From: Bernardetiaceae bacterium
GTDB taxonomy: Bacteria > Bacteroidota > Bacteroidia > Cytophagales > Thermoflexibacteraceae
Length of the DNA stretch: 64,000 nucleotides
Reading direction: 5' to 3'
Assembly: GCA_025057115.1 (NCBI GenBank)
Contig: JANWWZ010000002.1
Location: 186,001-250,000 of the forward strand
Shown: positions 1 to 64,000 of the stretch, one piece after another
Layout of the letters: each line of letters starts with the position of its first letter
How positions within the stretch are numbered: the stretch's first letter is position 1
Program-made: the position numbers and the translations under genes
The notes under the pieces: generated by a model
The model's database searches: none
What the model saw: only the letters and a program-made list of their open reading frames with translations
Told to the model about the DNA's origin: nothing

Positions 1-1087
1 TTTTTTCGATGTGATATTTCTCCGCTGGATTGCAGAAAGTAATAGCAATGCCTTCTTGCCCTGCTCTGCCTGTTCGCCCAATGCGGTGCACATAATCTTC
101 GTACACCAAAGGCACGTCAAAATTAATTACATGACTTACCTGACTGATGTCAATACCACGAGCAGCTACGTCAGTAGCCACCAGTACGCGCAAACTGCCT
201 TCCCTAAACTGTTTCATGGCATTGATCCGCGCATTTTGCCCTTTATTGGCATGAATAATGCGCAGGTGAGGAGTAATTTTTCGGGCAATAAATTTGCCAA
301 TATTTTCTGCATTTTGTCTAGTTCGGCAAAAAATAATGACGCGTTCTAATTTTTCATGCTCAAACAAGTATGCCAACAGATTGACTTTGGTTTTCAAGTT
401 GGGAACGTAGTAGAGCTGTTGGGCAATTGTCTCGGCAGTGGTGGCTGAGGGAGTAATTTCTACTTGCACGGGGGCTTCTAAAAACTCCTCTGAAAGCCGT
501 ACTACCTTTTCGGGCATGGTGGCAGAAAACAAAAGATTTTGGCGCTTACGAGGTAAAATTTCTAACATGCGGCGAATTTGCGGCATAAAGCCCATATCCA
601 TAAGCTTATCGGCTTCATCTAACACAAAGATTTTAATTTCCTTCACCACCATCTCCCCTGTTCGGTAAATATCCATCAATCGTCCTGGAGTAGCCACTAC
701 CGCATCTGTACCCGCTTTAATAGCTTCTAGTTGAGCTTTCATGCCTACGCCACCGTAAAGAGCCACACAGCGCAAGTCAGTGTAAGCAGCCAGTTGCTTA
801 AAATGATCGGCAATTTGCATGACCAGCTCGCGCGTAGGAGCCACGATCAAAGCTCTGGGAAAAGGGCTCTGGGCATATTTAAGCCGCGCAAGCAAGGGCA
901 ACAAATAAGCAGCCGTTTTCCCCGTTCCTGTTTGGGCGATGCCGAGCACGTCGTGCCCTTCTAATGCCAGGGGGATTACTTTTTCTTGCACCGGCGTGGG
1001 TTGATGCCACCCCAGCTGCTCAATAGCCGCTAGCAGTGGCTTATTTAGCTTAAAGGCAGCAAATCCGTTTTTGGACTCTTCTTCCAT
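1..1087 (-). CDS. DEAD-box RNA helicase, RhlE-like (3' end cut by window edge)
   Basis: ATP-dependent RNA helicase of superfamily 2, expected to remodel RNA structure in the cytoplasm (ribosome assembly or mRNA turnover). Read on the minus strand from the ATG at 1087. The helicase motifs appear in order: Q-motif region (GWHQPTPVQ), Walker A (AQTGTGKT), PTRELVMQI, DEAD box inside VLDEADKLMDMGF, SAT, the ATDVAARGID block and HRIGRTGRA. About 362 codons are visible and the frame runs off the left edge, so the usually basic C-terminal tail is not seen. The ATG is supported by a good promoter ending 21 bases upstream. RhlE versus another DEAD subfamily cannot be settled without the tail. Confidence 0.93.
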   Translation of the reverse strand, partial: MEEESKNGFAAFKLNKPLLAAIEQLGWHQPTPVQEKVIPLALEGHDVLGIAQTGTGKTAAYLLPLLARLKYAQSPFPRALIVAPTRELVMQIADHFKQLAAYTDLRCVALYGGVGMKAQLEAIKAGTDAVVATPGRLMDIYRTGEMVVKEIKIFVLDEADKLMDMGFMPQIRRMLEILPRKRQNLLFSATMPEKVVRLSEEFLEAPVQVEITPSATTAETIAQQLYYVPNLKTKVNLLAYLFEHEKLERVIIFCRTRQNAENIGKFIARKITPHLRIIHANKGQNARINAMKQFREGSLRVLVATDVAARGIDISQVSHVINFDVPLVYEDYVHRIGRTGRAGQEGIAITFCNPAEKYHIEK

Positions 1088-1107
1088 CGCCGGCCTGGAT
1101 GATGGGT

Positions 1108-1141
1108 GCAAAGTTACACCTTGCCGGCGTTGGAAATCAAA
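1108..1141 (-). promoter_or_regulatory. Bacteroidota-type promoter of the helicase gene
   Basis: On the minus strand TTTG (1138-1141) lies exactly 21 bases upstream of TAACTTTGC (1108-1116). This fits the Bacteroidota vegetative consensus TTTG-N19-21-TAnnTTTG. It starts 6 bp beyond the 1147-2316 gene and gives the helicase its own transcript with a leader of roughly 15 bases. Confidence 0.75.
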
Positions 1142-1146
1142 CAAGT

Positions 1147-2316
1147 TCAACCTTTGTAGGCGATTCGGTAAATTACATTGGCTTTGTCATCCGAAACAAG
1201 CATGGAGCCATCGGGCAAGAATTGCACGTCTACAGGGCGCCCCCAGGCTTCATCAGTGGCTTGGTTGAGCCATCCTTCAGCAAATACTTCGTAGCCTGCA
1301 GAACGGTTATCAGGGGTAATGCGCACTAGCGTTATGCGATAGCCAATTTTTTTAGAGCGATTCCATGAACCGTGTTCGGCAATAAACAATTGATTTTTGT
1401 AAGAGGCGGGAAACATATCGCCTGTGTAGAAACGGCAGCCCAAAGCAGCCACGTGAGGACCCAGCACCTGAGTAGGAGGCGTAAAATCGGAACAAGGGCG
1501 CTTTTTGCCAAATTCTGGGTCGGGGATGTTGCCTTGATGGCAATAAGGATAGCCAAAATGCATTCCTGGACGTGGCGCGTGATGCAATACATCCCCTGGG
1601 ATATCGTCTCCCATCATGTCGCGTCCATTGCTAGTAAACCACAAATCCCCTGTAACTGGATGCCAAGTAAATCCTACGCTGTTGCGAACTCCGTGAGCAT
1701 AAATTTCAAAGCCCGTTCCATCTGGGTTGAGCCGAGTAATGGTAGAATAGACGGGATTGTCTAGCCGCTCGCAAATATTGCACGGTGCCCCTACGGGCAC
1801 ATAGAGTTTGCCATCCGGTCCGAAAGCGATGAATTTCCAGCCGTGGTGCTTGTCTTTGGGAAATTTATCGTACACTACAACGGGTTTGGGAGGGTTGTCC
1901 AAGTTAGCTTCAATATTGTCAAAGCGAAGGATGCGGCTTACTTCCGCTACATAAAGGCTACCGTTGCGAAATGCTACCCCATTGGGCATATCCAACCCCG
2001 AAGCAATGACCTTGACTTCGTCTGCTCGAAAATCTTTGTCGCGGTCAATAACGGCATATACTTTATCTCCTTGCCGATTTCCTACGTACAAAATCCCAGA
2101 GGGCGATAAACACATTGACCGAGCATTGTTCACCTCAGCAAAGATGCTGATGGTAAATCCAGGAGGCAGTTTGATGGTGTGCAAAGGATACTTCTTGTCC
2201 AACGGATGCGGTTCTTGGGAAGTGTTGGCTGTATCTTGACTAATGTGGTGAGCATTGCCACAAGCAACAGCCAATAAAGCTAAAGACAAAGCAATTTTTT
2301 TTGCTGACATGGTCAT
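1147..2316 (-). CDS. PQQ-type sugar dehydrogenase (L-sorbosone dehydrogenase-like), lipoprotein
   Basis: Predicted secreted or membrane-anchored beta-propeller dehydrogenase of 389 residues, of the family that oxidises aldoses or sorbosone with pyrroloquinoline quinone. The N-terminus MTMSAKKIALSLALLAVAC is a lipoprotein signal with lipobox AVAC, so it is probably attached to the envelope. Propeller hallmarks follow: FAEVNNARSMCLSPSGILYVGNR, GLDMPNGVAFRNGSLYVAE, HHGWKFIAFGPDGKLYVPVGAP with a nearby CNICE cysteine pair, SVGFTWHPVTGDLWFTSNGRD and, near the end, AWGRPVDVQFLPDGSMLVSDD. Length matches the family. The ATG at 2310 is an alternative start. It follows the dipeptidase gene by 17 bases, so the two probably share a transcript. 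Substrate and cofactor are inferred from family. Confidence 0.8.
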   Translation of the reverse strand: MTMSAKKIALSLALLAVACGNAHHISQDTANTSQEPHPLDKKYPLHTIKLPPGFTISIFAEVNNARSMCLSPSGILYVGNRQGDKVYAVIDRDKDFRADEVKVIASGLDMPNGVAFRNGSLYVAEVSRILRFDNIEANLDNPPKPVVVYDKFPKDKHHGWKFIAFGPDGKLYVPVGAPCNICERLDNPVYSTITRLNPDGTGFEIYAHGVRNSVGFTWHPVTGDLWFTSNGRDMMGDDIPGDVLHHAPRPGMHFGYPYCHQGNIPDPEFGKKRPCSDFTPPTQVLGPHVAALGCRFYTGDMFPASYKNQLFIAEHGSWNRSKKIGYRITLVRITPDNRSAGYEVFAEGWLNQATDEAWGRPVDVQFLPDGSMLVSDDKANVIYRIAYKG

Positions 2317-2333
2317 TAGGATTTACAAGTAAA

Positions 2334-2957
2334 CTACTTACAAGGAATTGGAAAGTTGCTGATGGGATATAGGTTGCGGTGTGAAAAATGCCACCATTCT
2401 GTTTTAATTGTTCGGAAGTTATTCTTTTTCATGGCTTGTTGCAACAGCTGGCGGTTTTTTTGCACTTCTTTAGAATGAGGATAACTCCAGTGTGCTTCTT
2501 GACCAAAATAGTCGTAAGGAGTTCCCATGTCGAGCTCATTGCCTAGGCTATCTACTAAGGTTAAATCTACCGCACAGCCGCGGTTGTGCATCGAACCTTT
2601 GCGCGGATCGGCTACGTAGCGCTTGTTTGGAGCTTGATGCCATAGGCGCCATTGCACGGAAAGAGGACGGTAACCATCGAAAATTTTCATGCGGTACCCT
2701 TGTTGCTTCACCCAAGCATGAGCTTTTACCAGATCTTCAGCCACTTTTTTGCGCAAAAACACCCTGCCGCAATCATAGAGGACTTGGCCAGTAAAGTTTT
2801 CCTTTGTGGCATACTTGACATCTAAGATAAAGGTAGAGTCCAAACTAATCAGTTCTACCCAAGCGGTATCGGCGTACTTTTGCGCGCATACCTTACCCTG
2901 ATATAGGGGCAACCCAACAACCAGAAAAAACAGCAAGTTGTTTTTTATGCTATTCAT
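2334..2957 (-). CDS. VanX/DdpX-like D-alanyl-D-alanine dipeptidase (peptidase M15D)
   Basis: Zinc peptidase predicted to split D-Ala-D-Ala dipeptides in the periplasm, in cell-wall recycling or turnover. About 207 residues. I start at the ATG at 2957 because MNSIKNNLLFFLVVGLPLYQGKVCAQ is a clean signal peptide; the longer frame to 3053 runs into the divergent gene and adds non-signal sequence. M15 zinc/catalytic signatures are visible: SMHNRGCAVD (His and Asp ligands) and EWWHF (catalytic Glu and third His). FDGYRPLSVQWRLW is the family substrate-side block. No vanH or vanA partner is nearby, so a housekeeping role is more likely than vancomycin resistance. Confidence 0.85.
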   Translation of the reverse strand: MNSIKNNLLFFLVVGLPLYQGKVCAQKYADTAWVELISLDSTFILDVKYATKENFTGQVLYDCGRVFLRKKVAEDLVKAHAWVKQQGYRMKIFDGYRPLSVQWRLWHQAPNKRYVADPRKGSMHNRGCAVDLTLVDSLGNELDMGTPYDYFGQEAHWSYPHSKEVQKNRQLLQQAMKKNNFRTIKTEWWHFSHRNLYPISNFPIPCK

Positions 2958-3014
2958 GCAAAGGCGTTTTTGTTGCAAAAATGCATAATTCCTGTCCCTT
3001 GTAATGCTTTCAAC

Positions 3015-3022
3015 TATATTTG
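3015..3022 (+). promoter_or_regulatory. -7 element of the GH63 gene
   Basis: TATATTTG matches TAnnTTTG, 20 bases before the ATG at 3043. No convincing TTTG at the -33 position; TTCCTG is the nearest match. Confidence 0.45.
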
Positions 3023-3042
3023 TGTGAACGTGTTTCAACCTT

Positions 3043-5712
3043 ATGGCAAACAATCCCGAAGCTCTTCGCCTGAAGGCAACTTATAACAATACTGGCTGGA
3101 AACGCTGGGGTCCCTATCTTTCTGAAAGACAGTGGGGAACAGTCCGCGAAGACTATAGCCCCTACGGCTATGCATGGGGTTATATTACCCATGACATGGC
3201 TCGCAGCAAAGCCTATCGATGGGGCGAAGACGGCATCGGCGGGCTCTCCGACACTAAACAAACTGTTTGCCTTGCCCATGCTTTCTGGAATGGCAAAGAT
3301 ACCATCATCAAAGAAAGACTTTTCGGATTGGGCAACAACGAAGGCAACCACGGCGAAGACGTAAAGGAAATTTACTACTACCTAGACTCTACTCCTACGC
3401 ACTCTTACATGAAAATGCTTTACAAGTATCCACAAAGCCGATTTCCTTATGAAAAATTAGTGGAAGAAAACAAGCGTCGCAGCCGTAAAGAGCCCGAGTA
3501 CGAAATTATGGATACTGGCATTTTTGACAATGACGATTATTTTGACATATTTATCGAGTACGCCAAAGCAGAACCAGAAGATATTTTAGTAAAGGTAACT
3601 GCCATCAACCGAAGTAGTAAAGACGCCGTTTTGCACTTTTTGCCTACAGTATGGTTTCGCAATACGTGGTCTTGGGGTTATGAAACATGGGAATGGAAAT
3701 ACAAACCTTTGCTTTTTGCAGACACCGAAGGAAGGAAAATCATTCATATCCATCACAAAAACGTTGGCGAACTAAGACTTTACTACGAGGCTAACCCAGA
3801 ACTTATATTTTGCGAAAACGAAACAAACTACCGTCGGTTGCGCCACTTGGTTGAGGCTGTCAAACCCGATCATCCCTATCCCAAAGATGCCATTAATGAC
3901 TATATCATCACTGGTGATAAGCGCTATAAAAAACCCGACCACAAGGGCACTAAGGTAGCTTTGCACTATCCTGTGGTCATTTCCGGAGGGAAGTCTCATA
4001 TTGTCCGCCTGCGTTTGACCAATGGAATTGACCATAGCAATCCTTTTGATGACTTTGAAACCATTTTTCAACTTCGCAAGCAAGAAGCAGACCTTTTCTA
4101 CCAAGAGGTTCATCAGCAAATGCCTCACTACAATGCCGACCTTTGCAACATTCAACGGCAAGCCTTTGCAGGCATGATGTGGAACAAGCAATACTACTAC
4201 TACAACGTAGAGCAATGGCTCAACGGCGACCCCATCCACGGCAATAATTTGCCCGAAGAACGCAAAACAGGTCGCAATCACAAGTGGAAACACCTTTACA
4301 ACTCCAACTTGATTTCCATGCCTGACAAATGGGAGTATCCCTGGTATGCAGCTTGGGATTTGGCTTTTCACTGCGTGCCTATTGCTAAAATAGATCCCAC
4401 TTTTGCCAAGCGGCAGCTAGTGCTCATGCTGCGCGAATACTACATGCATCCCAACGGACAAATACCAGCGTATGAGTGGCATTTTAGTGATGTGAATCCA
4501 CCTGTGCATGCATGGGGCGCTTGGAAGGTATACAACATTGAAAAACAAGCCAATGATGGCAAGGGCGACATAGAATTTTTATCCATTGTGTTCCAAAAAC
4601 TGCTTATGAACTTCACTTGGTGGGTCAATCAAAAGGATCGCGAAGGAAACAACCTCTTTGAAGGAGGCTTCTTAGGACTGGATAACATTGGCGTATTTGA
4701 CCGCAGCAATCCCGACTTGCCTACGGGAAGTTATTTGGAACAAGCCGATGCCACTAGCTGGATGGCAATGTATAGCCTTAACATGTTGCGCATTGCCATT
4801 GAGCTAGCCCAATTCAAGCCTTATTACCAGGAAATGGCTTCCAAGTTTTTCGAACATTTTCTTGCCATTGCTGCGGCTATGTTCAACATGGGAGCCGAAC
4901 ATATCGACCTATGGGATGAAGAAGATGAATTTTATTACGACGTGGTACATCCTGCCAATCACCGCAGTCATCGGCTCAAGGTTCGCTCTATTGTAGGCAT
5001 CATGCCCATTTTAGCCGTGGAGGTACTAACCCCAGAACTGCTAGAAAAACTGCCCGACTTTCGGCGCCGTTTAGAGTGGACCCTTCGCAACAAGCCCGCT
5101 ACGGCTAACCTCATTTCTCGTTGGTATCAGCTAGGCCGAGGCGAAAATCGCATGCTTTCCCTGCTACGACTTCACCGACTCAAGTGCATTTTGCGACGCA
5201 TGCTAGACCCAGAAGAATTCCTTTCCAACTATGGCATCCGCTCCCTTTCTAAGTACCACGAAAAGCATCCCTACGTGTACTACTTCAAAGACCGCGCTTA
5301 TGTGGTAGAATACCTTCCTGGCGAATCAGATTCCTCCATGTTCGGCGGCAATTCCAACTGGCGCGGACCAGTGTGGTTTCCCCTTAATTACCTCATCATC
5401 GAAGCCTTGCTCAAGTTTTATGAATACTACGGCGACTCTCACAAGTTTGAACATCCCACCGGCAGCGGCAATATGCTCACCTTAAAAGAAATTGCCGACG
5501 ACCTCAAGCGAAGGCTCATTAGCATTTTCACCAAAAATGAAAAAGGAGAGCGGATAGTTTTCGGGAATTGCAAAAAAATGCAACAAGACCCCCATTTCAG
5601 AGATTACATCTTGTTTTATGAATACTTTCACGGTGATACGGGCAAGGGGCTAGGGGCTTCGCATCAGTGTGGTTGGACAGGACTTATTGCTGCCCTCATC
5701 GGTGATTTTTAG
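3043..5712 (+). CDS. GH63-like glucosidase (MGH1-type catalytic domain)
   Basis: Large cytoplasmic glycoside hydrolase (889 residues, no signal peptide) related to mannosyl-oligosaccharide glucosidases. In bacteria such enzymes are inverting alpha-glucosidases acting on small glucosides. The N-terminal block WGPYLSERQWGTVREDYS and the (alpha/alpha)6 barrel block YPWYAAWDLAFHCVPIAKID, with the conserved Asp of the catalytic region, are typical, as are GQIPAYEWHFSDVNPP, WLNGDP and GPVWFPLNYL. Length fits the bacterial branch. It is transcribed alone, divergent from the dipeptidase gene. Natural substrate unknown. Confidence 0.85.
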   Translation: MANNPEALRLKATYNNTGWKRWGPYLSERQWGTVREDYSPYGYAWGYITHDMARSKAYRWGEDGIGGLSDTKQTVCLAHAFWNGKDTIIKERLFGLGNNEGNHGEDVKEIYYYLDSTPTHSYMKMLYKYPQSRFPYEKLVEENKRRSRKEPEYEIMDTGIFDNDDYFDIFIEYAKAEPEDILVKVTAINRSSKDAVLHFLPTVWFRNTWSWGYETWEWKYKPLLFADTEGRKIIHIHHKNVGELRLYYEANPELIFCENETNYRRLRHLVEAVKPDHPYPKDAINDYIITGDKRYKKPDHKGTKVALHYPVVISGGKSHIVRLRLTNGIDHSNPFDDFETIFQLRKQEADLFYQEVHQQMPHYNADLCNIQRQAFAGMMWNKQYYYYNVEQWLNGDPIHGNNLPEERKTGRNHKWKHLYNSNLISMPDKWEYPWYAAWDLAFHCVPIAKIDPTFAKRQLVLMLREYYMHPNGQIPAYEWHFSDVNPPVHAWGAWKVYNIEKQANDGKGDIEFLSIVFQKLLMNFTWWVNQKDREGNNLFEGGFLGLDNIGVFDRSNPDLPTGSYLEQADATSWMAMYSLNMLRIAIELAQFKPYYQEMASKFFEHFLAIAAAMFNMGAEHIDLWDEEDEFYYDVVHPANHRSHRLKVRSIVGIMPILAVEVLTPELLEKLPDFRRRLEWTLRNKPATANLISRWYQLGRGENRMLSLLRLHRLKCILRRMLDPEEFLSNYGIRSLSKYHEKHPYVYYFKDRAYVVEYLPGESDSSMFGGNSNWRGPVWFPLNYLIIEALLKFYEYYGDSHKFEHPTGSGNMLTLKEIADDLKRRLISIFTKNEKGERIVFGNCKKMQQDPHFRDYILFYEYFHGDTGKGLGASHQCGWTGLIAALIGDF

Positions 5713-5803
5713 CATTTGCAGTCCAGCAGATTTTTGTAGAGCTTTTCCAAAACCCGACCGTGTCAACTGCATTTGCTTTGTAACCCTACTGCTGCCCCTT
5801 TTG

Positions 5804-6520
5804 CTAGGGGGTATTATTATCTCTTCTTGCTTGGGCTTTCAACTGGGATAGCTGTTGTTCTAATTTTACTGCTTCGGCGGCAAAAAACGCTTCCCAGTCG
5901 GGATTTTGGGCGGCAAAGTAGGTTTCTTCTTGCTGCAGTTGTCTCAGTTTTAGGATTAGTTCATCACGGCGGCGAGTGAGAGTCTCAATTAACTGCTGCA
6001 ATTGTTCTATGTTATCAGGTAATGAGTCAAGACCAAATGCCAATCCACTTGCTAGTTGGTCTAAAAGTTCTTGCAGGCGTTGAATGTCTTGTGCTTTGTA
6101 GGCTTCAAGGGCTTGTGCCATTAATCGGTTAGCAGATGCCAATTTTTCAGGGTCGTTGACGTATCGGTCAGGGTGGATTTTTCTGACCACTTTTTTGAAT
6201 AGTTCGCGCAGGGTTTGGGTTTCTTCTTGGCTCAAAGCAGGGCGATGGATGTGAGCCTGTTCGGCTTGTTAGCTGTATTGTTCAAAGCGCTCTCGGGCTT
6301 GTTTGGCTTTTTCTTGGGCATATTTTTTTTGAGTGCGCTGGGCTTCGCGTTCAGCTAGTTGAGCTTGGTACCAAGCAATTTCGCGCAGCAAATGACCCAA
6401 CTTTGCCCAATAGGCTTGTTCAAAGCGTCTTATGAGTTCTTGTGCCTGCTCAATGGATGCTTGCAGGGCAGCTATTTCGGCTTCGAGCAGTTCTATTTGC
6501 TGTTTGTAAAATCCATATAA
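5804..6520 (-). pseudogene. Coiled-coil/J-domain protein, N-terminally truncated and interrupted by TAA
   Basis: Minus-strand coding sequence for a coiled-coil protein with a J-like module. The upstream part (6520 to 6272) reads YGFYKQQIELLEAEIAAL... through KKYAQEKAKQARERFEQYS, strongly heptad-like. A TAA at 6271-6269 follows (CAA to TAA is the simplest change), and the same frame continues to 5804 with KKVVRKIHPDRY, a J-domain HPD core, then more coiled coil ending KAQARRDNNTP. The downstream part alone could be made from a TTG at 6235 (143 residues). The true N-terminus is missing: at about 6515-6525 the frame meets the beginning of the oppositely oriented kinase remnant. Pseudogene or sequencing error at the stop; the missing N-terminus argues for real decay. 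Confidence 0.75.
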
Positions 6521-8664
6521 GCGCGGGCTTTGCCTGCGTGTACAAAGTCCGAGAACATCACACCTCTTACGCCCTCAAGTGCTTCATCCGACCCCTCGAC
6601 AAACGACGAGAGTACTACCAGCACATTTGCCATTTTCTAAGCCAGCAGAAAAGTCCTTACTTATTAGCTCCTCAGTACTTGAGCGAAAGCCTCTACGTAG
6701 CCAGCACTGCAGCAGGCAACGGATGATACGACGTAGTGCTCATGCCTTGGGTAGAAGGTCGAACACTGGGAGAATGGGTGGCACAAGCCTGCAAGCAACC
6801 AGACGTAAACACCTTGCAGCAGCTGGCAAAGAGTTTCAACCAGTTAGCCATTTGGCTGCTGGGGCAGGAGTTTGCTCATGGAGACTTGAAGCACGATAAC
6901 TTGATGGTGCACCCTGACGGCAGTTTGCTGCTGGTGGATTACGACGGCATGTTTGTGCCCGCCTTGCAAGGCAAGCCAGCCTTAGAATTGGGAGGAAGTG
7001 GCTACCAACATCCCGCCCGCAGTGCCCATCATTTTGACCGCCATCTGGACGATTTTTCCATTTTGGTCATCAGCCTTTCGCTGGAGGCTTTGGCAGTTGC
7101 TCCTGAATTGTACCAAGAAAAGCACACGGACAACTTACTGCTTGCTTTGAACGATTTCCGGGACCCCTGCAACTCCGCCATGCTCAACAAGCTATCTGAT
7201 TTGAATCATCCTGTAATAAACCGCTTTTTGATACTGTTGTACCAAAGTCTTCTTGTGGAGCGTTTGCATATTTCTCAGCTGGGGGCTTTATTAGAGGAAG
7301 TGGGTAAAAAGCACGAGATGCAAAGCAAGTCAGTCCTTCAAACACCTGCCCAGCCGTCGGAGGCGGTGCGCTTAGTTCCCTATCGCAAGGGCAACAAATG
7401 GGGCTTTTGTACTTTAGACAAGCAAATAGTCATTCCTTGTACGTATGATGAGGCATGGTCCTTCCACCAAGAGCGGGCATTGGTGAGAAAAAATGGTCGA
7501 TGGGGCTTTATGGACTCTACGGGTCAAGAAGTCGTCCCGTGTGTGTATGAGGATGCATGGTTCTTTCGCGAAGGGCGAGCAAGGGTAGAAAAAAACGGCA
7601 AATATGGCTTTATCAATCTTGCTGGGGAAGAAGTCGTACCATGTGTGTATGATAGCGCAGAAGACTTTTGCAAAGGGCTGGCAAAGGTGAAAAGAAATGG
7701 CAACTATGGCTTTGTCAACCCTACTGGTCAAGAAGTGGTCCCCTGTGTGTATGATGAGGTATATGACCTCCATGAAGGGCTGGCAATGGTGAAAAAAAAT
7801 AACCGATGGGGCTTTGGCTCTACTGACCAAAAAGTCATCCCGTACATATATGATTGGGCAGATGGTTTCCACGAAGGGCTGACAGAGTTGGAAAACAGTG
7901 GTCGATGGGGCTTTGTGAATTCTGCGGGTCAGGAAGTGGTCCCCTGTGTATATGAATGGGCAGGAAACTTCCACGAAGGACGGGCAAAGGTGAAAAAAAA
8001 TGGTCGATGGGGTTTCATTGACTCTGCAGGTCAAGAAGTCATCCCCTGTGTGTATGAGTGGGCAGGAAACTTCCACGAAGAGCTGGCGTGGGTGGAAAAA
8101 AACGGCAAGTATGGCTTTGTTAACCTTGTGGGTCAAGAGGTAGTCTCGTGTGTGTATGAGTGGCCAAGGGACTTCCACCAAGGGCGGGCAGGAGTGTTAA
8201 AAAATGGTCGATGGGGCTTTATTGACTCTGCAGGTCAAGAAATCGTCCCGTGTGTGTATGATCAGGTAAGAGACTTCAGTGAAGGACGAGCAAGGGTAAA
8301 AAGAAATGGTCGATGGGGCTTTATGGACTCTACGGGTCAAGAAATCGTCCCGTGTAGGTATAGTGAGGCTGAGGACTTCAGCCAAGGACGGGCAAGGGTA
8401 AAAAGAAATGGTCGATGGGGTTTTATTGACCCTACGGGTCAAGAAATCCTCCCATGTGTGTATGATTGGGTAGAGGACTTTCGCGAAGGACGGGCAAGGG
8501 TGGAAAAAGGCGGCAACTATGGTTTTGTCAACTTGGCGGGTCAAGAAGTGGTCCCATGTGTGTATGAGGGGGCACGGGACTTCCGCGAAGGGCTGGCAAG
8601 GGTGAAAAAAAATGGCAAGTGGTTTTATATCAACAGCGAAGGAGTGGAGTATTACCAGGATTGA
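6521..8664 (+). pseudogene. Ser/Thr kinase-like protein with 12 WG repeats, N-terminally truncated, in-frame TGA
   Basis: Kinase domain followed by WG beta-repeats. The frame opens at the glycine-loop remnant SAGFACVYKV with the ALKCF lysine, then meets a TGA at 6724-6726 between AAGNG and YDVVLMPWVEG; both sides are in the same frame. Downstream are the catalytic loop HGDLKHDNLMV, the DYDGMFVP metal-binding segment and LDDFS. From about 7395 come 12 WG repeats of about 34 residues (KWGF, RWGF or YGF ... GQEVVPCVYD ... F.EGRARV), ending WFYINSEGVEYYQD. One repeat near 7804-7812 is a residue short. A product without the N-lobe could start at GTG 6736 (642 residues), but it would lack the ATP-binding loop and lysine. 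Close kin often sit beside J-domain genes in Bacteroidota (recollection). Confidence 0.75.
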
Positions 8665-8690
8665 TGTATGCAACTACTGATGTACCCACT

Positions 8691-8738
8691 CCCCTAAAGT
8701 AGCTTTTCTTTTTTGCTTTTTTTGGCTTGCTTTAGGGG
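8691..8738 (+). terminator. Hairpin after the WG-kinase gene
   Basis: CCCCTAAAG (8691-8699) pairs with CTTTAGGGG (8730-8738) across a T-rich loop. TTTT follows shortly after (8747-8752). A possible rho-independent terminator between the WG gene and the symporter; the loop is long, so confidence is limited. Confidence 0.45.
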
Positions 8739-8754
8739 CCATAAAATTTTTTAT

Positions 8755-10197
8755 ATGTCGCCAGTGGTAATTGCTAGCATTGTAGCGGGATACTTTTCTC
8801 TGCTAATAGCAGTGGCATGGTACACCTCGCAAGGAGCCACCACCGATGTTTTTTTCACTGCCAATAAATCAGCTCCATGGTATTTAGTAGCCTTCGGCAT
8901 GATTGGGGCATCTCTCTCAGGGGTAACTTTTATTTCCGTGCCAGGAGCAGTAGGCAAGCAAGCCTTTGCTTATCTGCAAATGGTGCTGGGCTACTTGCCT
9001 GGCTACGCCTTTATCGCCCTTGTGCTTATGCCCTTGTACTATCGGCTCAATCTGGTCTCTATTTACACCTACCTAGAGGAGCGGTTCGGATTTTGGGCTC
9101 ATAAAACGGGGTCTTTTTTCTTTCTCTTGTCTCGTTCCATTGGAGCAGCTTTTCGGCTTTACTTGACAGCGCTCGTGTTGCAGTTAGGCATTTTCCAGCC
9201 TTGGGGCATCCCCTTCGAGATCAACGTGCTAATAACCATCGCCCTGATTTGGGTTTACACCTTCAAGGGCGGCATTAAGACCATTATTTTTACAGATGTG
9301 TTGCAGACATTTTTCCTGGTGAGCGCTTTAGCCATTAGCGTGCTGCTGATAGCAAAAGAGCTGGACTTTGGTTTATCAGGGCTGATTGCAAATGTATGGG
9401 AACATCCGCGCTGGCAAGTGTTTTTTTGGGATTGGAACGATGACAAAAATTTTTTCAAACAATTTCTTGCAGGTACTTTCATTGCCATCACAATGACGGG
9501 CATGGACCAAGACCTGATGCAAAAAAATTTGACCTGCCGTAATTTGCACGAGGCGCAAAAAAATATGTTTTCCTTTTGCATCATCTTGGTGGTGGTCAAT
9601 TTGCTCTTTCTCACTTTAGGGGCATTGCTGTACCTCTACGCAGAAAGCCATCGCATTCCCATTCCAGAGAAGACTGACTACCTCTATCCCACCCTTGCCC
9701 TCAACCACTTTGGAGCTGCAGTAGCTATTTTTTTCCTGCTAGGCATTACTGCTTCCTCCTATGCCAGTGCGGACTCGGCGCTTGCTTCCCTGACCACTGC
9801 CTTTTGCATCGATTTTCTCGATTTTAAAAACCGCACCAGCGAGGCAGAAAAAGCGCGCCTAAAACTGTGGGTACACGTGGGTTTCTCCCTCCTGCTTTAC
9901 TTGATCATCCTCATTTTCAAATGGATTAACAACGAAGCAGTCATTAACGCCGTTTTTCGCGTGGCAGGATATACCTACGGTCCGCTGTTAGGTCTTTTCA
10001 CTTTCGGGCTTTTTACCAAGCGAAAAGTACAAGACAAAGCCGTCCCGTGGATTTGCCTTGCCTCTCCTGCCATCTCTTACCTGCTAAATGCTTACTCACA
10101 AGTTTGGTTCAACGGATACAAATTCGGGTTTGAGTTGCTCATAGTTAATGGCGCTATCACTTTCACAGGTTTGTGGCTATTTACTTGCCGCAAATAA
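8755..10197 (+). CDS. Sodium/solute symporter (SSS family)
   Basis: Inner-membrane Na+-coupled transporter of 480 residues with about 13 hydrophobic helices. I start at the ATG at 8755 (MSPVVIASIVAGYFSLL), directly before TM1; the frame open from 8713 adds sequence lying in the terminator-like hairpin. Family signatures: GASLSGVTFISVPG in the TM1-TM2 region, YTFKGGIKTIIFTDVLQ, GMDQDLMQKNLTCR and ASSYASADSALASL. It resembles the sugar/proline-type SSS carriers of Bacteroidota; the substrate cannot be read from sequence. It is convergent with the transglutaminase-like gene. Confidence 0.88.
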   Translation: MSPVVIASIVAGYFSLLIAVAWYTSQGATTDVFFTANKSAPWYLVAFGMIGASLSGVTFISVPGAVGKQAFAYLQMVLGYLPGYAFIALVLMPLYYRLNLVSIYTYLEERFGFWAHKTGSFFFLLSRSIGAAFRLYLTALVLQLGIFQPWGIPFEINVLITIALIWVYTFKGGIKTIIFTDVLQTFFLVSALAISVLLIAKELDFGLSGLIANVWEHPRWQVFFWDWNDDKNFFKQFLAGTFIAITMTGMDQDLMQKNLTCRNLHEAQKNMFSFCIILVVVNLLFLTLGALLYLYAESHRIPIPEKTDYLYPTLALNHFGAAVAIFFLLGITASSYASADSALASLTTAFCIDFLDFKNRTSEAEKARLKLWVHVGFSLLLYLIILIFKWINNEAVINAVFRVAGYTYGPLLGLFTFGLFTKRKVQDKAVPWICLASPAISYLLNAYSQVWFNGYKFGFELLIVNGAITFTGLWLFTCRK

Positions 10198-10218
10198 GGA
10201 GCGCTAGCCACAGCGCCC

Positions 10219-11040
10219 CTACTCCTCAATAGCCAGTCTCGGAAAGTTTTTTAGCTTGTCTTCATAGGCAGCCATTGCCTTGAGCAATGCATTTTGCTTT
10301 TCAAAGGAAAGGGAATGAGTAGCTAAGATGCCTTTCAGAGCCAGGATCATCAATTCAATACCGCGTTCAGTAGCCATCAAGGGCTGCGATTTGAAAAGGT
10401 ACTCGGCAGCAGAGGCAAATAGCCCGTGGTTATATGCCCTAACTGCTTGGTTAAAGCATTGCAAACCCGCAAGTTCCTCAAATGGCACCACGCGCATAAT
10501 TTGAAATTCAGAGCGATAGTAGCCGGGTTCCCTTTCTTGATAAGAAGAAAAGCGCCGCCGATACTCTTCCTTGCGCTGAGCTACTTGCAGTTGAGAAGTA
10601 ACCACTCCGCCTATGGGGTCGGTAGTTTCAATGAGGACTTCCCTGCCATCGCTCAGGAAGGTGGTTAGGAAAATGTGCACGTTGGTTTCGTAAATAACAG
10701 GCTGAAAGCCAGCTTTTTTTAACAAGTAAGCAAAAACGATAGTGCCACTGAGGCAATCGTATTGGCGATGTTGGAGCACATCGGTCAGCAGGCTGCCTTG
10801 GCGATAGTCTCTTAGATATCTTGCAAAAAGCCTCCTGTGAATGGTTTTGATGCGCTTTTCTTCATGGGAAGGCAAGTCTTTGAGCACTTCTGCGGCAAGG
10901 GCATCCATTTTCTGCTGAAAATAAGCAGTATCGGCGCCTGTAGAGCTACAGGCGAAGAAATCCGACGAAATTTGCGCTCCCGCCCATAGATACAGGCCAA
11001 ACGCAACTTGAAACAACAAAAGCGCTTTTAAGGTAGGCAC
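10219..11040 (-). CDS. Secreted transglutaminase-like protein
   Basis: 273-residue exported protein with a papain-like transglutaminase core. The signal peptide MPTLKALLLFQVAFGLYLWAGAQ ends at a plausible AQ site. A Cys-His-Asp triad is visible in order: Cys in YDCLSGTIVFAYLL, His in NVHIFL and Asp in IETTDP. The C-terminal third is helical (FNQAVRAYNHGLFASAAEYLF), TPR-like in character. Bacterial members more often act as proteases or scaffolds than as cross-linkers, so no reaction is claimed. It stands alone, divergent from parA. Confidence 0.65.
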   Translation of the reverse strand: MPTLKALLLFQVAFGLYLWAGAQISSDFFACSSTGADTAYFQQKMDALAAEVLKDLPSHEEKRIKTIHRRLFARYLRDYRQGSLLTDVLQHRQYDCLSGTIVFAYLLKKAGFQPVIYETNVHIFLTTFLSDGREVLIETTDPIGGVVTSQLQVAQRKEEYRRRFSSYQEREPGYYRSEFQIMRVVPFEELAGLQCFNQAVRAYNHGLFASAAEYLFKSQPLMATERGIELMILALKGILATHSLSFEKQNALLKAMAAYEDKLKNFPRLAIEE

Positions 11041-11178
11041 TGCCGAGTCAGATCATTGTTTAACAAAAATTCATTCCAAATTAACACTCTTGTAACATTA
11101 AACAGCCCGCAGTCCGTTTTAGTTGCATCCCAAGCCAAATTTTTGCAAAGTGCGTAAGTACTTGGCAGATGGGAGTGT

Positions 11179-11187
11179 TATATTTGC
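11179..11187 (+). promoter_or_regulatory. -7 element of parA operon
   Basis: TATATTTGC matches TAnnTTTG and would start transcription near 11194. This places the GTG at 11194 at or before the transcript start and supports the ATG at 11215 as the parA start. No good -33 box. Confidence 0.5.
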
Positions 11188-11214
11188 AAAATCGTGCTAT
11201 ATGCCTTAGTTTAC

Positions 11215-11988
11215 ATGGGCAAGTTAATTGCAATCGCCAATCAAAAAGGCGGCGTAGGAAAAACCACGACGGCTATCAACCTCGCCGCCAGTTTAGCAGC
11301 CCTGGAATACAAATGTTTAGTAGTAGATGCCGATGCCCAAGCTAACTCTACCTCAGGGCTGGGTTTCAATCCGCGAGAGGTGCAAAAAAGCATCTACGAC
11401 TGCATGATCAACCAAACGGCTGTGCAGGAAGTCATTAGACCTACCTCCTTTGAATACCTCGACTTAATCCCTTCCCATATTGACCTGGTAGGAGCTGAAA
11501 TTGAGATGATTAACATTCCCCAGCGGGAAGAGCGCATGCGAGCAGCCCTGCTGCCCATTAAAAACCAATATGATTTCATTTTTATTGACTGCTCTCCTTC
11601 TCTGGGTCTGATCACTGTCAATGCACTCACCGCAGCCGATTCGGTGATCATCCCTGTACAATGCGAATACTTTGCCTTAGAAGGGCTGGGCAAACTGCTC
11701 AATACCATCAAAATCATTCAAAGCCGACTTAACCCTTCCTTGCAAATAGAAGGCATCTTGCTGACCATGTACGATGTGCGGCTAAAACTTGCCAATCAAG
11801 TGGTAGAGGAAGTCAATCACCATTTTAAGCATTTGGTGTTCCGCACCATGATACCGCGCAACATACGCCTGAGCGAAGCTCCTAGCTACGGCATGCCCGC
11901 CATCGCCCACGATGCAGAAAGCAAAGGCGCCATCAGTTACCTCAACCTAGCAAGAGAAATTTTGAACAAAAACGCCATTGCAAAGTAA
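11215..11988 (+). CDS. parA: ParA/Soj chromosome-partitioning ATPase
   Basis: Deviant Walker ATPase of 257 residues that works with ParB to segregate the chromosome origin region. GKLIAIANQKGGVGKTTTAIN carries the deviant Walker A motif with its signature lysine; VVDADAQANSTSGLG and FIDCSPSLGLITVNAL give A' and Walker B. Short Soj-type form without an N-terminal HTH, as for chromosomal ParA. Start ATG 11215 fits the family (MGKLIAIANQKGG); seven extra codons are possible upstream but lie on the promoter. parB follows after 3 bases. Confidence 0.95.
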   Translation: MGKLIAIANQKGGVGKTTTAINLAASLAALEYKCLVVDADAQANSTSGLGFNPREVQKSIYDCMINQTAVQEVIRPTSFEYLDLIPSHIDLVGAEIEMINIPQREERMRAALLPIKNQYDFIFIDCSPSLGLITVNALTAADSVIIPVQCEYFALEGLGKLLNTIKIIQSRLNPSLQIEGILLTMYDVRLKLANQVVEEVNHHFKHLVFRTMIPRNIRLSEAPSYGMPAIAHDAESKGAISYLNLAREILNKNAIAK

Positions 11989-11991
11989 GCC

Positions 11992-12891
11992 ATGGTAGAG
12001 AAACCTCAGTTAAAAAAGCGCACTGGCTTGGGCAAAGGATTGAGTGCGCTGCTGGAAGACACCGAGCGAACCCTATCCACCGATGCCACAGAGGTAGTAG
12101 CAGGGCGAATCTATGAAATTCCCTTAGAGCAAATTCAAGCCAATCCTTTCCAGCCCCGCACCGACTTTGACCGCACTGCCTTAGAAGAACTAGCCGAATC
12201 CATTCGCGTACAAGGGATCATCCAACCCATTACCGTGCGGCAACTCCAGCCAGGCAGCTATCAACTCATCGCTGGCGAGCGGCGCCTCAAAGCCTCTAAA
12301 ATGGCAGGACTTACCCATATTCCTGCTTACGTGCGCACTGCCAACGACCAGCAAATGCTCGAAATGGCTCTAATCGAAAACATTCAACGCGAAGAGCTCA
12401 ACCCCATCGAAATTGCTCTATGCTACCAGCGGCTTATTACCGAATGCCATCTCAAGCAAGAAGAACTAGGTCAGCGCGTAGGCAAAAACCGCACTACGGT
12501 TACTAACTACTTGCGCTTGCTCAAACTCCCTCCAGACATTCAAGCTGGGCTGCGCGATAGACAACTGACCATGGGGCATGCTCGCGCTCTTATCAATGTA
12601 GAAAACGTAGCAACGCAGCTTGCCCTTTACAAAAAAATAGTAGAAGAGCAATGGTCGGTCAGAAAAACCGAGCAAGTAGTAAGAGAGTTGCTTCTCGGAT
12701 CTTCAAAAGAGAAACAAACGCCTGCAAAGCCACCGCTTAATCCCGAAATTATTCAACTGCAAAATCGGCTCTCTAGCCGCTATGGAACCCGCGTGCAAAT
12801 TGTTCGCAATGCACAGGGCAAGGGCGAAATCAAAATCCCATTCTTTTCCGATGAAGATCTAAACCGCATTTTAGAACTGCTGGAAACGTAA
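11992..12891 (+). CDS. parB: ParB/Spo0J chromosome-partitioning protein
   Basis: 299-residue CTPase/DNA-binding partner of ParA. N-terminal RTGLGKGLSALL, then the CTP-binding ParB/Srx domain with NPFQPRTDF, LIAGERRLKA and the ENIQREELNPIEIA box, a central HTH (EELGQRVGKNRTTVTNYLRLL) and a C-terminal dimerisation region preceded by a lysine/proline linker. Standard length. Cotranscribed with parA and the DUF5683 gene. No parS site was searched exhaustively by eye. Confidence 0.95.
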   Translation: MVEKPQLKKRTGLGKGLSALLEDTERTLSTDATEVVAGRIYEIPLEQIQANPFQPRTDFDRTALEELAESIRVQGIIQPITVRQLQPGSYQLIAGERRLKASKMAGLTHIPAYVRTANDQQMLEMALIENIQREELNPIEIALCYQRLITECHLKQEELGQRVGKNRTTVTNYLRLLKLPPDIQAGLRDRQLTMGHARALINVENVATQLALYKKIVEEQWSVRKTEQVVRELLLGSSKEKQTPAKPPLNPEIIQLQNRLSSRYGTRVQIVRNAQGKGEIKIPFFSDEDLNRILELLET

Positions 12892-12898
12892 TAAGGCA

Positions 12899-13561
12899 AT
12901 GAGGCACCTTCAAGCCATCAAGTGGATAGCCATAGGCTTGCTTCTGCTGACTTGTACGCAAGTGTGGGGACAAATAACTCCTCCCGCCAGGCAAAATCAA
13001 GAGGAGGTGGTATATGACACGGTAGCCCTAAAGCGTCGGCTAGACTCGCTCACTCAACTCATTGAAGGACCCAAGCCTATTTCCGAACCTACTAAGGCTG
13101 CTTTGCTCTCTGCTGTCCTGCCAGGTTTGGGACAAATCTACAACGGCAAATTTTGGTACTTAAAAGTGCCTGCTATTTATGCAGCGGCGGGAGCTCTCTT
13201 GCTCACTCTTAGGTTTAACCAACAGAACTACGTAGGCTTTCGCGATGCATACCAATACCGATTGGATAAAAACCCATTTACAACCCCTGAGCCGCGTTTT
13301 AGCTCGGGAACGGATGAGGGCTTGCGCTCCCAACGCGATCGCTTCCGCAGAGAAAGGGATTACACCATCATTTTGGGGATTGGGCTGTATCTGTTGCAAA
13401 TTGCCGAAGCTGCTGCCACTGCCCACATGAAAACTTTTGACGTTTCCGATGACCTTGCCCTGCGCTTCAAACCTAAACTGCAACTCTTGCCCACAGCCCC
13501 ATTTTCCACAGTAGGGGTAGAGCTCCTCATTAGTTGGAATAATTCCCGACACTGGAGATAA
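12899..13561 (+). CDS. DUF5683 membrane protein
   Basis: 220-residue protein with signal sequence (MRHLQAIKWIAIGLLLLTCTQVWGQ). KAALLSAVLPGLGQIYNGKFWYLK is a signature of the DUF5683 family that follows parB in many Bacteroidota. Two hydrophobic helices follow (VPAIYAAAGALLLTL and YTIILGIGLYLLQIAEAAATAHM), the second in the typical D-A-HMK context. Function unknown; the position suggests an envelope partner of chromosome segregation or division. Its last 32 bases overlap the 3' end of the glycosyltransferase gene on the other strand. Confidence 0.85.
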   Translation: MRHLQAIKWIAIGLLLLTCTQVWGQITPPARQNQEEVVYDTVALKRRLDSLTQLIEGPKPISEPTKAALLSAVLPGLGQIYNGKFWYLKVPAIYAAAGALLLTLRFNQQNYVGFRDAYQYRLDKNPFTTPEPRFSSGTDEGLRSQRDRFRRERDYTIILGIGLYLLQIAEAAATAHMKTFDVSDDLALRFKPKLQLLPTAPFSTVGVELLISWNNSRHWR

Positions 13562-14762
13562 CGGACACCCTCGAAGGTTGAAGAGCTTCCAACAGAACTT
13601 TGTTTTGCAAGTCCAAGTGAAAATGAACAGCGGCATAAGCCCTTCCCGCTGCGCCTAAACCTTCCAAATAGTCTGTAGAGGCTTGTGCAAAATGGGCAAT
13701 GGCTTCCGTGAGAGCTTGCCAGTTACCCGCCGAAGCCACCCAACCACAATGGGCTTTTCGGACTATCTCGGCGGCCTCTCCCGCTCCAGAGAAAACAACG
13801 GGTAAGCCTGCTGCCATCGCCTCGTAAAGTTTGGAAGGAACAGTGCCGTAAAGATGCTGTTGCTGAGCAATTAAAGCACCGTCAAAGTCAGCAAGCAGCA
13901 TGGGGATTTGCTGAAAGGGTACTGAAGGATGCAAAAAACAAAAGTGCTTATTGGGCGAGTGCTTGAGCCACTTGTCCAGAGAAGGACGCATCGGACCATC
14001 GCCGTAAATGTGCAACTCCACTCCTAACTTGGCAAACGGCACATGGCGGCAAATGGCTTCTAATCCTTGCGCCATGCCAATGAGTCCAAAATAAATAAGC
14101 CTTCTTCGGTAGTGCCGCATTTGCTTGCAAGGCGGGTAAGCTTCTGGCAGAATCCCAACTCGGTATAGCAGCACAGGCTTGCAGGAAGAAACGCAATGCT
14201 GCAAATAATCTACCGACTCTTCCGATTGAGCCATTAATAAGTCGGCTTGTTGGTAGAGAAAAAGCTCTACTTTTTTGGCGTACCGAAAAAGCCAACTAGA
14301 AGGGCTTATAACGCCCATGTGTGCCAGTGCATCTGGCCAAAGGTCTGAGACATTGAGCAATAGACGTGCATGGAGTTGTCGTGCCAGCCACCACCCCAGC
14401 AAAGCAAGCGGCAGAGGAGGCGATTGCACCATGACCCACTGCGGTGCCCATTCGGCAATGCGGTTCCAATGCCAGAGCATGGAAATCATCAAGCTAAGCA
14501 CGGAGATAAGGCGCGGCAGCACCTTAGTAGAAGCGGAAGGTAGCAAAGCACATCGCCATACTTGATATCCCTTAAAGATTTCGCGCACAAACCACTTGCC
14601 GCGATAAGCTGGCATAATCTTGCCCTTGGGATAGTGAGGCAAAGCAGTGAGCACAATCACTTCATGACCTGCCTGTACTAACCCTTTAACCACTTCTTGC
14701 ATGTGCCTGGGGCAAGCACCTCTATCAGGCGGAAAACTTGGCGTAACCAGTAGAATTTTCAC
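13530..14762 (-). CDS. Glycosyltransferase family 4-like (GT-B fold)
   Basis: 410-residue cytoplasmic or peripheral sugar transferase. The N-terminal domain starts MKILLVTPSFPPDRGACPRHMQEVVKGL, typical of WcaI/WbuB-like GT4 enzymes, with LLNVSDLWPDA. The C-terminal nucleotide-sugar domain shows ELHIYGDGPMRPSL, the EX7E-type region GTVPSKLYEAMAAGLPVVFSG and GEAAEIV. The start is a GTG sharing its first base with the nuoD stop (TAGTG), so translation is probably coupled to nuoD. Acceptor unknown; likely cell-surface polysaccharide. Confidence 0.85.
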   Translation of the reverse strand: MKILLVTPSFPPDRGACPRHMQEVVKGLVQAGHEVIVLTALPHYPKGKIMPAYRGKWFVREIFKGYQVWRCALLPSASTKVLPRLISVLSLMISMLWHWNRIAEWAPQWVMVQSPPLPLALLGWWLARQLHARLLLNVSDLWPDALAHMGVISPSSWLFRYAKKVELFLYQQADLLMAQSEESVDYLQHCVSSCKPVLLYRVGILPEAYPPCKQMRHYRRRLIYFGLIGMAQGLEAICRHVPFAKLGVELHIYGDGPMRPSLDKWLKHSPNKHFCFLHPSVPFQQIPMLLADFDGALIAQQQHLYGTVPSKLYEAMAAGLPVVFSGAGEAAEIVRKAHCGWVASAGNWQALTEAIAHFAQASTDYLEGLGAAGRAYAAVHFHLDLQNKVLLEALQPSRVSVISSVGNYSN

Positions 14763-15979
14763 TAACGGTCAATCTCTCCTAAAACTATATCAATAGACCC
14801 TAAAACGGCAATTAAATCGGCGAGAAGTCCCCCTCGTGCCATTGCAGCAATAGCAGAAAGATTGGAAAAGGAACAAGAGCGGCACTTGACTCGCCAAGGC
14901 ACATCGCTATTAGGCTGGCTGCGAATGAAAAAACCTAGTTCGCCTTTAGGAGTTTCGGCGCGTCCATATACTTGCTTGACTTGTTTGGTGCGCAAGTGCT
15001 TAGGAACGGCTGCTTGAGGATCAAAATCCCTTGTGCGGCGATGTTCTTTAGTGAGCTTTGCTAAACACTGCTGGGCAATGCGCACGCTTTCTTTGCACTC
15101 CAATAGGCGCACGTAAGTTCGGTCCCAACAATCTCCTTGTTTGCCCATAAGTCCTTGCCCTATGGGTACTTCAAACTCTAGTTCAGGATAAACCGAGTAG
15201 CCATCCACTCTGCGCAGGTCGTATTTTAACCCAGAAGCCCTTAGCATAGGTCCAGTAACGCCATACTGAATAGCGGTTTCCAACGGCAACACGCCAATGC
15301 CTGCTGTCCGCTGGATGAAAATTTTGTTTTCAATCAACAAATGTTGACATTCCCTTAGCTTGGGTTGAAGGTACTGCAGTAATTCTTGGCATCGTTCTTC
15401 AAATCCTATGGGCAAATCGTAGTAGAGCCCCCCTATCCAGATGTAGTTGTAGAGCATGCGAGCTCCAGTAGCCCACTCCAGCATGCGCAAGATGTGTTCT
15501 CGGTCGCGCATCATCCACAAAAAGGGAGTAAACGCCCCCATGTCAATGGCGTAGGTGCCGATGGCGACAAAATGCGAAGCTAGGCGGTTGAGCTCCGCCA
15601 TCAACACGCGGATGTACTCTACGCGCTTAGGCAACTTGCCTTCCAGTTCAAGTAACTTTTCCACAGCTAGCACGTAGGCATGCTCGCAGTTCATCGCTGC
15701 CAGGTAGTCTAGCCGATCCACAAAGGGAATAATTTGATTATAAGGCAAATTTTCGGCGTGCTTTTCAAAACATCGATGTAAATAGCCAATATGCGGCACT
15801 ACATCTAAGACCGTTTCTCCATCGGTGAGCACTTCTAGGCGCAAAACGCCGTGCGTAGAGGGGTGCTGGGGACCTAAATTGATGATAAAACAACCTGACG
15901 GCAGCTCTTCTGGATTATACTTAGAAGGCTCTGACTTGCGCAAGTTATCTTCAGCCAAATCGTAAGTGATAGCAGGCAT
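14762..15979 (-). CDS. nuoD: NADH-quinone oxidoreductase subunit D (complex I 49-kDa subunit)
   Basis: 405-residue peripheral-arm subunit of respiratory complex I that helps form the quinone pocket. Signatures: NLGPQHPSTHGVLRL with the quinone-site His, PHIGYLHRCFEK, YLAAMNCEHAYVLAVEKL, and the C-terminal DPQAAVPKHL region followed by GELGFFIRSQPNSDVPWRVK. Length is normal for a separate NuoD without NuoC fusion. No other nuo gene lies within the window on either side, which is unusual. It shares a junction with the downstream glycosyltransferase. Confidence 0.95.
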   Translation of the reverse strand: MPAITYDLAEDNLRKSEPSKYNPEELPSGCFIINLGPQHPSTHGVLRLEVLTDGETVLDVVPHIGYLHRCFEKHAENLPYNQIIPFVDRLDYLAAMNCEHAYVLAVEKLLELEGKLPKRVEYIRVLMAELNRLASHFVAIGTYAIDMGAFTPFLWMMRDREHILRMLEWATGARMLYNYIWIGGLYYDLPIGFEERCQELLQYLQPKLRECQHLLIENKIFIQRTAGIGVLPLETAIQYGVTGPMLRASGLKYDLRRVDGYSVYPELEFEVPIGQGLMGKQGDCWDRTYVRLLECKESVRIAQQCLAKLTKEHRRTRDFDPQAAVPKHLRTKQVKQVYGRAETPKGELGFFIRSQPNSDVPWRVKCRSCSFSNLSAIAAMARGGLLADLIAVLGSIDIVLGEIDR

Positions 15980-15994
15980 GATTGCAAAAGCGCA

Positions 15995-16003
15995 GCAAAT
16001 TTA
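15995..16003 (-). promoter_or_regulatory. -7 element of nuoD
   Basis: On the minus strand TAAATTTGC matches the TAnnTTTG consensus 15 bases upstream of the nuoD ATG (15979). It lies back to back with the thioredoxin-gene -7 element at 16018-16025. Confidence 0.5.
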
Positions 16004-16017
16004 ATGCAGGAAATTGC

Positions 16018-16025
16018 TAACTTTG
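16018..16025 (+). promoter_or_regulatory. -7 element of the thioredoxin-like gene
   Basis: TAACTTTG exactly fits TAnnTTTG, 28 bases before the ATG at 16054. Divergent from the nuoD promoter; no clear TTTG at -33. Confidence 0.5.
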
Positions 16026-16053
16026 AGATGAGTGTTCAAACACATTTCTAGCC

Positions 16054-16542
16054 ATGTTTGCAAAGCGTTTCGCAGGTCTATGGGTTTGGTGCGTGGGGCT
16101 TTCCTTCGCTGCCTACAGCCAGCAAGTGAGGATAGTAACTGTAGAACAGGTAGAGCAACTACTCAATAACAATAGCGACACGGTGCACATTGTCAATTTT
16201 TGGGCAACGTGGTGCGCTCCATGTGTGAAAGAACTCCCCGATTTTATCCGCCTGAGCCAAGACTACCGTCATCAACCCGTGCAGTTATGGCTCATCAGCA
16301 TGGACTTCCGCTCTAGTTTGGAAAGCAAGCTCAAGCCATTTTTAGAGCGCCGCAAAATTCAACAACCCATCTGGCTGCTGGATAATACTGACTACGACAG
16401 CTGGATTAACCGCATTGATGCCCACTGGCAAGGCGATCTTCCTTTTACCCTGATTTTTAATAACTACCGCAAGCAAAGGAAGGCAATTTACGGCGAAACT
16501 ACTTACCAACATCTAGAACAACTGGTGCGACAAATGCTGTAG
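16054..16542 (+). CDS. Secreted TlpA-like thioredoxin
   Basis: 162-residue exported thioredoxin-fold oxidoreductase. Signal peptide MFAKRFAGLWVWCVGLSFAAYSQ, then a thioredoxin domain with the active site NFWATWCAPCVKELP (redox CAPC) and the cis-Pro region QGDLPFTLIF. Probably a periplasmic thiol reductase or disulfide-handling protein. A second thioredoxin-fold gene follows after 46 bases, suggesting a two-gene redox unit ending at the terminator near 17233. Confidence 0.85.
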   Translation: MFAKRFAGLWVWCVGLSFAAYSQQVRIVTVEQVEQLLNNNSDTVHIVNFWATWCAPCVKELPDFIRLSQDYRHQPVQLWLISMDFRSSLESKLKPFLERRKIQQPIWLLDNTDYDSWINRIDAHWQGDLPFTLIFNNYRKQRKAIYGETTYQHLEQLVRQML

Positions 16543-16588
16543 TTTGGTATAAAATTGGAACGACATTACTTATTAAAAGAGATAGCCG

Positions 16589-17203
16589 ATGAAAACTCCA
16601 ACACTACTGCTGTTATTCCTGCTTGTGGGAGTAACTGCAACTGCACAATCACAACGCACTGGCCTGCAGCCCGGAGACATTGCTCCAGATTTTTCTTTGA
16701 AAAACGTAGATGGTCAAATGGTATCTCTGGCAAGTTACAAGCAAGCAAAAGGCTTTATTGTAGTATTTACTTGCAATCACTGTCCCTTTTCCAAACTTTA
16801 CGAGGACCGCATCATTGCCCTGCACCAGAAATATGCTCCCAAAGGTTATCCAGTAGTGGCTATCAATCCCAATGACGCAAAAAAGCAACCCGAAGACAGC
16901 TTTGAGATGATGATTCAGCGGGCAGAAGAAAAAGGATTTCCCTTTGCTTACTTGCACGATGAAACACAAGAGGTAGCGCGTACCTATGGCGCTGCTCGGA
17001 CTCCTCATGTGTGGATTTTGCAAAAAACTGAACAAGGCTTGAAAGTAGCCTATGTGGGCGGGATTGACAACAATCCAGAGAACGCAGTGGCAGCTACCGA
17101 AAAGTACGTGGAACGAGCCTTAGACGAATTGCTAGCAGGGCGCTCCGTAAGTAAGCCCACTACCAAAGCCATCGGCTGTACTATCAAGTGGCGCGATATG
17201 TAA
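16589..17203 (+). CDS. Secreted redoxin / AhpC-TSA-like thioredoxin-fold protein
   Basis: 204 residues; signal peptide MKTPTLLLLFLLVGVTATAQ. Domain opening GDIAPDFSLKNVDGQMVSLASYK is typical of AhpC/TSA and redoxin proteins. The active site is FTCNHCPFSKLYEDR (CNHC) and the cis-Pro site is AARTPHVWIL. This CNHCP subgroup is common in Bacteroidota and usually uncharacterised; peroxidase or thiol-transfer activity is inferred only. C-terminal TKAIGCTIKWRDM carries one more cysteine, as in homologues. Confidence 0.82.
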   Translation: MKTPTLLLLFLLVGVTATAQSQRTGLQPGDIAPDFSLKNVDGQMVSLASYKQAKGFIVVFTCNHCPFSKLYEDRIIALHQKYAPKGYPVVAINPNDAKKQPEDSFEMMIQRAEEKGFPFAYLHDETQEVARTYGAARTPHVWILQKTEQGLKVAYVGGIDNNPENAVAATEKYVERALDELLAGRSVSKPTTKAIGCTIKWRDM

Positions 17204-17232
17204 CACGCAAGCAAAATAGCCTCATTCTACAA

Positions 17233-17286
17233 AAGGACGCGAACAAGGCAAAGTAGTATCCCTGTACGCGTCCTTAAAATTTTTTG
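17233..17286. terminator. Terminator hairpin between convergent genes
   Basis: AAGGACGCG (17233-17241) pairs with CGCGTCCTT (17267-17275), followed by AAAATTTTTT. It lies between the redoxin gene and the phosphohexomutase gene and could serve both; the loop is long (25 bases). Confidence 0.5.
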
Positions 17287-17296
17287 GAAAGCAACA

Positions 17297-19015
17297 CTAC
17301 TTTAGCTGCATTTCTTCTATAATGCGGGCAATTTTGTCTCTGAGTTGTTGCTCCACCGTTTCAAATGCTGCTTTGTCTTTCAATGGTGCTTGAACGCTAA
17401 AGTAAAACTTGATTTTGGGCTCCGTTCCCGAAGGACGGGCAGAAATTTTGGTGCCGTCGGCGGTATAAAACTGCAGTACGTCGCTTTTTTCTATTGCCAG
17501 ATCTTTCGTAGTGCCATTAGTTAGGTCGTATTCTTTGAGAGTGAGGTAATCCAATATGCGCACTACAGGGCTACTGTCGATAGTGGTAGGAGGATGGCTG
17601 CGCCAACGCTCCATCATGGCTTTTATCTCTTCTGCCCCGGCCTTGCCTTTCTTGGTGAGCGATAAAAGCTCCTCGTAGAAACATCCATAGCGCTGGTAAA
17701 GGTCTAAAAGCATGTCAAACAAGGTCATGCCTTTGTCTTTGGCATAGGCGCAAAGCTCTGCCAAGATGGCACAAGAAGCCACTGCATCCTTATCCCGAAC
17801 AAAGTCGCCTATTAGATAACCATAGCTTTCTTCACCGCCAGCGATGAACTCTTCTTTGCCTTCTTTTTCACGAATGAGCTGGGCGATGTATTTGAATCCT
17901 GTTAGAGTATTGTAGCACTTCACGCCATTGGCTTGAGCGATGCGGTCAATGAGCTCAGAAGTAACAATAGTTTTAATGACCATTTGCCTGCCATCGATTT
18001 TGCCAGCGTTTTTCCATGCTTCTATCAGATAGCCAATTAACAAACTACCCGTTTGGTTGCCATTGAGCAGCACCCACTCCCCTTTGTGATTTTTTACGCC
18101 AATGCCCACGCGGTCAGCATCGGGGTCGGTTGCCATGACAATATCGGCATCGATTTGTTTAGCTTTGGCAAGAGCTAGGTTCATGGCTTCTTTTTCTTCG
18201 GGATTGGGATAAATTACCGTCGGGAAATTGCCATCTGGGGTGGCTTGTTCTTCCACTACGTACACGTGCGTAAAGCCCATTTTCTCTAGCACTTTAGGCA
18301 CTAAAGCAATGCCTGTACCATGCAAAGGAGAATAGACAATTTTCAAATCGCGCTGGCGCTGGATGGCTTCTTTTGATATAGAAAGCTGCACAATTTTTTC
18401 TAAATAGACCTGGTCTATCTCCGCTCCAATGAGTTGAATGTTTTCTGGCTTGCCGCTGAAGAGTATTTCATCAACTGAACGAATGGCATTTACTTCGGCG
18501 ATAATATTTTTGTCATGTGGAGGAACTACTTGTGCTCCATCTGTCCAGTAAGCTTTGTAGCCATTGTACTCTTTCGGATTGTGAGAGGCAGTAAGGACTA
18601 CACCGCTGTGGCAACCTAAGTGGCGAATGGCAAAAGAAAGTTCAGGGGTAGGTCGCAGCGACTCAAAGAAATATACCTTAAATCCGTTAGCAGAAAACAC
18701 ATCGGCTACAATTTGCGCAAACTGCCGACTGTTGTTGCGGCTATCATGTGCTATAGCCACTTTGATTTGCTCACCTGGAAAGACTTTTTTCAGATAATTA
18801 GCCAGCCCTTGGGTAGCGGCACCTACCGTGTATTTGTTCATGCGGTTGGAGCCTATGCCCATGATACCGCGCAGCCCTCCCGTGCCAAATTCCAAGTCTC
18901 GGTAGAAGGCATCGGTGAGCTCTTCAGGGCTCATTTGACGGATAGCAGCTTTGGTTTCCTCGTCATAATTTCCTGAAAGCCAAGTATTTACTTTTTGTTC
19001 AACAGTAGCGTCCAT
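17297..19015 (-). CDS. Phospho-sugar mutase (phosphoglucomutase/phosphomannomutase family)
   Basis: 572-residue alpha-D-phosphohexomutase that interconverts hexose-1- and hexose-6-phosphate. The phosphoserine loop is TASHNPKEYNGYK, preceded by GTGGLRGIMGIGSNRMN; the metal loop is ATDPDADRVGIGVK, the sugar loop GGEESYGYLIGDFVRDKD and the phosphate loop SARPSGTEPKIKFYF. The length and these motifs match the long PgcA-type enzyme common in Bacteroidota. Supplies glucose-1-phosphate (or mannose-1-phosphate) for surface sugars. Monocistronic. Confidence 0.93.
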   Translation of the reverse strand: MDATVEQKVNTWLSGNYDEETKAAIRQMSPEELTDAFYRDLEFGTGGLRGIMGIGSNRMNKYTVGAATQGLANYLKKVFPGEQIKVAIAHDSRNNSRQFAQIVADVFSANGFKVYFFESLRPTPELSFAIRHLGCHSGVVLTASHNPKEYNGYKAYWTDGAQVVPPHDKNIIAEVNAIRSVDEILFSGKPENIQLIGAEIDQVYLEKIVQLSISKEAIQRQRDLKIVYSPLHGTGIALVPKVLEKMGFTHVYVVEEQATPDGNFPTVIYPNPEEKEAMNLALAKAKQIDADIVMATDPDADRVGIGVKNHKGEWVLLNGNQTGSLLIGYLIEAWKNAGKIDGRQMVIKTIVTSELIDRIAQANGVKCYNTLTGFKYIAQLIREKEGKEEFIAGGEESYGYLIGDFVRDKDAVASCAILAELCAYAKDKGMTLFDMLLDLYQRYGCFYEELLSLTKKGKAGAEEIKAMMERWRSHPPTTIDSSPVVRILDYLTLKEYDLTNGTTKDLAIEKSDVLQFYTADGTKISARPSGTEPKIKFYFSVQAPLKDKAAFETVEQQLRDKIARIIEEMQLK

Positions 19016-19227
19016 AGTTGTTTAGCTTAACTGACAAGCAATGGGTTTAACTAACTGGTTCACTTGTTTGAGTAGAAAACAACCGCTTCATAATCACTTG
19101 CAGCGATACTTTCCCAAAAAGTGTGTAAAGTTAGTCGTTGGGAAGGATTAATTTAGGTTAAAAAAATTGAGAAATAAAAGCCTCAAGGAGATTCTGTTTC
19201 TCCTTTCCATCCGTAAATTTTGATGGA

Positions 19228-19520
19228 ATTGAGAAATCCTCCTTGCTGTTGTTCGTAATCCTCGCCAAAAGGGCGACAAATGGGGCTACTGCACACCTGA
19301 TAAAAAAATCGTTATTTCTTGTAAATATGATATAGCGCGGTATTTCAGCGAAGGTCTGGCAGCAGTGCAAAAAGAAGGCAAATGGGGTTATGTCAACACC
19401 GTCGGTCAGGAGGTGGTGCCCTGTGTGTATGATGAGGTATGGGATTTCTACAAAGGAATTGCATTCGTGAAAAGGAACCATAAAGAGTTTTACATCAACC
19501 GCAAAGGCGTGGAGTATTAG
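19228..19520 (+). pseudogene. C-terminal remnant of a WG-repeat protein
   Basis: No start codon and no upstream domain, but a clear frame reading RQKGDKWGYCTPDKKIVISC, then EGKWGYVNTVGQEVVPCVYDEVWDF and ending FYINRKGVEY at a TAG. It matches the first WG repeat, one later repeat and the tail of the kinase-WG protein at 6.5-8.7 kb (KGNKWGFCTLDKQIVIPC; WFYINSEGVEY). It is therefore a shrunken paralogue left by deletion. The first in-frame codons after a TGA are near 19228. Confidence 0.75.
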
Positions 19521-19542
19521 GATTAAGCAGCCGTCGAATGAT

Positions 19543-19592
19543 AAAGTAGCAGCTACCAGGCTCACTCGTTGCACGAGCTTCGTAGCTACTTA
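19543..19592. repeat. Imperfect inverted repeat just after the WG remnant
   Basis: AAGTAGCAGCTAC at the left and GTAGCTACTT at the right pair imperfectly around a tight inner hairpin CTCGT-TGC-ACGAG. It has no T-tract. It may be a relic of a mobile-element end or a chance structure. Confidence 0.35.
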
Positions 19593-19626
19593 ATCCAGCA
19601 ACAATGGCTATCGCATCCCCTTCTCC

Positions 19627-19988
19627 TTAGTTCTGTCTTGCCCTAGCAATGCTCATTTTGAGGTAGCGCTCCGCATCGCAGCGGTTGCGAACTTTCTCTG
19701 ATTTGCCTTGCAGAATATCGAAGCTATAGCAAAGTCATCCGCCCTTTGGACTTGCCCAAAAACTACAGCAGGGGCATCTTGCAATAGCTCCTCTATTTCT
19801 AAACAGCAGTGCGCTGGGTCGATTCGTTACTTTGTATCTTACCTTGCTTTAGTTGGTGTGTCAATAAAGCAGATTGGCACGGCGAAGGCACACTCGACGG
19901 CTACTCTAGCACTTCGTTCCAAGTTGCGCAGCGTTGCCAGAAAAACATCTAACAGTGCTCCTACTTCTAACCTTGCCAAAGCATAGCC
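19627..19988 (-). pseudogene. Decayed coding remnant of unknown family (minus strand)
   Basis: Minus-strand frames look coding but are broken. From 19988 one frame reads GYALARLEVGALLDVFLATL and on to FIDTPTKAR before a TAA. After a frame change, the segment ending at 19627 reads LCYSFDILQGKSEKVRNR, then CDAERYLKMSIARARQN and a stop. Segment ends and composition look like genuine protein, but I do not recognise the family. Confidence 0.35.
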
Positions 19989-20535
19989 GCTCAGATTGAA
20001 AGCGCACCTTCAAAGTAACCATAGGTACGACTTGCTACTTGTGCCAAAAGTGCCAAAAGCAGACTGAAAACAAATACAAATTGGCAGCGGTCAGACGATG
20101 GCAGGCAGCCAGTTCCATTTACCTGCAATGCAATAGCCCGAAAACGGAAACAGCGTTTCAGGCTAAGGTCAGAAAGGGTTGCTTTCGTGTTGCATATTTC
20201 GTTCCTTCGTAAAGGCTTGTAAAGCCAGTTGCACTGGTAAAGTGGCTAGCTTTTGTAATTTGCAAGAGTGCGCAACTATTCACGAGCCGAAACTTGAGTG
20301 TTCTCAAAGTCAAAGTTTGCTGTTCTGACTTGTTCAAAAGGGCTGCAAGCGACACAGCGGAATTACTGCTATAGCTGACCATCAGATTTTAACATCTCTC
20401 TTCAGCTAAAGATGGCTAAAGGTGGTTCGGTTCGGCCTTACAGACTAATGCCACGGTGTCTCAGCAAGAGGTGGATTGCGGCAATGGTGGATTCGTAGAG
20501 AAATGGTTTGGTTTTTGTAATTGCCTTGAAAAATC
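19989..20535. other. Gene-poor stretch with no recognisable gene
   Basis: Short open stretches only. One plus-strand frame around 20012-20220 contains two CxxC-like motifs (CYLCQKCQKQ) and ends AYFVPS; another around 20227-20394 is cysteine-rich and interrupted by a TGA. Neither has a start or a recognisable domain. Consistent with decayed DNA. Confidence 0.3.
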
Positions 20536-21003
20536 TTTCAACAGTTGCTCTTGAGCCTTACATAGAAGGTTAGTAAGCTACAATTAGCTGACCCTCAATC
20601 AGTTGGGTAAACTTAGCCCAAAGCAATCTGGCACTGCTGCCAATTTTCAGCGCGAAATTCTGGTCATCACTCAAACAGTGAAAAATTACAACTATAAAGA
20701 TGCTGCAACGGGAAAATTCATGCAATTTTCTTTTTCCTCTATCGAAATACTTACACACACTTCCTTCCCTTAGACCATTCTTACCCTCCGACTCTTCTGC
20801 ACAAAATCAGTTTATCATCACTGCAGGGGAAAAAGAGGTCATATTTTAGCTCAAAGGCACAGACTTAGAAGCAATTCCATGCCATTTGTGTTTGTAAGCA
20901 CTGAAGTAACTAACGACGCTCAACAAGTAGAGCAACTAGTAGGGCGCTATGGCTCTCTTGCTTCAGTAAATAATTCCACTACTTTTAACTTTGTAAGGTC
21001 ATT
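20536..21003 (+). pseudogene. Decayed coding remnant with frameshifts (plus strand)
   Basis: Protein-like segments occur in three plus-strand frames in order: REILVITQTVKNYNYKDAATG (near 20651), then QFIITAGEKEVIF-stop-LKGTDLEAIP (20808-20879), then VFVSTEVTNDAQQVEQLVGR and GSLASVNNSTTFNFV (to about 21000). The order and spacing suggest one former gene broken by frameshifts. Family not recognised. Confidence 0.35.
20986..20993 (+). promoter_or_regulatory. Possible -7 element reading into repeat cluster 1
   Basis: TAACTTTG fits TAnnTTTG and would start a transcript at about 21001, entering the hairpin cluster. The flank is partly shared with the third cluster but the -7 match is not, so it may be chance. 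Confidence 0.25.
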
Positions 21004-21006
21004 TTT

Positions 21007-21330
21007 TTGCCATTGTTCGTGTGCCATTGCTTGTGTCTTCACAAGCAATGCGTTTTGGTTTGTGTTTTAATCATAAGTTGTTCGTGGGGACACGAACAAC
21101 GGCAGGGAAGTTTGCGTTTTTCACAAGTTGTTCGTGAGGACACGAACAATGGCAAGGAGGTATTTTCTCAAGTTGCCATTGCTTGTGTCTTCACAAGCAA
21201 TGTGTTTTGGTTTGTGTTTTAATCATAAGTTGTTCGTGGGGACACGAACAACGGCGGGGGGACACGAACAACGGCAGAGAAGTTTGCGTTTTTCACAAGT
21301 TGTTCGTGAGGACACGAACAACGGGAGCAT
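21007..21330. repeat. Palindromic repeat cluster 1 (short 76-bp units)
   Basis: Contains two units of identical length, 21025-21100 and 21177-21252 (76 bp each). Each unit has a left hairpin CATTGCTTGTG-TCTT-CACAAGCAATG, a 26-bp spacer ending TTTTAATCATAA, and a right hairpin GTTGTTCGTG-GGGA-CACGAACAAC. Extra right-type hairpins lie at 21127-21150 and 21299-21322 (loop AGGA), with a half copy at 21257-21272. The right hairpin is nearly the reverse complement of the left, so each unit has terminal inverted repeats that are themselves palindromes. The left flank AAGGTCATTTTTTTGCC is shared with cluster 3. ORFs through here are by-products. Confidence 0.85.
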
Positions 21331-21430
21331 CTTGCACGCGGTTCAAACGGCAGGGAAATTCTGTAGAAAGTCTGTAAAACTTGTCAAGCTGGCTCGATTG
21401 CCTATTTAAGTAAGCAAGGCGAGCTACCTT

Positions 21431-21925
21431 TTAGCTATAGTCGTAAATGCTAGGGGGTTTAATGCCTTGCAAGCGCAAATACACAGTTAGCTGACCCCGA
21501 TGGTGAATTGCCTCTTCTTGAAGCACTTGTAACAAGCGCAAAGGCGTCATTGCCATGCCAAAAGGAGTAGGAATCGCTTTCTGAGCCTCTTCTTGACTAA
21601 GGGAGTCGATTGCTTGCTCTAAGTGCTGCTTTACTTGAGCTCCATAATCCAAAATAGCAGCAGGTGTTATCTCTTTTGGGGTAGCAATTAGGTACATGTC
21701 TTCTTTGTTCATGCAACCAGTTTTGATAGCTCTGGCAACCATCAGTGCCGTTTGATATACATGCAAAGCCACTTGTGCAAAAGACATGTTCTCTGGTGAA
21801 GGTTTAGTGCCCATTTTTTCGGTAGGCATAGCAGCAATTATTTTGTCAAAAGATTTGTAAATATTCTTTACCAATCGGTGGTAAGCCTGTTGTGTGAGTT
21901 CTAAAGCAGTCATATTCATATGCAT
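21431..21925 (-). CDS. DinB-family protein
   Basis: 164-residue four-helix-bundle protein of the DinB/YfiT superfamily, usually metal-dependent with roles in thiol transfer or stress. Metal-binding histidines are visible in VALHVYQTA and EEAIHHRGQLTVYLR, the second being the family hallmark. Start at MHMNMTALEL; a shorter start at the second or third Met is possible. It follows the gamma-glutamyltransferase gene by 17 bases. Some DinB proteins act on glutathione-like or bacillithiol thiols, which is a possible but unproven link to that neighbour. Confidence 0.8.
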   Translation of the reverse strand: MHMNMTALELTQQAYHRLVKNIYKSFDKIIAAMPTEKMGTKPSPENMSFAQVALHVYQTALMVARAIKTGCMNKEDMYLIATPKEITPAAILDYGAQVKQHLEQAIDSLSQEEAQKAIPTPFGMAMTPLRLLQVLQEEAIHHRGQLTVYLRLQGIKPPSIYDYS

Positions 21926-21942
21926 TTTTGCCTATTCTTTAG

Positions 21943-23655
21943 TCAGTAACCTGCAGCACATCCATCTTTGCGGCTTTCAGATGCGCCGTAGTACACTTTT
22001 CTCTCGGCATCGTACATAATTGCCTGATAGCCCCCGTAGCCCCCGTAGCCAAAACCTACTTGGTGTCCCATGCGCATCAGTTCGCGGATGGTTTCATAAG
22101 AAAATCCACTTTCTAAGGTAATTTGTCCTCCACGGGGCAATCTAGGCTCTCCCGTGGGGTCACTACTACCCAAATGGTCTATGCGCGGAGCATCTCCAGC
22201 TTCTTGCAAATTCATGCCATAATCAATTAAATTCATCACGATAAGGGTGTGCCCAATGGGTTGGTAATCCCCTCCCATGACGCCGAAACTCACCCATGGT
22301 TTTCCATTTTTAGTAATGAAAGCAGGAATGATGGTATGAAAAGGTCGCTTGCCGGGAGCGTATACATTAGCATGGTTTTCGTCTAGATGGAAAAGCTCAC
22401 CCCTGTCTTGCAACATAAATCCCAGACCAGGAGGTACCATGCCGCTGCCCATGCCGCGGTAGTTGCTTTGAATGAGAGAGACCATATTACCTTCTTTATC
22501 AGCTGTGGCAAGGTAAACAGTCTCTTGTGCCAAGGGCTCTCCTGCTTGAAAGTGATAACTAGCGCGGCGAGGATCTATCAATTGGCGGCGCTGAGCAGCG
22601 TACTCTTTGCTAATCAGTTGCTGTACTGGCACTTTAACAAAGGCAGGATCGGCATAATAACGTGCCCGATCTTCATAGACTAACTTTTTAGCTTCTACTA
22701 TCAAATGAATGTGCTGCGGACTGCCAAAAGGAATTTGGCTAAAGTCAAATCCTTCCAAAATGTTAAGCATTTGCAGTACGGCAATACCTTGTCCATTAGG
22801 CGGAAGCTCCCAAACATCATAACCGCGGTAGTTTGTACTCACAGGCTCCACCCATTCACTAGTATGAGTGGATAGATCTTCCAAGCTAAGAAATCCGCCC
22901 TGTTCTTTGATAAACTTGGCAATTGTTTGAGCAATTTCACCTTTGTAGAAGGCATCGCGTCCGCCTTTGGCTATTTTCCGCAAAGTGTTAGCTAAAGCAG
23001 GGTTTTTAAATACATCGCCCTTTTGCACAGGTTTTCCGCCAGGCATGTAAGTTTCTGTAAAATTGGGATATTTGGGATTATTGCCAAACAGAGCAGCGGC
23101 GCGCTGCATGTAATAAGCTATTAGTTCGGTTACAGGAAAGCCTTTTTCTGCATACTCGATAGTAGGGGCTAAAATTTGCTCCATTTTTAACCTTCCAAAT
23201 CGATTGTGGAGCATGAACCAACCATCTACGCAGCCTGGCACAGTTACTGGCAACGGACCATATGAAGGAATGCGTTGGTAACCATTTTTTTTGAAATAAT
23301 CCAAAGTAAGGCTTTTAGGCGATCTGCCACTGGCATTTAAACCATACAATTTTTGCGTTTTAGCATCCCACACCATGGCATATAAGTCGCCACCGATGCC
23401 GCAACCCGTAGGCTCCATTAGTCCTAAGGCAGCATTGGCAGCAATAGCTGCATCGATAGCGTTGCCCCCGCTTTTGAGAATCTCCAGCCCAATTTGCGTG
23501 GCTAGTGGATGGCTTGTAGCTACCATGCCATTTGAGGCAATCACTTCTGAGCGTGTGGCAAACAACTTGCCTGTAATGCGGTCCTGACCAAAGGTCATAG
23601 CTACTGCACCCAAGTAATAGAAAGCAGCAGCCAGTAGAGATAGTTGAATTTTCAT
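21943..23655 (-). CDS. ggt: Gamma-glutamyltransferase (Ntn hydrolase), exported
   Basis: 570-residue precursor that would self-cleave into large and small subunits and split or transfer gamma-glutamyl groups of glutathione in the periplasm. Signal peptide MKIQLSLLAAAFYYLGAVAMTFGQ. Large-subunit motifs: MVATSHPLATQIGLEILKSGGNAIDAA and GGDLYAMVWD. The predicted nucleophile is the Thr in ETVYLATADKEGNMVSLIQSN, in the position of the usual TTHxSxxD motif. Small-subunit motifs GSGMVPPGLGFMLQDRG and PRIDH follow. The second residue after the nucleophile is not the usual His, as in several Bacteroidota homologues. Normal length. Confidence 0.88.
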   Translation of the reverse strand: MKIQLSLLAAAFYYLGAVAMTFGQDRITGKLFATRSEVIASNGMVATSHPLATQIGLEILKSGGNAIDAAIAANAALGLMEPTGCGIGGDLYAMVWDAKTQKLYGLNASGRSPKSLTLDYFKKNGYQRIPSYGPLPVTVPGCVDGWFMLHNRFGRLKMEQILAPTIEYAEKGFPVTELIAYYMQRAAALFGNNPKYPNFTETYMPGGKPVQKGDVFKNPALANTLRKIAKGGRDAFYKGEIAQTIAKFIKEQGGFLSLEDLSTHTSEWVEPVSTNYRGYDVWELPPNGQGIAVLQMLNILEGFDFSQIPFGSPQHIHLIVEAKKLVYEDRARYYADPAFVKVPVQQLISKEYAAQRRQLIDPRRASYHFQAGEPLAQETVYLATADKEGNMVSLIQSNYRGMGSGMVPPGLGFMLQDRGELFHLDENHANVYAPGKRPFHTIIPAFITKNGKPWVSFGVMGGDYQPIGHTLIVMNLIDYGMNLQEAGDAPRIDHLGSSDPTGEPRLPRGGQITLESGFSYETIRELMRMGHQVGFGYGGYGGYQAIMYDAERKVYYGASESRKDGCAAGY

Positions 23656-23668
23656 TTGGAATTATTAG

Positions 23669-25519
23669 TTAGTTTTTTTCTGTGAGTTGCTTGATGAGTC
23701 GGTTTTTCTCGCTGATAATTTTTTCTTTCTCATCGATGATTTTTTGAAGCCGCGTACGCTCTGACTCCAGTTCTTTTTCAAATGTTTCTATATCTTGGCT
23801 AATGATCTTTTCTTTTTCACGAATCACTCTCTCTTTTTCCTCAATCACTTTCTTCAGTTGAGCGCGTTCGGCTTTCCAGTCTTCTTCGGCTTTCAGCTTG
23901 GCTTTTTCCATTTCTTCAAACTGACGGAACAGTTCTGCTTGAGAGCGTATCATTTCTTCTTGAGTGGCGGCTAATTCTTCCATATTCTGCCGCATTTCTT
24001 CTTCTCGTGCCTTTAAATCTTCTGCCAGCATTTGACTTTGTTCCAACAATCGTTTATTGGTTTCAAAGCTCTGGATGGATTCTACAGTAGCGGCAAAAAG
24101 ACTACATACTTTCTCCATCAGATCGATTTGGTGTTCTTCAAAAGGTTGCACAGAAGCAATTTCCAGAACCCCTAGTATCTTAGCACTTAATTTAATGGGA
24201 ATGTAAACAATTGAAGTGGGTTCTATGTCGCCTATTCCTGCAGGGATGGTGAAAAAGTGTTTAGAAGTCACTTTCAAGGTAGAAGTTTCTCCTTCCAAGT
24301 AGCATTGCCCTACTAGTCCTTCGCCAGGGGCGATTGTTTTTTGAAGCATTTTGTTACGTCCATAAGCGTAACAAGCCACAAGGTGAAGCATTTTTTCTTG
24401 GTGGATACTAGTGTCCTGGAGAGTGAGATAAATTCCAGCAATTTGTGCATTTACCTGACTGGTAAGCAAATGCAAAAAATCGCGAGAGATTTCGGGAATT
24501 GTTTTGGTAGTTTCTCTGAGCATTTCTGCAAACTTGGCAGTGTTTTCATTGACCCAAATGCGTTTACTATCTCTAATTGCCAGTTGCTGCAAGGTGTCGC
24601 GCATTTGCAATAGTTCAGAAGCAAGTTTGTCTTCAGTACTAAATTTTTCCATCGTTACATTATACTTGCCTTCTTTTAAGGAAGAAATAAAGTGAACGGC
24701 TTGCAGTAATTTTTCCCTTATCTGATCGGCGGCCACATCGAGTAGATTCAATTCATTGTTGAGTTTCTCGCTTTCTTCCTTTGCTAGCTTACCAGTTAGA
24801 ATATTGCGCAGTTTGTGATAAACGGCAAGAATGGAGAAATTAATTCGGCTGGTAATCCAATACCAAAAGGCTCCTATCACAACAGCAGCAGCGAAAAACA
24901 CTATGGTAGCAACATTTTCCAAAGCAACCACCTGTTCGGTTTGGATGGCAGTGGTGTGAAGGCGCTTTTGATCGACTACATTTTTGCTAATGTTGTAATA
25001 AATAATCTTGAGCATTTCTGGCTCTATGCGTTCTTCTATCTCTGCTAGATACAACTGCTGGTACAGAGTGCGCCGCTGCTCTGCTGATATTTCAACCAGG
25101 TTGATTTTTTCAAAAAGTTGTGCACCTTGTTGGTCTAAATCTTTGATGAGCATTCCTATGGAGTCGGTCAACAACCGACTTTCTAAATTGCCCAGAGAAT
25201 CCAATTGAATGGCAATATCCTTTTGCAGATGGTACATGTTCAAAATATTGCGTTTAAAACGCTCTTGCCAGGATTGTTTTTCTGCTTGGGGAAGTTCTTG
25301 CAGCAGGTGCAACAATGCGATTCGAGCATTGTCGAACTCAATTTCGAGATCTTTTAAGTTGTTTTTAACGCTTTGTAGCAAGTGTAATTGCCCCACCTGC
25401 TTTTTAAGGTTGGTAGTTACAACCAATGTGAAAACGTAAATTACAACGAAGAATATGGAAACTAGCACAAAGGCTAAATTAATTCGCCCTTTGAAACTGG
25501 AAAGACTAAAAAAGCGCAT
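23669..25519 (-). CDS. Membrane-anchored GAF-domain sensor with long coiled coil, no output domain
   Basis: 616 residues. TM1 at about 11-31 (LAFVLVSIFFVVIYVFTLVV) and TM2 at about 198-217 (VATIVFFAAAVVIGAFWYWI) enclose a helical periplasmic region like the four-helix sensors of chemoreceptors. Next comes a linker helix, then a GAF domain at roughly 345-480 (PGEGLVGQCYLEG, TSIVYIPIKLSAKILGVLEIAS). The last 130 residues are an almost unbroken coiled coil rich in E, K and R (LKKVIEEKERVIREKEKIIS). No histidine kinase, cyclase or methyl-accepting hairpin is present, so it must signal through a partner. This architecture recurs in Cytophagia. Stands alone between ggt and the divergent epimerase gene. 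Confidence 0.75.
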   Translation of the reverse strand: MRFFSLSSFKGRINLAFVLVSIFFVVIYVFTLVVTTNLKKQVGQLHLLQSVKNNLKDLEIEFDNARIALLHLLQELPQAEKQSWQERFKRNILNMYHLQKDIAIQLDSLGNLESRLLTDSIGMLIKDLDQQGAQLFEKINLVEISAEQRRTLYQQLYLAEIEERIEPEMLKIIYYNISKNVVDQKRLHTTAIQTEQVVALENVATIVFFAAAVVIGAFWYWITSRINFSILAVYHKLRNILTGKLAKEESEKLNNELNLLDVAADQIREKLLQAVHFISSLKEGKYNVTMEKFSTEDKLASELLQMRDTLQQLAIRDSKRIWVNENTAKFAEMLRETTKTIPEISRDFLHLLTSQVNAQIAGIYLTLQDTSIHQEKMLHLVACYAYGRNKMLQKTIAPGEGLVGQCYLEGETSTLKVTSKHFFTIPAGIGDIEPTSIVYIPIKLSAKILGVLEIASVQPFEEHQIDLMEKVCSLFAATVESIQSFETNKRLLEQSQMLAEDLKAREEEMRQNMEELAATQEEMIRSQAELFRQFEEMEKAKLKAEEDWKAERAQLKKVIEEKERVIREKEKIISQDIETFEKELESERTRLQKIIDEKEKIISEKNRLIKQLTEKN

Positions 25520-25595
25520 AAACCCTTAATTGATGCCCTAAATCTAAGGCTAAAATAGCATATTTGCTTGCCCAGAGGCAAGATTGGCAAAAGGC

Positions 25596-26567
25596 ATGAA
25601 ATATATCGTAGTAACTGGAGCAGCGGGATTTATAGGAAGTTGCTTGATTGAAGCACTGAACTGCCGCGGGGAGAGCAACATCGTTGCTGTTGATTTATTT
25701 AACAACGAAGTTAAAAACAAAAATTTACATGGCAAAAAAATTGCCCAACGCATCGAGAGAACTGTATTTATAGAGTGGTTTAGCATTAATGCGCCTTACG
25801 TGTCGTACGTGTATCACATGGGGGCGCGCACCAATACAGCCGAGTTTAATTATCGCATTTTGGAGCAGCTCAACGTAACCTATAGCCAACGGATTTGGCA
25901 AATTTGTGCATCTAATGGCATTCCGCTGGTCTATGCCTCTTCCGCTGCTACTTACGGATTGGGTGAGCAGGGTTATAGAGATGATGAACGTCTCATCCCC
26001 TTGCTCAAGCCGCTCAATCCTTACGGAGAATCAAAAAATAATTTTGACAAATGGGTCATAGCACAAACTCAGTCGCCGCCGCACTGGTATGGGCTAAAAT
26101 TTTTTAATGTGTACGGACCTAACGAATATCACAAAGGTCGCATGGCATCGGTAGTTTTTCACGCCTATCACCAGATTAAGCAAACCGGTAGCATGAGGCT
26201 TTTTCGCTCCCATCATCCTGCTTACAAGGATGGAGAGCAAATGCGGGATTTTATCTACGTCAAGGATGTAGTAAGCATTTGCCGCTTTTTGAAGGAATGC
26301 AAACCGCCTTCGGGCATTTATAACGTAGGTACGGGAAAAGCGCGCACTTTCTTGGACTTAGCCAAAGCCACCTTTGCCGCCATGAACATGCCAGAGAATA
26401 TCGTCTTCATCGACACTCCTGAAGACATACGCGATAAATATCAATACTTTACACAAGCGGAAATGCAAAAACTTTGCTCGGCGGGATATAAGCAACCTTT
26501 TTATACTCTAGAAGAGGGAGTAACCGAGTACGTAAGAGAGTTTTTAATGAAAAGCCGTTATTTTTAG
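25596..26567 (+). CDS. hldD: ADP-L-glycero-D-manno-heptose-6-epimerase
   Basis: 323-residue SDR-fold NAD(P)-dependent epimerase that makes the heptose of the LPS inner core. Rossmann motif VTGAAGFIGSCLIEAL; catalytic SSAATYG serine region and YGESKNNFD with the Tyr-x3-Lys; FNVYGPNEYHKGRMASVVFH is a RfaD hallmark. I use the ATG at 25596 (MKYIVVTG); a TTG four codons earlier is possible. The alpha/beta hydrolase gene follows after 20 bases. Normal length. Confidence 0.9.
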   Translation: MKYIVVTGAAGFIGSCLIEALNCRGESNIVAVDLFNNEVKNKNLHGKKIAQRIERTVFIEWFSINAPYVSYVYHMGARTNTAEFNYRILEQLNVTYSQRIWQICASNGIPLVYASSAATYGLGEQGYRDDERLIPLLKPLNPYGESKNNFDKWVIAQTQSPPHWYGLKFFNVYGPNEYHKGRMASVVFHAYHQIKQTGSMRLFRSHHPAYKDGEQMRDFIYVKDVVSICRFLKECKPPSGIYNVGTGKARTFLDLAKATFAAMNMPENIVFIDTPEDIRDKYQYFTQAEMQKLCSAGYKQPFYTLEEGVTEYVREFLMKSRYF

Positions 26568-26587
26568 GCGCAAAACTTACTTGAACT

Positions 26588-27388
26588 ATGCCTTTTGCCC
26601 ATGTCAATGGCACCGATTTGTATTATGAAATTCATGGACAAGGTGCAGAAACAATTGTATTTTCTCATGGTTTGCTCTGGAGTGGCGAACTTTTTCGCGA
26701 GCAAGTGCGCTATTTCAAAAATCGCTACACTTGCATCACCTACGACCACAGAGGTCAAGGCAAAAGCCCCGATAGCAAGACACCTTTTGATATGGAAACC
26801 CTTTACCAAGATGCTGTATCGCTGTTGCTGCATCTGAAATGTACCCCATGCCATTTTGTAGGGCTCTCGATGGGAGGATTTATCGCCATGCGGATTGCAG
26901 CTCGGCGCCCAGACTTGCTCAAGAGTTGTATTTTGCTAGAAACTTCCGCCGATGAAGAACCACATAAGATAAAATACACTATTCTTAACACCATTGTCAA
27001 AATTTTCGGCGTAAAGTCAGTTACTTCTAAGGTAGCTCCTATTATGTTTGGGCAGTCTTTTTTGAAAGATCCTCAAAAGGCTGGACTGCGCGCCGAGTGG
27101 ATTGGAAAATTAGAAGCCAACCGAAAGAGCATTACTCGTTCAGTAGATGCGGTCATTTATCGCCGACCAGTTTTTGACGAGCTAAAGCGAATTCAATTAC
27201 CGGTGCTTATCCTGGTAGGAGAAGAAGACGTAGCCACTACGCCAGAAAAAGCCGAACGCATTAAAAGTCAAATTCCTCATGCTAAATTGTATCGCATTCC
27301 AGCGGCAGGGCATTCCTCTACCATAGAAAACCCCGAAGAGGTCAACCGCCGAATGGATGAGTTTTTAAGAAGTCTTTCCAAAACTTGA
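26588..27388 (+). CDS. Alpha/beta-fold hydrolase
   Basis: 266-residue cytoplasmic hydrolase. HGLLWSGELFREQVR gives the oxyanion-hole strand, DHRGQGKS follows, the nucleophile elbow is GLSMGG, the acid is Asp in VGEEDVATTPE and the catalytic His is in AAGHSSTIENPEEV. It resembles esterase or 3-oxoadipate-lactonase-like enzymes; the substrate is not predictable. Probably cotranscribed with hldD. Its 3' end (27359-27388) has a second, diverged copy at 27986, after the repeat cluster. Confidence 0.85.
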   Translation: MPFAHVNGTDLYYEIHGQGAETIVFSHGLLWSGELFREQVRYFKNRYTCITYDHRGQGKSPDSKTPFDMETLYQDAVSLLLHLKCTPCHFVGLSMGGFIAMRIAARRPDLLKSCILLETSADEEPHKIKYTILNTIVKIFGVKSVTSKVAPIMFGQSFLKDPQKAGLRAEWIGKLEANRKSITRSVDAVIYRRPVFDELKRIQLPVLILVGEEDVATTPEKAERIKSQIPHAKLYRIPAAGHSSTIENPEEVNRRMDEFLRSLSKT

Positions 27389-27395
27389 GTATTTG
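27359..27395 (+). repeat. Direct repeat, copy A (end of hydrolase gene)
   Basis: GAGTTTTTAAGAAGTCTTTCCAAAACTTGAGTATTTG resembles 27986-28023 with about 31 of 37 positions matching. It spans the last codons of the hydrolase gene and its stop. Confidence 0.6.
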
Positions 27396-27425
27396 TTTAG
27401 TTTTTTTTTTACGAGGTTATTTTTT

Positions 27426-27985
27426 GCCATTGTTCGTGTCTTCACGAACAATGCGCTTTGTACACGCCTTGAAAAACAATCTGACAGCACGACGGCGAAT
27501 ATTTTCTTTTTTGCCATTGTTCGTGTCTTCACGAACAATGTGCTTTGTTCATGCCTTGAAAAACAATCCGACAGCATGGCGGCGAGTATTTTCTTCGGTT
27601 TGTCCTTGCTGTTTGTGTTTTAATCACAAGTTGTTCGTGGGGACACGAACAACGGCAGGGAAGCTCTTTGCCATTGTTCGTGTCTTCACGAACAATGTGC
27701 TTTATTCACGCCTTGAAAAACAATCCGACGGCATGGCAGCGAGTATTTTCTTCGATTTGTCCCTGCTGTTTGTGTTTTAATCACAAGTTGTTCGTGGGGA
27801 CACGAACAACGGCAGAGAGCGGTTCATCAGGACATGAACAACGGCAGGGAATGGTTCGTGAGGACATGAAGAATAGTAGGAAAGTTGTTCGTGGGGACAC
27901 GAACAACGGCAGGGTATTTTCTTCGGTTTGTCCTTACCGTTTGCGTTTTTAATCACAAGTTGTTCGTGGGGATATGAATAACGGC
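27426..27985. repeat. Palindromic repeat cluster 2 (long 139-bp units)
   Basis: Left hairpins CATTGTTCGTG-TCTT-CACGAACAATG lie at 27428-27453, 27515-27540 and 27672-27697. Right hairpins GTTGTTCGTG-GGGA-CACGAACAAC lie at 27630-27653, 27787-27810 and 27884-27907, with decayed right copies near 27821-27842, 27852-27873 and 27959-27982. Two complete left-spacer-right units, 27515-27653 and 27672-27810, are both exactly 139 bp and nearly identical. The first left hairpin heads a unit whose right end is lost. The left flank is AGGTTATTTTTTGCC, as in the other clusters. It fills the 871-bp gap between the hydrolase and rhodanese genes. ORFs through here only reflect the repeats. Confidence 0.9.
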
Positions 27986-28023
27986 GAGGTTTTTAAAAAG
28001 TCTTTCCGAAAGTTAAGACTTTG
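27986..28023 (+). repeat. Direct repeat, copy B (after repeat cluster 2)
   Basis: Diverged copy of 27359-27395, including the AAGTCTTTCC core. The two copies bracket the repeat cluster. Confidence 0.6.
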
Positions 28024-28259
28024 ACAAGTGCTATAGCTTGCAAATGAGCTCGAAAAGTAATAGCAACACTACGTTGCAACAGGGACCTTTCCGCACTTTT
28101 AGACCTAAGTTCAATTTTAAGGCTAAGGGTAGACAATTTTTTCCAGTCATAAGTATTTCAGAGTTAGTTTGCCCTAGTTAATTCTTGACCTGCAAGAAAA
28201 AATTTCATAACTTATGAGCAAAAAATGTTTAAAACCACCTGTCTGATTTTCCACCGTCA

Positions 28260-28607
28260 ATGAATCAGCACGTAAAGCATAAAACTATGCGAGCCATCAA
28301 ACCGATGCAACTTTATAAAGATCTACAGCGGGGAAAGAAGTACTTTCTACTAGACGTGCGCGAGCCTGAAGAGTTTGCCATTTGCCACTTGCAAAATTCT
28401 GTCTTAATTCCCATGCACGAAATTCCTTCGCGTAGCCACGAGTTGCCACAAAATGTGGAAATTGTGGTCATTTGCCATCACGGGGTGCGGAGTGCACACA
28501 TAGCCAATTACCTAGAAGCTATTGGGCATCAAGCCACGATATATAATCTAGAAGGAGGGCTACATGCATGGGCAACACAAGTAGATAAATCCATGCCGAC
28601 TTACTGA
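28260..28607 (+). CDS. Rhodanese-domain protein
   Basis: 115-residue single-domain sulfurtransferase. FLLDVREPEEFAICHLQNSVLIPM and the catalytic Cys loop VICHHGVRSAHIANYL with the C-terminal LEGGLHAWATQVDKSMPTY are standard for small GlpE-like rhodaneses. Start at ATG 28260; the ATG at 28287 (MRAIKPMQL) is nearer the conserved part and also plausible. Cytoplasmic; its sulfur acceptor is unknown. Confidence 0.85.
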   Translation: MNQHVKHKTMRAIKPMQLYKDLQRGKKYFLLDVREPEEFAICHLQNSVLIPMHEIPSRSHELPQNVEIVVICHHGVRSAHIANYLEAIGHQATIYNLEGGLHAWATQVDKSMPTY

Positions 28608-28722
28608 GTATTGCCCAAGGACGCGGATCATTTGCCGAAAGAACTCCTTGCGGTACAAGTGGCAAGAAGTTTTTTTTAAACAAATGTTTATGATTTTGTC
28701 GAACAAAATTGCTAGAATTCAA

Positions 28723-29847
28723 TTACGTCAGCCATTTTTGCGCCATTTGCCGAAATTGAGTGCGGGAAAATTTCCATACTTCTTCCGGCGGGGCTAAGGT
28801 GTAGAACTTAGTGGTTAAAATTTTTTGCAATAGTTCCTCAGGGCTTGTGCCTTCAAAATCGATGTGCAAGGCAGCCTTGTACGGTTGCGTGAGTCCTTCC
28901 CAAAGAGGATTGTAAGGCAACAACATGGGCAGTTGCAAAGCCAAACACTCGTAAATTTTTGTGGGAATGCATCGCTGGGTGCTTCGGTTGGGCAGGTAAG
29001 GCATTATTGCCACATCGGCTACTGCCATGGCACTTATAATGCGTTGGTGGTTTACCGGTTGTTTGAATACGCACCAGGTAATGAAATGGCAATTGTCAAG
29101 CATTTTTTCTAACTCTTGTAAATAATTTTCATCTGTGCATGAGCCAATCACCAGCAGAGAAACAGTGGGCATGAATTGATGAAGTTTCTTTGTAAGTTCG
29201 ATAGCCAGATGGGCTCCGTAAGATCGCGAAACTGTACCGGTGTAAATCAAATGCATTTTTTCGACCGATAAAATCCTTTGGCGTGGTTGTATTGGCTTCA
29301 ACGGAATAAATTTATTAAAAACAAAGTCGAATTTTTTGCGCGCAAAACTAAGTTCATCAGCATAGCTTTGTTCCGCCAGCCAGTAGCGCCTTACAAAAGG
29401 ACTGCTGATAAGTTCCACTACCTGCACTCCAAAAGCCAACAAATATTTTTTAACGCCGCGGTAATAACCTTGATGCAAAATATTGAGTCGGTAATTTTCA
29501 CATACATCGTAAATAAGACTAGCCGAGTAAAAAAATTTGTAACAAATGGCAAACAAAAGCAAATCAGGAGATTGAACGATAATGGCATCGGGTTTAATTT
29601 GCCACAGTTTTTTCATAAAAGTAAAACAAGCCTTCAAGCGTTGCCCGAGCCGGCGCGGAAAAAAGGGATAAGCTAAAAAATGGATGCCCGCAATGCGAGG
29701 CAAAGCAGCCATAGTAGGGGCACCAATGATAAAAATTTCAAAATCTTTGTTGAGAGAAAGAGCAAACCGCTCAAAATTTCGCACATCATCCACGGGCTTG
29801 AGCAAAGAAGCAATTACCACTGACTTGCGATTGACTTGTCGCTTCAT
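28723..29847 (-). CDS. Glycosyltransferase (GT-B fold, family 4/1-like)
   Basis: 374-residue sugar transferase. N-terminal half MKRQVNRKSVVIASLLKPVDDVR with IIVQSPDLLLF and YDVCENYRLN; C-terminal half MHLIYTGTVSRSYGAHLAIE, LLVIGSCTDENY and the donor-site region TKIYECLALQLPMLLPYN. Different from the enzyme at 13.5-14.8 kb. It is transcribed alone, divergent from a lipoprotein gene. Donor and acceptor unknown. Confidence 0.8.
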   Translation of the reverse strand: MKRQVNRKSVVIASLLKPVDDVRNFERFALSLNKDFEIFIIGAPTMAALPRIAGIHFLAYPFFPRRLGQRLKACFTFMKKLWQIKPDAIIVQSPDLLLFAICYKFFYSASLIYDVCENYRLNILHQGYYRGVKKYLLAFGVQVVELISSPFVRRYWLAEQSYADELSFARKKFDFVFNKFIPLKPIQPRQRILSVEKMHLIYTGTVSRSYGAHLAIELTKKLHQFMPTVSLLVIGSCTDENYLQELEKMLDNCHFITWCVFKQPVNHQRIISAMAVADVAIMPYLPNRSTQRCIPTKIYECLALQLPMLLPYNPLWEGLTQPYKAALHIDFEGTSPEELLQKILTTKFYTLAPPEEVWKFSRTQFRQMAQKWLT

Positions 29848-29950
29848 TTACTGGTATTGGTTTACTCCAACGGCAAATTTTTCTTTCCCCTGCAACGGAT
29901 CCAAACTGTGGCTCGTAGAGGTGAACAAAATTTTTAAACATCCTATAGCC

Positions 29951-30484
29951 ATGAAAAAAATTTCTTTCATTGTACTGACGGGATTAGTATTTTTTGCCAG
30001 TGGTTGCAATTTAAGTTTTAAAGACTGGTTCTTTAGTTCGGATAGCCTTTACAGCCAAGCGATCATCCCCGAAAACGGACAGTTGACTACTTCGTGGCAA
30101 TTGCATCAGTATGCTGAAAATCAATCCAACACTAACAGCCGCTGCAACTTGCCACAAATGGTAGGTATGAAACTTGAATTTGAGAAAAATGGCAAAGTAG
30201 TTATTGACCATTTAGGTACTACCATGCAAGGAAAGTGGAACTTTGACCGAACTACTAAAACACTAACCCTTCAACTAGACTCCAACTGCAATTGTCCTAC
30301 CTCAAAGGAAGCCTTTGAGTTGGCTAAGAAGCTGGCTAAGTCGTGGTACATTACTCAACTCTCCTCCACAGAAATGCAACTTGCAGAAGCTGAAGAGAAA
30401 AATTGCAAAAAGATTTTATCTAAGAGCAAAGATTCTAAGCCAGCTTCTCAGGTCAGCTTCCGCAAGTTGAGCAAGGGGGTTTGA
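29951..30484 (+). CDS. Small lipoprotein, lipocalin-like/META-like fold possible
   Basis: 177 residues. I start at ATG 29951 (MKKISFIVLTGLVFFASGC), a clear lipoprotein signal with lipobox ASGC. The longer frame from 29684 overlaps the divergent gene and has no signal. The body has LTTSWQLHQYAENQ, GMKLEFEKNGKVVIDHLGTTMQGKWNFD and TLTLQLDSNC. The pattern of a calculated residue of a standard with W and D positions recalls lipocalin-like Bacteroidota stress lipoproteins, but this is only a resemblance. A bidirectional hairpin follows. Confidence 0.7.
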   Translation: MKKISFIVLTGLVFFASGCNLSFKDWFFSSDSLYSQAIIPENGQLTTSWQLHQYAENQSNTNSRCNLPQMVGMKLEFEKNGKVVIDHLGTTMQGKWNFDRTTKTLTLQLDSNCNCPTSKEAFELAKKLAKSWYITQLSSTEMQLAEAEEKNCKKILSKSKDSKPASQVSFRKLSKGV

Positions 30485-30514
30485 GATAGTTTTATGTCAT
30501 TTTCAGGTTTGTAG

Positions 30515-30550
30515 AGCTAATAGGAAGTGCTTCCTATTAGCTTGTTTATT
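30515..30550. terminator. Bidirectional terminator
   Basis: AGCTAATAGGAAG (30515-30527) and CTTCCTATTAGCT (30530-30542) form a perfect 13-bp stem with a 2-base loop, followed by T-rich TGTTTATTTATT. It lies between the convergent lipoprotein and alanine dehydrogenase genes. Confidence 0.7.
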
Positions 30551-31668
30551 TATTCTTCCAGAAGCGGCATTACGTCGTGGCAAGGCAATCCCCAGGCATC
30601 GGCTACATTTTTGTACACTACTTTTCCTTCTACAATATTCAACCCTAGCATCAATTCGCGATTTTCTCGGCAAGCGCGCTTCCAGCCTTTATCAGCCAAT
30701 TGAATGATATAGGGCAAAGTGGCATTGGTCAGTCCCAAGGTAGAGGTATAAGGCACCGCTCCAGGCATGTTACTTACGCAGTAGTGTACTACATCGTCAA
30801 TGATGTAAGTAGGATTTTCATGCGTAGTGGGTCGAGTAGTTTCAAAACATCCTCCTTGATCTACTGCCACATCTACCATAACAGTACCTGGTCGCATGAG
30901 CTTGAGCATATCGCGCGTGATGAGCTTAGGAGCTTTGGCTCCGGGAATGAGCACTGCGCCAATGATTAAATCAGTGTGTGGCAATTCTTGCATAATGTTG
31001 TACCGACTAGAAATCATAGTATGTACATTGGCAGGCATGATATCAGCCAGCACGCGCAAGCGATACAGATTCACATCCATAATGGTGACATTAGCTCCCA
31101 GGCCAGCTGCCATTTTAGCTGCTTGGGTGCCCACCACTCCACCGCCTAAAATGAGCACATTAGCAGGCTTGACCCCTGGAATGCCTCCCAGCAAAATGCC
31201 ACGTCCTTTGATGGGTTTTTCCAAGTACTTGGCACCTTGTTGTATGGACATGCGCCCTGCCACTTCTGACATAGGGATAAGCAAAGGCAAACTGCGGTCG
31301 GCTTTTTCTACAGTTTCGTAGGCACAACAAACAGCACCGCTGCGAATCATGGCTTGTGTTAACTCCTCAGAGGAAGCAAAGTGAAAATAAGCAAATATTA
31401 CTTGCCCCTTGCGAATTAAAAGATATTCTTGTTCTACAGGTTCTTTAACTTTGACAATCATTTCAGCAGCTTGATATACTTCTTCAACATTGGACAAAAT
31501 TTTGGCTCCTGCTGCTATATATTCTTCATCTTCAAAACCGCTGCCCCATCCCGCTCCTGTTTGTACATACACTTGATGACCGCGCTCTATTAGCTCTGCA
31601 GCTCCAGCAGGGGTAAGCGCTACGCGATTTTCATTGTTTTTTACTTCTTTGGGAATGCCGATTTTCAT
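30550..31668 (-). CDS. ald: Alanine dehydrogenase
   Basis: 372-residue NAD-dependent enzyme interconverting L-alanine and pyruvate with ammonia. Start ATG 31668 (MKIGIPKEVKNNENRVALTP), the family N-terminus; 10 extra codons upstream are unlike homologues. NAD site LILGGGVVGTQAAKMAAGLG; substrate region EVAGRMSIQQGAKYLE; VAVDQGGCFETTRPTTH is the family hallmark near the active site; C-terminal LGLNIVEGKVVYKNVADAWGL. Normal length. Divergent from the E1 dehydrogenase gene. Confidence 0.93.
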   Translation of the reverse strand: MKIGIPKEVKNNENRVALTPAGAAELIERGHQVYVQTGAGWGSGFEDEEYIAAGAKILSNVEEVYQAAEMIVKVKEPVEQEYLLIRKGQVIFAYFHFASSEELTQAMIRSGAVCCAYETVEKADRSLPLLIPMSEVAGRMSIQQGAKYLEKPIKGRGILLGGIPGVKPANVLILGGGVVGTQAAKMAAGLGANVTIMDVNLYRLRVLADIMPANVHTMISSRYNIMQELPHTDLIIGAVLIPGAKAPKLITRDMLKLMRPGTVMVDVAVDQGGCFETTRPTTHENPTYIIDDVVHYCVSNMPGAVPYTSTLGLTNATLPYIIQLADKGWKRACRENRELMLGLNIVEGKVVYKNVADAWGLPCHDVMPLLEE

Positions 31669-31727
31669 GACGTTGCTTATGGTTGCTTGGTGCAACAAAA
31701 CTACAAAAAGTTTTTAGAGCGCACTGC

Positions 31728-31736
31728 TAAATTTGC
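31728..31736 (+). promoter_or_regulatory. -7 element of the E1 dehydrogenase gene
   Basis: TAAATTTGC fits TAnnTTTG, 21 bases before the ATG at 31758. The -33 region is not convincing. Confidence 0.45.
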
Positions 31737-31757
31737 AGCCGCCAAAATAACTGCTCT

Positions 31758-33740
31758 ATGCATATCAAATTTGATCGGAAAAATTACAGCGTAGAAACAC
31801 TTGTCTATTTGTATAAAAATTTAGTAAAACCTCGCATGATTGAAGAAAAAATGCTCACTCTGCTCAGACAAGGTAAAATTAGCAAATGGTTTTCTGGCAT
31901 TGGGCAGGAAGCCATTTCGGTAGGAGCAGTGTGCGCTATGGCAGAAGACGAATACATCTTGCCCATGCACCGCAACTTGGGCATTTTTACAGGCAGAGGA
32001 GTTCCATTGGGGCAACTTTTTGCACAATTTCAAGGCAAAAAAGCTGGCTTTACTAAAGGACGGGACCGCTCTTTTCACTTTGGCAGTAAACCACACCACA
32101 TAGTGGGCATGATTTCCCATCTAGGTCCTCAACTGGCGGTAGCTGATGGCATTGCCCTTGCCGACCTACTGCGCAATCGCAAAAAAGCTACTTTAGTTTT
32201 TACAGGCGATGGCGCCACCTCTGAAGGAGATTTCCACGAAGGAGTCAATGTAGCGGCTGTATGGGACTTGCCAGTGATTTTCGTCATTGAAAACAATGGA
32301 TATGGACTCTCTACGCCCAATTCCGAACAGTTTCGCTGCAAACAGTTAATAGACAAATGCATAGGTTACGGCATAGAAGGGGTAAAAATAGATGGCAACA
32401 ATGTATTAGAAGTTTACGATACTATACTACACCTTGCCCAAGAAATCCGCCAACGACCGCGCCCATTTTTGGTAGAAGCCATTACCTTTCGCATGCGCGG
32501 ACACGAAGAAGCCTCAGGAACCAAGTACGTACCCCCAGAACTTTTTGAAGAATGGGGCAAAAAAGACCCCGTGATTAACTACGAGCAATATTTACTTTCC
32601 GAAGGAGTACTTTCGCAAGCACAGGTAGAAGCCATTCGCGCCGAAATACGCCAAGAAATTGAACAAGGAGTTGCCTTTGCCTTCTCTCAGCCTGACCCCA
32701 CCCCTTGCACCGCAGAGGAATTAGCTGATGTCTATGCTCCTTACATTCAACGAGTCACCTTCCCCGATAACATAGGTTCAGAAAAACGCTTCATAGATGC
32801 AGTACAAGACGGCTTGCGGCAGGGCATGGAACGTTGGAGTAATCTCATCCTCATGGGGCAGGACATTGCAGAGTACGGTGGGGCTTTCAAAGTAACCGAA
32901 GGATTTCTTCAGCGTTATGGACGTGCCAGAGTGCGCAACACTCCCCTTTGCGAAAGCGCTATTATTGGAGCCGCGCTAGGGCTTTCCGTTCAAGGTTTCA
33001 AAAGCATGGTAGAAATGCAGTTTGCAGATTTTGTTAGCTGTGGATTTAATCAAATTGTCAATAATCTTGCCAAAATTCACTATCGATGGGGACAAAATGC
33101 CGACGTAGTCATTCGAATGCCTACGGGAGCGGGCGTAGCAGCGGGACCCTTTCACTCCCAAAGCAACGAAGCCTGGTTCTTCCATACGCCTGGACTCAAA
33201 ATCGTCTACCCCAGCAATCCCTACGATGCCAAAGGATTACTCTTAGCCGCTTTAGAGGACCCCAATCCTTATCTTTATTTTGAACACAAAGCGATGTACC
33301 GTTCGGTGAAAGGACTGGTGCCTGAGGGATTTTATACTGTAGAAGTAGGAAGGGCAGCCATCGTGCAAACTGGCAAGGATATAAGCATTATCACCTATGG
33401 CATGGGAGTGCATTGGGCTTTGCAAATTGCCCGTCAGTTGCCCAACCTCTCCATTGAAATTGTTGATTTGCGCACATTATTGCCATGGGACAAAGAAACG
33501 GTAGCAGCTAGTGTCAAGAAAACTGGCAAGGTATTGGTTTGCCATGAAGATTGCCTCACAGGTGGCATTGGCGGAGAAATCGCTGCGTGGATTGCTGAAA
33601 ATTGCTTTGAGTATCTAGACGCCCCCATCATGCGCGAAGGCAGTTTAGACACTCCCGTTCCCTTCAGTCCGACTTTAGAACAAAACTTTTTGCCTTTAGA
33701 GCGAATTCGCCAAAAAGTAGAAGCCTTGGCAGCGTATTGA
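31758..33740 (+). CDS. Fused E1 alpha/beta 2-oxoacid dehydrogenase
   Basis: 660-residue thiamine-diphosphate E1 component with both subunits in one chain, as in the Bacteroidota branched-chain/2-oxoacid dehydrogenase complex. The alpha half has GRDRSFHFGSKPHHIVGMISH and the ThDP/Mg motif GDGATSEGDFHEG (about residue 150) with ENNGYGLSTPN. The beta half (from about 345) has GQDIAEYGGAFKVTEGF, NTPLCESAIIGAALGLS and RMPTGAGVAAGPFHSQS. Substrate could be branched-chain 2-oxoacids or pyruvate; branched-chain is favoured by the architecture. E2 and E3 are not in the window. Confidence 0.9.
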   Translation: MHIKFDRKNYSVETLVYLYKNLVKPRMIEEKMLTLLRQGKISKWFSGIGQEAISVGAVCAMAEDEYILPMHRNLGIFTGRGVPLGQLFAQFQGKKAGFTKGRDRSFHFGSKPHHIVGMISHLGPQLAVADGIALADLLRNRKKATLVFTGDGATSEGDFHEGVNVAAVWDLPVIFVIENNGYGLSTPNSEQFRCKQLIDKCIGYGIEGVKIDGNNVLEVYDTILHLAQEIRQRPRPFLVEAITFRMRGHEEASGTKYVPPELFEEWGKKDPVINYEQYLLSEGVLSQAQVEAIRAEIRQEIEQGVAFAFSQPDPTPCTAEELADVYAPYIQRVTFPDNIGSEKRFIDAVQDGLRQGMERWSNLILMGQDIAEYGGAFKVTEGFLQRYGRARVRNTPLCESAIIGAALGLSVQGFKSMVEMQFADFVSCGFNQIVNNLAKIHYRWGQNADVVIRMPTGAGVAAGPFHSQSNEAWFFHTPGLKIVYPSNPYDAKGLLLAALEDPNPYLYFEHKAMYRSVKGLVPEGFYTVEVGRAAIVQTGKDISIITYGMGVHWALQIARQLPNLSIEIVDLRTLLPWDKETVAASVKKTGKVLVCHEDCLTGGIGGEIAAWIAENCFEYLDAPIMREGSLDTPVPFSPTLEQNFLPLERIRQKVEALAAY

Positions 33741-33853
33741 CAAAATGCATTATTAAATGCTGCCAGTGCAGTGGAAGAAAGATGCAAATGCGAAGAAGTG
33801 ATAAAATTTTCTAAACAAAAAGAAGGGCGACTTCAGTAATTGTCTAAATTTTC

Positions 33854-34018
33854 ACAAGGTCATTTTTTGCCCTTGTTCACGCCCTCACGAACATCTGCTT
33901 TGTTCATGCCTTGAAAAACAACCCAGCAGCAGTGCAAAAAATTGCGTTTTTCGGTTCACCCTTACTTTTGCGTTTTAATCACAAGTAATTGTTCGTGAGG
34001 ACGCGAAAAACGGCAGGC
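33854..34018. repeat. Palindromic repeat cluster 3 (single decayed long unit)
   Basis: Degenerate left hairpin CTTGTTCACGCCCTCACGAACATC (about 33870-33895), the long-form spacer TGCTTTGTTCATGCCTTGAA and onward to GCGTTTTAATCACAAGT, and a decayed right hairpin ATTGTTCGTGAGGACGCG (about 33987-34010). Overall about 141 bp, close to the 139-bp form of cluster 2. Its left flank, TTCAGTAATTGTC and ACAAGGTCATTTTTTGCC, matches the flank of cluster 1. The rest of the gap to 34184 shows no gene. Confidence 0.75.
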
Positions 34019-34184
34019 GTTATGATAAGGTTACTGAGCAAAATTAATCAATAACTAAAAGGTCTAAGCCATGTCTTGCGTTTGCCACCATCGTCATAAT
34101 TGGGAAAGGGAACTTCTGCATAATCTGTTAAGTCTGCTCGCCAAGATTAGCCCATTCACTACCTTGCCTGATTTTGTAAAATTT

Positions 34185-35480
34185 TTACTGATTTTTTAAA
34201 GAACCAATCATAGGCAAGGAGCGCAGCCAATGGTCTTCAGGGTAAAGCAATGTTTCGTTTACTGGCTCGGCTTCTGGACGCGCAGTAGGTAAATACCCTT
34301 CAAACGAACCATTTGCAATAAAATGTAGAGTGGCAGCTAATAAATTTTCCTGTGGGTCGCCGAAGGGACGAGTGCGGTCGTCAAGGGCTCGGAAGGAAGG
34401 CTCAAACCCGCCAGCGAAGGTTTCTCCATTGGCATTAGCGCTTTGGAAACAAACTGGCACAAGGGAATACCCTTCGCGATGAGTGAAGACATATCCTCCC
34501 ACAAACTTGCCGTGAGTAGTAGTGCCAATGGTGTAAACGTCCATAAAGGGTCGCAAACCGTTGATAATCAATTCGCTTGCTGAAGCCGTGTTGCCAGTGG
34601 TAAGCACAAACACCCTTCTAAGGGCAAGCCCATGAGTTAGAGTTTTAAAGGCTATTTCCGTGTTGCGATGGGTATTTTTGCTATTGTGCTGATACTGCAA
34701 AAAGCGCCTTCCTGCCAGGTGAGGAGCAATAAGACTTGCCAAATGCACTGCCGCTTCGGGTACGCCACCGCCATTGTAGCGCAAATCCAATATTAGTTCT
34801 TCTACTCCTTCTTTGCGGAAATAATCAAATGCTTCGTCTAATTCTTGCACGGAAGTTTGCGTGAAGATGGAGAAAACAAGATAGCCTACTTTTTTACCCG
34901 CTACTTGCTTTACTTGGCGCAGGGTAACGCCGCGCATGTTAAAGTTGCGAGATTGAAGTTCTATTTGCCTGATAAGCCCAGAAGACTCTTGTACAGTGAG
35001 TATTACTGAGTTGTCAAAGCGGGGTATGTTATTGGCTCCTGGATTGATATTTACGCTATTGACGGCTAGCACGCGCATGCCTCTGGCAAGCCCTGCTTCT
35101 TCGGCAGGAGAACCAGGATGCACCAGCACAATGCGCAAATTTTGTTCGCGGTCCAAGCCCCATAGAAAGCCAAACCCTTGAGTAGAACCCGTTTGCAACT
35201 GGGCGGCTGTAGCGCCGTTATCCCGCACTATGTAGCTCCAGCGATCCAAAGGTCGGTAAATCATTGCTCGAAGGAGTTCTTCTGGTGTGTCGAAGTTATT
35301 CGGGGAAATATTGGCAGGAATTTTATCGTCCCACAAGTAAAAAAACTTCATCACTTCAAATACATAGCGCTTAATAGGCAGTGCATTGACATCGGTAATA
35401 GGTTCTTCTTTAAGTTTGCGGCAGGCTGCTAAAGGGGTCCATAGCAACAGTATCCCTGCCAGGTAGACCAAGCGTTTCAT
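34185..35480 (-). CDS. S41-family serine protease (tail-specific/CtpA-like), lipoprotein
   Basis: 431 residues with lipoprotein signal MKRLVYLAGILLLWTPLAAC. An N-terminal helical cap (FEVMKFFYLWDDKIPANIS) is followed by a PDZ domain with VHPGSPAEEAGLARGMRVLAVN, then a protease domain with DLRYNGGGVPEAAVHLAS, the predicted nucleophile Ser in NTASASELIINGL and the general-base Lys in TTTHGKFVGG. A typical Bacteroidota envelope S41 peptidase; substrate unknown. The dienelactone hydrolase gene begins upstream, so the two may share a transcript (gap 9 bases). Confidence 0.87.
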   Translation of the reverse strand: MKRLVYLAGILLLWTPLAACRKLKEEPITDVNALPIKRYVFEVMKFFYLWDDKIPANISPNNFDTPEELLRAMIYRPLDRWSYIVRDNGATAAQLQTGSTQGFGFLWGLDREQNLRIVLVHPGSPAEEAGLARGMRVLAVNSVNINPGANNIPRFDNSVILTVQESSGLIRQIELQSRNFNMRGVTLRQVKQVAGKKVGYLVFSIFTQTSVQELDEAFDYFRKEGVEELILDLRYNGGGVPEAAVHLASLIAPHLAGRRFLQYQHNSKNTHRNTEIAFKTLTHGLALRRVFVLTTGNTASASELIINGLRPFMDVYTIGTTTHGKFVGGYVFTHREGYSLVPVCFQSANANGETFAGGFEPSFRALDDRTRPFGDPQENLLAATLHFIANGSFEGYLPTARPEAEPVNETLLYPEDHWLRSLPMIGSLKNQ

Positions 35481-35489
35481 GGAAGTAGC

Positions 35490-36353
35490 TTATTTTATTC
35501 GTTCCTTTAAATAATTAATTGACAAAGCGTAAGCCTCTTCAGCGGCTTGTTTGGCGTAGTTCGGATTGCTAGGATTGGCAAAAGCATGGTCAGCATCAAA
35601 AATTTTATACGTGAGTTGCTTTCCTGCCCGTTGCATGTTTGCGGCAAATTCTTCCACCACTTGTGGCGAAATCCAGCGCTCTCGTCCAGCAAAAATGCCC
35701 AGTACATCCGTGTGTAAGGTTTTGAGCCGTTCTACGTCTTTTTCAGGCATGCCGTAGTAGATAACGCAGCCTTTTGCTTGTTTTCCTGCCAACAGGGCTG
35801 CTTGTAAAGACCACGTTCCTCCCATGCACCAACCAATGGTATAAATATTCGCCTTCGGACCTGCGTAGTTCATAGCACCTTTGACAATCGCTTCTGCCCG
35901 TTGTGGGGAAAGTCCTTGCATGAGTTGAGCCGCTTCCTGGCGCTGGGTAGCTATTTTGCCATCGTATAAGTCGAGGCACAAAATGTTAACAGGAGGCAAA
36001 TCATTGTAAAATTTTTCGGCTTCTGCCTTGATGTGGTCATTAAGTCCCCACCATTCGTGGAATACAAACAAGTAATGCGCACTTTTTTTCTTGGCAGGAA
36101 GCCACCATCCCCGCCCCGTTTGACCGTCAGGCGTTGGAAAGGTAATTTGCTTTCCCCCTGCTTTTGAGATAAAATTGATTTGATCGGGCTCCTGATGTTG
36201 ATTGACAAAACTCTGATTGCTTGCCAGGGCAACAAACTGGTCATGAGCATCCCAAACATGACAGCAGGAAGTTTCTCCTGCTTCTTCTTTAGACCACATC
36301 AAGGCAACAGCTCCTATTGCCAACAGAAAACAGGAAAGAATTACTTTCAGCAT
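35490..36353 (-). CDS. Exported dienelactone-hydrolase-family protein
   Basis: 287 residues with an N-terminal hydrophobic segment (MLKVILSCFLLAIGAVALMW) and an alpha/beta hydrolase core. The motif HEWWGLNDHIKAEAEKF matches the DLH family, the nucleophile is Cys in IGWCMGGTWSL and the His is in FDADHAFANPSN. The acid position normally written GEKDDWVP here reads GIFAGRERWISP, so Asp appears to be replaced by Glu. Family enzymes split lactone or ester bonds; the true substrate is unknown. Neighbour to S41 protease and divergent from deoC. Confidence 0.82.
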   Translation of the reverse strand: MLKVILSCFLLAIGAVALMWSKEEAGETSCCHVWDAHDQFVALASNQSFVNQHQEPDQINFISKAGGKQITFPTPDGQTGRGWWLPAKKKSAHYLFVFHEWWGLNDHIKAEAEKFYNDLPPVNILCLDLYDGKIATQRQEAAQLMQGLSPQRAEAIVKGAMNYAGPKANIYTIGWCMGGTWSLQAALLAGKQAKGCVIYYGMPEKDVERLKTLHTDVLGIFAGRERWISPQVVEEFAANMQRAGKQLTYKIFDADHAFANPSNPNYAKQAAEEAYALSINYLKERIK

Positions 36354-36435
36354 AGCTTGTGTTTATTTTTGTGCATTGAGGATTTTTTTGCCAGTTAAAA
36401 TTATTGCAAAGTTTGACATTTTAACAATCAAATGC

Positions 36436-37083
36436 ATGGAAACCTTAAATCAACACATCGAGTACACATTGCTGCGTCCTACTGCCACCTCAGAAGATTT
36501 TGAAGTCCTGGTTCAACAAGCAATCGATTACAAATTTTTAGGCGTGTGCGTACCGCCTTACTGGGTCAAGAAAGTGCGGCGCGACCTAGACCTGCACCAT
36601 GTAAAAGTCATCACCGTCGTTGGCTTTCCTTTAGGCTACAATCGCTCCGAGACTAAACTGCGAGAAACCGAAATTGCCCTCTCAGATGGAGCCCATGAAA
36701 TAGATCTTGCCATGAACCTAAGTGCCTTTAAAACAGGTGTTATCAGTTGGGTAAAAGGTGAAATTGCCCAAATAGCTAAGCTATGCCATGAAAATTATGC
36801 GCTGTTAAAAGTAATCTTAGAAACCTCTTATCTAAGCGATGAAGAAATTATCCGCGCTTGTCGCATTGCCCAAGACGCAGGAGCAGACTTTGTGAAAACT
36901 TCCACCGGCTTCAGTAACATAGGAGCTACTGAGCACGCTGTGCGCTTGATGCGCCAAACAGTAGGGGAAGCCATGGGGGTAAAGGCTTCGGGAGGCATTC
37001 GCACAAAAGGGCAAGCCCTTGCCCTGATCGCCGCTGGAGCAGACCGCATCGGTTCTTCTGCTGGACCAGCGTTAATGAGCTGA
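36436..37083 (+). CDS. deoC: Deoxyribose-phosphate aldolase
   Basis: 215-residue class I aldolase splitting 2-deoxyribose 5-phosphate into glyceraldehyde 3-phosphate and acetaldehyde, for deoxynucleoside salvage. Start ATG 36436 (METLNQHIEYTLLRPTATSED); upstream codons are not coding-like. Active-site blocks VGFPLGYNRSETKLRETE, DFVKTSTGFSNIGAT with the Schiff-base Lys and GVKASGGIRTKGQALALI. It ends a little early (GSSAGPALMS) but within family range. Single gene ahead of SusC. Confidence 0.93.
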   Translation: METLNQHIEYTLLRPTATSEDFEVLVQQAIDYKFLGVCVPPYWVKKVRRDLDLHHVKVITVVGFPLGYNRSETKLRETEIALSDGAHEIDLAMNLSAFKTGVISWVKGEIAQIAKLCHENYALLKVILETSYLSDEEIIRACRIAQDAGADFVKTSTGFSNIGATEHAVRLMRQTVGEAMGVKASGGIRTKGQALALIAAGADRIGSSAGPALMS

Positions 37084-37165
37084 AAAGCAAGATAATTTTT
37101 AGTTCACATTTGCTTCACTTTTTTGATCCAAGGAATTAGTTTTAGGCTCTCAAAACAAGCTTGCT

Positions 37166-40162
37166 ATGAAAATTAATTTTACCTCTAAGCATGTCAGCCA
37201 GCATTTGATAGGGTGTACGTTGTTTTTCACCTGCTATTCTGCGTGGGCTCAATATACTGTACAAGGTACGGTAAAAGAAGCCGCCAGCGGAAACCCCCTG
37301 CCAGGGGTAAACATCGTAGTGAAAGGAACTACTTCTGGAACTATCTCCGGCGCCGATGGTTCTTACCGAATTAGCATCAACAACAACAATCCTGCCACGT
37401 TAGTATTTTCTTACATTGGGTACCTTTCCAAATCCGTTGAAGTAAATCCCAGCAGTGGTACGGTAGATGTATCTCTTTCTGAGGATGTTACTAAGCTAGA
37501 AGAAGTAGTTATCACGGGTTTGGCTTCTTCCATTAAACGAAGCAACCTTGCCAATGCAGTTTCTACAGTTTCAGCCAAAGAGCTAATGGGTACCACTCAA
37601 ATCCAAACTATAGACAATGCTCTTTATGGCAAACTCACAGGAGCCACTATCAACGTAAACGGGGGCGCTCCTGGAGGGGGAGTATCTGTACAGCTGCGCG
37701 GCATTTCTTCCTTGATAGGAGCTTCTCAACCGCTTTATATCGTGGATGGAGTATATGTAAACAACGCTGTCAACCGCAACGGACGAGCTGCTGTCTCTGG
37801 AGCGGAAGCAGGAGCAGGAGTAGGAGCGCAAGACGATGCACCCAATCGCCTAGCAGACCTCAACCCCAATGACATTGAAACTATAGAAGTGCTCAAAGGT
37901 CCTTCAGCAGCAGCTATCTACGGAACACGTGCCAATGCAGGGGTTATTATCATCACCACGAAAAAGGGAGCCGCTGGACGGACAAAAGTTTCCTTTGCCC
38001 AAGATGTAGGCTTTGCCAGACCTCAACGCTTGCTTGGAGTAGATGACTGGAGCGAAGAGAAAATTAACTTTTTCTTCCCCGCTGCTCGCCGAGCAATTGA
38101 AATAGAGCGTTTTCGCGCCGCTGCAGGCAAAACATATAATTATGAAAAGTATTTTTACGGCAATACAGCCTTGTTGCTCAACAGCCGCCTTGCAGTTTCT
38201 GGAGGCAACGAAAAGACCAAGTTCATGGTGTCGGCCGCACTCACCGACGAGGACGGCATCATACGCCGCACTGGATTTAAACGCTATTCCATCCGCTCTA
38301 ATATAGACCACAAGCTCAATGACCGCATTTCTTTCGGCTTGGGCTCTAACTACATCCGAACTGTTACCGATCGCGGATTTACTGGAAACCAGAACAACAC
38401 AGGTGCCAGTATTGGTTACAACATCGCCTACGTGCCCAATTACTTCAATCTCTTCCCCGATGAGAAAGGCGTATATCCAGACAACCCCTATTTTTCCGAA
38501 AACCCCGTAGCAGTAGCCGACAAGGGCATTAACAATTCCAAAGTAGATCGGTTCATCCAGTCCTTTAACGTGGGGGTTGATTTAATCAAAACGGACCGCT
38601 CATTGCTGCGCTTTGTAGGTCAAGGAGGATTGGACTTTACCCAAAATGCCACACTTGTGTACTTGCCTGAAGATTTGCAATATCAACGCGCCCAAGCCAA
38701 TCCAGGAGACGTAATGTGGGGTGAAACGCGCAACTTCAATACTAATGTGCAATTTGCCCTCACTTACAATTTCAATATTGGCAAGGTGAATATGAATTCA
38801 CAAGCTGGCACAGTGCGGTTGAATTTCTATGAAAAAAGTTTGTTGATTCGCTCTCGAGGGCTAGCACCAGGACAGAAAAACCTCAGACAAGGAACAGTAC
38901 AAGAAATTTTCCAAGCTCTAGAGAGCAACATTACCGACGTAGGCATCTTTGCCCAGCAAGAAGCTAACTGGGATGACAAAATTGTAGCCACCGTAGGAAT
39001 TCGCTGGGACAAATCCACTTTGAACGGAGATGCAAATAAGTTCTATGCCTTCCCCAAAGCCTCTTTGGCAGTCAATGTAGCTAACTTTGATTTCTGGAAG
39101 TTCAAAGAGGTAGTCAATCAAGTCAAGCCGCGGGTGGCATACGGAGAAACAGCTGGGCTACCTGCTTTTGGGCAGACCTTCACTGCTCTGAATGCGGCTA
39201 ATATTGGCGGTTTTCTGGGTTCGGTAGTAACTACTGCCGCTGGTAACTCTAATCTAGAGCCAGAACGCGCCAGCGAACTAGAAATAGGCATTGACGCTGG
39301 TTTATTCAACAACCGTTTGCAGCTGGAGCTCACCTACTACGACAAGCGCACTCGCAACAACATTCAACCGCTTAACCTTGCTCCTTCTACTGGTATTAGC
39401 TCTATCCCCAGCAACTTAGCCGAACTTTCCAACAAAGGCTGGGAAGTTTCTCTAGGAGGAGTGCCGTTGCAAAAGGAAAATATTCGCTGGTTTACCCGTT
39501 TAATGTACTGGAATAATCGCTTGCTCACTCGTCGGCTGGGCATCCCGCCTTACTTCACAGGAGGTTTTGGCATTGCTCTAGGTCAGTTTTGGATTCGCGA
39601 GGGAATTTCCCCTACCACTATTGTAGGCACGCCACAAGTTTCCCCTGGCGTGTTTACCGTTTGGGGCAATCAGCAACCCAAGTTTCAAATGTCTTGGTTT
39701 AATGAAATTAACTTCTTGAAAAATTTTGATTTCTCCATGCTTTGGCACTGGAAACAAGGTGGAGATAACATCAACCTCACTGCTTTCTTGACTGATGCAG
39801 GAGGTACCACGCCAGGATGGTTCAGAGACGACAACGGCGACGGCATCCCCAATGGACGCCAACGCCCTCCTGCTCCTTACAACAATGCAGGTCGTTGGGT
39901 GCAAGATGCCAGCTATATTCGTTTGCGCGAAATAGCGCTATACTACAGCGTTCCACGCACTGCCCTTTCCCAGTGGTTTGACGACAAAGTAGGACGCATA
40001 AGAATAGGCGTATCCGCTAATAACCCGCTGACCTTCACAAAGTACGAAGGCTATGACCCAGAAACCTCCACCTTTGGACAGCGCTCCATCGGTTCAGGTA
40101 TAGATGTGACTCCTTACCCCACTTCCAAACGCTTCTTTGGACATATCCTTGTTGAATTCTAA
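37166..40162 (+). CDS. SusC/RagA-type TonB-linked outer-membrane transporter
   Basis: 998 residues. Signal peptide ending SAWAQ, an N-terminal carboxypeptidase-regulatory-like domain (TVQGTVKEAASGNPLPGVNIVVKG ... ADGSYRISI), a plug domain (TVSAKELMGTTQIQTIDNAL; GVSVQLRGISSLIGASQPLY; IETIEVLKGPSAAAIYGTRA) and a 22-strand-type beta barrel (DKIVATVGIRWDKSTLNGD; NLEPERASELEIGIDAGLF). The C-terminus ends in HILVEF with a terminal Phe, as usual. Imports bulky nutrient with the SusD partner immediately downstream. No ECF/anti-sigma pair or carbohydrate enzyme is adjacent, so substrate is open. Its TonB machinery lies elsewhere. Confidence 0.93.
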   Translation: MKINFTSKHVSQHLIGCTLFFTCYSAWAQYTVQGTVKEAASGNPLPGVNIVVKGTTSGTISGADGSYRISINNNNPATLVFSYIGYLSKSVEVNPSSGTVDVSLSEDVTKLEEVVITGLASSIKRSNLANAVSTVSAKELMGTTQIQTIDNALYGKLTGATINVNGGAPGGGVSVQLRGISSLIGASQPLYIVDGVYVNNAVNRNGRAAVSGAEAGAGVGAQDDAPNRLADLNPNDIETIEVLKGPSAAAIYGTRANAGVIIITTKKGAAGRTKVSFAQDVGFARPQRLLGVDDWSEEKINFFFPAARRAIEIERFRAAAGKTYNYEKYFYGNTALLLNSRLAVSGGNEKTKFMVSAALTDEDGIIRRTGFKRYSIRSNIDHKLNDRISFGLGSNYIRTVTDRGFTGNQNNTGASIGYNIAYVPNYFNLFPDEKGVYPDNPYFSENPVAVADKGINNSKVDRFIQSFNVGVDLIKTDRSLLRFVGQGGLDFTQNATLVYLPEDLQYQRAQANPGDVMWGETRNFNTNVQFALTYNFNIGKVNMNSQAGTVRLNFYEKSLLIRSRGLAPGQKNLRQGTVQEIFQALESNITDVGIFAQQEANWDDKIVATVGIRWDKSTLNGDANKFYAFPKASLAVNVANFDFWKFKEVVNQVKPRVAYGETAGLPAFGQTFTALNAANIGGFLGSVVTTAAGNSNLEPERASELEIGIDAGLFNNRLQLELTYYDKRTRNNIQPLNLAPSTGISSIPSNLAELSNKGWEVSLGGVPLQKENIRWFTRLMYWNNRLLTRRLGIPPYFTGGFGIALGQFWIREGISPTTIVGTPQVSPGVFTVWGNQQPKFQMSWFNEINFLKNFDFSMLWHWKQGGDNINLTAFLTDAGGTTPGWFRDDNGDGIPNGRQRPPAPYNNAGRWVQDASYIRLREIALYYSVPRTALSQWFDDKVGRIRIGVSANNPLTFTKYEGYDPETSTFGQRSIGSGIDVTPYPTSKRFFGHILVEF

Positions 40163-40183
40163 CCCTTTAAACCTTGCAAAACG

Positions 40184-41557
40184 ATGCGCAACCTATTCAT
40201 AAAAACTAGCATTTTAAGTGCCTTGCTCCTGAGCACAGGCAGTTGCAATTTCTTCACATTAGAAAATGCTATAGACCCTAACAACCCTTCTTTACAAAGC
40301 GTTGCCCAGAATGCAACGCGCAACCAGATTCAATCTCTGATCACAGGGCTGGAATTTCGCCATCGGGCGCATGTATTTACCGTAACGGCTGCTTTCGGTT
40401 GCTTTGGACGCGAAATATGGTATTTAAATGCCTCTGACCCGCGCTGGCAAACTGACTGGCTCGGTCAAGGAGGACGCACTCGGCTAGAAAGTCAATTTGC
40501 AGTAGGACCAGCCTACGACGCGCCTTACCAAACCATTAGGCAAGGACATGTGATCTTACAAGCCATCAAAAACACCAACTCGGTCAATGAGCAAGAAAAA
40601 CTTGCCATTAGTGGTTTTGTAAAAACTATTCAGGCTTATCAATTCATGATCGTGGCTAATGGGCAGTATAAAAATGGCATTCGCATGGATGTAGCCGATG
40701 AGCTCAATCCAGGACCATTTATTCCTTATGAAGAGGCACTCACTCGCATTAATGCCTTGCTCAATGAAGCCAACGAAGAACTAGGACGTGCAGGAACAGG
40801 CAATTTTCCCTTCCGCTTAACGGCAGGTTTTACTGCCAATGGCTTTGGCACCATTCCAGCTCTGCGCCGACTTAACCGCGCAATTGCTGCTCGTTTAGCC
40901 ATATACCGCCAAGACTGGCAAGGAGCTTTGAATGCCCTGCGCGAATCATTCATGGACATTGAGGGAGATCTAGACGCGGGTCCTACTTACGTGTACGGCT
41001 TGCCTCCCGACCAATTCAATCCCCTGTTTTTTGTATTGGATGCTCCTACTAACACGCTTATTGTAGTGCATCCTTCGCTAATTAGCGACGCCTTGCCAGG
41101 AGATTTGCGCGTAGAACGCAAGTTCCATCGCCGTCGTTCCCCTGTGATAGTAACTACGGATAACATTCCTCTGGCAGGAGAATGGCAAGACAAGCGCTAT
41201 GCTAGCAATACTTCGCCTATCAAATACTTGCGCAATGAAGAGCTCGTACTCATTTATGCAGAAGCCAACGCCCATTTAGGCAACACTGCCGAGTCGGTAC
41301 GGGCTATTAATCGCATTCGTTCAGCGGCAGGATTACCTGCTTACAGCGGTGCTACTACTCGCGATGCCCTCATCAATGAAATTCTCTTCCAGCGTCGTTA
41401 TTCGCTTTGGTGCGAGCCTTGGGGACATCGCTGGATAGATGCCCGCCGTTATAACCGCCTCAATCAGATCCCCGTCCAGCTGGATCAAGGTTCAGTATTT
41501 ACGCAACTGGAGCGCCCTATTGCTGAGTCCAACTGGGAGATTCTCAAAGGCAGATAA
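40184..41557 (+). CDS. SusD/RagB-like surface lipoprotein
   Basis: 457 residues, lipoprotein signal with lipobox STGSC (MRNLFIKTSILSALLLSTGSC). Mostly helical SusD fold with TPR-like segments: NPSLQSVAQNATRNQIQSLI, GFVKTIQAYQFM, LRNEELVLIYAEANAHLGN and the conserved RSAAGLPAY...RRYSLWCEPWGHRW tail. Sits 21 bases after the SusC gene and forms the pedal-bin lid on the transporter. A strong terminator follows. Confidence 0.93.
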   Translation: MRNLFIKTSILSALLLSTGSCNFFTLENAIDPNNPSLQSVAQNATRNQIQSLITGLEFRHRAHVFTVTAAFGCFGREIWYLNASDPRWQTDWLGQGGRTRLESQFAVGPAYDAPYQTIRQGHVILQAIKNTNSVNEQEKLAISGFVKTIQAYQFMIVANGQYKNGIRMDVADELNPGPFIPYEEALTRINALLNEANEELGRAGTGNFPFRLTAGFTANGFGTIPALRRLNRAIAARLAIYRQDWQGALNALRESFMDIEGDLDAGPTYVYGLPPDQFNPLFFVLDAPTNTLIVVHPSLISDALPGDLRVERKFHRRRSPVIVTTDNIPLAGEWQDKRYASNTSPIKYLRNEELVLIYAEANAHLGNTAESVRAINRIRSAAGLPAYSGATTRDALINEILFQRRYSLWCEPWGHRWIDARRYNRLNQIPVQLDQGSVFTQLERPIAESNWEILKGR

Positions 41558-41587
41558 AGTTTAACCCTGCTTCACTTGACCTGATGT

Positions 41588-41624
41588 AAATAGATTCCGT
41601 TTCAACAACGGAATCTATTTTTTT
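41588..41624 (+). terminator. Rho-independent terminator of the susCD operon
   Basis: AAATAGATTCCGTT (41588-41601) and AACGGAATCTATTT (41607-41620) form a 14-bp perfect stem with a 5-base loop, followed by TTTT. It ends the SusCD transcript 27 bases before the symporter start. Confidence 0.85.
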
Positions 41625-41650
41625 ATCTAATTTTCATGCCCTAAACTTAC

Positions 41651-43381
41651 TTGAGCGTGTCGCTGATAGATTGGGTTGTACTAATTGCTACCATCGGTTT
41701 TATTACCCTCTACGGCATTTGGAAAACGCGAGGCAGCAGCACTACTCGCCAGTATTTGCTCTCCAAGAAAATGAACTGGTGGACCATTGGGCTTTCGGTC
41801 ATGGCTACTCAGGCAAGTGCTATTACTTTTTTGAGCACGCCTGGACAGGCTTTTTCCGATGGAATGCGCTTTGTTCAGTTTTATTTCGGCTTGCCCTTGG
41901 CAATGGTGGTGCTTTGCATTACTGCCGTGCCGCTCTATCAACGCTTACAGGTGTATACTGCTTACGAATTCTTAGAAAAACGCTTTGATGTAAGAACGCG
42001 CGTTCTAAGTGCATTTTTGTTTCTCCTCCAACGAGGACTTGCCGCTGGACTGACCATTTATGCCCCTGCTTTGGTGCTTTCTACCTTGCTTCAGTGGGAT
42101 ATTTTTTATCTCAACTTCCTCATGGGCGGCATAGTGGTAATTTACACCGTCTCAGGAGGCACAGAAGCAGTGAGCTTAACCCAAAAACAGCAGATGTTTG
42201 TCATCTTTATAGGATTGATGGTTGCGCTTTACATGGTGTTCGCGCTCATGCCTCAAGAAATAACCCCTTGGCAAGCAATGCGATTGGCAGGCAAAGCAGG
42301 CAAATTGGAAAGCATCGACCTAAGTTTCGATTGGCACAACCGCTATAATATTTGGTCGGGAATTATTGGTGGATTTTTTTTGCAACTTTCTTATTTCGGC
42401 ACCGATCAATCGCAAGTGCAGCGCTACTTAGGAGGGCGTTCCACCGCAGAAAGCAGGCTAGGATTGCTCTTCAACGGCTTTATCAAAATTCCGATGCAAT
42501 TTCTGATTTTGTTCATTGGCACAATGGTGTTTATTTTTTATCAATTTTATCAACCGCCTTTGTATTTCAACCGCGTAGAAGTTGAAAAGGTATATCATTC
42601 AGAGCAAAGAGAAGAATTCAACCGCTTAGAACAATTGCACTCCCAACTATTTGCCCAAAAGCGCAAAAGTGTATTGGCTTTATCAGAAGCGCTAACAAAT
42701 GACAATGACAAACAAGTAGAGCAGTTAGCTTTGCAATGGCGGCAAGAAATTGCCCAGATACACCAAGTAAAACAACAAGCCATTGCTCTAATCAAGCAAC
42801 AAAACCAAGCCATAGGAAAAACTACTTCAGGCGATACCAACTATGTATTTTTAACTTTTGTCATTCATCATTTGCCCAAGGGAATGGTGGGCTTGCTCAT
42901 TGCTTTAGTAATTTGCGCCTCAATGTCTTCCACCTCTTCTGAACTTAGCGCGTTGGCTTCCACTACTGTCATAGACATTTACAAGCGCTTAGTACACCCT
43001 TTTGCCGGTGAGAAGCATTACTTGCGCGTGTCTCGTTGGGCAACCGCTGGGTGGGGAGTGTTTGCCATTGCTTTTGCCGAATTTGCCAGCTCCCTGAGCC
43101 AAAATTTAATTGAAGCAGTTAATATTCTAGGCTCACTTTTTTACGGAACCATTCTAGGCATCTTTTTAGTTGCCTTTTACGTAAAGAAGGTAAGCGGAAA
43201 GGCTGTCTTTCAGGCTGCTATAGTAGCGCAAATGATAGTGCTAGCATTGTGGAAGTGGAGTGCTATATCTTATCTTTGGTATAATGTCATTGGCTGCCTT
43301 GTAGTAGTGTTTCTCTCTTGGGCACTGGAGCAACTCTACAAGTACCGTGTAGATGGTACAAGTTTTGCAAAAGCAGCCTAG
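41651..43381 (+). CDS. Sodium/solute symporter (SSS family), sugar-cotransporter-like
   Basis: 576 residues, about 13-14 helices. SMATQASAITFLSTPGQAFSDGMRFVQFY, QRYLGG and the block STSSELSALASTT match the SGLT-like branch. A long hydrophilic coiled-coil-like insert (about 310-390, rich in QQ and EE) lies between helices and is unusual. The start is not ATG: TTG at 41651 or GTG at 41657; both sit directly before TM1, and an upstream ATG is closed by TAA. It follows the susCD terminator closely, so it must have its own start signal. Substrate unknown; import of the susCD product is a guess. Confidence 0.85.
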   Translation: MSVSLIDWVVLIATIGFITLYGIWKTRGSSTTRQYLLSKKMNWWTIGLSVMATQASAITFLSTPGQAFSDGMRFVQFYFGLPLAMVVLCITAVPLYQRLQVYTAYEFLEKRFDVRTRVLSAFLFLLQRGLAAGLTIYAPALVLSTLLQWDIFYLNFLMGGIVVIYTVSGGTEAVSLTQKQQMFVIFIGLMVALYMVFALMPQEITPWQAMRLAGKAGKLESIDLSFDWHNRYNIWSGIIGGFFLQLSYFGTDQSQVQRYLGGRSTAESRLGLLFNGFIKIPMQFLILFIGTMVFIFYQFYQPPLYFNRVEVEKVYHSEQREEFNRLEQLHSQLFAQKRKSVLALSEALTNDNDKQVEQLALQWRQEIAQIHQVKQQAIALIKQQNQAIGKTTSGDTNYVFLTFVIHHLPKGMVGLLIALVICASMSSTSSELSALASTTVIDIYKRLVHPFAGEKHYLRVSRWATAGWGVFAIAFAEFASSLSQNLIEAVNILGSLFYGTILGIFLVAFYVKKVSGKAVFQAAIVAQMIVLALWKWSAISYLWYNVIGCLVVVFLSWALEQLYKYRVDGTSFAKAA

Positions 43382-43464
43382 TAGTTTATACAATGCCCCT
43401 TGTGCGCAAAAGGTATTTAAATGTTTGTTAAGGTGATAGCTCAAAATTAGGCTTGTAAAGTAGT

Positions 43465-46400
43465 ATGAAGCATAGTTTGTTTACTGCAATCATTTGCATT
43501 CTTTTGATATATTCCTCAAGCGCATGGGCACAGATTGATGGAATGGTGCGGATGCAAGGAGGCAAAAAAGTTACGAATGACCCCGATGGCATAGTAGTTT
43601 TAGAGTTGTTTGGTCGCGGTGCTACTGAAATGATGATTTCCAATGACCCCAGCTTCCCTAACCAGCGCTGGCGACCATATGAAACTACTGTAAAATGGCG
43701 CTTAAAAACCAGTGATGGCGATGGAATCAAAAATGTGTATGTCCTGTTTAAAGATGCTCAGGGAAATATCTCCGACATTATAGAAACTGTGATAGTACTG
43801 GACCGACAACCTCCCTATGACTGTAGCATTACCATCAACGGCGGAGCCAAATATACCAATGCTAGAGACCGCATCGTGTATTTAGATTTATATGCCCAAG
43901 AAGCAAAAGAAATGCAAATTAGTATGCGCAGCGACTTTGCAGGAGCGGGCTGGATACCATATGCAGAGCGCAAGAAAATGGTCTTAATAGGCGACGATGG
44001 AGAAAAAATCATCTATGCCCGTTTTCGCGATGAAGCCGGCAACGTCTCCCAACCTGTTAGTGCTAGCATTTATCTGGATATGATGCCTCCTCTCAATCCA
44101 AAAGTCATCATCAACAACGGGGCACAATACACCAATAGCCAAGAAGTAACCTTGTTCTTGAGCGCTCAAGGAGCCAAAGAATTCTTTATACGTGGTGGGA
44201 CAGAGTGGATGCCCATGCAAAATGTGATTACGTGGAAATTAGATCCTCCCGGAGATGGCGAACGCGTGGTCCAGGTGCGATTCCGCGATGAGGCAGGAAA
44301 CTACTCTCCCGTAGCTCAAGATGCTATTATTGTAGATACAGAACCTCCCATGCTGCCTCGCATTCTCATCGATGGTGGTAACCGCTATACTAAATCTCTT
44401 TCTGTAGGCTTGCGGCTCTCGGCAATTGGTGCTCATGAAATGCAAATCAGCAACGATAGTACTTTCCAAAATATTGCATGGCGACCCTACAACACCACCG
44501 CTGCATGGACCTTGCCCGACAAAGATGGACCTCGAAGAGTATATGTTCGCTTTAGAGACCAAGCAGGCAATATTTCCGAAGTGGCTTGGGCAGAAATTAT
44601 TCTGGACCGCGTAGGTCCTAAAAATCCACGCATCGAAATTGTAGGAGCGGATATAAGCAAAATTTCCAACGATACCAGTGCTACAGTTAATTTAAAAATT
44701 TCCGCCGAAGGAGCTAAATACATGATGCTTAGCAATAGCAGCAACTTCTTTAATGCCCGGTGGGAAATATATCGCACTGAAGTAAAAAATTGGAAACTCG
44801 GCAGCCCCAATGATGACGGCGAAAAAGCAGTTTTTGTTAAATTCCGAGATGAAGCAGGCAATATTTCTGACGTGGCAAGTACTCGAATCAAGCTAGACCG
44901 CACCAAACCAGTTGATTGCCGCATCGTAATAGACAACAACCGCGAGTTTACCATCCACCCCGAGAAAAAGGTACAGTTAAGCCTCTTTGCCAGAGGTGCT
45001 ACGGAAATGATGATTTCCAACAACAGCACTTTTGTAGGAGCCAAATGGCAGCCCTATGCCACTAACATAGAATGGACCTTAGAAGGAGAAGATGGATTAA
45101 AAAATGTAGTGGCTAAGTTTCGCGACCAAGCAGGTAATGAGTCTGACGTAGTAGCTGACAACATCATTTTAGACCGAAAGCCGCCTTTTGACTGCAGCAT
45201 TACTATCAACCGAGGCGATTCTGTCACCAACGATCCTGACAAAGTGGTGGTGCTCAAACTCAAAGCCAAACAGGCTTCTTTAATGATTATTGCCAACACT
45301 CCTGACTTTGCCGGAGAGCGTTGGCGTGGTTACTCAGAAGCCAATATCACCTGGGCCCTTTCCGGCGGTGATGGTCTAAAAACCGTTTATGCCAAGTTTA
45401 AAGATGAAGCTGGCAATGAAACCCCTGTATACTCGGCTAGTATCCTGCTGGACAGAACTCCTCCTAAAAAAGGCACAGTTAAAATTTTAGCTGAAAATCA
45501 ACAGGTAAAAACTCAGCAGGTGACCCTTGAGCTACATGCCCAAGATGCAGTAGAAATGATGATTTCTAACTTTTTTGACTTTAAAAACGCCAAATGGGAA
45601 CCTTACGTTCCTACCAAAACATGGGTATTGACAGACGAAGACGGTGTTAAAACTGTTTTTGTGAAATTTAAAGACCGCATCGGCAATGTTTCTCAAGTGG
45701 CTTATGACCGCATTGGCTTAGACATGACCGCTCCCAAAGGCGGCGATATTAAAATCAACAACGGCTCCAAGTACTGTACCAACATCAACAAACTGGTAAC
45801 CTTAAAACTTTCCGTACAAGAAGCCACAGAAATGATGATCAGTAACAATAAAGATTTTAAAGATGCCAAATGGCAGCGCTACGAGCCTTATGTTTATAAT
45901 TGGCGCTTGGATGGAGAGGACGGTGAAAAACAAGTATATGCTAAGTTCAAGGACCGCGCTGGCAATGAAACCCAACCCGTAGTAGCAAGCATTATCTTGG
46001 ATAGGCAAGAGCCTATCAATGAAGAAATCGTTATCAACAACAACGATGAATGTACCAACGCGAGCAATGGAAGGGTAAAACTTAGTCTGCGTGCCGAAGG
46101 AGCAAAAGAAATGATACTTAGCAATAGCAAATATTTCACTGGAGCGGTGTGGGAACCTTACCGAGAAACCAGAGAGTGGAACCTAGCCCCAGGCGATGGC
46201 GAAAAAACAGTATTTGTCAAATTTCGCGATGAGGCAGGCAATGAGTCCGGCATAGCACAAGATAATATCCTATGGGATACTGACGCTCCCGTGCCAGGCT
46301 CCATTCGCTTTGCAGGCAATAACCAAACCATCACGAAAACCCCGCAAGTAATTTTAGAATTTAATGCTCGCAAAGCAGACTACATGATGGTTTCTAACTC

Positions 46401-46566
46401 TCCCCGATTTGACGATGGCACTATCTGGGAACTGTATCAACCTTCTAAAAACTGGACTTTGCACGAAGGAGCAGGTCTGAAAAGAGTTTACGTAAAGTTT
46501 AAAGACAAATGCGGTAACGAAACTCAACCCATCACTAAGGAGATTACTCTGGCTTACGACAATTAA
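43465..46566 (+). CDS. Secreted protein with eleven Ig-like repeats
   Basis: 1033 residues. Signal peptide MKHSLFTAIICILLIYSSSAWAQ, then eleven repeats of 87-97 residues filling the whole protein. Each has ITINGGA-like strand, V.L.L.A..A.EMMISN, W..Y...K.W.L, GDGEKTVYVKFRDEAGN and an ending SILDRTPP. Fold is predicted beta-sandwich, close to Ig-like/PKD-type adhesin repeats. No T9SS C-terminal domain, anchor or enzyme domain is seen. Ends freely at LAYDN. Probably an extracellular, surface or matrix protein. No neighbour identifies its partner. Own transcript with a strong terminator. Confidence 0.85.
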   Translation: MKHSLFTAIICILLIYSSSAWAQIDGMVRMQGGKKVTNDPDGIVVLELFGRGATEMMISNDPSFPNQRWRPYETTVKWRLKTSDGDGIKNVYVLFKDAQGNISDIIETVIVLDRQPPYDCSITINGGAKYTNARDRIVYLDLYAQEAKEMQISMRSDFAGAGWIPYAERKKMVLIGDDGEKIIYARFRDEAGNVSQPVSASIYLDMMPPLNPKVIINNGAQYTNSQEVTLFLSAQGAKEFFIRGGTEWMPMQNVITWKLDPPGDGERVVQVRFRDEAGNYSPVAQDAIIVDTEPPMLPRILIDGGNRYTKSLSVGLRLSAIGAHEMQISNDSTFQNIAWRPYNTTAAWTLPDKDGPRRVYVRFRDQAGNISEVAWAEIILDRVGPKNPRIEIVGADISKISNDTSATVNLKISAEGAKYMMLSNSSNFFNARWEIYRTEVKNWKLGSPNDDGEKAVFVKFRDEAGNISDVASTRIKLDRTKPVDCRIVIDNNREFTIHPEKKVQLSLFARGATEMMISNNSTFVGAKWQPYATNIEWTLEGEDGLKNVVAKFRDQAGNESDVVADNIILDRKPPFDCSITINRGDSVTNDPDKVVVLKLKAKQASLMIIANTPDFAGERWRGYSEANITWALSGGDGLKTVYAKFKDEAGNETPVYSASILLDRTPPKKGTVKILAENQQVKTQQVTLELHAQDAVEMMISNFFDFKNAKWEPYVPTKTWVLTDEDGVKTVFVKFKDRIGNVSQVAYDRIGLDMTAPKGGDIKINNGSKYCTNINKLVTLKLSVQEATEMMISNNKDFKDAKWQRYEPYVYNWRLDGEDGEKQVYAKFKDRAGNETQPVVASIILDRQEPINEEIVINNNDECTNASNGRVKLSLRAEGAKEMILSNSKYFTGAVWEPYRETREWNLAPGDGEKTVFVKFRDEAGNESGIAQDNILWDTDAPVPGSIRFAGNNQTITKTPQVILEFNARKADYMMVSNSPRFDDGTIWELYQPSKNWTLHEGAGLKRVYVKFKDKCGNETQPITKEITLAYDN

Positions 46567-46582
46567 GCAACTAACAAAAAAT

Positions 46583-46627
46583 CAAGGCAACCCTCCTCCT
46601 TCAATAAGGGTTGCCTTGTTTGTTTTT
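46583..46627. terminator. Bidirectional terminator between Ig-repeat gene and katG
   Basis: CAAGGCAACCCT (46583-46594) pairs with AGGGTTGCCTTG (46607-46618), 12-bp perfect stem and 12-base loop, followed by TTTGTTTTTATTT. It serves the convergent genes on both sides. Confidence 0.75.
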
Positions 46628-46635
46628 ATTTCATC

Positions 46636-48930
<2,295 letters not shown>

Positions 48931-49054
48931 TTACGCAAACACTTGTTGTAACGACTATTTTTTTGTTCTGCTAGGGCTTTTCTGGCAAAATCTCTGCAAG
49001 GAAATGCGTTAACTGTCCTGGATCTTTCTGGCCTGAAGCAATTTTTAGCGTCAT

Positions 49055-51265
49055 ATGAACCGAATTAGCAAATTTCCTATCGAGCAACTGGGTTATAACT
49101 TCATCCCTGCCGAATATTTACCTCAAGGAAAAGACGAGTATTACTTGCGCTTTGAGCAAAATTCCAATGGCAACTATCGCCACTTGTCCGCCTATGAAAT
49201 CGAACTACTGGTGCGCAACAATAATACTAGCGACAATTGGAATCAAATCTGGGTGAGTGAGGCGTTTGACCCGCGTTTGGTCAAAAACTGTCAATTTTTC
49301 GGACTTATTCGCATTGGTAAGTTAGAGCCTTACTATTTAGAATATCACAACCTGCGCATGCGCGTCGGCTTGTACAACAGCGTAATTATTAGCTGCGACA
49401 TTGGCGATAATGTAGTAATTGATAACGTCAACTACCTTTCTCACTACATCATTGGCAACGAAGTCATTCTAGCCAATGTAAATGAAATGGCTACTACCAA
49501 CCATGCCAAATTTGGCAACGGAATTCTTAAAGAAGGGGAACCAGAAAGCATACGCATTTGGCTAGAAGTGTGCAATGAGAATGGGGGTCGCAAAATTTTG
49601 CCTTTTAATGGCATGCTGCCTGGAGATGCGTGGATGTGGACCCGCAACCGACACGACCGCCTTTTAATGGAGCAATTCAAGGAAATGACCTTGCGCAACT
49701 TTTCGCCTAAACGCGGTTTTTATGGCAAAGTTGGCGACCGATGCATTATTAAAAACACTAAAATTATCAAAGATGTCAATATTGGCTCAGATGTGTACAT
49801 CAAAGGTGCCAATAAGCTCAAAAATTTAACCATCAATTCAACTGCCCAAGCTCCTTCTCAAATTGGTGAAGGGTGCGAGCTGGTCAATGGCATCATCGGA
49901 GAAGGTTGCCGAATTTTTTACGGTGTTAAAGCTGTGCGCTTTGTAATGGCTTCCCATTCTCAGCTTAAATACGGTGCTCGGCTTATTAATTCTTATTTAG
50001 GCAATAATGCAGTCATTTCCTGCTGCGAAGTGCTCAACTCCCTTATTTTTCCTGCTCACGAACAGCATCACAACAATTCTTTTCTCTGTGCGGCTTTGTT
50101 GCAAGGGCAAAGCAACATGGCTGCTGGAGCTACTATTGGTAGCAACCACAATAGCCGCGCCGCTGACGGCGAGGTAATCGCAGGACGAGGTTTTTGGCCA
50201 GGCCTGTGCACCAGTGTAAAGCATAACTCCGTTTTTGCTTGTTATACCCTGCTGGCAAAAAGCGATTTTCACTACGAGCTTCACATTCCATTGCCTTTTT
50301 CTTTAGTGAGTAATGATCTGGAGCAGAACCGCTTGTTAGTAATGCCAGGCTACTGGTTTTTCCACAATCTCTACGCACTTGCGCGCAATACATGGAAATA
50401 CCTTGACCGCGACAAACGCATCGACAAGACACAACTGATTGAGTACCACTATCTTGCCCCCGATACTATCAACCAAATGATGCATGGACTGGACATTCTT
50501 GCTCAAGCAGTGGGCACCACTTACCTTTCACAAGCCAACGGCACTTCTCAGTTATCTCCGCAAGCGCTGGGGCACTTTTTGTTGCAGCACCAACCCGAAA
50601 AAGTCCAGCAAATGACCGTACTGGCTCAAGGATTTGAAAACAGCCGTCGTCCCGTAGTTATCCTTAAAGCAGCAAAGGCCTATGCCCTCTACCGCGAACT
50701 TATTCGCTATCACCTAGCGCGGCAAATAGTAAGCTGGGCGGAAGAAAACCGGTTGGAGTGTCTTTCCACGTTGCTAAAGCAGTTGCCCCCATCACTTCAA
50801 GTGGAAGAATGGGATAATGTAGGAGGGCAACTCATCCCCCGCTGCGCGCTCAACCATCTTTTCGACCAAATTCGAAGCGGTCAAGTAACGCATTGGGAAG
50901 AGGTACATCAATTCTATCGCCAGCAAGCCGCTACCTATCCAACTGACAAATTCAAGCACGCCATAGCAGTATATGAAAAAGTTTTTGGCAATAAAATAGA
51001 CTCAGAAGGCGTTTTAGTTGAAATTTTGCAAAAAAGTATTGCAACCAGTGAAAAAATCATGCGTGGTATTTTGGAAAGCCGTAAAAAAGACTATGAAAAT
51101 CCCTTTAGAAAGCTCGTGTACGCCAATGAAGAGGAAATGAATCAAGTAATTGGCAGCCTTTCGGAAAATAGCTTCATCCAGCATGCCATTCAAGAACATC
51201 AGCAGTATCGCTGCCAAGTAGAAAAGTTATTGGCTACAGCCACAATAGAACAGCACAGCTTTTAG
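49055..51265 (+). CDS. DUF4954-family beta-helix protein
   Basis: 736 residues. The N-terminal half resembles Bacteroidota DUF4954 proteins with hexapeptide-like, left-handed beta-helix turns: ISCDIGDNVVIDNVNYLSHYIIGNEVILANVNEMATTNHAKFGNG, then GCRIFYGVKAVRFVMASHSQLKYGARLINSYLGNNAVISCCEVLNSLIF. This fold often belongs to acyl- or sugar-nucleotide transferases. The C-terminal 200 residues are helical. No catalytic residues are known for this family. Divergent from katG; the lipoprotein gene follows but is not clearly in the operon. Confidence 0.8.
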   Translation: MNRISKFPIEQLGYNFIPAEYLPQGKDEYYLRFEQNSNGNYRHLSAYEIELLVRNNNTSDNWNQIWVSEAFDPRLVKNCQFFGLIRIGKLEPYYLEYHNLRMRVGLYNSVIISCDIGDNVVIDNVNYLSHYIIGNEVILANVNEMATTNHAKFGNGILKEGEPESIRIWLEVCNENGGRKILPFNGMLPGDAWMWTRNRHDRLLMEQFKEMTLRNFSPKRGFYGKVGDRCIIKNTKIIKDVNIGSDVYIKGANKLKNLTINSTAQAPSQIGEGCELVNGIIGEGCRIFYGVKAVRFVMASHSQLKYGARLINSYLGNNAVISCCEVLNSLIFPAHEQHHNNSFLCAALLQGQSNMAAGATIGSNHNSRAADGEVIAGRGFWPGLCTSVKHNSVFACYTLLAKSDFHYELHIPLPFSLVSNDLEQNRLLVMPGYWFFHNLYALARNTWKYLDRDKRIDKTQLIEYHYLAPDTINQMMHGLDILAQAVGTTYLSQANGTSQLSPQALGHFLLQHQPEKVQQMTVLAQGFENSRRPVVILKAAKAYALYRELIRYHLARQIVSWAEENRLECLSTLLKQLPPSLQVEEWDNVGGQLIPRCALNHLFDQIRSGQVTHWEEVHQFYRQQAATYPTDKFKHAIAVYEKVFGNKIDSEGVLVEILQKSIATSEKIMRGILESRKKDYENPFRKLVYANEEEMNQVIGSLSENSFIQHAIQEHQQYRCQVEKLLATATIEQHSF

Positions 51266-51334
51266 AAGTTTTAACTCTTGGATTCATTGCCCCTGCAACG
51301 CACTTTTTATCTATTGCGTACTGAAATAAGCCCA

Positions 51335-51955
51335 ATGCAGATTTTTATGATCAAACCACTCAAAGTTGGATTGCTAGCAATAGTCCTGCTTGCTAGTTGT
51401 AAGAAAGCTAGCATTCAGCCAGATACCTGCACCCAAGAAGTAACAGCCGTAGCCATGTCCTGCGCTGCTTACGGTGCCTTAAATAATATCTACTTCCTCA
51501 CCGAGGAAGATAAGCATTTGCAGCCTTGGGAAATTGCTTTTCCCATCAATGCAAACCAAATTAAGGCTGGCAAGCGGTATGCAATCGCCTACCAAGCAGT
51601 CAAACGCGACCAGCGCTACCAAGACTTGATGCGGTGCATGCTCTACGACGAAAAGGTAGAAAATGCCATTCCTGTCAAAATTACCTGTTTGAAGGAAGTG
51701 GAATGCGGTCATCTAGAAGCTACTGTTAACGACATGCGTCCTGTCGATGGATGCCTTGAATTTATCTTAGCCAATGGAGAAAGTCTTTTGCCTGAAGTTT
51801 CTCATTTGGGCGTTGTGCTAGAATCTGGCGATAAAGTGAAATTTTCTTACGTAATCCAAGAAGGCATTATTCCTTGTGGTACTCGCAGACCTGTTCATGG
51901 CAGAGTAGCTAAAGTAATATGCCTTGAAAAAATCGACAAAACCAAGACCAATTGA
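51335..51955 (+). CDS. Hypothetical lipoprotein
   Basis: 206 residues. I start at ATG 51335 (MQIFMIKPLKVGLLAIVLLASC), with lipobox LASC; ATG 51347 is an alternative and upstream codons from 51278 add no signal. Body is beta-rich with six or more cysteines (CTQEVTAVAMSC, LMRCMLYDE, KITCLKEVECGHLEA, IIPCGTRRP, KVICLEK). Family not recognised. Sits between the DUF4954 gene and the ECF sigma gene. Confidence 0.7.
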   Translation: MQIFMIKPLKVGLLAIVLLASCKKASIQPDTCTQEVTAVAMSCAAYGALNNIYFLTEEDKHLQPWEIAFPINANQIKAGKRYAIAYQAVKRDQRYQDLMRCMLYDEKVENAIPVKITCLKEVECGHLEATVNDMRPVDGCLEFILANGESLLPEVSHLGVVLESGDKVKFSYVIQEGIIPCGTRRPVHGRVAKVICLEKIDKTKTN

Positions 51956-52065
51956 GAACAGGCTCAACGAATTGCCCACAACGGCAGAACAAACATTAAC
52001 TGCTGTTGCCGATTTGCTGCCTTCACCGAGATTTCTTGCCAGTAAGTAATACTCTACTAAATTGC

Positions 52066-52737
52066 ATGGAAAGCCCATTGAATCAAAACAGCGAGAGCGT
52101 TTCTCAACAAGCACCCAGCCGATATAAAAGCAGTGCAGAGTATAACTATCCCCATGCGATGCCTTCTGTGCGCAGTGATGTAGAAAACTCGCTTCAATCC
52201 GATGAGGCAGGAGAGATAAAATTAGTACAAGACTGCCTGGCAAGTAAGCCAGGTGCCCAAGAACGATTTTACAAGCACTTTTATGGTTATATCATGAGCA
52301 TTGCCTTGCGCTACGCGAAGCATGCAGAAGAAGCAAAAGAAATTACTAACGATAGTTTTATCAAAGTTTTTCGAAACCTACAGCGCTATGATGAACAGCG
52401 TTCACTTAAAGCATGGTTGCGGCGCATTGTCATTAACACAGCTTTAGACAGGCTGCGTCAAAACAAACGGGATTTGCATCAAGTAGCTATTGATCAGCTT
52501 AAAATAGAGGCTCCTCAGGAAAGCATTATAGATAAACTCTCTGCAGAAGACATTATTAACTTGCTGCGAAGGCTTTCAGATGCTCAACGCACAGTTTTTA
52601 ACTTGTTTGAAATAGAGGGATTTTCTCACGAGGAAATTAGCCAAATCTTGGGCATACCCATAGGCACTTCCAAATCGCACCTGGCAAGGGCAAAAATCAA
52701 GCTCAGGCAATTGATAGTAGAAAAATATGGAAAATAA
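52066..52737 (+). CDS. ECF-type RNA polymerase sigma factor
   Basis: 223 residues. A long N-terminal extension (about 55 residues) precedes sigma region 2 (YKHFYGYIMSIALRYAKHAEEAKEITNDSFIKVFRNL, RSLKAWLRRIVINTALDRLR) and sigma region 4 (RLSDAQRTVFNLFEIEGFSHEEISQILGIPIGTSKSHLARAKIKLRQLI). The ATG at 52066 is used; the frame to 52006 overlaps the previous lipoprotein region. It overlaps the next gene by 11 bases (ATG inside its stop region), so it is translationally coupled to the membrane protein, its probable regulator. Confidence 0.9.
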   Translation: MESPLNQNSESVSQQAPSRYKSSAEYNYPHAMPSVRSDVENSLQSDEAGEIKLVQDCLASKPGAQERFYKHFYGYIMSIALRYAKHAEEAKEITNDSFIKVFRNLQRYDEQRSLKAWLRRIVINTALDRLRQNKRDLHQVAIDQLKIEAPQESIIDKLSAEDIINLLRRLSDAQRTVFNLFEIEGFSHEEISQILGIPIGTSKSHLARAKIKLRQLIVEKYGK

Positions 52738-54004
52738 CTTCGACCACTTACTAACTCGAAAGATTAAGCAAACTTTAGAAAATCACCACCTTCCCTATCA
52801 AGAAGGGGCGTGGGAAGAGTTTAGCCGTCGCTATTTGCAACCGCAAGCAGCTAACACCTTCTTTAGGCGACTTCGATTTGCCATGCCAGTGGCTGCCATG
52901 CTTTTGACTTGCCTTGTCATAGCAGCTACTTTTTACTACGCTTTTCATTCTATCAACAGCGGTAAAAAAACAAATTCCTCTACTGGTAAGAACTCTGTTA
53001 TAGCCGACTTCCCCGACGCCTCCCCTCTTACTGCTCCTTCGGTCCCTAAAAGCCAACACCTTCAAAAACGCGCTTTTGCTCAGCCAAACAAGTCCGTTTC
53101 TGCTCAACAAAAAGCTTATCTTTCGACAACAACTTTAGACAAGCCCACTTCTCCGTCTGTAAAGCATGCAAAACTGAAACAATCAACATCACTACCCTTG
53201 CCAGCAAAGCAAACTGTACAAGAACAGAATTTAATTCACTCAGCTGGTCAGGAGATAGCATTTTCTTCTAAAATTGAGTTAGCTGATGTATTACCGCTAT
53301 CGCCTCAAGTGCTAGCACAGCTTCCCCGCCCAACTATTTTACCACAAAAATTGCCAACTGTTGAGCAAGAGCGCTATGCCAATGTGGTTAAAGTCGCTCC
53401 GACAATCAGTTTTACCAGTGGTTTTATCACAGGAAAAGGGCTAAAAAACACCGCTCCATTTTATGGAGGTGGTTTAGGAGCAGAACTACTTCTGCACGAT
53501 AGAATCTCTATTACCGCCAATTTGCAGTGGTTTCACTCCACTTATGAAACCGCGGAGAAAAAAGTGCGCACGCTTACTGGATTTGGTCGCGACCCTAATC
53601 CTCCTTTTCACCTTGTGCCAATGTATGCCGAAGAAATTGGCTACAAGCACATCAGGCTTCACCTACTGCAATTGCCATTAACTGTAAAATATTACCTTCG
53701 CCCAAACTTTTACTTAAACGCAGGTAGCATTAGTTATTTGACCACTCCCAACATGCGCATAGAAAGCATTACCCAAAGTTCTGTTATGGGCGTAGTGCGG
53801 CAGGTGCCCGTACAACATTCAGAAAGCCAACTTTCTCCTTTTGGAGCCTTTTACCTAGGAACAGGCTTTAAACTGCCATTTGAAAATGCTTCCTTGCACA
53901 TTGAACCTTATGCCGCTGTGTCTTTTCGACACATCTTGCCAGAAGTAAATAAGGCTTCGGTACAATGGATAGGAATTAACGCAACCCTTCAATACGGGCA
54001 GTGA
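52727..54004 (+). CDS. Membrane-anchored protein with C-terminal outer-membrane barrel (putative anti-sigma partner)
   Basis: 425 residues. N-terminus of about 45 residues with FDHLLTRKIKQTL, then one TM helix (VAAMLLTCLVIAATFYYAF, about 52-70), then a disordered linker rich in S, T, P, K and Q (70-220), then a beta-barrel-like C-terminus (ISFTSGFITGKGLKNTAPFYGGGLGAELLLHDRISITANLQWFHS, KYYLRPNFYLNAGSISYLT). In Bacteroidota such proteins follow ECF sigma genes and replace the classic anti-sigma factor. It starts inside the sigma gene (11-base overlap). Confidence 0.75.
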   Translation: MENNFDHLLTRKIKQTLENHHLPYQEGAWEEFSRRYLQPQAANTFFRRLRFAMPVAAMLLTCLVIAATFYYAFHSINSGKKTNSSTGKNSVIADFPDASPLTAPSVPKSQHLQKRAFAQPNKSVSAQQKAYLSTTTLDKPTSPSVKHAKLKQSTSLPLPAKQTVQEQNLIHSAGQEIAFSSKIELADVLPLSPQVLAQLPRPTILPQKLPTVEQERYANVVKVAPTISFTSGFITGKGLKNTAPFYGGGLGAELLLHDRISITANLQWFHSTYETAEKKVRTLTGFGRDPNPPFHLVPMYAEEIGYKHIRLHLLQLPLTVKYYLRPNFYLNAGSISYLTTPNMRIESITQSSVMGVVRQVPVQHSESQLSPFGAFYLGTGFKLPFENASLHIEPYAAVSFRHILPEVNKASVQWIGINATLQYGQ

Positions 54005-54017
54005 TACTTGCACAGGA

Positions 54018-54677
54018 TTATGCTTCTTCCATAGCCCGATTTAGAAAATAAACCAAAGGGCGCAGGGCAGCAAAGCAATCTAGCACATAATCAATAAAAT
54101 CAGTAGCCACTACTTGTTCATCAGTTAGGCGTTTCATCGCCACAAAGCTCTTTTTCTTAAGAAAATCAATTTCGGGGTGGTGGATAGAATAACCTTTAGG
54201 AGCGGTCTTAAGGCTTTCTCCTACTAATGCGCCAAAGCGCTGCAAAAACTTGGGTGCTTCTACGATGGACCTAAATTCTTGACCGTTGTAGTCAATTTCT
54301 TGCCTAATAGCTTTGAGCAATGGAGCGGGAGGCATCCAACAACCCGCAGCTAAAAAACTTTCATCGGGTTGGATATGCAAATAATACCCCGCTAAAAGAG
54401 ATCGTTTGCCACCTTTGCAAAAATAGGCACCAAAATGGACCTTGTAAGGCGTTTTATCAGCTGAAAAACGCCTGTCGCGGTAGATGCGAAAGATGCATTC
54501 TTTGGGTTTTAAGTGAGCTAATGCGGGATCGATGGAGCTAAGCCCCTGAAGCACTTGGCTGGTAAGGGCAAGAAAGTCCGCTGCTGCTGCTTGGTAATAT
54601 TGTTGATGAGCACTAAACCACTCTTGTGTATTGTTACTCTTAAGTTCTCGAAGAAAATCTAACGTGGCTTTTTGCAT
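54018..54677 (-). CDS. DUF2461 family protein
   Basis: 219 residues of the DUF2461 (TIGR02453) family, cytoplasmic, unknown function. Signature positions: FLRELKSNNTQEWFSAHQ, FRIYRDRRFSADKTPYKVHFGAYFC, LAGYYLHIQPDESFLAAGCWMP and SIHHPEIDFLKKKSF. Length normal. Tail-to-tail with the barrel protein; the DUF3109 gene begins 23 bases upstream, suggesting a transcript of the argD-like, DUF3109 and DUF2461 genes. Confidence 0.87.
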   Translation of the reverse strand: MQKATLDFLRELKSNNTQEWFSAHQQYYQAAAADFLALTSQVLQGLSSIDPALAHLKPKECIFRIYRDRRFSADKTPYKVHFGAYFCKGGKRSLLAGYYLHIQPDESFLAAGCWMPPAPLLKAIRQEIDYNGQEFRSIVEAPKFLQRFGALVGESLKTAPKGYSIHHPEIDFLKKKSFVAMKRLTDEQVVATDFIDYVLDCFAALRPLVYFLNRAMEEA

Positions 54678-54700
54678 CTCTTCTTCCTGCTTGTTTTTGC

Positions 54701-55273
54701 TTACTTGGCTTGCCTTTCTTTTATGATTTGCTCTAGCTCGTTATACCATTCTTTTCCGTAGGCGCGCACAAGGGCTTGCTTTAGAAAAACGTAAAGCGGT
54801 ATACCTAGCTTTTTGCCCAGCTGGCAGCCAGGACGACAAACATGCCACTGATGGTAGTTAAGTGCGTCGTACTCCCCGCATCGAGTAACGCGAATAGGGT
54901 ACAGATGGCAAGAGAGAGGTTTTTGGAAAGTAGTTGCTCCTGCAAGGTAGGCCATCTCAATGCCGCACTTGAGCGCGCCTGTTTCATCGGTGATGGCATA
55001 GGCACACTCTCCAGAAGGTTTAAGCGGAGTAGCATACTGACGGTCAGGGTCTAGAACGTAAGTGCCCCGCTGCTCGATAGTAGCAACCCCTTCAGGGGTT
55101 AAAAAGGGTTTTATTTTTTCAAAGATTTCCTGCAGCAGAGACAGTTCTTCTTCTAAGAGCGGTGCGCCACTATCTCCTTCTACGCAGCAAGCTCCCTTGC
55201 ATTTTTCTATATGGCAAGCAAAAAACTTTTCCGCAATATCGTCACTTATAACAGTTTTTCCAACAATTAGCAT
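54701..55273 (-). CDS. DUF3109 family protein
   Basis: 190 residues, cysteine-rich and soluble. CHIEKCKGACCVEGDSGAPL, CAYAITDETGALKCGIE, PLSCHLYPIRVTRCGEYDALNYHQWHVC and RPGC are the family's conserved cysteine motifs, reminiscent of zinc or Fe-S binding YkgJ-like proteins. No function known. The gene starts 7 bases after the aminotransferase gene. Confidence 0.88.
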   Translation of the reverse strand: MLIVGKTVISDDIAEKFFACHIEKCKGACCVEGDSGAPLLEEELSLLQEIFEKIKPFLTPEGVATIEQRGTYVLDPDRQYATPLKPSGECAYAITDETGALKCGIEMAYLAGATTFQKPLSCHLYPIRVTRCGEYDALNYHQWHVCRPGCQLGKKLGIPLYVFLKQALVRAYGKEWYNELEQIIKERQAK

Positions 55274-55280
55274 ATTTTAT

Positions 55281-56432
55281 TTACTCGTGGGTAAAGGCTG
55301 GCGCATATTTTTTCATCACAAGGCTAAATTTTTCTAGGAAATAGTCTAATTCTCGTTTTCCGATGTTTAAAGCGGGCAGCAAGCGCATGGTGTATTTGTC
55401 AGAGGAGGAGCCAGTAAAAATGCCATGTTGGTAAAGGAGTTCGTCTCGTACAGCAGCACAGGGAATTTCTAAAACTACTCCTATCATAAGCCCTCTGCCG
55501 CGCACAGTTTTTACTCCCGGTATTTGGCTAAGGGCTGTCTTAAGATACTGACCCATTGCAGCGGCATGCTCAATTAAATTTTCTGACTCTATGACCTCCA
55601 AAACAGCCAAGGCAGCAGCACAAGCTAAATGATTCCCCCCGAAAGTAGTACCTAGCATGCCATGGACAGGTTGAAACTTGGGATGAATCAACACTCCTGC
55701 CACAGGAAAGCCGTTGCCCATGCCTTTGGCAATAGAAATTAAGTCAGGTTCAACGCCGCTGAATTGATGAGAAAAAAATTTGCCAGAACGCCCATAGCCA
55801 CACTGTACGCTATCGGAAATTAAAACAACATTGTGTAGGTTGCACAAGTGGCGAGCAGTTTGCCAGAATACATCACTTGCCACGTGTACACCGCCTACGC
55901 CTTGAATGCCCTCAATAATAACGGCACAAGTTTGGTCATCGATGGCAGCTTCCAAAGCAGCAACGTCGTTATGCGGAACAAATACTACGTGGTGTTTAAA
56001 GTTAATAGGGGCAGCAATAGCAGGATTATCCGTAATAGCTACCGCTCCTGAAGTGCGTCCATGAAACGAACCCTTTAGCGCTACTACTTTAGAACGTTGG
56101 TTGTAAAAAGAAGCTATTTTGAGGGCATTTTCATTCGCCTCTGCCCCAGAATTGCACATAAAAAGAGCAAATGCCTCATGACCGCACATTTGACCTAGCT
56201 TATGGGCAAATGCCTCTTGTACGGGGTTGATAACCGAGTTAGAGTAGAAGGCAATTTTGCTAAGCTGTTCAGTAATCCGCTGTACGTAGTGAGGATGCGA
56301 ATGACCAATAGAAATGACTGCATGCCCCCCGTATAAGTCCAAATATTGCCTGCCTGAGTCATCCCACAAGTACGAACCCCTTGCTCGCACTGGCGCAATG
56401 GGATAAAGTGGATACACGTCAAAAAGATGCAT
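55281..56432 (-). CDS. argD: Acetylornithine/succinylornithine-type aminotransferase
   Basis: 383-residue class III PLP aminotransferase. GGHAVISIGHSHPHYVQ, FMCNSGAEANENALKIA (phosphate-binding), SFHGRTSGAVAIT, the PLP Asp in LISDSVQCGYGRSGKFF and the Schiff-base Lys in ISIAKGMGNGFPVAGV are visible, with TTFGGNHLACAAALAVLE. In Bacteroidota this enzyme serves arginine synthesis, often with N-succinyl intermediates; other arg genes are not in the window. The usual acidic residue after the PLP Asp (DE.Q) is Ser here. Confidence 0.85.
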   Translation of the reverse strand: MHLFDVYPLYPIAPVRARGSYLWDDSGRQYLDLYGGHAVISIGHSHPHYVQRITEQLSKIAFYSNSVINPVQEAFAHKLGQMCGHEAFALFMCNSGAEANENALKIASFYNQRSKVVALKGSFHGRTSGAVAITDNPAIAAPINFKHHVVFVPHNDVAALEAAIDDQTCAVIIEGIQGVGGVHVASDVFWQTARHLCNLHNVVLISDSVQCGYGRSGKFFSHQFSGVEPDLISIAKGMGNGFPVAGVLIHPKFQPVHGMLGTTFGGNHLACAAALAVLEVIESENLIEHAAAMGQYLKTALSQIPGVKTVRGRGLMIGVVLEIPCAAVRDELLYQHGIFTGSSSDKYTMRLLPALNIGKRELDYFLEKFSLVMKKYAPAFTHE

Positions 56433-56834
56433 AATCTAATTTCAAATTACCTTGATAGCCGAAAAAGGAACTATCCGTCCCTTTTTTCCTTTTCTATGAC
56501 CAAAGACAAATTAATACAAATTCCCACTCAATAGCGCAGCTTGCCCAACAATTTTTACCAACGCGCCACATCAATTTACTATCAGCCACGTGGACCGTTT
56601 CAACACCGCGCCAAAGAATAGAACTAGTGCTCCTACCGCAGTGGCAGCAGTAACGGCTCAGATATGATTGAAACTGACGGAAAATGAATGGTTCAAACTC
56701 AATCGCATAAGGGTTAACCGATACTCCCTGTTGGCGCTTTGTCCCACCAACAGGGGAGTTGTGCAAGACTTTGCTAAAAACTACTTGGAATTTTTTGAAA
56801 ACTCTTGTGATGAAAGTTCATCAGCGGCTTAGCT
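56433..56834. other. Intergenic stretch without a convincing gene
   Basis: 402 bases between two minus-strand genes. A 90-codon minus-strand frame (56494-56766) contains a CCHCGRS motif, but it has no recognised family and no start signal. I see no tRNA, hairpin terminator or promoter with confidence. Confidence 0.4.
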
Positions 56835-57893
56835 TTAGCGGAATAAAAATCCATTAGGCGCCCTTCCAGTGGCAAGAGTACCGATGCGCGTTCCATCGGG
56901 TCGCAGCCGAATTACTGTGCCATTGCCTTGAAATCCGTTGTGATCTGCCAGCCAAATGCTGCCGTCCTGTGGATCGCAACCGATGCCGTATAGATTATTT
57001 TGCGTAAAAATGGGACTGATAGGCAAACTGCTTGCTGTAATGGGAAGTTCGTAAACGCTTTGCGGCGCAGCAAAACCTCCCACGAGAAAGTACAATCGAG
57101 TTCGGTCGGCGTTCATAGTTGCTTTTCCATTGGGACGCACTGGCGATGCGGCAGCAATAGTAGTTTCTACTTGGTTAGTGTTGGGATTGATGCGGGCAAA
57201 TCCACCGCTGCAGACCGCCCAAAGCCGATTGTTGGCATCTACCAATAATCTCTGGGGAGCTTGAGGCACTTCTATGCTGGCTTCTGTCTGAAGAGTTTCA
57301 GGATTGATAACCAATATATTACGCGCTCCTGCCAGTGCTACGAATATCTTGTTACTGGCTGCTAGGATGCCTTGAGGAAAAGCGGGTAAGCGCAAACTAT
57401 TGATTATCTGATGATTTTGCAGGTCAATTACTGCTAGTGAGGGATTGTCGCGCAAGAAAGTAGGGCTAAACGGACCCCAGCAAGTAATAAACCCGCGATT
57501 GCCTATCGCTGCAAAGTCTTGAGGATTAATAAGGCGATTGGGATCGCTAATTGTAGCTATTGACTTCATCGAACTGGCTTCTACTACCTCTACTTTGTCT
57601 GCACGATTGGTGATAATATAGAGGCGATTGTTGTACAACCTCACCGATTGAATAATAGCTGCCAAAGGGCGCTGGTTTTCCGCTTGAAAAATTTGGTGGC
57701 TTACCTGTTGCGTAGAGCGGTTCCAAAATGAAAGCTCCCCATCTGAGTCGCTAAAATTGCCTTCATTAATGATAATTACCCCCCTATCGTATTTGCCCGC
57801 TGGGGTAGTTTCCTTTTTAGCGGAGCAGGCAGTAAGGGCTGCCCATACCAAAAGCAGCCAGCAATTTCGAGTCAGTGATCGCGTTCTTTTCAT
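56835..57893 (-). CDS. YncE-like beta-propeller lipoprotein, BtuG-like candidate
   Basis: 352 residues, lipoprotein signal with lipobox LTAC (MKRTRSLTRNCWLLLVWAALTAC). Beta-propeller repeats: IIINEGNFSDSDGELSFWNR, VRLYNNRLYIITNRADKVEVVEA, IGNRGFITCWG, LAASNKIFVALAGARNILVINPETLQTEASIEVP and GIGCDPQDGSIWLADHNGFQGNG. This is the YncE/DUF5074 type. It is the last gene of the operon behind the cobalamin riboswitch. In Bacteroides the same type of surface propeller (BtuG) binds vitamin B12 tightly and sits on BtuB. A cobalamin-capturing role is therefore inferred, not shown. Confidence 0.75.
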   Translation of the reverse strand: MKRTRSLTRNCWLLLVWAALTACSAKKETTPAGKYDRGVIIINEGNFSDSDGELSFWNRSTQQVSHQIFQAENQRPLAAIIQSVRLYNNRLYIITNRADKVEVVEASSMKSIATISDPNRLINPQDFAAIGNRGFITCWGPFSPTFLRDNPSLAVIDLQNHQIINSLRLPAFPQGILAASNKIFVALAGARNILVINPETLQTEASIEVPQAPQRLLVDANNRLWAVCSGGFARINPNTNQVETTIAAASPVRPNGKATMNADRTRLYFLVGGFAAPQSVYELPITASSLPISPIFTQNNLYGIGCDPQDGSIWLADHNGFQGNGTVIRLRPDGTRIGTLATGRAPNGFLFR

Positions 57894-57905
57894 TGATTCA
57901 AAATT

Positions 57906-58301
57906 TTATATAATGGGAATGGGTCTTCGGTTGTCATCGATAGCTACTAAGGTGAACTGTCCAGTGATAGCGCGCTGCCGTTGATGACTGTACATCTGCT
58001 CAACAAACACTTCCACAGTTACTTTTACACTTGTGCGACCCACGTGGGCAATTCGCGCTACCAGTTCTATGATAGTACCTGCAGGAATAGGTTGTTTGAA
58101 ATCAATTCTATCGCTGGAAACGGTAACTACCTTCTTACGTGCAAACCGCGTGGCAGCGATAAAAGCCACCTCGTCCATCAGAGCCATGGCAAGACCGCCG
58201 AAAAGGGTATCATAATGATTAGTAGTATTGGGAAATACTGCTTTGAAAAGGCGCGTTTCAGCTGCTGCCATTTGCTGTTGAAGTGATTCCATTTCGCTCA
58301 T
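57906..58301 (-). CDS. Acyl-CoA thioesterase (hotdog fold, YciA-like)
   Basis: 131 residues. FKAVFPNTTNHYDTLFGGLAMALMDEVAFIAATRFAR is the hotdog thioesterase signature, followed by VTVSSDRIDFKQPIPAGTIIELVARI and VGRTSVKVTVEVFVE. Start ATG 58301 overlaps the preceding TGA as ATGA, so it is coupled to the DUF5522 gene; the longer frame to 58355 runs into that gene. Hydrolyses acyl-CoA thioesters; its place in a cobalamin operon is unexplained. Confidence 0.85.
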   Translation of the reverse strand: MSEMESLQQQMAAAETRLFKAVFPNTTNHYDTLFGGLAMALMDEVAFIAATRFARKKVVTVSSDRIDFKQPIPAGTIIELVARIAHVGRTSVKVTVEVFVEQMYSHQRQRAITGQFTLVAIDDNRRPIPII

Positions 58302-58648
58302 AAGGCACTTTTTTTGAAACCGTAAATGCAATGACGGCAACCACTTCGACAGCAATACCCACGCTGAAAATGATAAAGCTCAGTGAACACCCAGCGACCA
58401 TTTTCTAAGTAGTAATGTATCCCTTCCAAGAGCACAGCTCCTACAGCAGCATTAGGTACATTCTCTGCTTGTTGGCTTAGCTTTTCCAGATGCATCAAGC
58501 AATTTTGACACAGGCAACTTTTCCAAAAAGCCCTTTGTAAGCGTTGATAAGCACTGTGAGAAAGTTTTTTACAGCGGCACGCAACAAGATTGCTCTCACA
58601 AGGAGCCGAATACATTCCGCAGCGGGGACAATGCAAAGACGAATTCAT
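58298..58648 (-). CDS. CWC/DUF5522 two-domain cysteine-rich protein
   Basis: 116 residues. N-terminal cysteine-rich CWC module (CPRCGMYSAPCESNLVACRCKKL, CLCQNCLMHL) and C-terminal DUF5522-like segment (EGIHYYLENGRWVFTELYHFQRGYCCRSGCRHCIYGF). In relatives these can be separate short genes. Probable metal binder of unknown function. Begins 1 base after the TonB-receptor stop; ends overlapping the thioesterase start by 4 bases. Confidence 0.85.
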   Translation of the reverse strand: MNSSLHCPRCGMYSAPCESNLVACRCKKLSHSAYQRLQRAFWKSCLCQNCLMHLEKLSQQAENVPNAAVGAVLLEGIHYYLENGRWVFTELYHFQRGYCCRSGCRHCIYGFKKSAL

Positions 58649-58649
58649 T

Positions 58650-60572
58650 TCACCAATTATTAAAGTTAGTTTGAACCATAATGCTTGCTTGGAAGTGCCT
58701 GCCTGGCATAGCGCGCAGTTGAAAGTTTTGATAAGAGGTATTAAAGAGATTATTGAGGCGGAACAGGGCTTGCAAGCGCCATCTTTTTAACTGCCAATCT
58801 TTGGAAATCAGCAAGTTAGTAATGGTAAAAGGCTCTAGCCACGTTTCATTGTCGGCAGTGGGATAGCGCAGACCTGTATAATTTACATCCATTTGCACTA
58901 ACCATTGGCGCCAAAAAACGCAGGCAGCAGCAAAAGCGCGATGCAAAGGCGTGTACGGCAATTGCTTCCCAGCAGAGCGGTCATTGCTACTGAGCGGATA
59001 GAGATTAAGCGACTGATTAAAAGCATAATGAGCTTCCGCTCTCCAAAATCCCTTAGTGATAAAGCGCTGATAGGAAACATGTGCCTCTGCTCCCGTTACG
59101 CGCACTTGGCGGGCATTCTCTGGCGACCAAAAACTACCTTGAGGCAGCCACAAAATCCAATCTCGCACCCAAAGGCGGAAAAGGGTGATTGTCCCTTGCA
59201 GGGAACTGAGCTTTGCATTTCCCTTCCATGTGAAGGTAGTTTCGGCGTTGTAGCTGTGTTCAGGTCGCAGATTGGGTTTGCCACCAGGTTGCCAGAATCG
59301 ATCGTTTAAGGTAGGAACGCGGTAGCCCTTGGAAATTTGTACTTTCCAAGTAAGACTATGTTTTTCACCTAAACAGTCTTGCCATTGGATTCCCAAAGCA
59401 GGCGCTACAGGAGCACTAAATCCTGGCACGATGGTTTGCCTAATAGTAGCTGAAAAAAGCCACGATTGTTTGGCACAAAATCGAGCAAGTGCAAACCAAT
59501 CCGCTCTTTGTTCGTGGACCTCTTTTCCGTAGGCATTTACCTTCGCTGCTGCATGTTGTAATTGGCTGCCTATCTCGGTTGTAAAATTTGGACTCCAGTC
59601 CCACTGATGGCGCATTTGTCCTAAATAGCGCTTCATCGTGGAACGGCTGGCGTTAAAAACAATTTCATCAAAAACCCAAGCAGATTTAAGGCGAAGTATG
59701 CCCTTTCTTCCCGATAGTTGCTCATAGTCCGCCACTAGGCGAAAATTTTCGTCTTGCTGCTGGTCGCGTACTTCTTGGGCTGCCATTGTGGGCTGCACTT
59801 GCCGCCAGTGATGATGATACCATGCCTTCAAAGAAAATTGTCGCTTGTTATCAGGCTGCCAGTAGCATTGCGGCATCACTCCCCAGTAGTGCGTAGCTGC
59901 ATTTTGCTGCCGCTCTATAGGAGCTCCTGCCTTGGCAATGTTGCGAAAAGGAAAATCATTCTGATGATATAGCTGATAAAAATTAGCTTGGGCTTGCCAG
60001 GTTGAGTGGCTTGCTGTTGCCTGCAAATGCGTAAAATATCTGCTGAAACTGCCTATTTCTTGCTGCAAACTCACTTGCCGCCCTTGTTTCAAGCCTAGTT
60101 GCTGAGTAATGTGCACCGTTCCACCGATGGCATCGCTTCCATAAAGGGCAGATTGGCTACCAGGCTGGATAATAATATTGTTGCCAGCGAAAATAGGCAC
60201 AGTGCTGTAGTCTATTTGTCCCAGCGTAGGCAAGTTTAAGTTAATGCCATTCCAAAATAATGCTGTTTGGGAAGGACCTGTTCCGCGCATAGAAATAGAT
60301 GCCAGCATGCCAGCACCGTATTGACGCATGTAAAGGGTGGATTGACGCATGAGCAGCTCTCCTAAGGAAGAACCAGATAAACGCGAGACGATCAGGCTAT
60401 CGAGCTGGCAAGTAGTACTTCCTACTGCAAAACGACTTTCGCCGATGCCGCGCACAAGAACTTGCCGCAGCACGCGCACTGAATCCGTTGCTTGACTTTT
60501 TGCCTCAGAGGAAAGACAGACAAAAAGACCTACTACCGCTCTTAAAGCGACTTTGTTTTGAAAACAATACAT
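58650..60572 (-). CDS. TonB-dependent receptor, BtuB-like (cobalamin candidate)
   Basis: 640-residue outer-membrane transporter with N-terminal signal (MYCFQNKVALRAVVGLFVCLSSEAKSQ), plug domain (VLVRGIGESRF, SLGELLMRQSTLYMRQYG, SISMRGTGPSQTALFWNGINLNLPTLGQIDYS, SALYGSDAIGGTVHI) and beta barrel ending LRAMPGRHFQASIMVQTNF. No carboxypeptidase-like SusC domain, so this is the classic BtuB-like size and layout. A cobalamin riboswitch about 100 bases upstream implies B12 (or precursor) uptake with TonB-ExbBD energy. Confidence 0.88.
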   Translation of the reverse strand: MYCFQNKVALRAVVGLFVCLSSEAKSQATDSVRVLRQVLVRGIGESRFAVGSTTCQLDSLIVSRLSGSSLGELLMRQSTLYMRQYGAGMLASISMRGTGPSQTALFWNGINLNLPTLGQIDYSTVPIFAGNNIIIQPGSQSALYGSDAIGGTVHITQQLGLKQGRQVSLQQEIGSFSRYFTHLQATASHSTWQAQANFYQLYHQNDFPFRNIAKAGAPIERQQNAATHYWGVMPQCYWQPDNKRQFSLKAWYHHHWRQVQPTMAAQEVRDQQQDENFRLVADYEQLSGRKGILRLKSAWVFDEIVFNASRSTMKRYLGQMRHQWDWSPNFTTEIGSQLQHAAAKVNAYGKEVHEQRADWFALARFCAKQSWLFSATIRQTIVPGFSAPVAPALGIQWQDCLGEKHSLTWKVQISKGYRVPTLNDRFWQPGGKPNLRPEHSYNAETTFTWKGNAKLSSLQGTITLFRLWVRDWILWLPQGSFWSPENARQVRVTGAEAHVSYQRFITKGFWRAEAHYAFNQSLNLYPLSSNDRSAGKQLPYTPLHRAFAAACVFWRQWLVQMDVNYTGLRYPTADNETWLEPFTITNLLISKDWQLKRWRLQALFRLNNLFNTSYQNFQLRAMPGRHFQASIMVQTNFNNW

Positions 60573-60671
60573 ACTACGGGGCTAATACAGCCTCTCCTAA
60601 ACAAATAAACCGCCTTGCGGAAGTTGACTGAGATCTCCTTGGCTTTTACACCCGAAAGCCTCGGCGAGTGC

Positions 60672-60855
60672 GATGCAGGCAGGTCTCCTGGCTTGCTCAC
60701 TGCTAACAGCCTTCCCAAAACGCGAACGTTTCAGTGGCAGGGGATTGGTTAGCAGCTTGGTTATGAGCTTACAGTTGCGGGGACAGCTCCGGACTTGCAC
60801 CGGTATTCCCTTTTAAGCCTTGCCACGCGGCTGCGCAGCAACGCACCTAGCATCT
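60672..60855 (-). ncRNA. Cobalamin (B12) riboswitch
   Basis: Minus-strand leader with the conserved blocks in order: GGTGCAAGTCCGGAGCTG (60784-60801), CCCCGCAACTGTAAGC (60767-60782), the B12 box GCCACTG (60732-60738) and GCCAGGAGACCTGCCTGC (60675-60692). Spacing is normal. It lies 100 bases before the TonB receptor, whose expression it should repress when adenosylcobalamin is present. A small hairpin with T-rich follow-on at 60593-60625 may be the expression platform. Confidence 0.93.
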
Positions 60856-60946
60856 CGGCAAAGATAGCCCTTTTTCACAGCTTTGCAAGCAAACGGTAAA
60901 ACAAAAACTTTGCATTTTTTGCATACTAATTTGCTTCACATTTTGT

Positions 60947-60954
60947 TACATTTG
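60947..60954 (+). promoter_or_regulatory. -7 element of clpX
   Basis: TACATTTG fits TAnnTTTG, 31 bases before the clpX ATG; a TTTG lies 25 bases upstream, wider than the usual 19-21. Confidence 0.35.
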
Positions 60955-60985
60955 ATGAACTTCAAAGCGTTTAAACTACCTTACG

Positions 60986-62233
60986 ATGGCAACCAATATC
61001 ACCTGTTCATTCTGTGGAGCGGGAAAAAATCAAGTGTCGTTGATGATTTCTGGCATCGATGCCCACATTTGTGACAACTGCATCGTGCAAGCTTATGATT
61101 TATGGCAGCAAGAAATGCAGCCGCGCAAAAAAAGTCGCACCAGCTTGCACCTTGTAAAACCTGTGGAAATCAAACGCCATCTAGACCAGTACATCATCGG
61201 ACAGGAAAAGGCCAAAAAAATCATCTCAGTGGCAGTGTATAACCACTATAAGCGTTTGCTACAAAAACACCGAGATGACGAGGTTACCATAGAAAAATCC
61301 AACGTACTAATTATTGGCGATACAGGAACAGGTAAAACTTTAATTGCCAGGACCCTAGCCAAACTGCTGCAAGTTCCCTTTGCCATTGCCGACGCCACTG
61401 CTATCACTGAAGCCGGTTACGTAGGAGAGGACGTAGAAACTATTCTTACGCGCCTGCTGCAAGCGGCTAATTATGATATAGAAGCAGCAGAGCGCGGCAT
61501 AGTCTATATCGACGAAATTGACAAAATTGCTCGCAAAGGTGACAACCCCTCCATCACACGCGACGTGAGTGGGGAAGGTGTTCAACAGGCGTTGTTGAAA
61601 ATTCTAGAAGGCACCATAGTGAACGTACCCCCACAAGGAGGCAGAAAACACCCTGATGCGAAAATGGTGCAAGTCAATACGGAAAACATTTTGTTTATAT
61701 GTGGGGGTGCATTTGAAGGCTTAGACAAAAAAATTGCCAGCCGATTGGACCAGCGCCCTATTGGCTTTGGTAGCCAGTCTCTAACGGCAAGAATACAGAA
61801 AGAAGAATACAACTTATTAGAGCATGTAACTGCTCAAGATCTGCGCAGTTTTGGCCTTATTCCCGAACTCATTGGCAGGCTGCCTGTTATTGCTACCATG
61901 CACCCTCTGGATAAAGTTGCTCTTCGCAGAATTCTTACCGAGCCTAAAAATGCCATCATCAAACAGTACAAAAAACTGTTTGAGATGGAGAAAATCAAGT
62001 TGCACTTTACAGAAGAAGCTCTTGATTGGATAGTAGAGAAAGCGGTGGCTCTTAAATTAGGTGCTCGCGGTTTGCGCTCCATCTGCGAAGCGGTAATGTT
62101 AGATGCTATGTACGAGCTTCCTTCAATGGCGGTGAAGGAGTTTGTCGTTGATGGAGAATATGTCCGTCGGCAAATGGAAAAATTTTTGGCACTACATCCC
62201 AATCATCCCCAAACACATTCGGAAGCAGCTTAA
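60986..62233 (+). CDS. clpX: ClpX ATPase subunit of ClpXP protease
   Basis: 415-residue AAA+ unfoldase. N-terminal zinc-binding domain with CSFC (residues 7-10) and [23 protein letters not shown]; Walker A GDTGTGKT; pore loop [11 protein letters not shown]; Walker B YIDEIDKI; the [27 protein letters not shown] block; [14 protein letters not shown]-terminal sensor [15 protein letters not shown]. Complete, normal length. clpP is not adjacent. Convergent with the FucP gene, overlapping by 4 bases. Confidence 0.97.
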
Positions 62234-63471
62234 GTGCGGCGCAAGTTCATCACTCCATACAGTGCCACCACTACAAAGCATCCCATAGGCACCAAGTAAG
62301 CCAGGTGAATGCTGTTGAGTTGATCGGAAACCCAGCCTTGCAGGGCTGTTAATACAGCCCCGCCTAAAATTGCCATAATTAAACCCGACCCCCCAATTTT
62401 TGTATCTTCTCCTAAATTTTCTAATGCAACGCCATAAATGGTAGGAAACATAAGCGACATGCAAGCAGAAATAAATACCAGCATCCAAACTGCTACCAAG
62501 CCATTGAGAAATACAACCCCTGCTGTAAGGGCAATGGCTATTAAAGCCATGTAAATGAGCAACCTAATTGGTTCTATAAACCGCATCAAGCCAGTGCATA
62601 CAAACCGACCTCCCATAAACGCAATCAGCGAATAGAGATAATAGGTAGCTGCTTCATCTTCGCTTACTTGGAGCTCTTTCATCACATAGCGAATAGTGAA
62701 AGACCATACGCCGATTTGAGCTCCTACATAAAAGAATTGTGCTATTACTCCTCCTACATAGCGCGGTCGCTTGATAAGTCTTGAAAAAGCCCCTGCTAAA
62801 TCCAAGCGATTGCCTCCATCAGAAGCAGCAGGCATAGGCGTTATGCCGATTGCTATCCATAAGAAGAGCAAAAAGAAGGCAACTCCTACATAAGGGGTCA
62901 TAACGGCGGCGAGCTCTTCTGCCTGTATAGCGGCTAATTTTTCGGCAGACATAGAAGCCCGCTCCGCTTCTGTGGCTTGGTGAAGGCGAGAAAGAATGAA
63001 AAGTTTGCTTAGCAGAATGCCAGTAATAGAGCCAATAGGATTAAAAGACTGTGCCAAGTTGAGCCTTCGCGTGCCCGTTTGAGGCGGTCCCATGGCAATG
63101 ATAAAGGGATTGGAAGCCGTTTCCAAGATCGAAAGCCCGCCAGCAAGAATAAATAAAGCAATTAGAAAATGGCTATACTGCTTTGTCAAGCTTGCTGGAT
63201 AAAACAACAGCGAACCAGCAATGAATAAACCGAGCCCTACCATTACGCCAAATTTGTAGGAAAATTTTTTGGTCAAAATGGCTGCTGGCAGCGCCAAACA
63301 AAAGTAAGAGCCATAGAAAGCAATTTGAATCCATGAAGTTTGAAAATCCGTCATGCTCATGATCTTCTTGAAAGCCGCCAACAAAGTGTCAGTCATATTG
63401 TTGGCAAGACCCCACATAAAAAATAAGCTGGTAATAAGAGCAAAAGGAACAATGGGCGTTTTCATTTTCAT
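62230..63471 (-). CDS. FucP-type MFS sugar transporter
   Basis: 413 residues, 12 hydrophobic helices, L-fucose/glucose/galactose:H+ symporter family. [22 protein letters not shown] is the family N-terminal hallmark; [41 protein letters not shown] and [22 protein letters not shown] follow. Start at ATG 63471 ([10 protein letters not shown]); the frame from 63492 starts at TTG. Sugar specificity cannot be read. Confidence 0.9.
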
Positions 63472-63625
63472 AGCCAAACTAAACACCAACAAATTTTACT
63501 ACATCAACAGCATAGAGCCATAAACTCCACAAGGATAATCAATATAGCCAGCAAAAAGCACAGGATTTACCTTTTTGTCGTTGAAGAGCCACAAATATCA
63601 AAAAAATTGCCAAGCAACGGAGGGG

Positions 63626-64000
63626 TTATATTTTCACTCCTATTACCAAAATATCGTCGAGTTGTGGATTATTGCCCATCCATTTTTCTAGATAATCGGC
63701 AAGGAGTTGTTTTTGAGTGGGGGCAGGGTATTGGTGAATGTCGTAGAGTAACTGCTTGAAGAGGCGTGCTGTTAATTTAGTGTTGTTTTCTCCGCCGAAT
63801 TGGTCTTTGTAACCATCAGTAAATAAATAAAAAGTAGTAGGCATCTCAAGAGAAATCCAGTAGCAGGTAAAGATGCGGTCTTTTTCGTGTTGCAGTCCAC
63901 CGATGGGTACATTATTGCCCTTGATTTCAAAGAGTTCTCCATTTTGCAGATAGACAATAGAGGTTCGCGCTCCGGCAAAGGCAAGGCTTTTGGCTCGTTC
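63626..64000 (-). CDS. SpoIIE/PP2C-type phosphatase domain (5' end beyond window)
   Basis: Only the C-terminal 124 codons are visible, continuing off the right edge. FAGARTSIVYLQNGELFEIKGNN, FYLFTDGYKDQFGGENNTK and NPQLDDILVIGVKI match SpoIIE phosphatase ends, with Asp residues at metal-binding positions. In Bacteroidota these are often fused to sensor, GAF or tetratricopeptide parts and act on anti-sigma-factor antagonists. The N-terminal part is unknown here. Confidence 0.85.
   Translation of the reverse strand, partial: ERAKSLAFAGARTSIVYLQNGELFEIKGNNVPIGGLQHEKDRIFTCYWISLEMPTTFYLFTDGYKDQFGGENNTKLTARLFKQLLYDIHQYPAPTQKQLLADYLEKWMGNNPQLDDILVIGVKI

What the first reader, a model, noticed from the sequence alone, without database searches (positions are those of the whole stretch)
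6235..6742. Mutually truncated head-to-head genes: one deletion appears to have removed both N-termini and the promoter between them
On the minus strand the J-domain protein frame starts abruptly near 6520 within coiled coil; on the plus strand the kinase frame starts near 6520 in its glycine loop. The N-termini of both and the divergent promoter are missing, with at most about 10 bases between the remnants. The simplest reading is one deletion spanning the promoter region. Both also carry a single in-frame stop (TAA 6271-6269, TGA 6724-6726), each reachable by C-to-T change, which fits later decay without selection.
Basis: partly seen in the sequence, partly recalled or inferred. Interest (0 to 1): 0.58.

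Follow-up and report, generated by a model that had tools for sequence, protein, structure and literature searches.

The report
Gutted remnant of a phage-defence cassette
Two broken genes lying head to head in this bacterium look like the outer ends of what was a four-gene cassette resembling a known anti-phage system, whose middle has been lost; the loss itself is ordinary decay, but intact copies in relatives point to a little-described version of that system.

Summary
The frames, both in-frame stops and the head-to-head junction near 6520 are real. The J side matches a profile of intact relatives from position 2 of 229 (window 6502) and the kinase side only from position 42 of 306 (window 6514): 11 bases lie between them, against 340 in the one intact head-to-head pair found, G039. 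So the kinase has lost its first ~36-41 residues, whereas the conserved part of the J protein is complete and lacks only a start codon and leader.

In relatives these two genes belong to a vWA-PP2C-kinase cassette resembling the TerY-P anti-phage system, with WG repeats on the kinase and a J-domain partner that is often fused to a PLD nuclease. vWA and PP2C are absent from this genome. The outer 3' ends of both remnants are intact and everything missing is interior. I therefore favour one larger interior deletion that took both middle genes and perhaps a PLD domain, then point decay, over a promoter-sized deletion. Small deletion plus separate loss, or an inversion, are not excluded.

The remnant is ordinary decay. 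The J/PLD-bearing WG-kinase version of TerY-P is the useful by-product.

The parts
5804..6268 (-). J-domain and C-terminal coiled-coil part of the J protein, downstream of its in-frame stop (mechanical ORF TTG 6235..5804, 143 aa)
   Evidence: profile positions 85-227 of 229, E 4.3e-31; 14 of 14 near-invariant J columns kept over both pieces
6269..6271 (-). in-frame TAA in the J gene
6272..6502 (-). N-terminal coiled-coil part of the J protein, no start codon in frame
   Evidence: profile positions 2-77 of 229, E 8.1e-13; open frame 6574-6272
6503..6513 (.). junction: 11 bases between the two homologies, where promoter, kinase start and probably vWA and PP2C genes are missing
   Evidence: profile boundaries; 340 bases between the same points in L055
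6514..6723 (+). kinase N-lobe fragment from the glycine loop on, no kinase start
   Evidence: profile positions 42-107 of 306, E 3.7e-7
6724..6726 (+). in-frame TGA in the kinase gene
6727..8664 (+). kinase C-lobe (6727-7209) followed by 11 WG repeats; mechanical ORF GTG 6736..8664, 642 aa
   Evidence: profile positions 116-274; PF14903 11 stretches, 2.2e-158; PADLOC STK_OB 2e-40

Best explanation
The locus is the dead remnant of a TerY-P-like cassette. Shown: its two surviving genes are a J-domain/coiled-coil protein and a WG-repeat protein kinase; both are interrupted; vWA (TerY) and PP2C are absent from the genome; both outer 3' ends are intact. Inferred: the ancestor was ordered J(-) PP2C(-) vWA(-) | kinase(+), and one interior deletion of roughly 2.5 kb ran from the 5' part of the J gene (perhaps including an N-terminal PLD nuclease domain) through PP2C, vWA and the divergent promoter into kinase codon ~36-41. 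Point decay (one stop in each remnant) followed. The intact cassette most likely works as a phosphorylation switch: kinase against PP2C, with the vWA protein as a scaffold and the J/PLD protein as chaperone-coupled partner or nuclease effector. This too is inference from the families. The remnant cannot make an intact kinase: the glycine loop and ATP-binding lysine sit in a start-less piece ahead of the stop, apart from the catalytic loop.
For: Intact cassettes with these two genes plus vWA and PP2C. vWA query: 0 of 13 family genomes, including this one, against 19 of 390 genomes of the order that match. PP2C profile: 0 of 4 congeners, 10 of 10 cassette-bearing genomes. Kinase starts at profile 42 of 306; J and kinase 3' ends complete. 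Both adjacencies needed by the inferred ancestor occur separately in relatives: kinase|vWA divergent in L184 and L185, PP2C followed by J in L187, L189 and L192. The window kinase groups with L184, L185 and L187, support 87/91. A second cassette broken in its interior exists in G032/L192.
Against: No genome with the exact inferred order (kinase | vWA, PP2C, J) was found. The one intact J|kinase head-to-head pair (G039) has vWA and PP2C outside the pair, beyond the J 3' end, which needs two losses. Loss of a PLD domain is not shown: the window J may be sister to the PLD-less J clade (p-AU 0.212). Frames are still well kept (41 of 43 near-invariant kinase columns; dN/dS 0.12 against G002), so decay is recent or some product is still made.
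Confidence: 0.55

Rival explanations
1. G039-like ancestor: kinase and J already head to head with about 340 bases between the conserved parts; a small deletion removed the promoter and kinase start, and vWA and PP2C were lost separately from beyond the J 3' end.
For: An intact head-to-head pair exists in G039.
Against: Needs a second deletion ending within the 91 bases between the J stop and the neighbouring GH63 gene while leaving the J 3' end intact; in the best tree the window kinase does not group with G039's, though grouping it with the PLD-less set is not firmly rejected (p-AU 0.085).
Confidence: 0.2
2. Inversion breakpoint: in a co-directional J-vWA-PP2C-kinase operon the segment from the J start to the kinase glycine loop inverted, placing J head to head with a beheaded kinase without any loss at the junction; vWA, PP2C and the kinase start were lost later with the left flank.
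For: Co-directional order is the commonest (9 of 15 J-bearing cassettes), one such inversion would give the G039 order, and the neighbouring SSF gene is inverted relative to all 3 congeners.
Against: Still needs a later loss of vWA and PP2C that stops neatly at the J 3' end; in the window the kinase profile matches nowhere but the two pieces of the remnant, so no inverted kinase start was seen.
Confidence: 0.15
3. The short remnants are still working genes: the 143-aa J and 642-aa WG ORFs are expressed from internal starts.
For: Open WG array of 11 repeats, low dN/dS against G002, conserved columns kept.
Against: No start for the N-terminal pieces; the downstream kinase ORF lacks glycine loop and ATP-binding lysine; partner genes absent; the only congeneric copy (G002) also carries an in-frame stop, in its WG array.
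Confidence: 0.07
4. Assembly artefact: misjoin or sequencing errors at the junction and stops.
For: No reads were available; genome is in 86 contigs.
Against: The junction lies inside a 342.6-kb contig, no N in the window, single place in the genome; missing vWA and PP2C are independent of the junction.
Confidence: 0.03

Closest known systems
TerY-P (TerY vWA, PP2C phosphatase, serine/threonine kinase-OB), stand-alone anti-phage system
   Same: G039 and G504 relatives of the missing and remaining genes match PADLOC's three TerY-P models (TerY 5.8e-59 and 3.4e-62, PP2C 1.8e-10 and 3.5e-13, STK_OB 4.9e-42 and 1.2e-49); the window kinase matches STK_OB 2e-40. That these three models make up PADLOC's TerY-P system is recalled from their names and numbers.
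   Different: Window has no TerY and no PP2C; kinase carries WG repeats where PADLOC's model name has OB; a J-domain (or PLD-J) gene is added.
TerY-P triads with kinase-zinc ribbon in Type II and III-A CoCoNuTs (PMC11090510, passages read)
   Same: vWA, PP2C and kinase triad beside nuclease systems
   Different: C-terminal zinc ribbon there; WG repeats here; no CoCoNuT genes were sought or seen around the window pair.
DrmC-like PLD proteins of DISARM
   Same: The PLD part of the fused J partner matches DrmC models weakly (L187 1.2e-13, L059 2.9e-9)
   Different: Fused to a coiled-coil/J domain and placed in a TerY-P-like cassette; absent from the window copy.

Membership tests
TerY-P system | TerY-like vWA gene present | tested here: not met
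   0 of 13 family genomes incl. own (same query matches 19 of 390); none in window by profile at E 1
TerY-P system | PP2C phosphatase gene present | tested here: not met
   profile A2: 0 of 4 congeners, 10 of 10 cassette-bearing genomes
TerY-P system | serine/threonine kinase related to STK_OB | tested here: met
   kinase C-lobe piece matches PDLC02223, 2e-40, profile 111-267 of 562; gene interrupted
TerY-P system | OB fold or zinc ribbon after the kinase | tested here: not met
   C-terminal part is 11 WG repeats; STK_OB match covers the kinase part only
TerY-P-like cassette, WG-kinase plus J partner (as in relatives) | J/coiled-coil gene with the kinase | tested here: met
   both in window; in the kinase clade J found in 13 of 14 loci, the miss cut by contig ends; 0 of 7 loci outside
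J-domain protein (PF00226) | J domain with HPD | tested here: inconclusive
   HPD present in the window frame but no Pfam match at 1e-3 for the 143-aa ORF; intact relatives match weakly, mostly below cut-off
active anti-phage system | protects against phage | not testable with these tools
   no experiment; remnant lacks two genes

The most novel reading that the evidence does not exclude
Bacteroidota carry a TerY-P subtype in which the kinase ends in WG repeats and a fourth gene, a PLD-nuclease fused to a coiled-coil J domain, is the effector: phosphorylation state set by kinase and PP2C on the vWA scaffold releases the nuclease, held in check through its J domain and Hsp70. One lineage has dropped the PLD domain, and the window shows such a cassette gutted by one deletion that removed switch, scaffold and nuclease together while leaving the outer ends.
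Probability: 0.25. Interest if true: 0.6.

Novelty: new variant of a known kind. Interest (0 to 1): 0.36.

Why it matters
The remnant itself is ordinary: defence cassettes come and go, and a second one in the order (G032) is broken differently. It matters as a pointer. The J-domain partner marks one clade of TerY-P-like cassettes and is a PLD nuclease fusion in 8 of 15 of them, one of them beside an Argonaute and a type I restriction-like helicase. If that partner is the effector, the mode of action of TerY-P becomes testable with gene removals.

Tried and rejected
vWA relic left of J: a short frame at 5713-5790 (-) looked faintly like a vWA start; the vWA profile gave nothing in the window at E 1, so it is not claimed.

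J start at the junction: an out-of-frame ATG lies at 6516-6514 (-). About 26% of 18-base stretches of the minus strand hold an ATG, so this is no evidence that the original start is there.

PLD loss from the window J: suggested by the tree (PLD-less J proteins form a 99/98 clade without the window J) but grouping the window J with them is not rejected (p-AU 0.212).

Viral contigs: 25 pattern matches, none a relative. Paper searches for a J, PLD or WG partner of TerY found no description; one search's ranking was useless. Most subscription journals are not held, so this is not proof that none exists. The primary TerY-P papers (Anantharaman 2012, Gao 2020) were not read; they are cited through passages of PMC11090510. 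Of PMC10889362 and PMC3710099 I read passages.

Left out of counts: L060 (same contig as L056) and L063 (contig of the same length as L182, and the same profile hits) were treated as duplicates. L056 and L061 J proteins were not scanned with Pfam; they are counted PLD-less because their frames leave no room for the domain. The Bacteroidales loci were screened by profile (no J found) but not put in the trees.

Full report
What is there. The window lies in contig C22 of a 3.0-Mb genome in 86 contigs. Between a GH63-type glycosidase (3043-5712, +) and a sodium:solute symporter (8713-10197, +) sit two interrupted genes. On the minus strand a J-domain/coiled-coil frame runs 6574-6272, is cut by TAA at 6271-6269 and runs on to a stop at 5804-5806; on the plus strand a kinase frame runs 6436-6723, is cut by TGA at 6724-6726 and runs on to 8664. 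Pfam finds 11 WG repeats in the latter.

Where each begins. Profiles built in scripts from relatives give J pieces at positions 2-77 and 85-227 of 229 and kinase pieces at 42-107 and 116-274 of 306. So J homology starts at 6502, kinase homology at 6514, 11 bases apart. The kinase lacks its first ~36-41 residues. The J protein does not lack any conserved part: it lacks a start codon and leader. Intact J proteins can have very short leaders (Flavobacterium sp. SUN052, L065: position 2 at residue 5 of the stop-to-stop frame). An intact head-to-head pair exists in G039 of the same order, with 340 bases between the same two points.

What the pair belongs to. In G039 the order is kinase | J, vWA, PP2C; in G437 it is J, vWA, PP2C, kinase on one strand. 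Among 15 distinct J-bearing cassettes the order is J-vWA-PP2C-kinase on one strand in 9 (L056, L061, L182, L064, L065, L084, L059, L181, L186), J-vWA-PP2C with no kinase seen in the stretch taken in 1 (L183), kinase | J-vWA-PP2C in 1 (L055), kinase-vWA-...-PP2C-J in 2 (L187, and L192, which is broken), vWA-kinase-...-PP2C-J in 1 (L189), and J and kinase on one strand with vWA-PP2C divergent in 1 (L184). Ten further cassettes showed no J: L185, L188 and L190 are cut by contig ends; L191 and L193-L198 are not J-bearing in the stretch taken. In the kinase tree of 25 rows a 99/98 branch separates 16 rows (14 loci, the window and G002) from 9 rows (7 loci); J was found in 13 of those 14 loci (the miss is L185) and 0 of those 7.

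The partner proteins match three PADLOC models that I take, from recall, to be its TerY-P set: G039 vWA to TerY 5.8e-59, PP2C 1.8e-10, kinase to STK_OB 4.9e-42; G504/L187 3.4e-62, 3.5e-13, 1.2e-49. The window kinase matches STK_OB at 2e-40. PMC11090510 (passages) says that TerY-P-like modules with a kinase-OB fusion act as stand-alone anti-phage systems, citing Gao et al. 2020; PMC10889362 (passages) reports protection by TerY-P in Pseudomonas aeruginosa PAO1. I read neither primary TerY-P paper.

The J partner carries an N-terminal PLD-like nuclease domain (PF13091) in 8 of 15 cassettes (L059, L084, L183, L184, L186, L187, L189, L192) and none in 7 (L055, L064, L065, L181, L182 via L063, scanned; L056 and L061 not scanned, judged by length). 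The seven PLD-less J proteins form one clade, 99/98, without the window J. Holding the window J with them costs 2.8 log units (p-AU 0.212), and holding the window and G002 kinases with theirs costs 13.2 (p-AU 0.085). So a lost PLD domain is plausible, not shown.

What is missing. The vWA query found nothing in any of 13 genomes of the family, own included, while 19 of 390 genomes of the order matched. A PP2C profile found nothing in 4 of 4 genomes of the genus while all 10 cassette-bearing genomes given as controls matched. Earlier single-sequence searches were also empty (0 of 7 each) but had no control. Among the genomes of the genus the kinase is present only here and in G002; G002's copy starts at a contig end and has an in-frame TAG in its WG array. 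The far end of that small contig resembles a sequencing adapter (recalled), so its quality is doubtful.

How the junction arose. Both 3' ends are complete and everything lost lies between them. If the ancestor was J(-) PP2C(-) vWA(-) | kinase(+), one deletion explains it all. That exact order was not found, but its two unusual joints occur separately: kinase | vWA in L184 and L185, PP2C followed by J in L187, L189 and L192, and the window kinase groups with L184, L185 and L187 (87/91). The size, roughly 2.5 kb, is my estimate from gene lengths in relatives. Against it: G039 shows that J | kinase can exist with vWA and PP2C on the far side, which would need a small deletion plus a separate loss; and an inversion in a co-directional operon could also bring the two ends together. 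The neighbourhood is prone to rearrangement: the symporter is inverted relative to all three congeners, and G001 and G003 have no cassette between these genes.

How far it has decayed. The window keeps 14 of 14 near-invariant J columns and 41 of 43 kinase columns. Against G002 the kinase shows dN 0.21, dS 1.82 over 163 codons and the WG part dN 0.29, dS 1.43 over 136 codons (dS is near saturation and WG repeats may be misaligned). That means long selection and recent loss, or residual function of a WG product. Whether each stop came from a C-to-T change cannot be told, since relatives differ at both residues.

A parallel case. In G032 (L192) the kinase ends at profile position 109, a Ppl-like 897-aa gene lies on the other strand, and vWA survives only from position 87, whereas its near relative G504 (L187) keeps kinase and vWA side by side. 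Interior breakage of these cassettes is thus not unique to the window.

Verdict. Observation partly confirmed, interpretation partly supported. The locus is a recently broken TerY-P-like cassette; the remnant is ordinary, and the J/PLD-bearing WG-kinase form is a new variant of a known kind as far as the paper searches here could tell.

Noticed in passing
L059 747-10453 (G188): A row of defence-like genes: type I restriction-like helicase, Argonaute (pAgo 2e-261), PLD-J fusion, vWA, PP2C, kinase, all on one strand.
   Followed up: partly
L192 126-9986 (G032): A second broken cassette: kinase and vWA each cut, with a Ppl-like gene between them on the other strand and a DpdE/ZorD-like helicase upstream.
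   Followed up: partly
window 8713-11040: The symporter gene is inverted relative to its neighbour (10219-11040) when compared with G001, G002 and G003; only 21 bases separate the two genes here.
   Followed up: partly
L058 (G002 contig C36): Small contig whose end resembles an Illumina adapter (recalled), and whose kinase carries an in-frame TAG in the WG array.
   Followed up: partly
window 60661-60866 (-): Cobalamin riboswitch, 104.7 bits.
   Followed up: no
window 11194-12891: ParA- and ParB-like genes close to the remnant, in an order kept in G001, G002 and G003 (names by sequence look only).
   Followed up: no
loci L066-L132 except L084: Many Bacteroidales loci carry one to four tandem kinases of this family, often followed by vWA and PP2C, without a J gene.
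   Followed up: no
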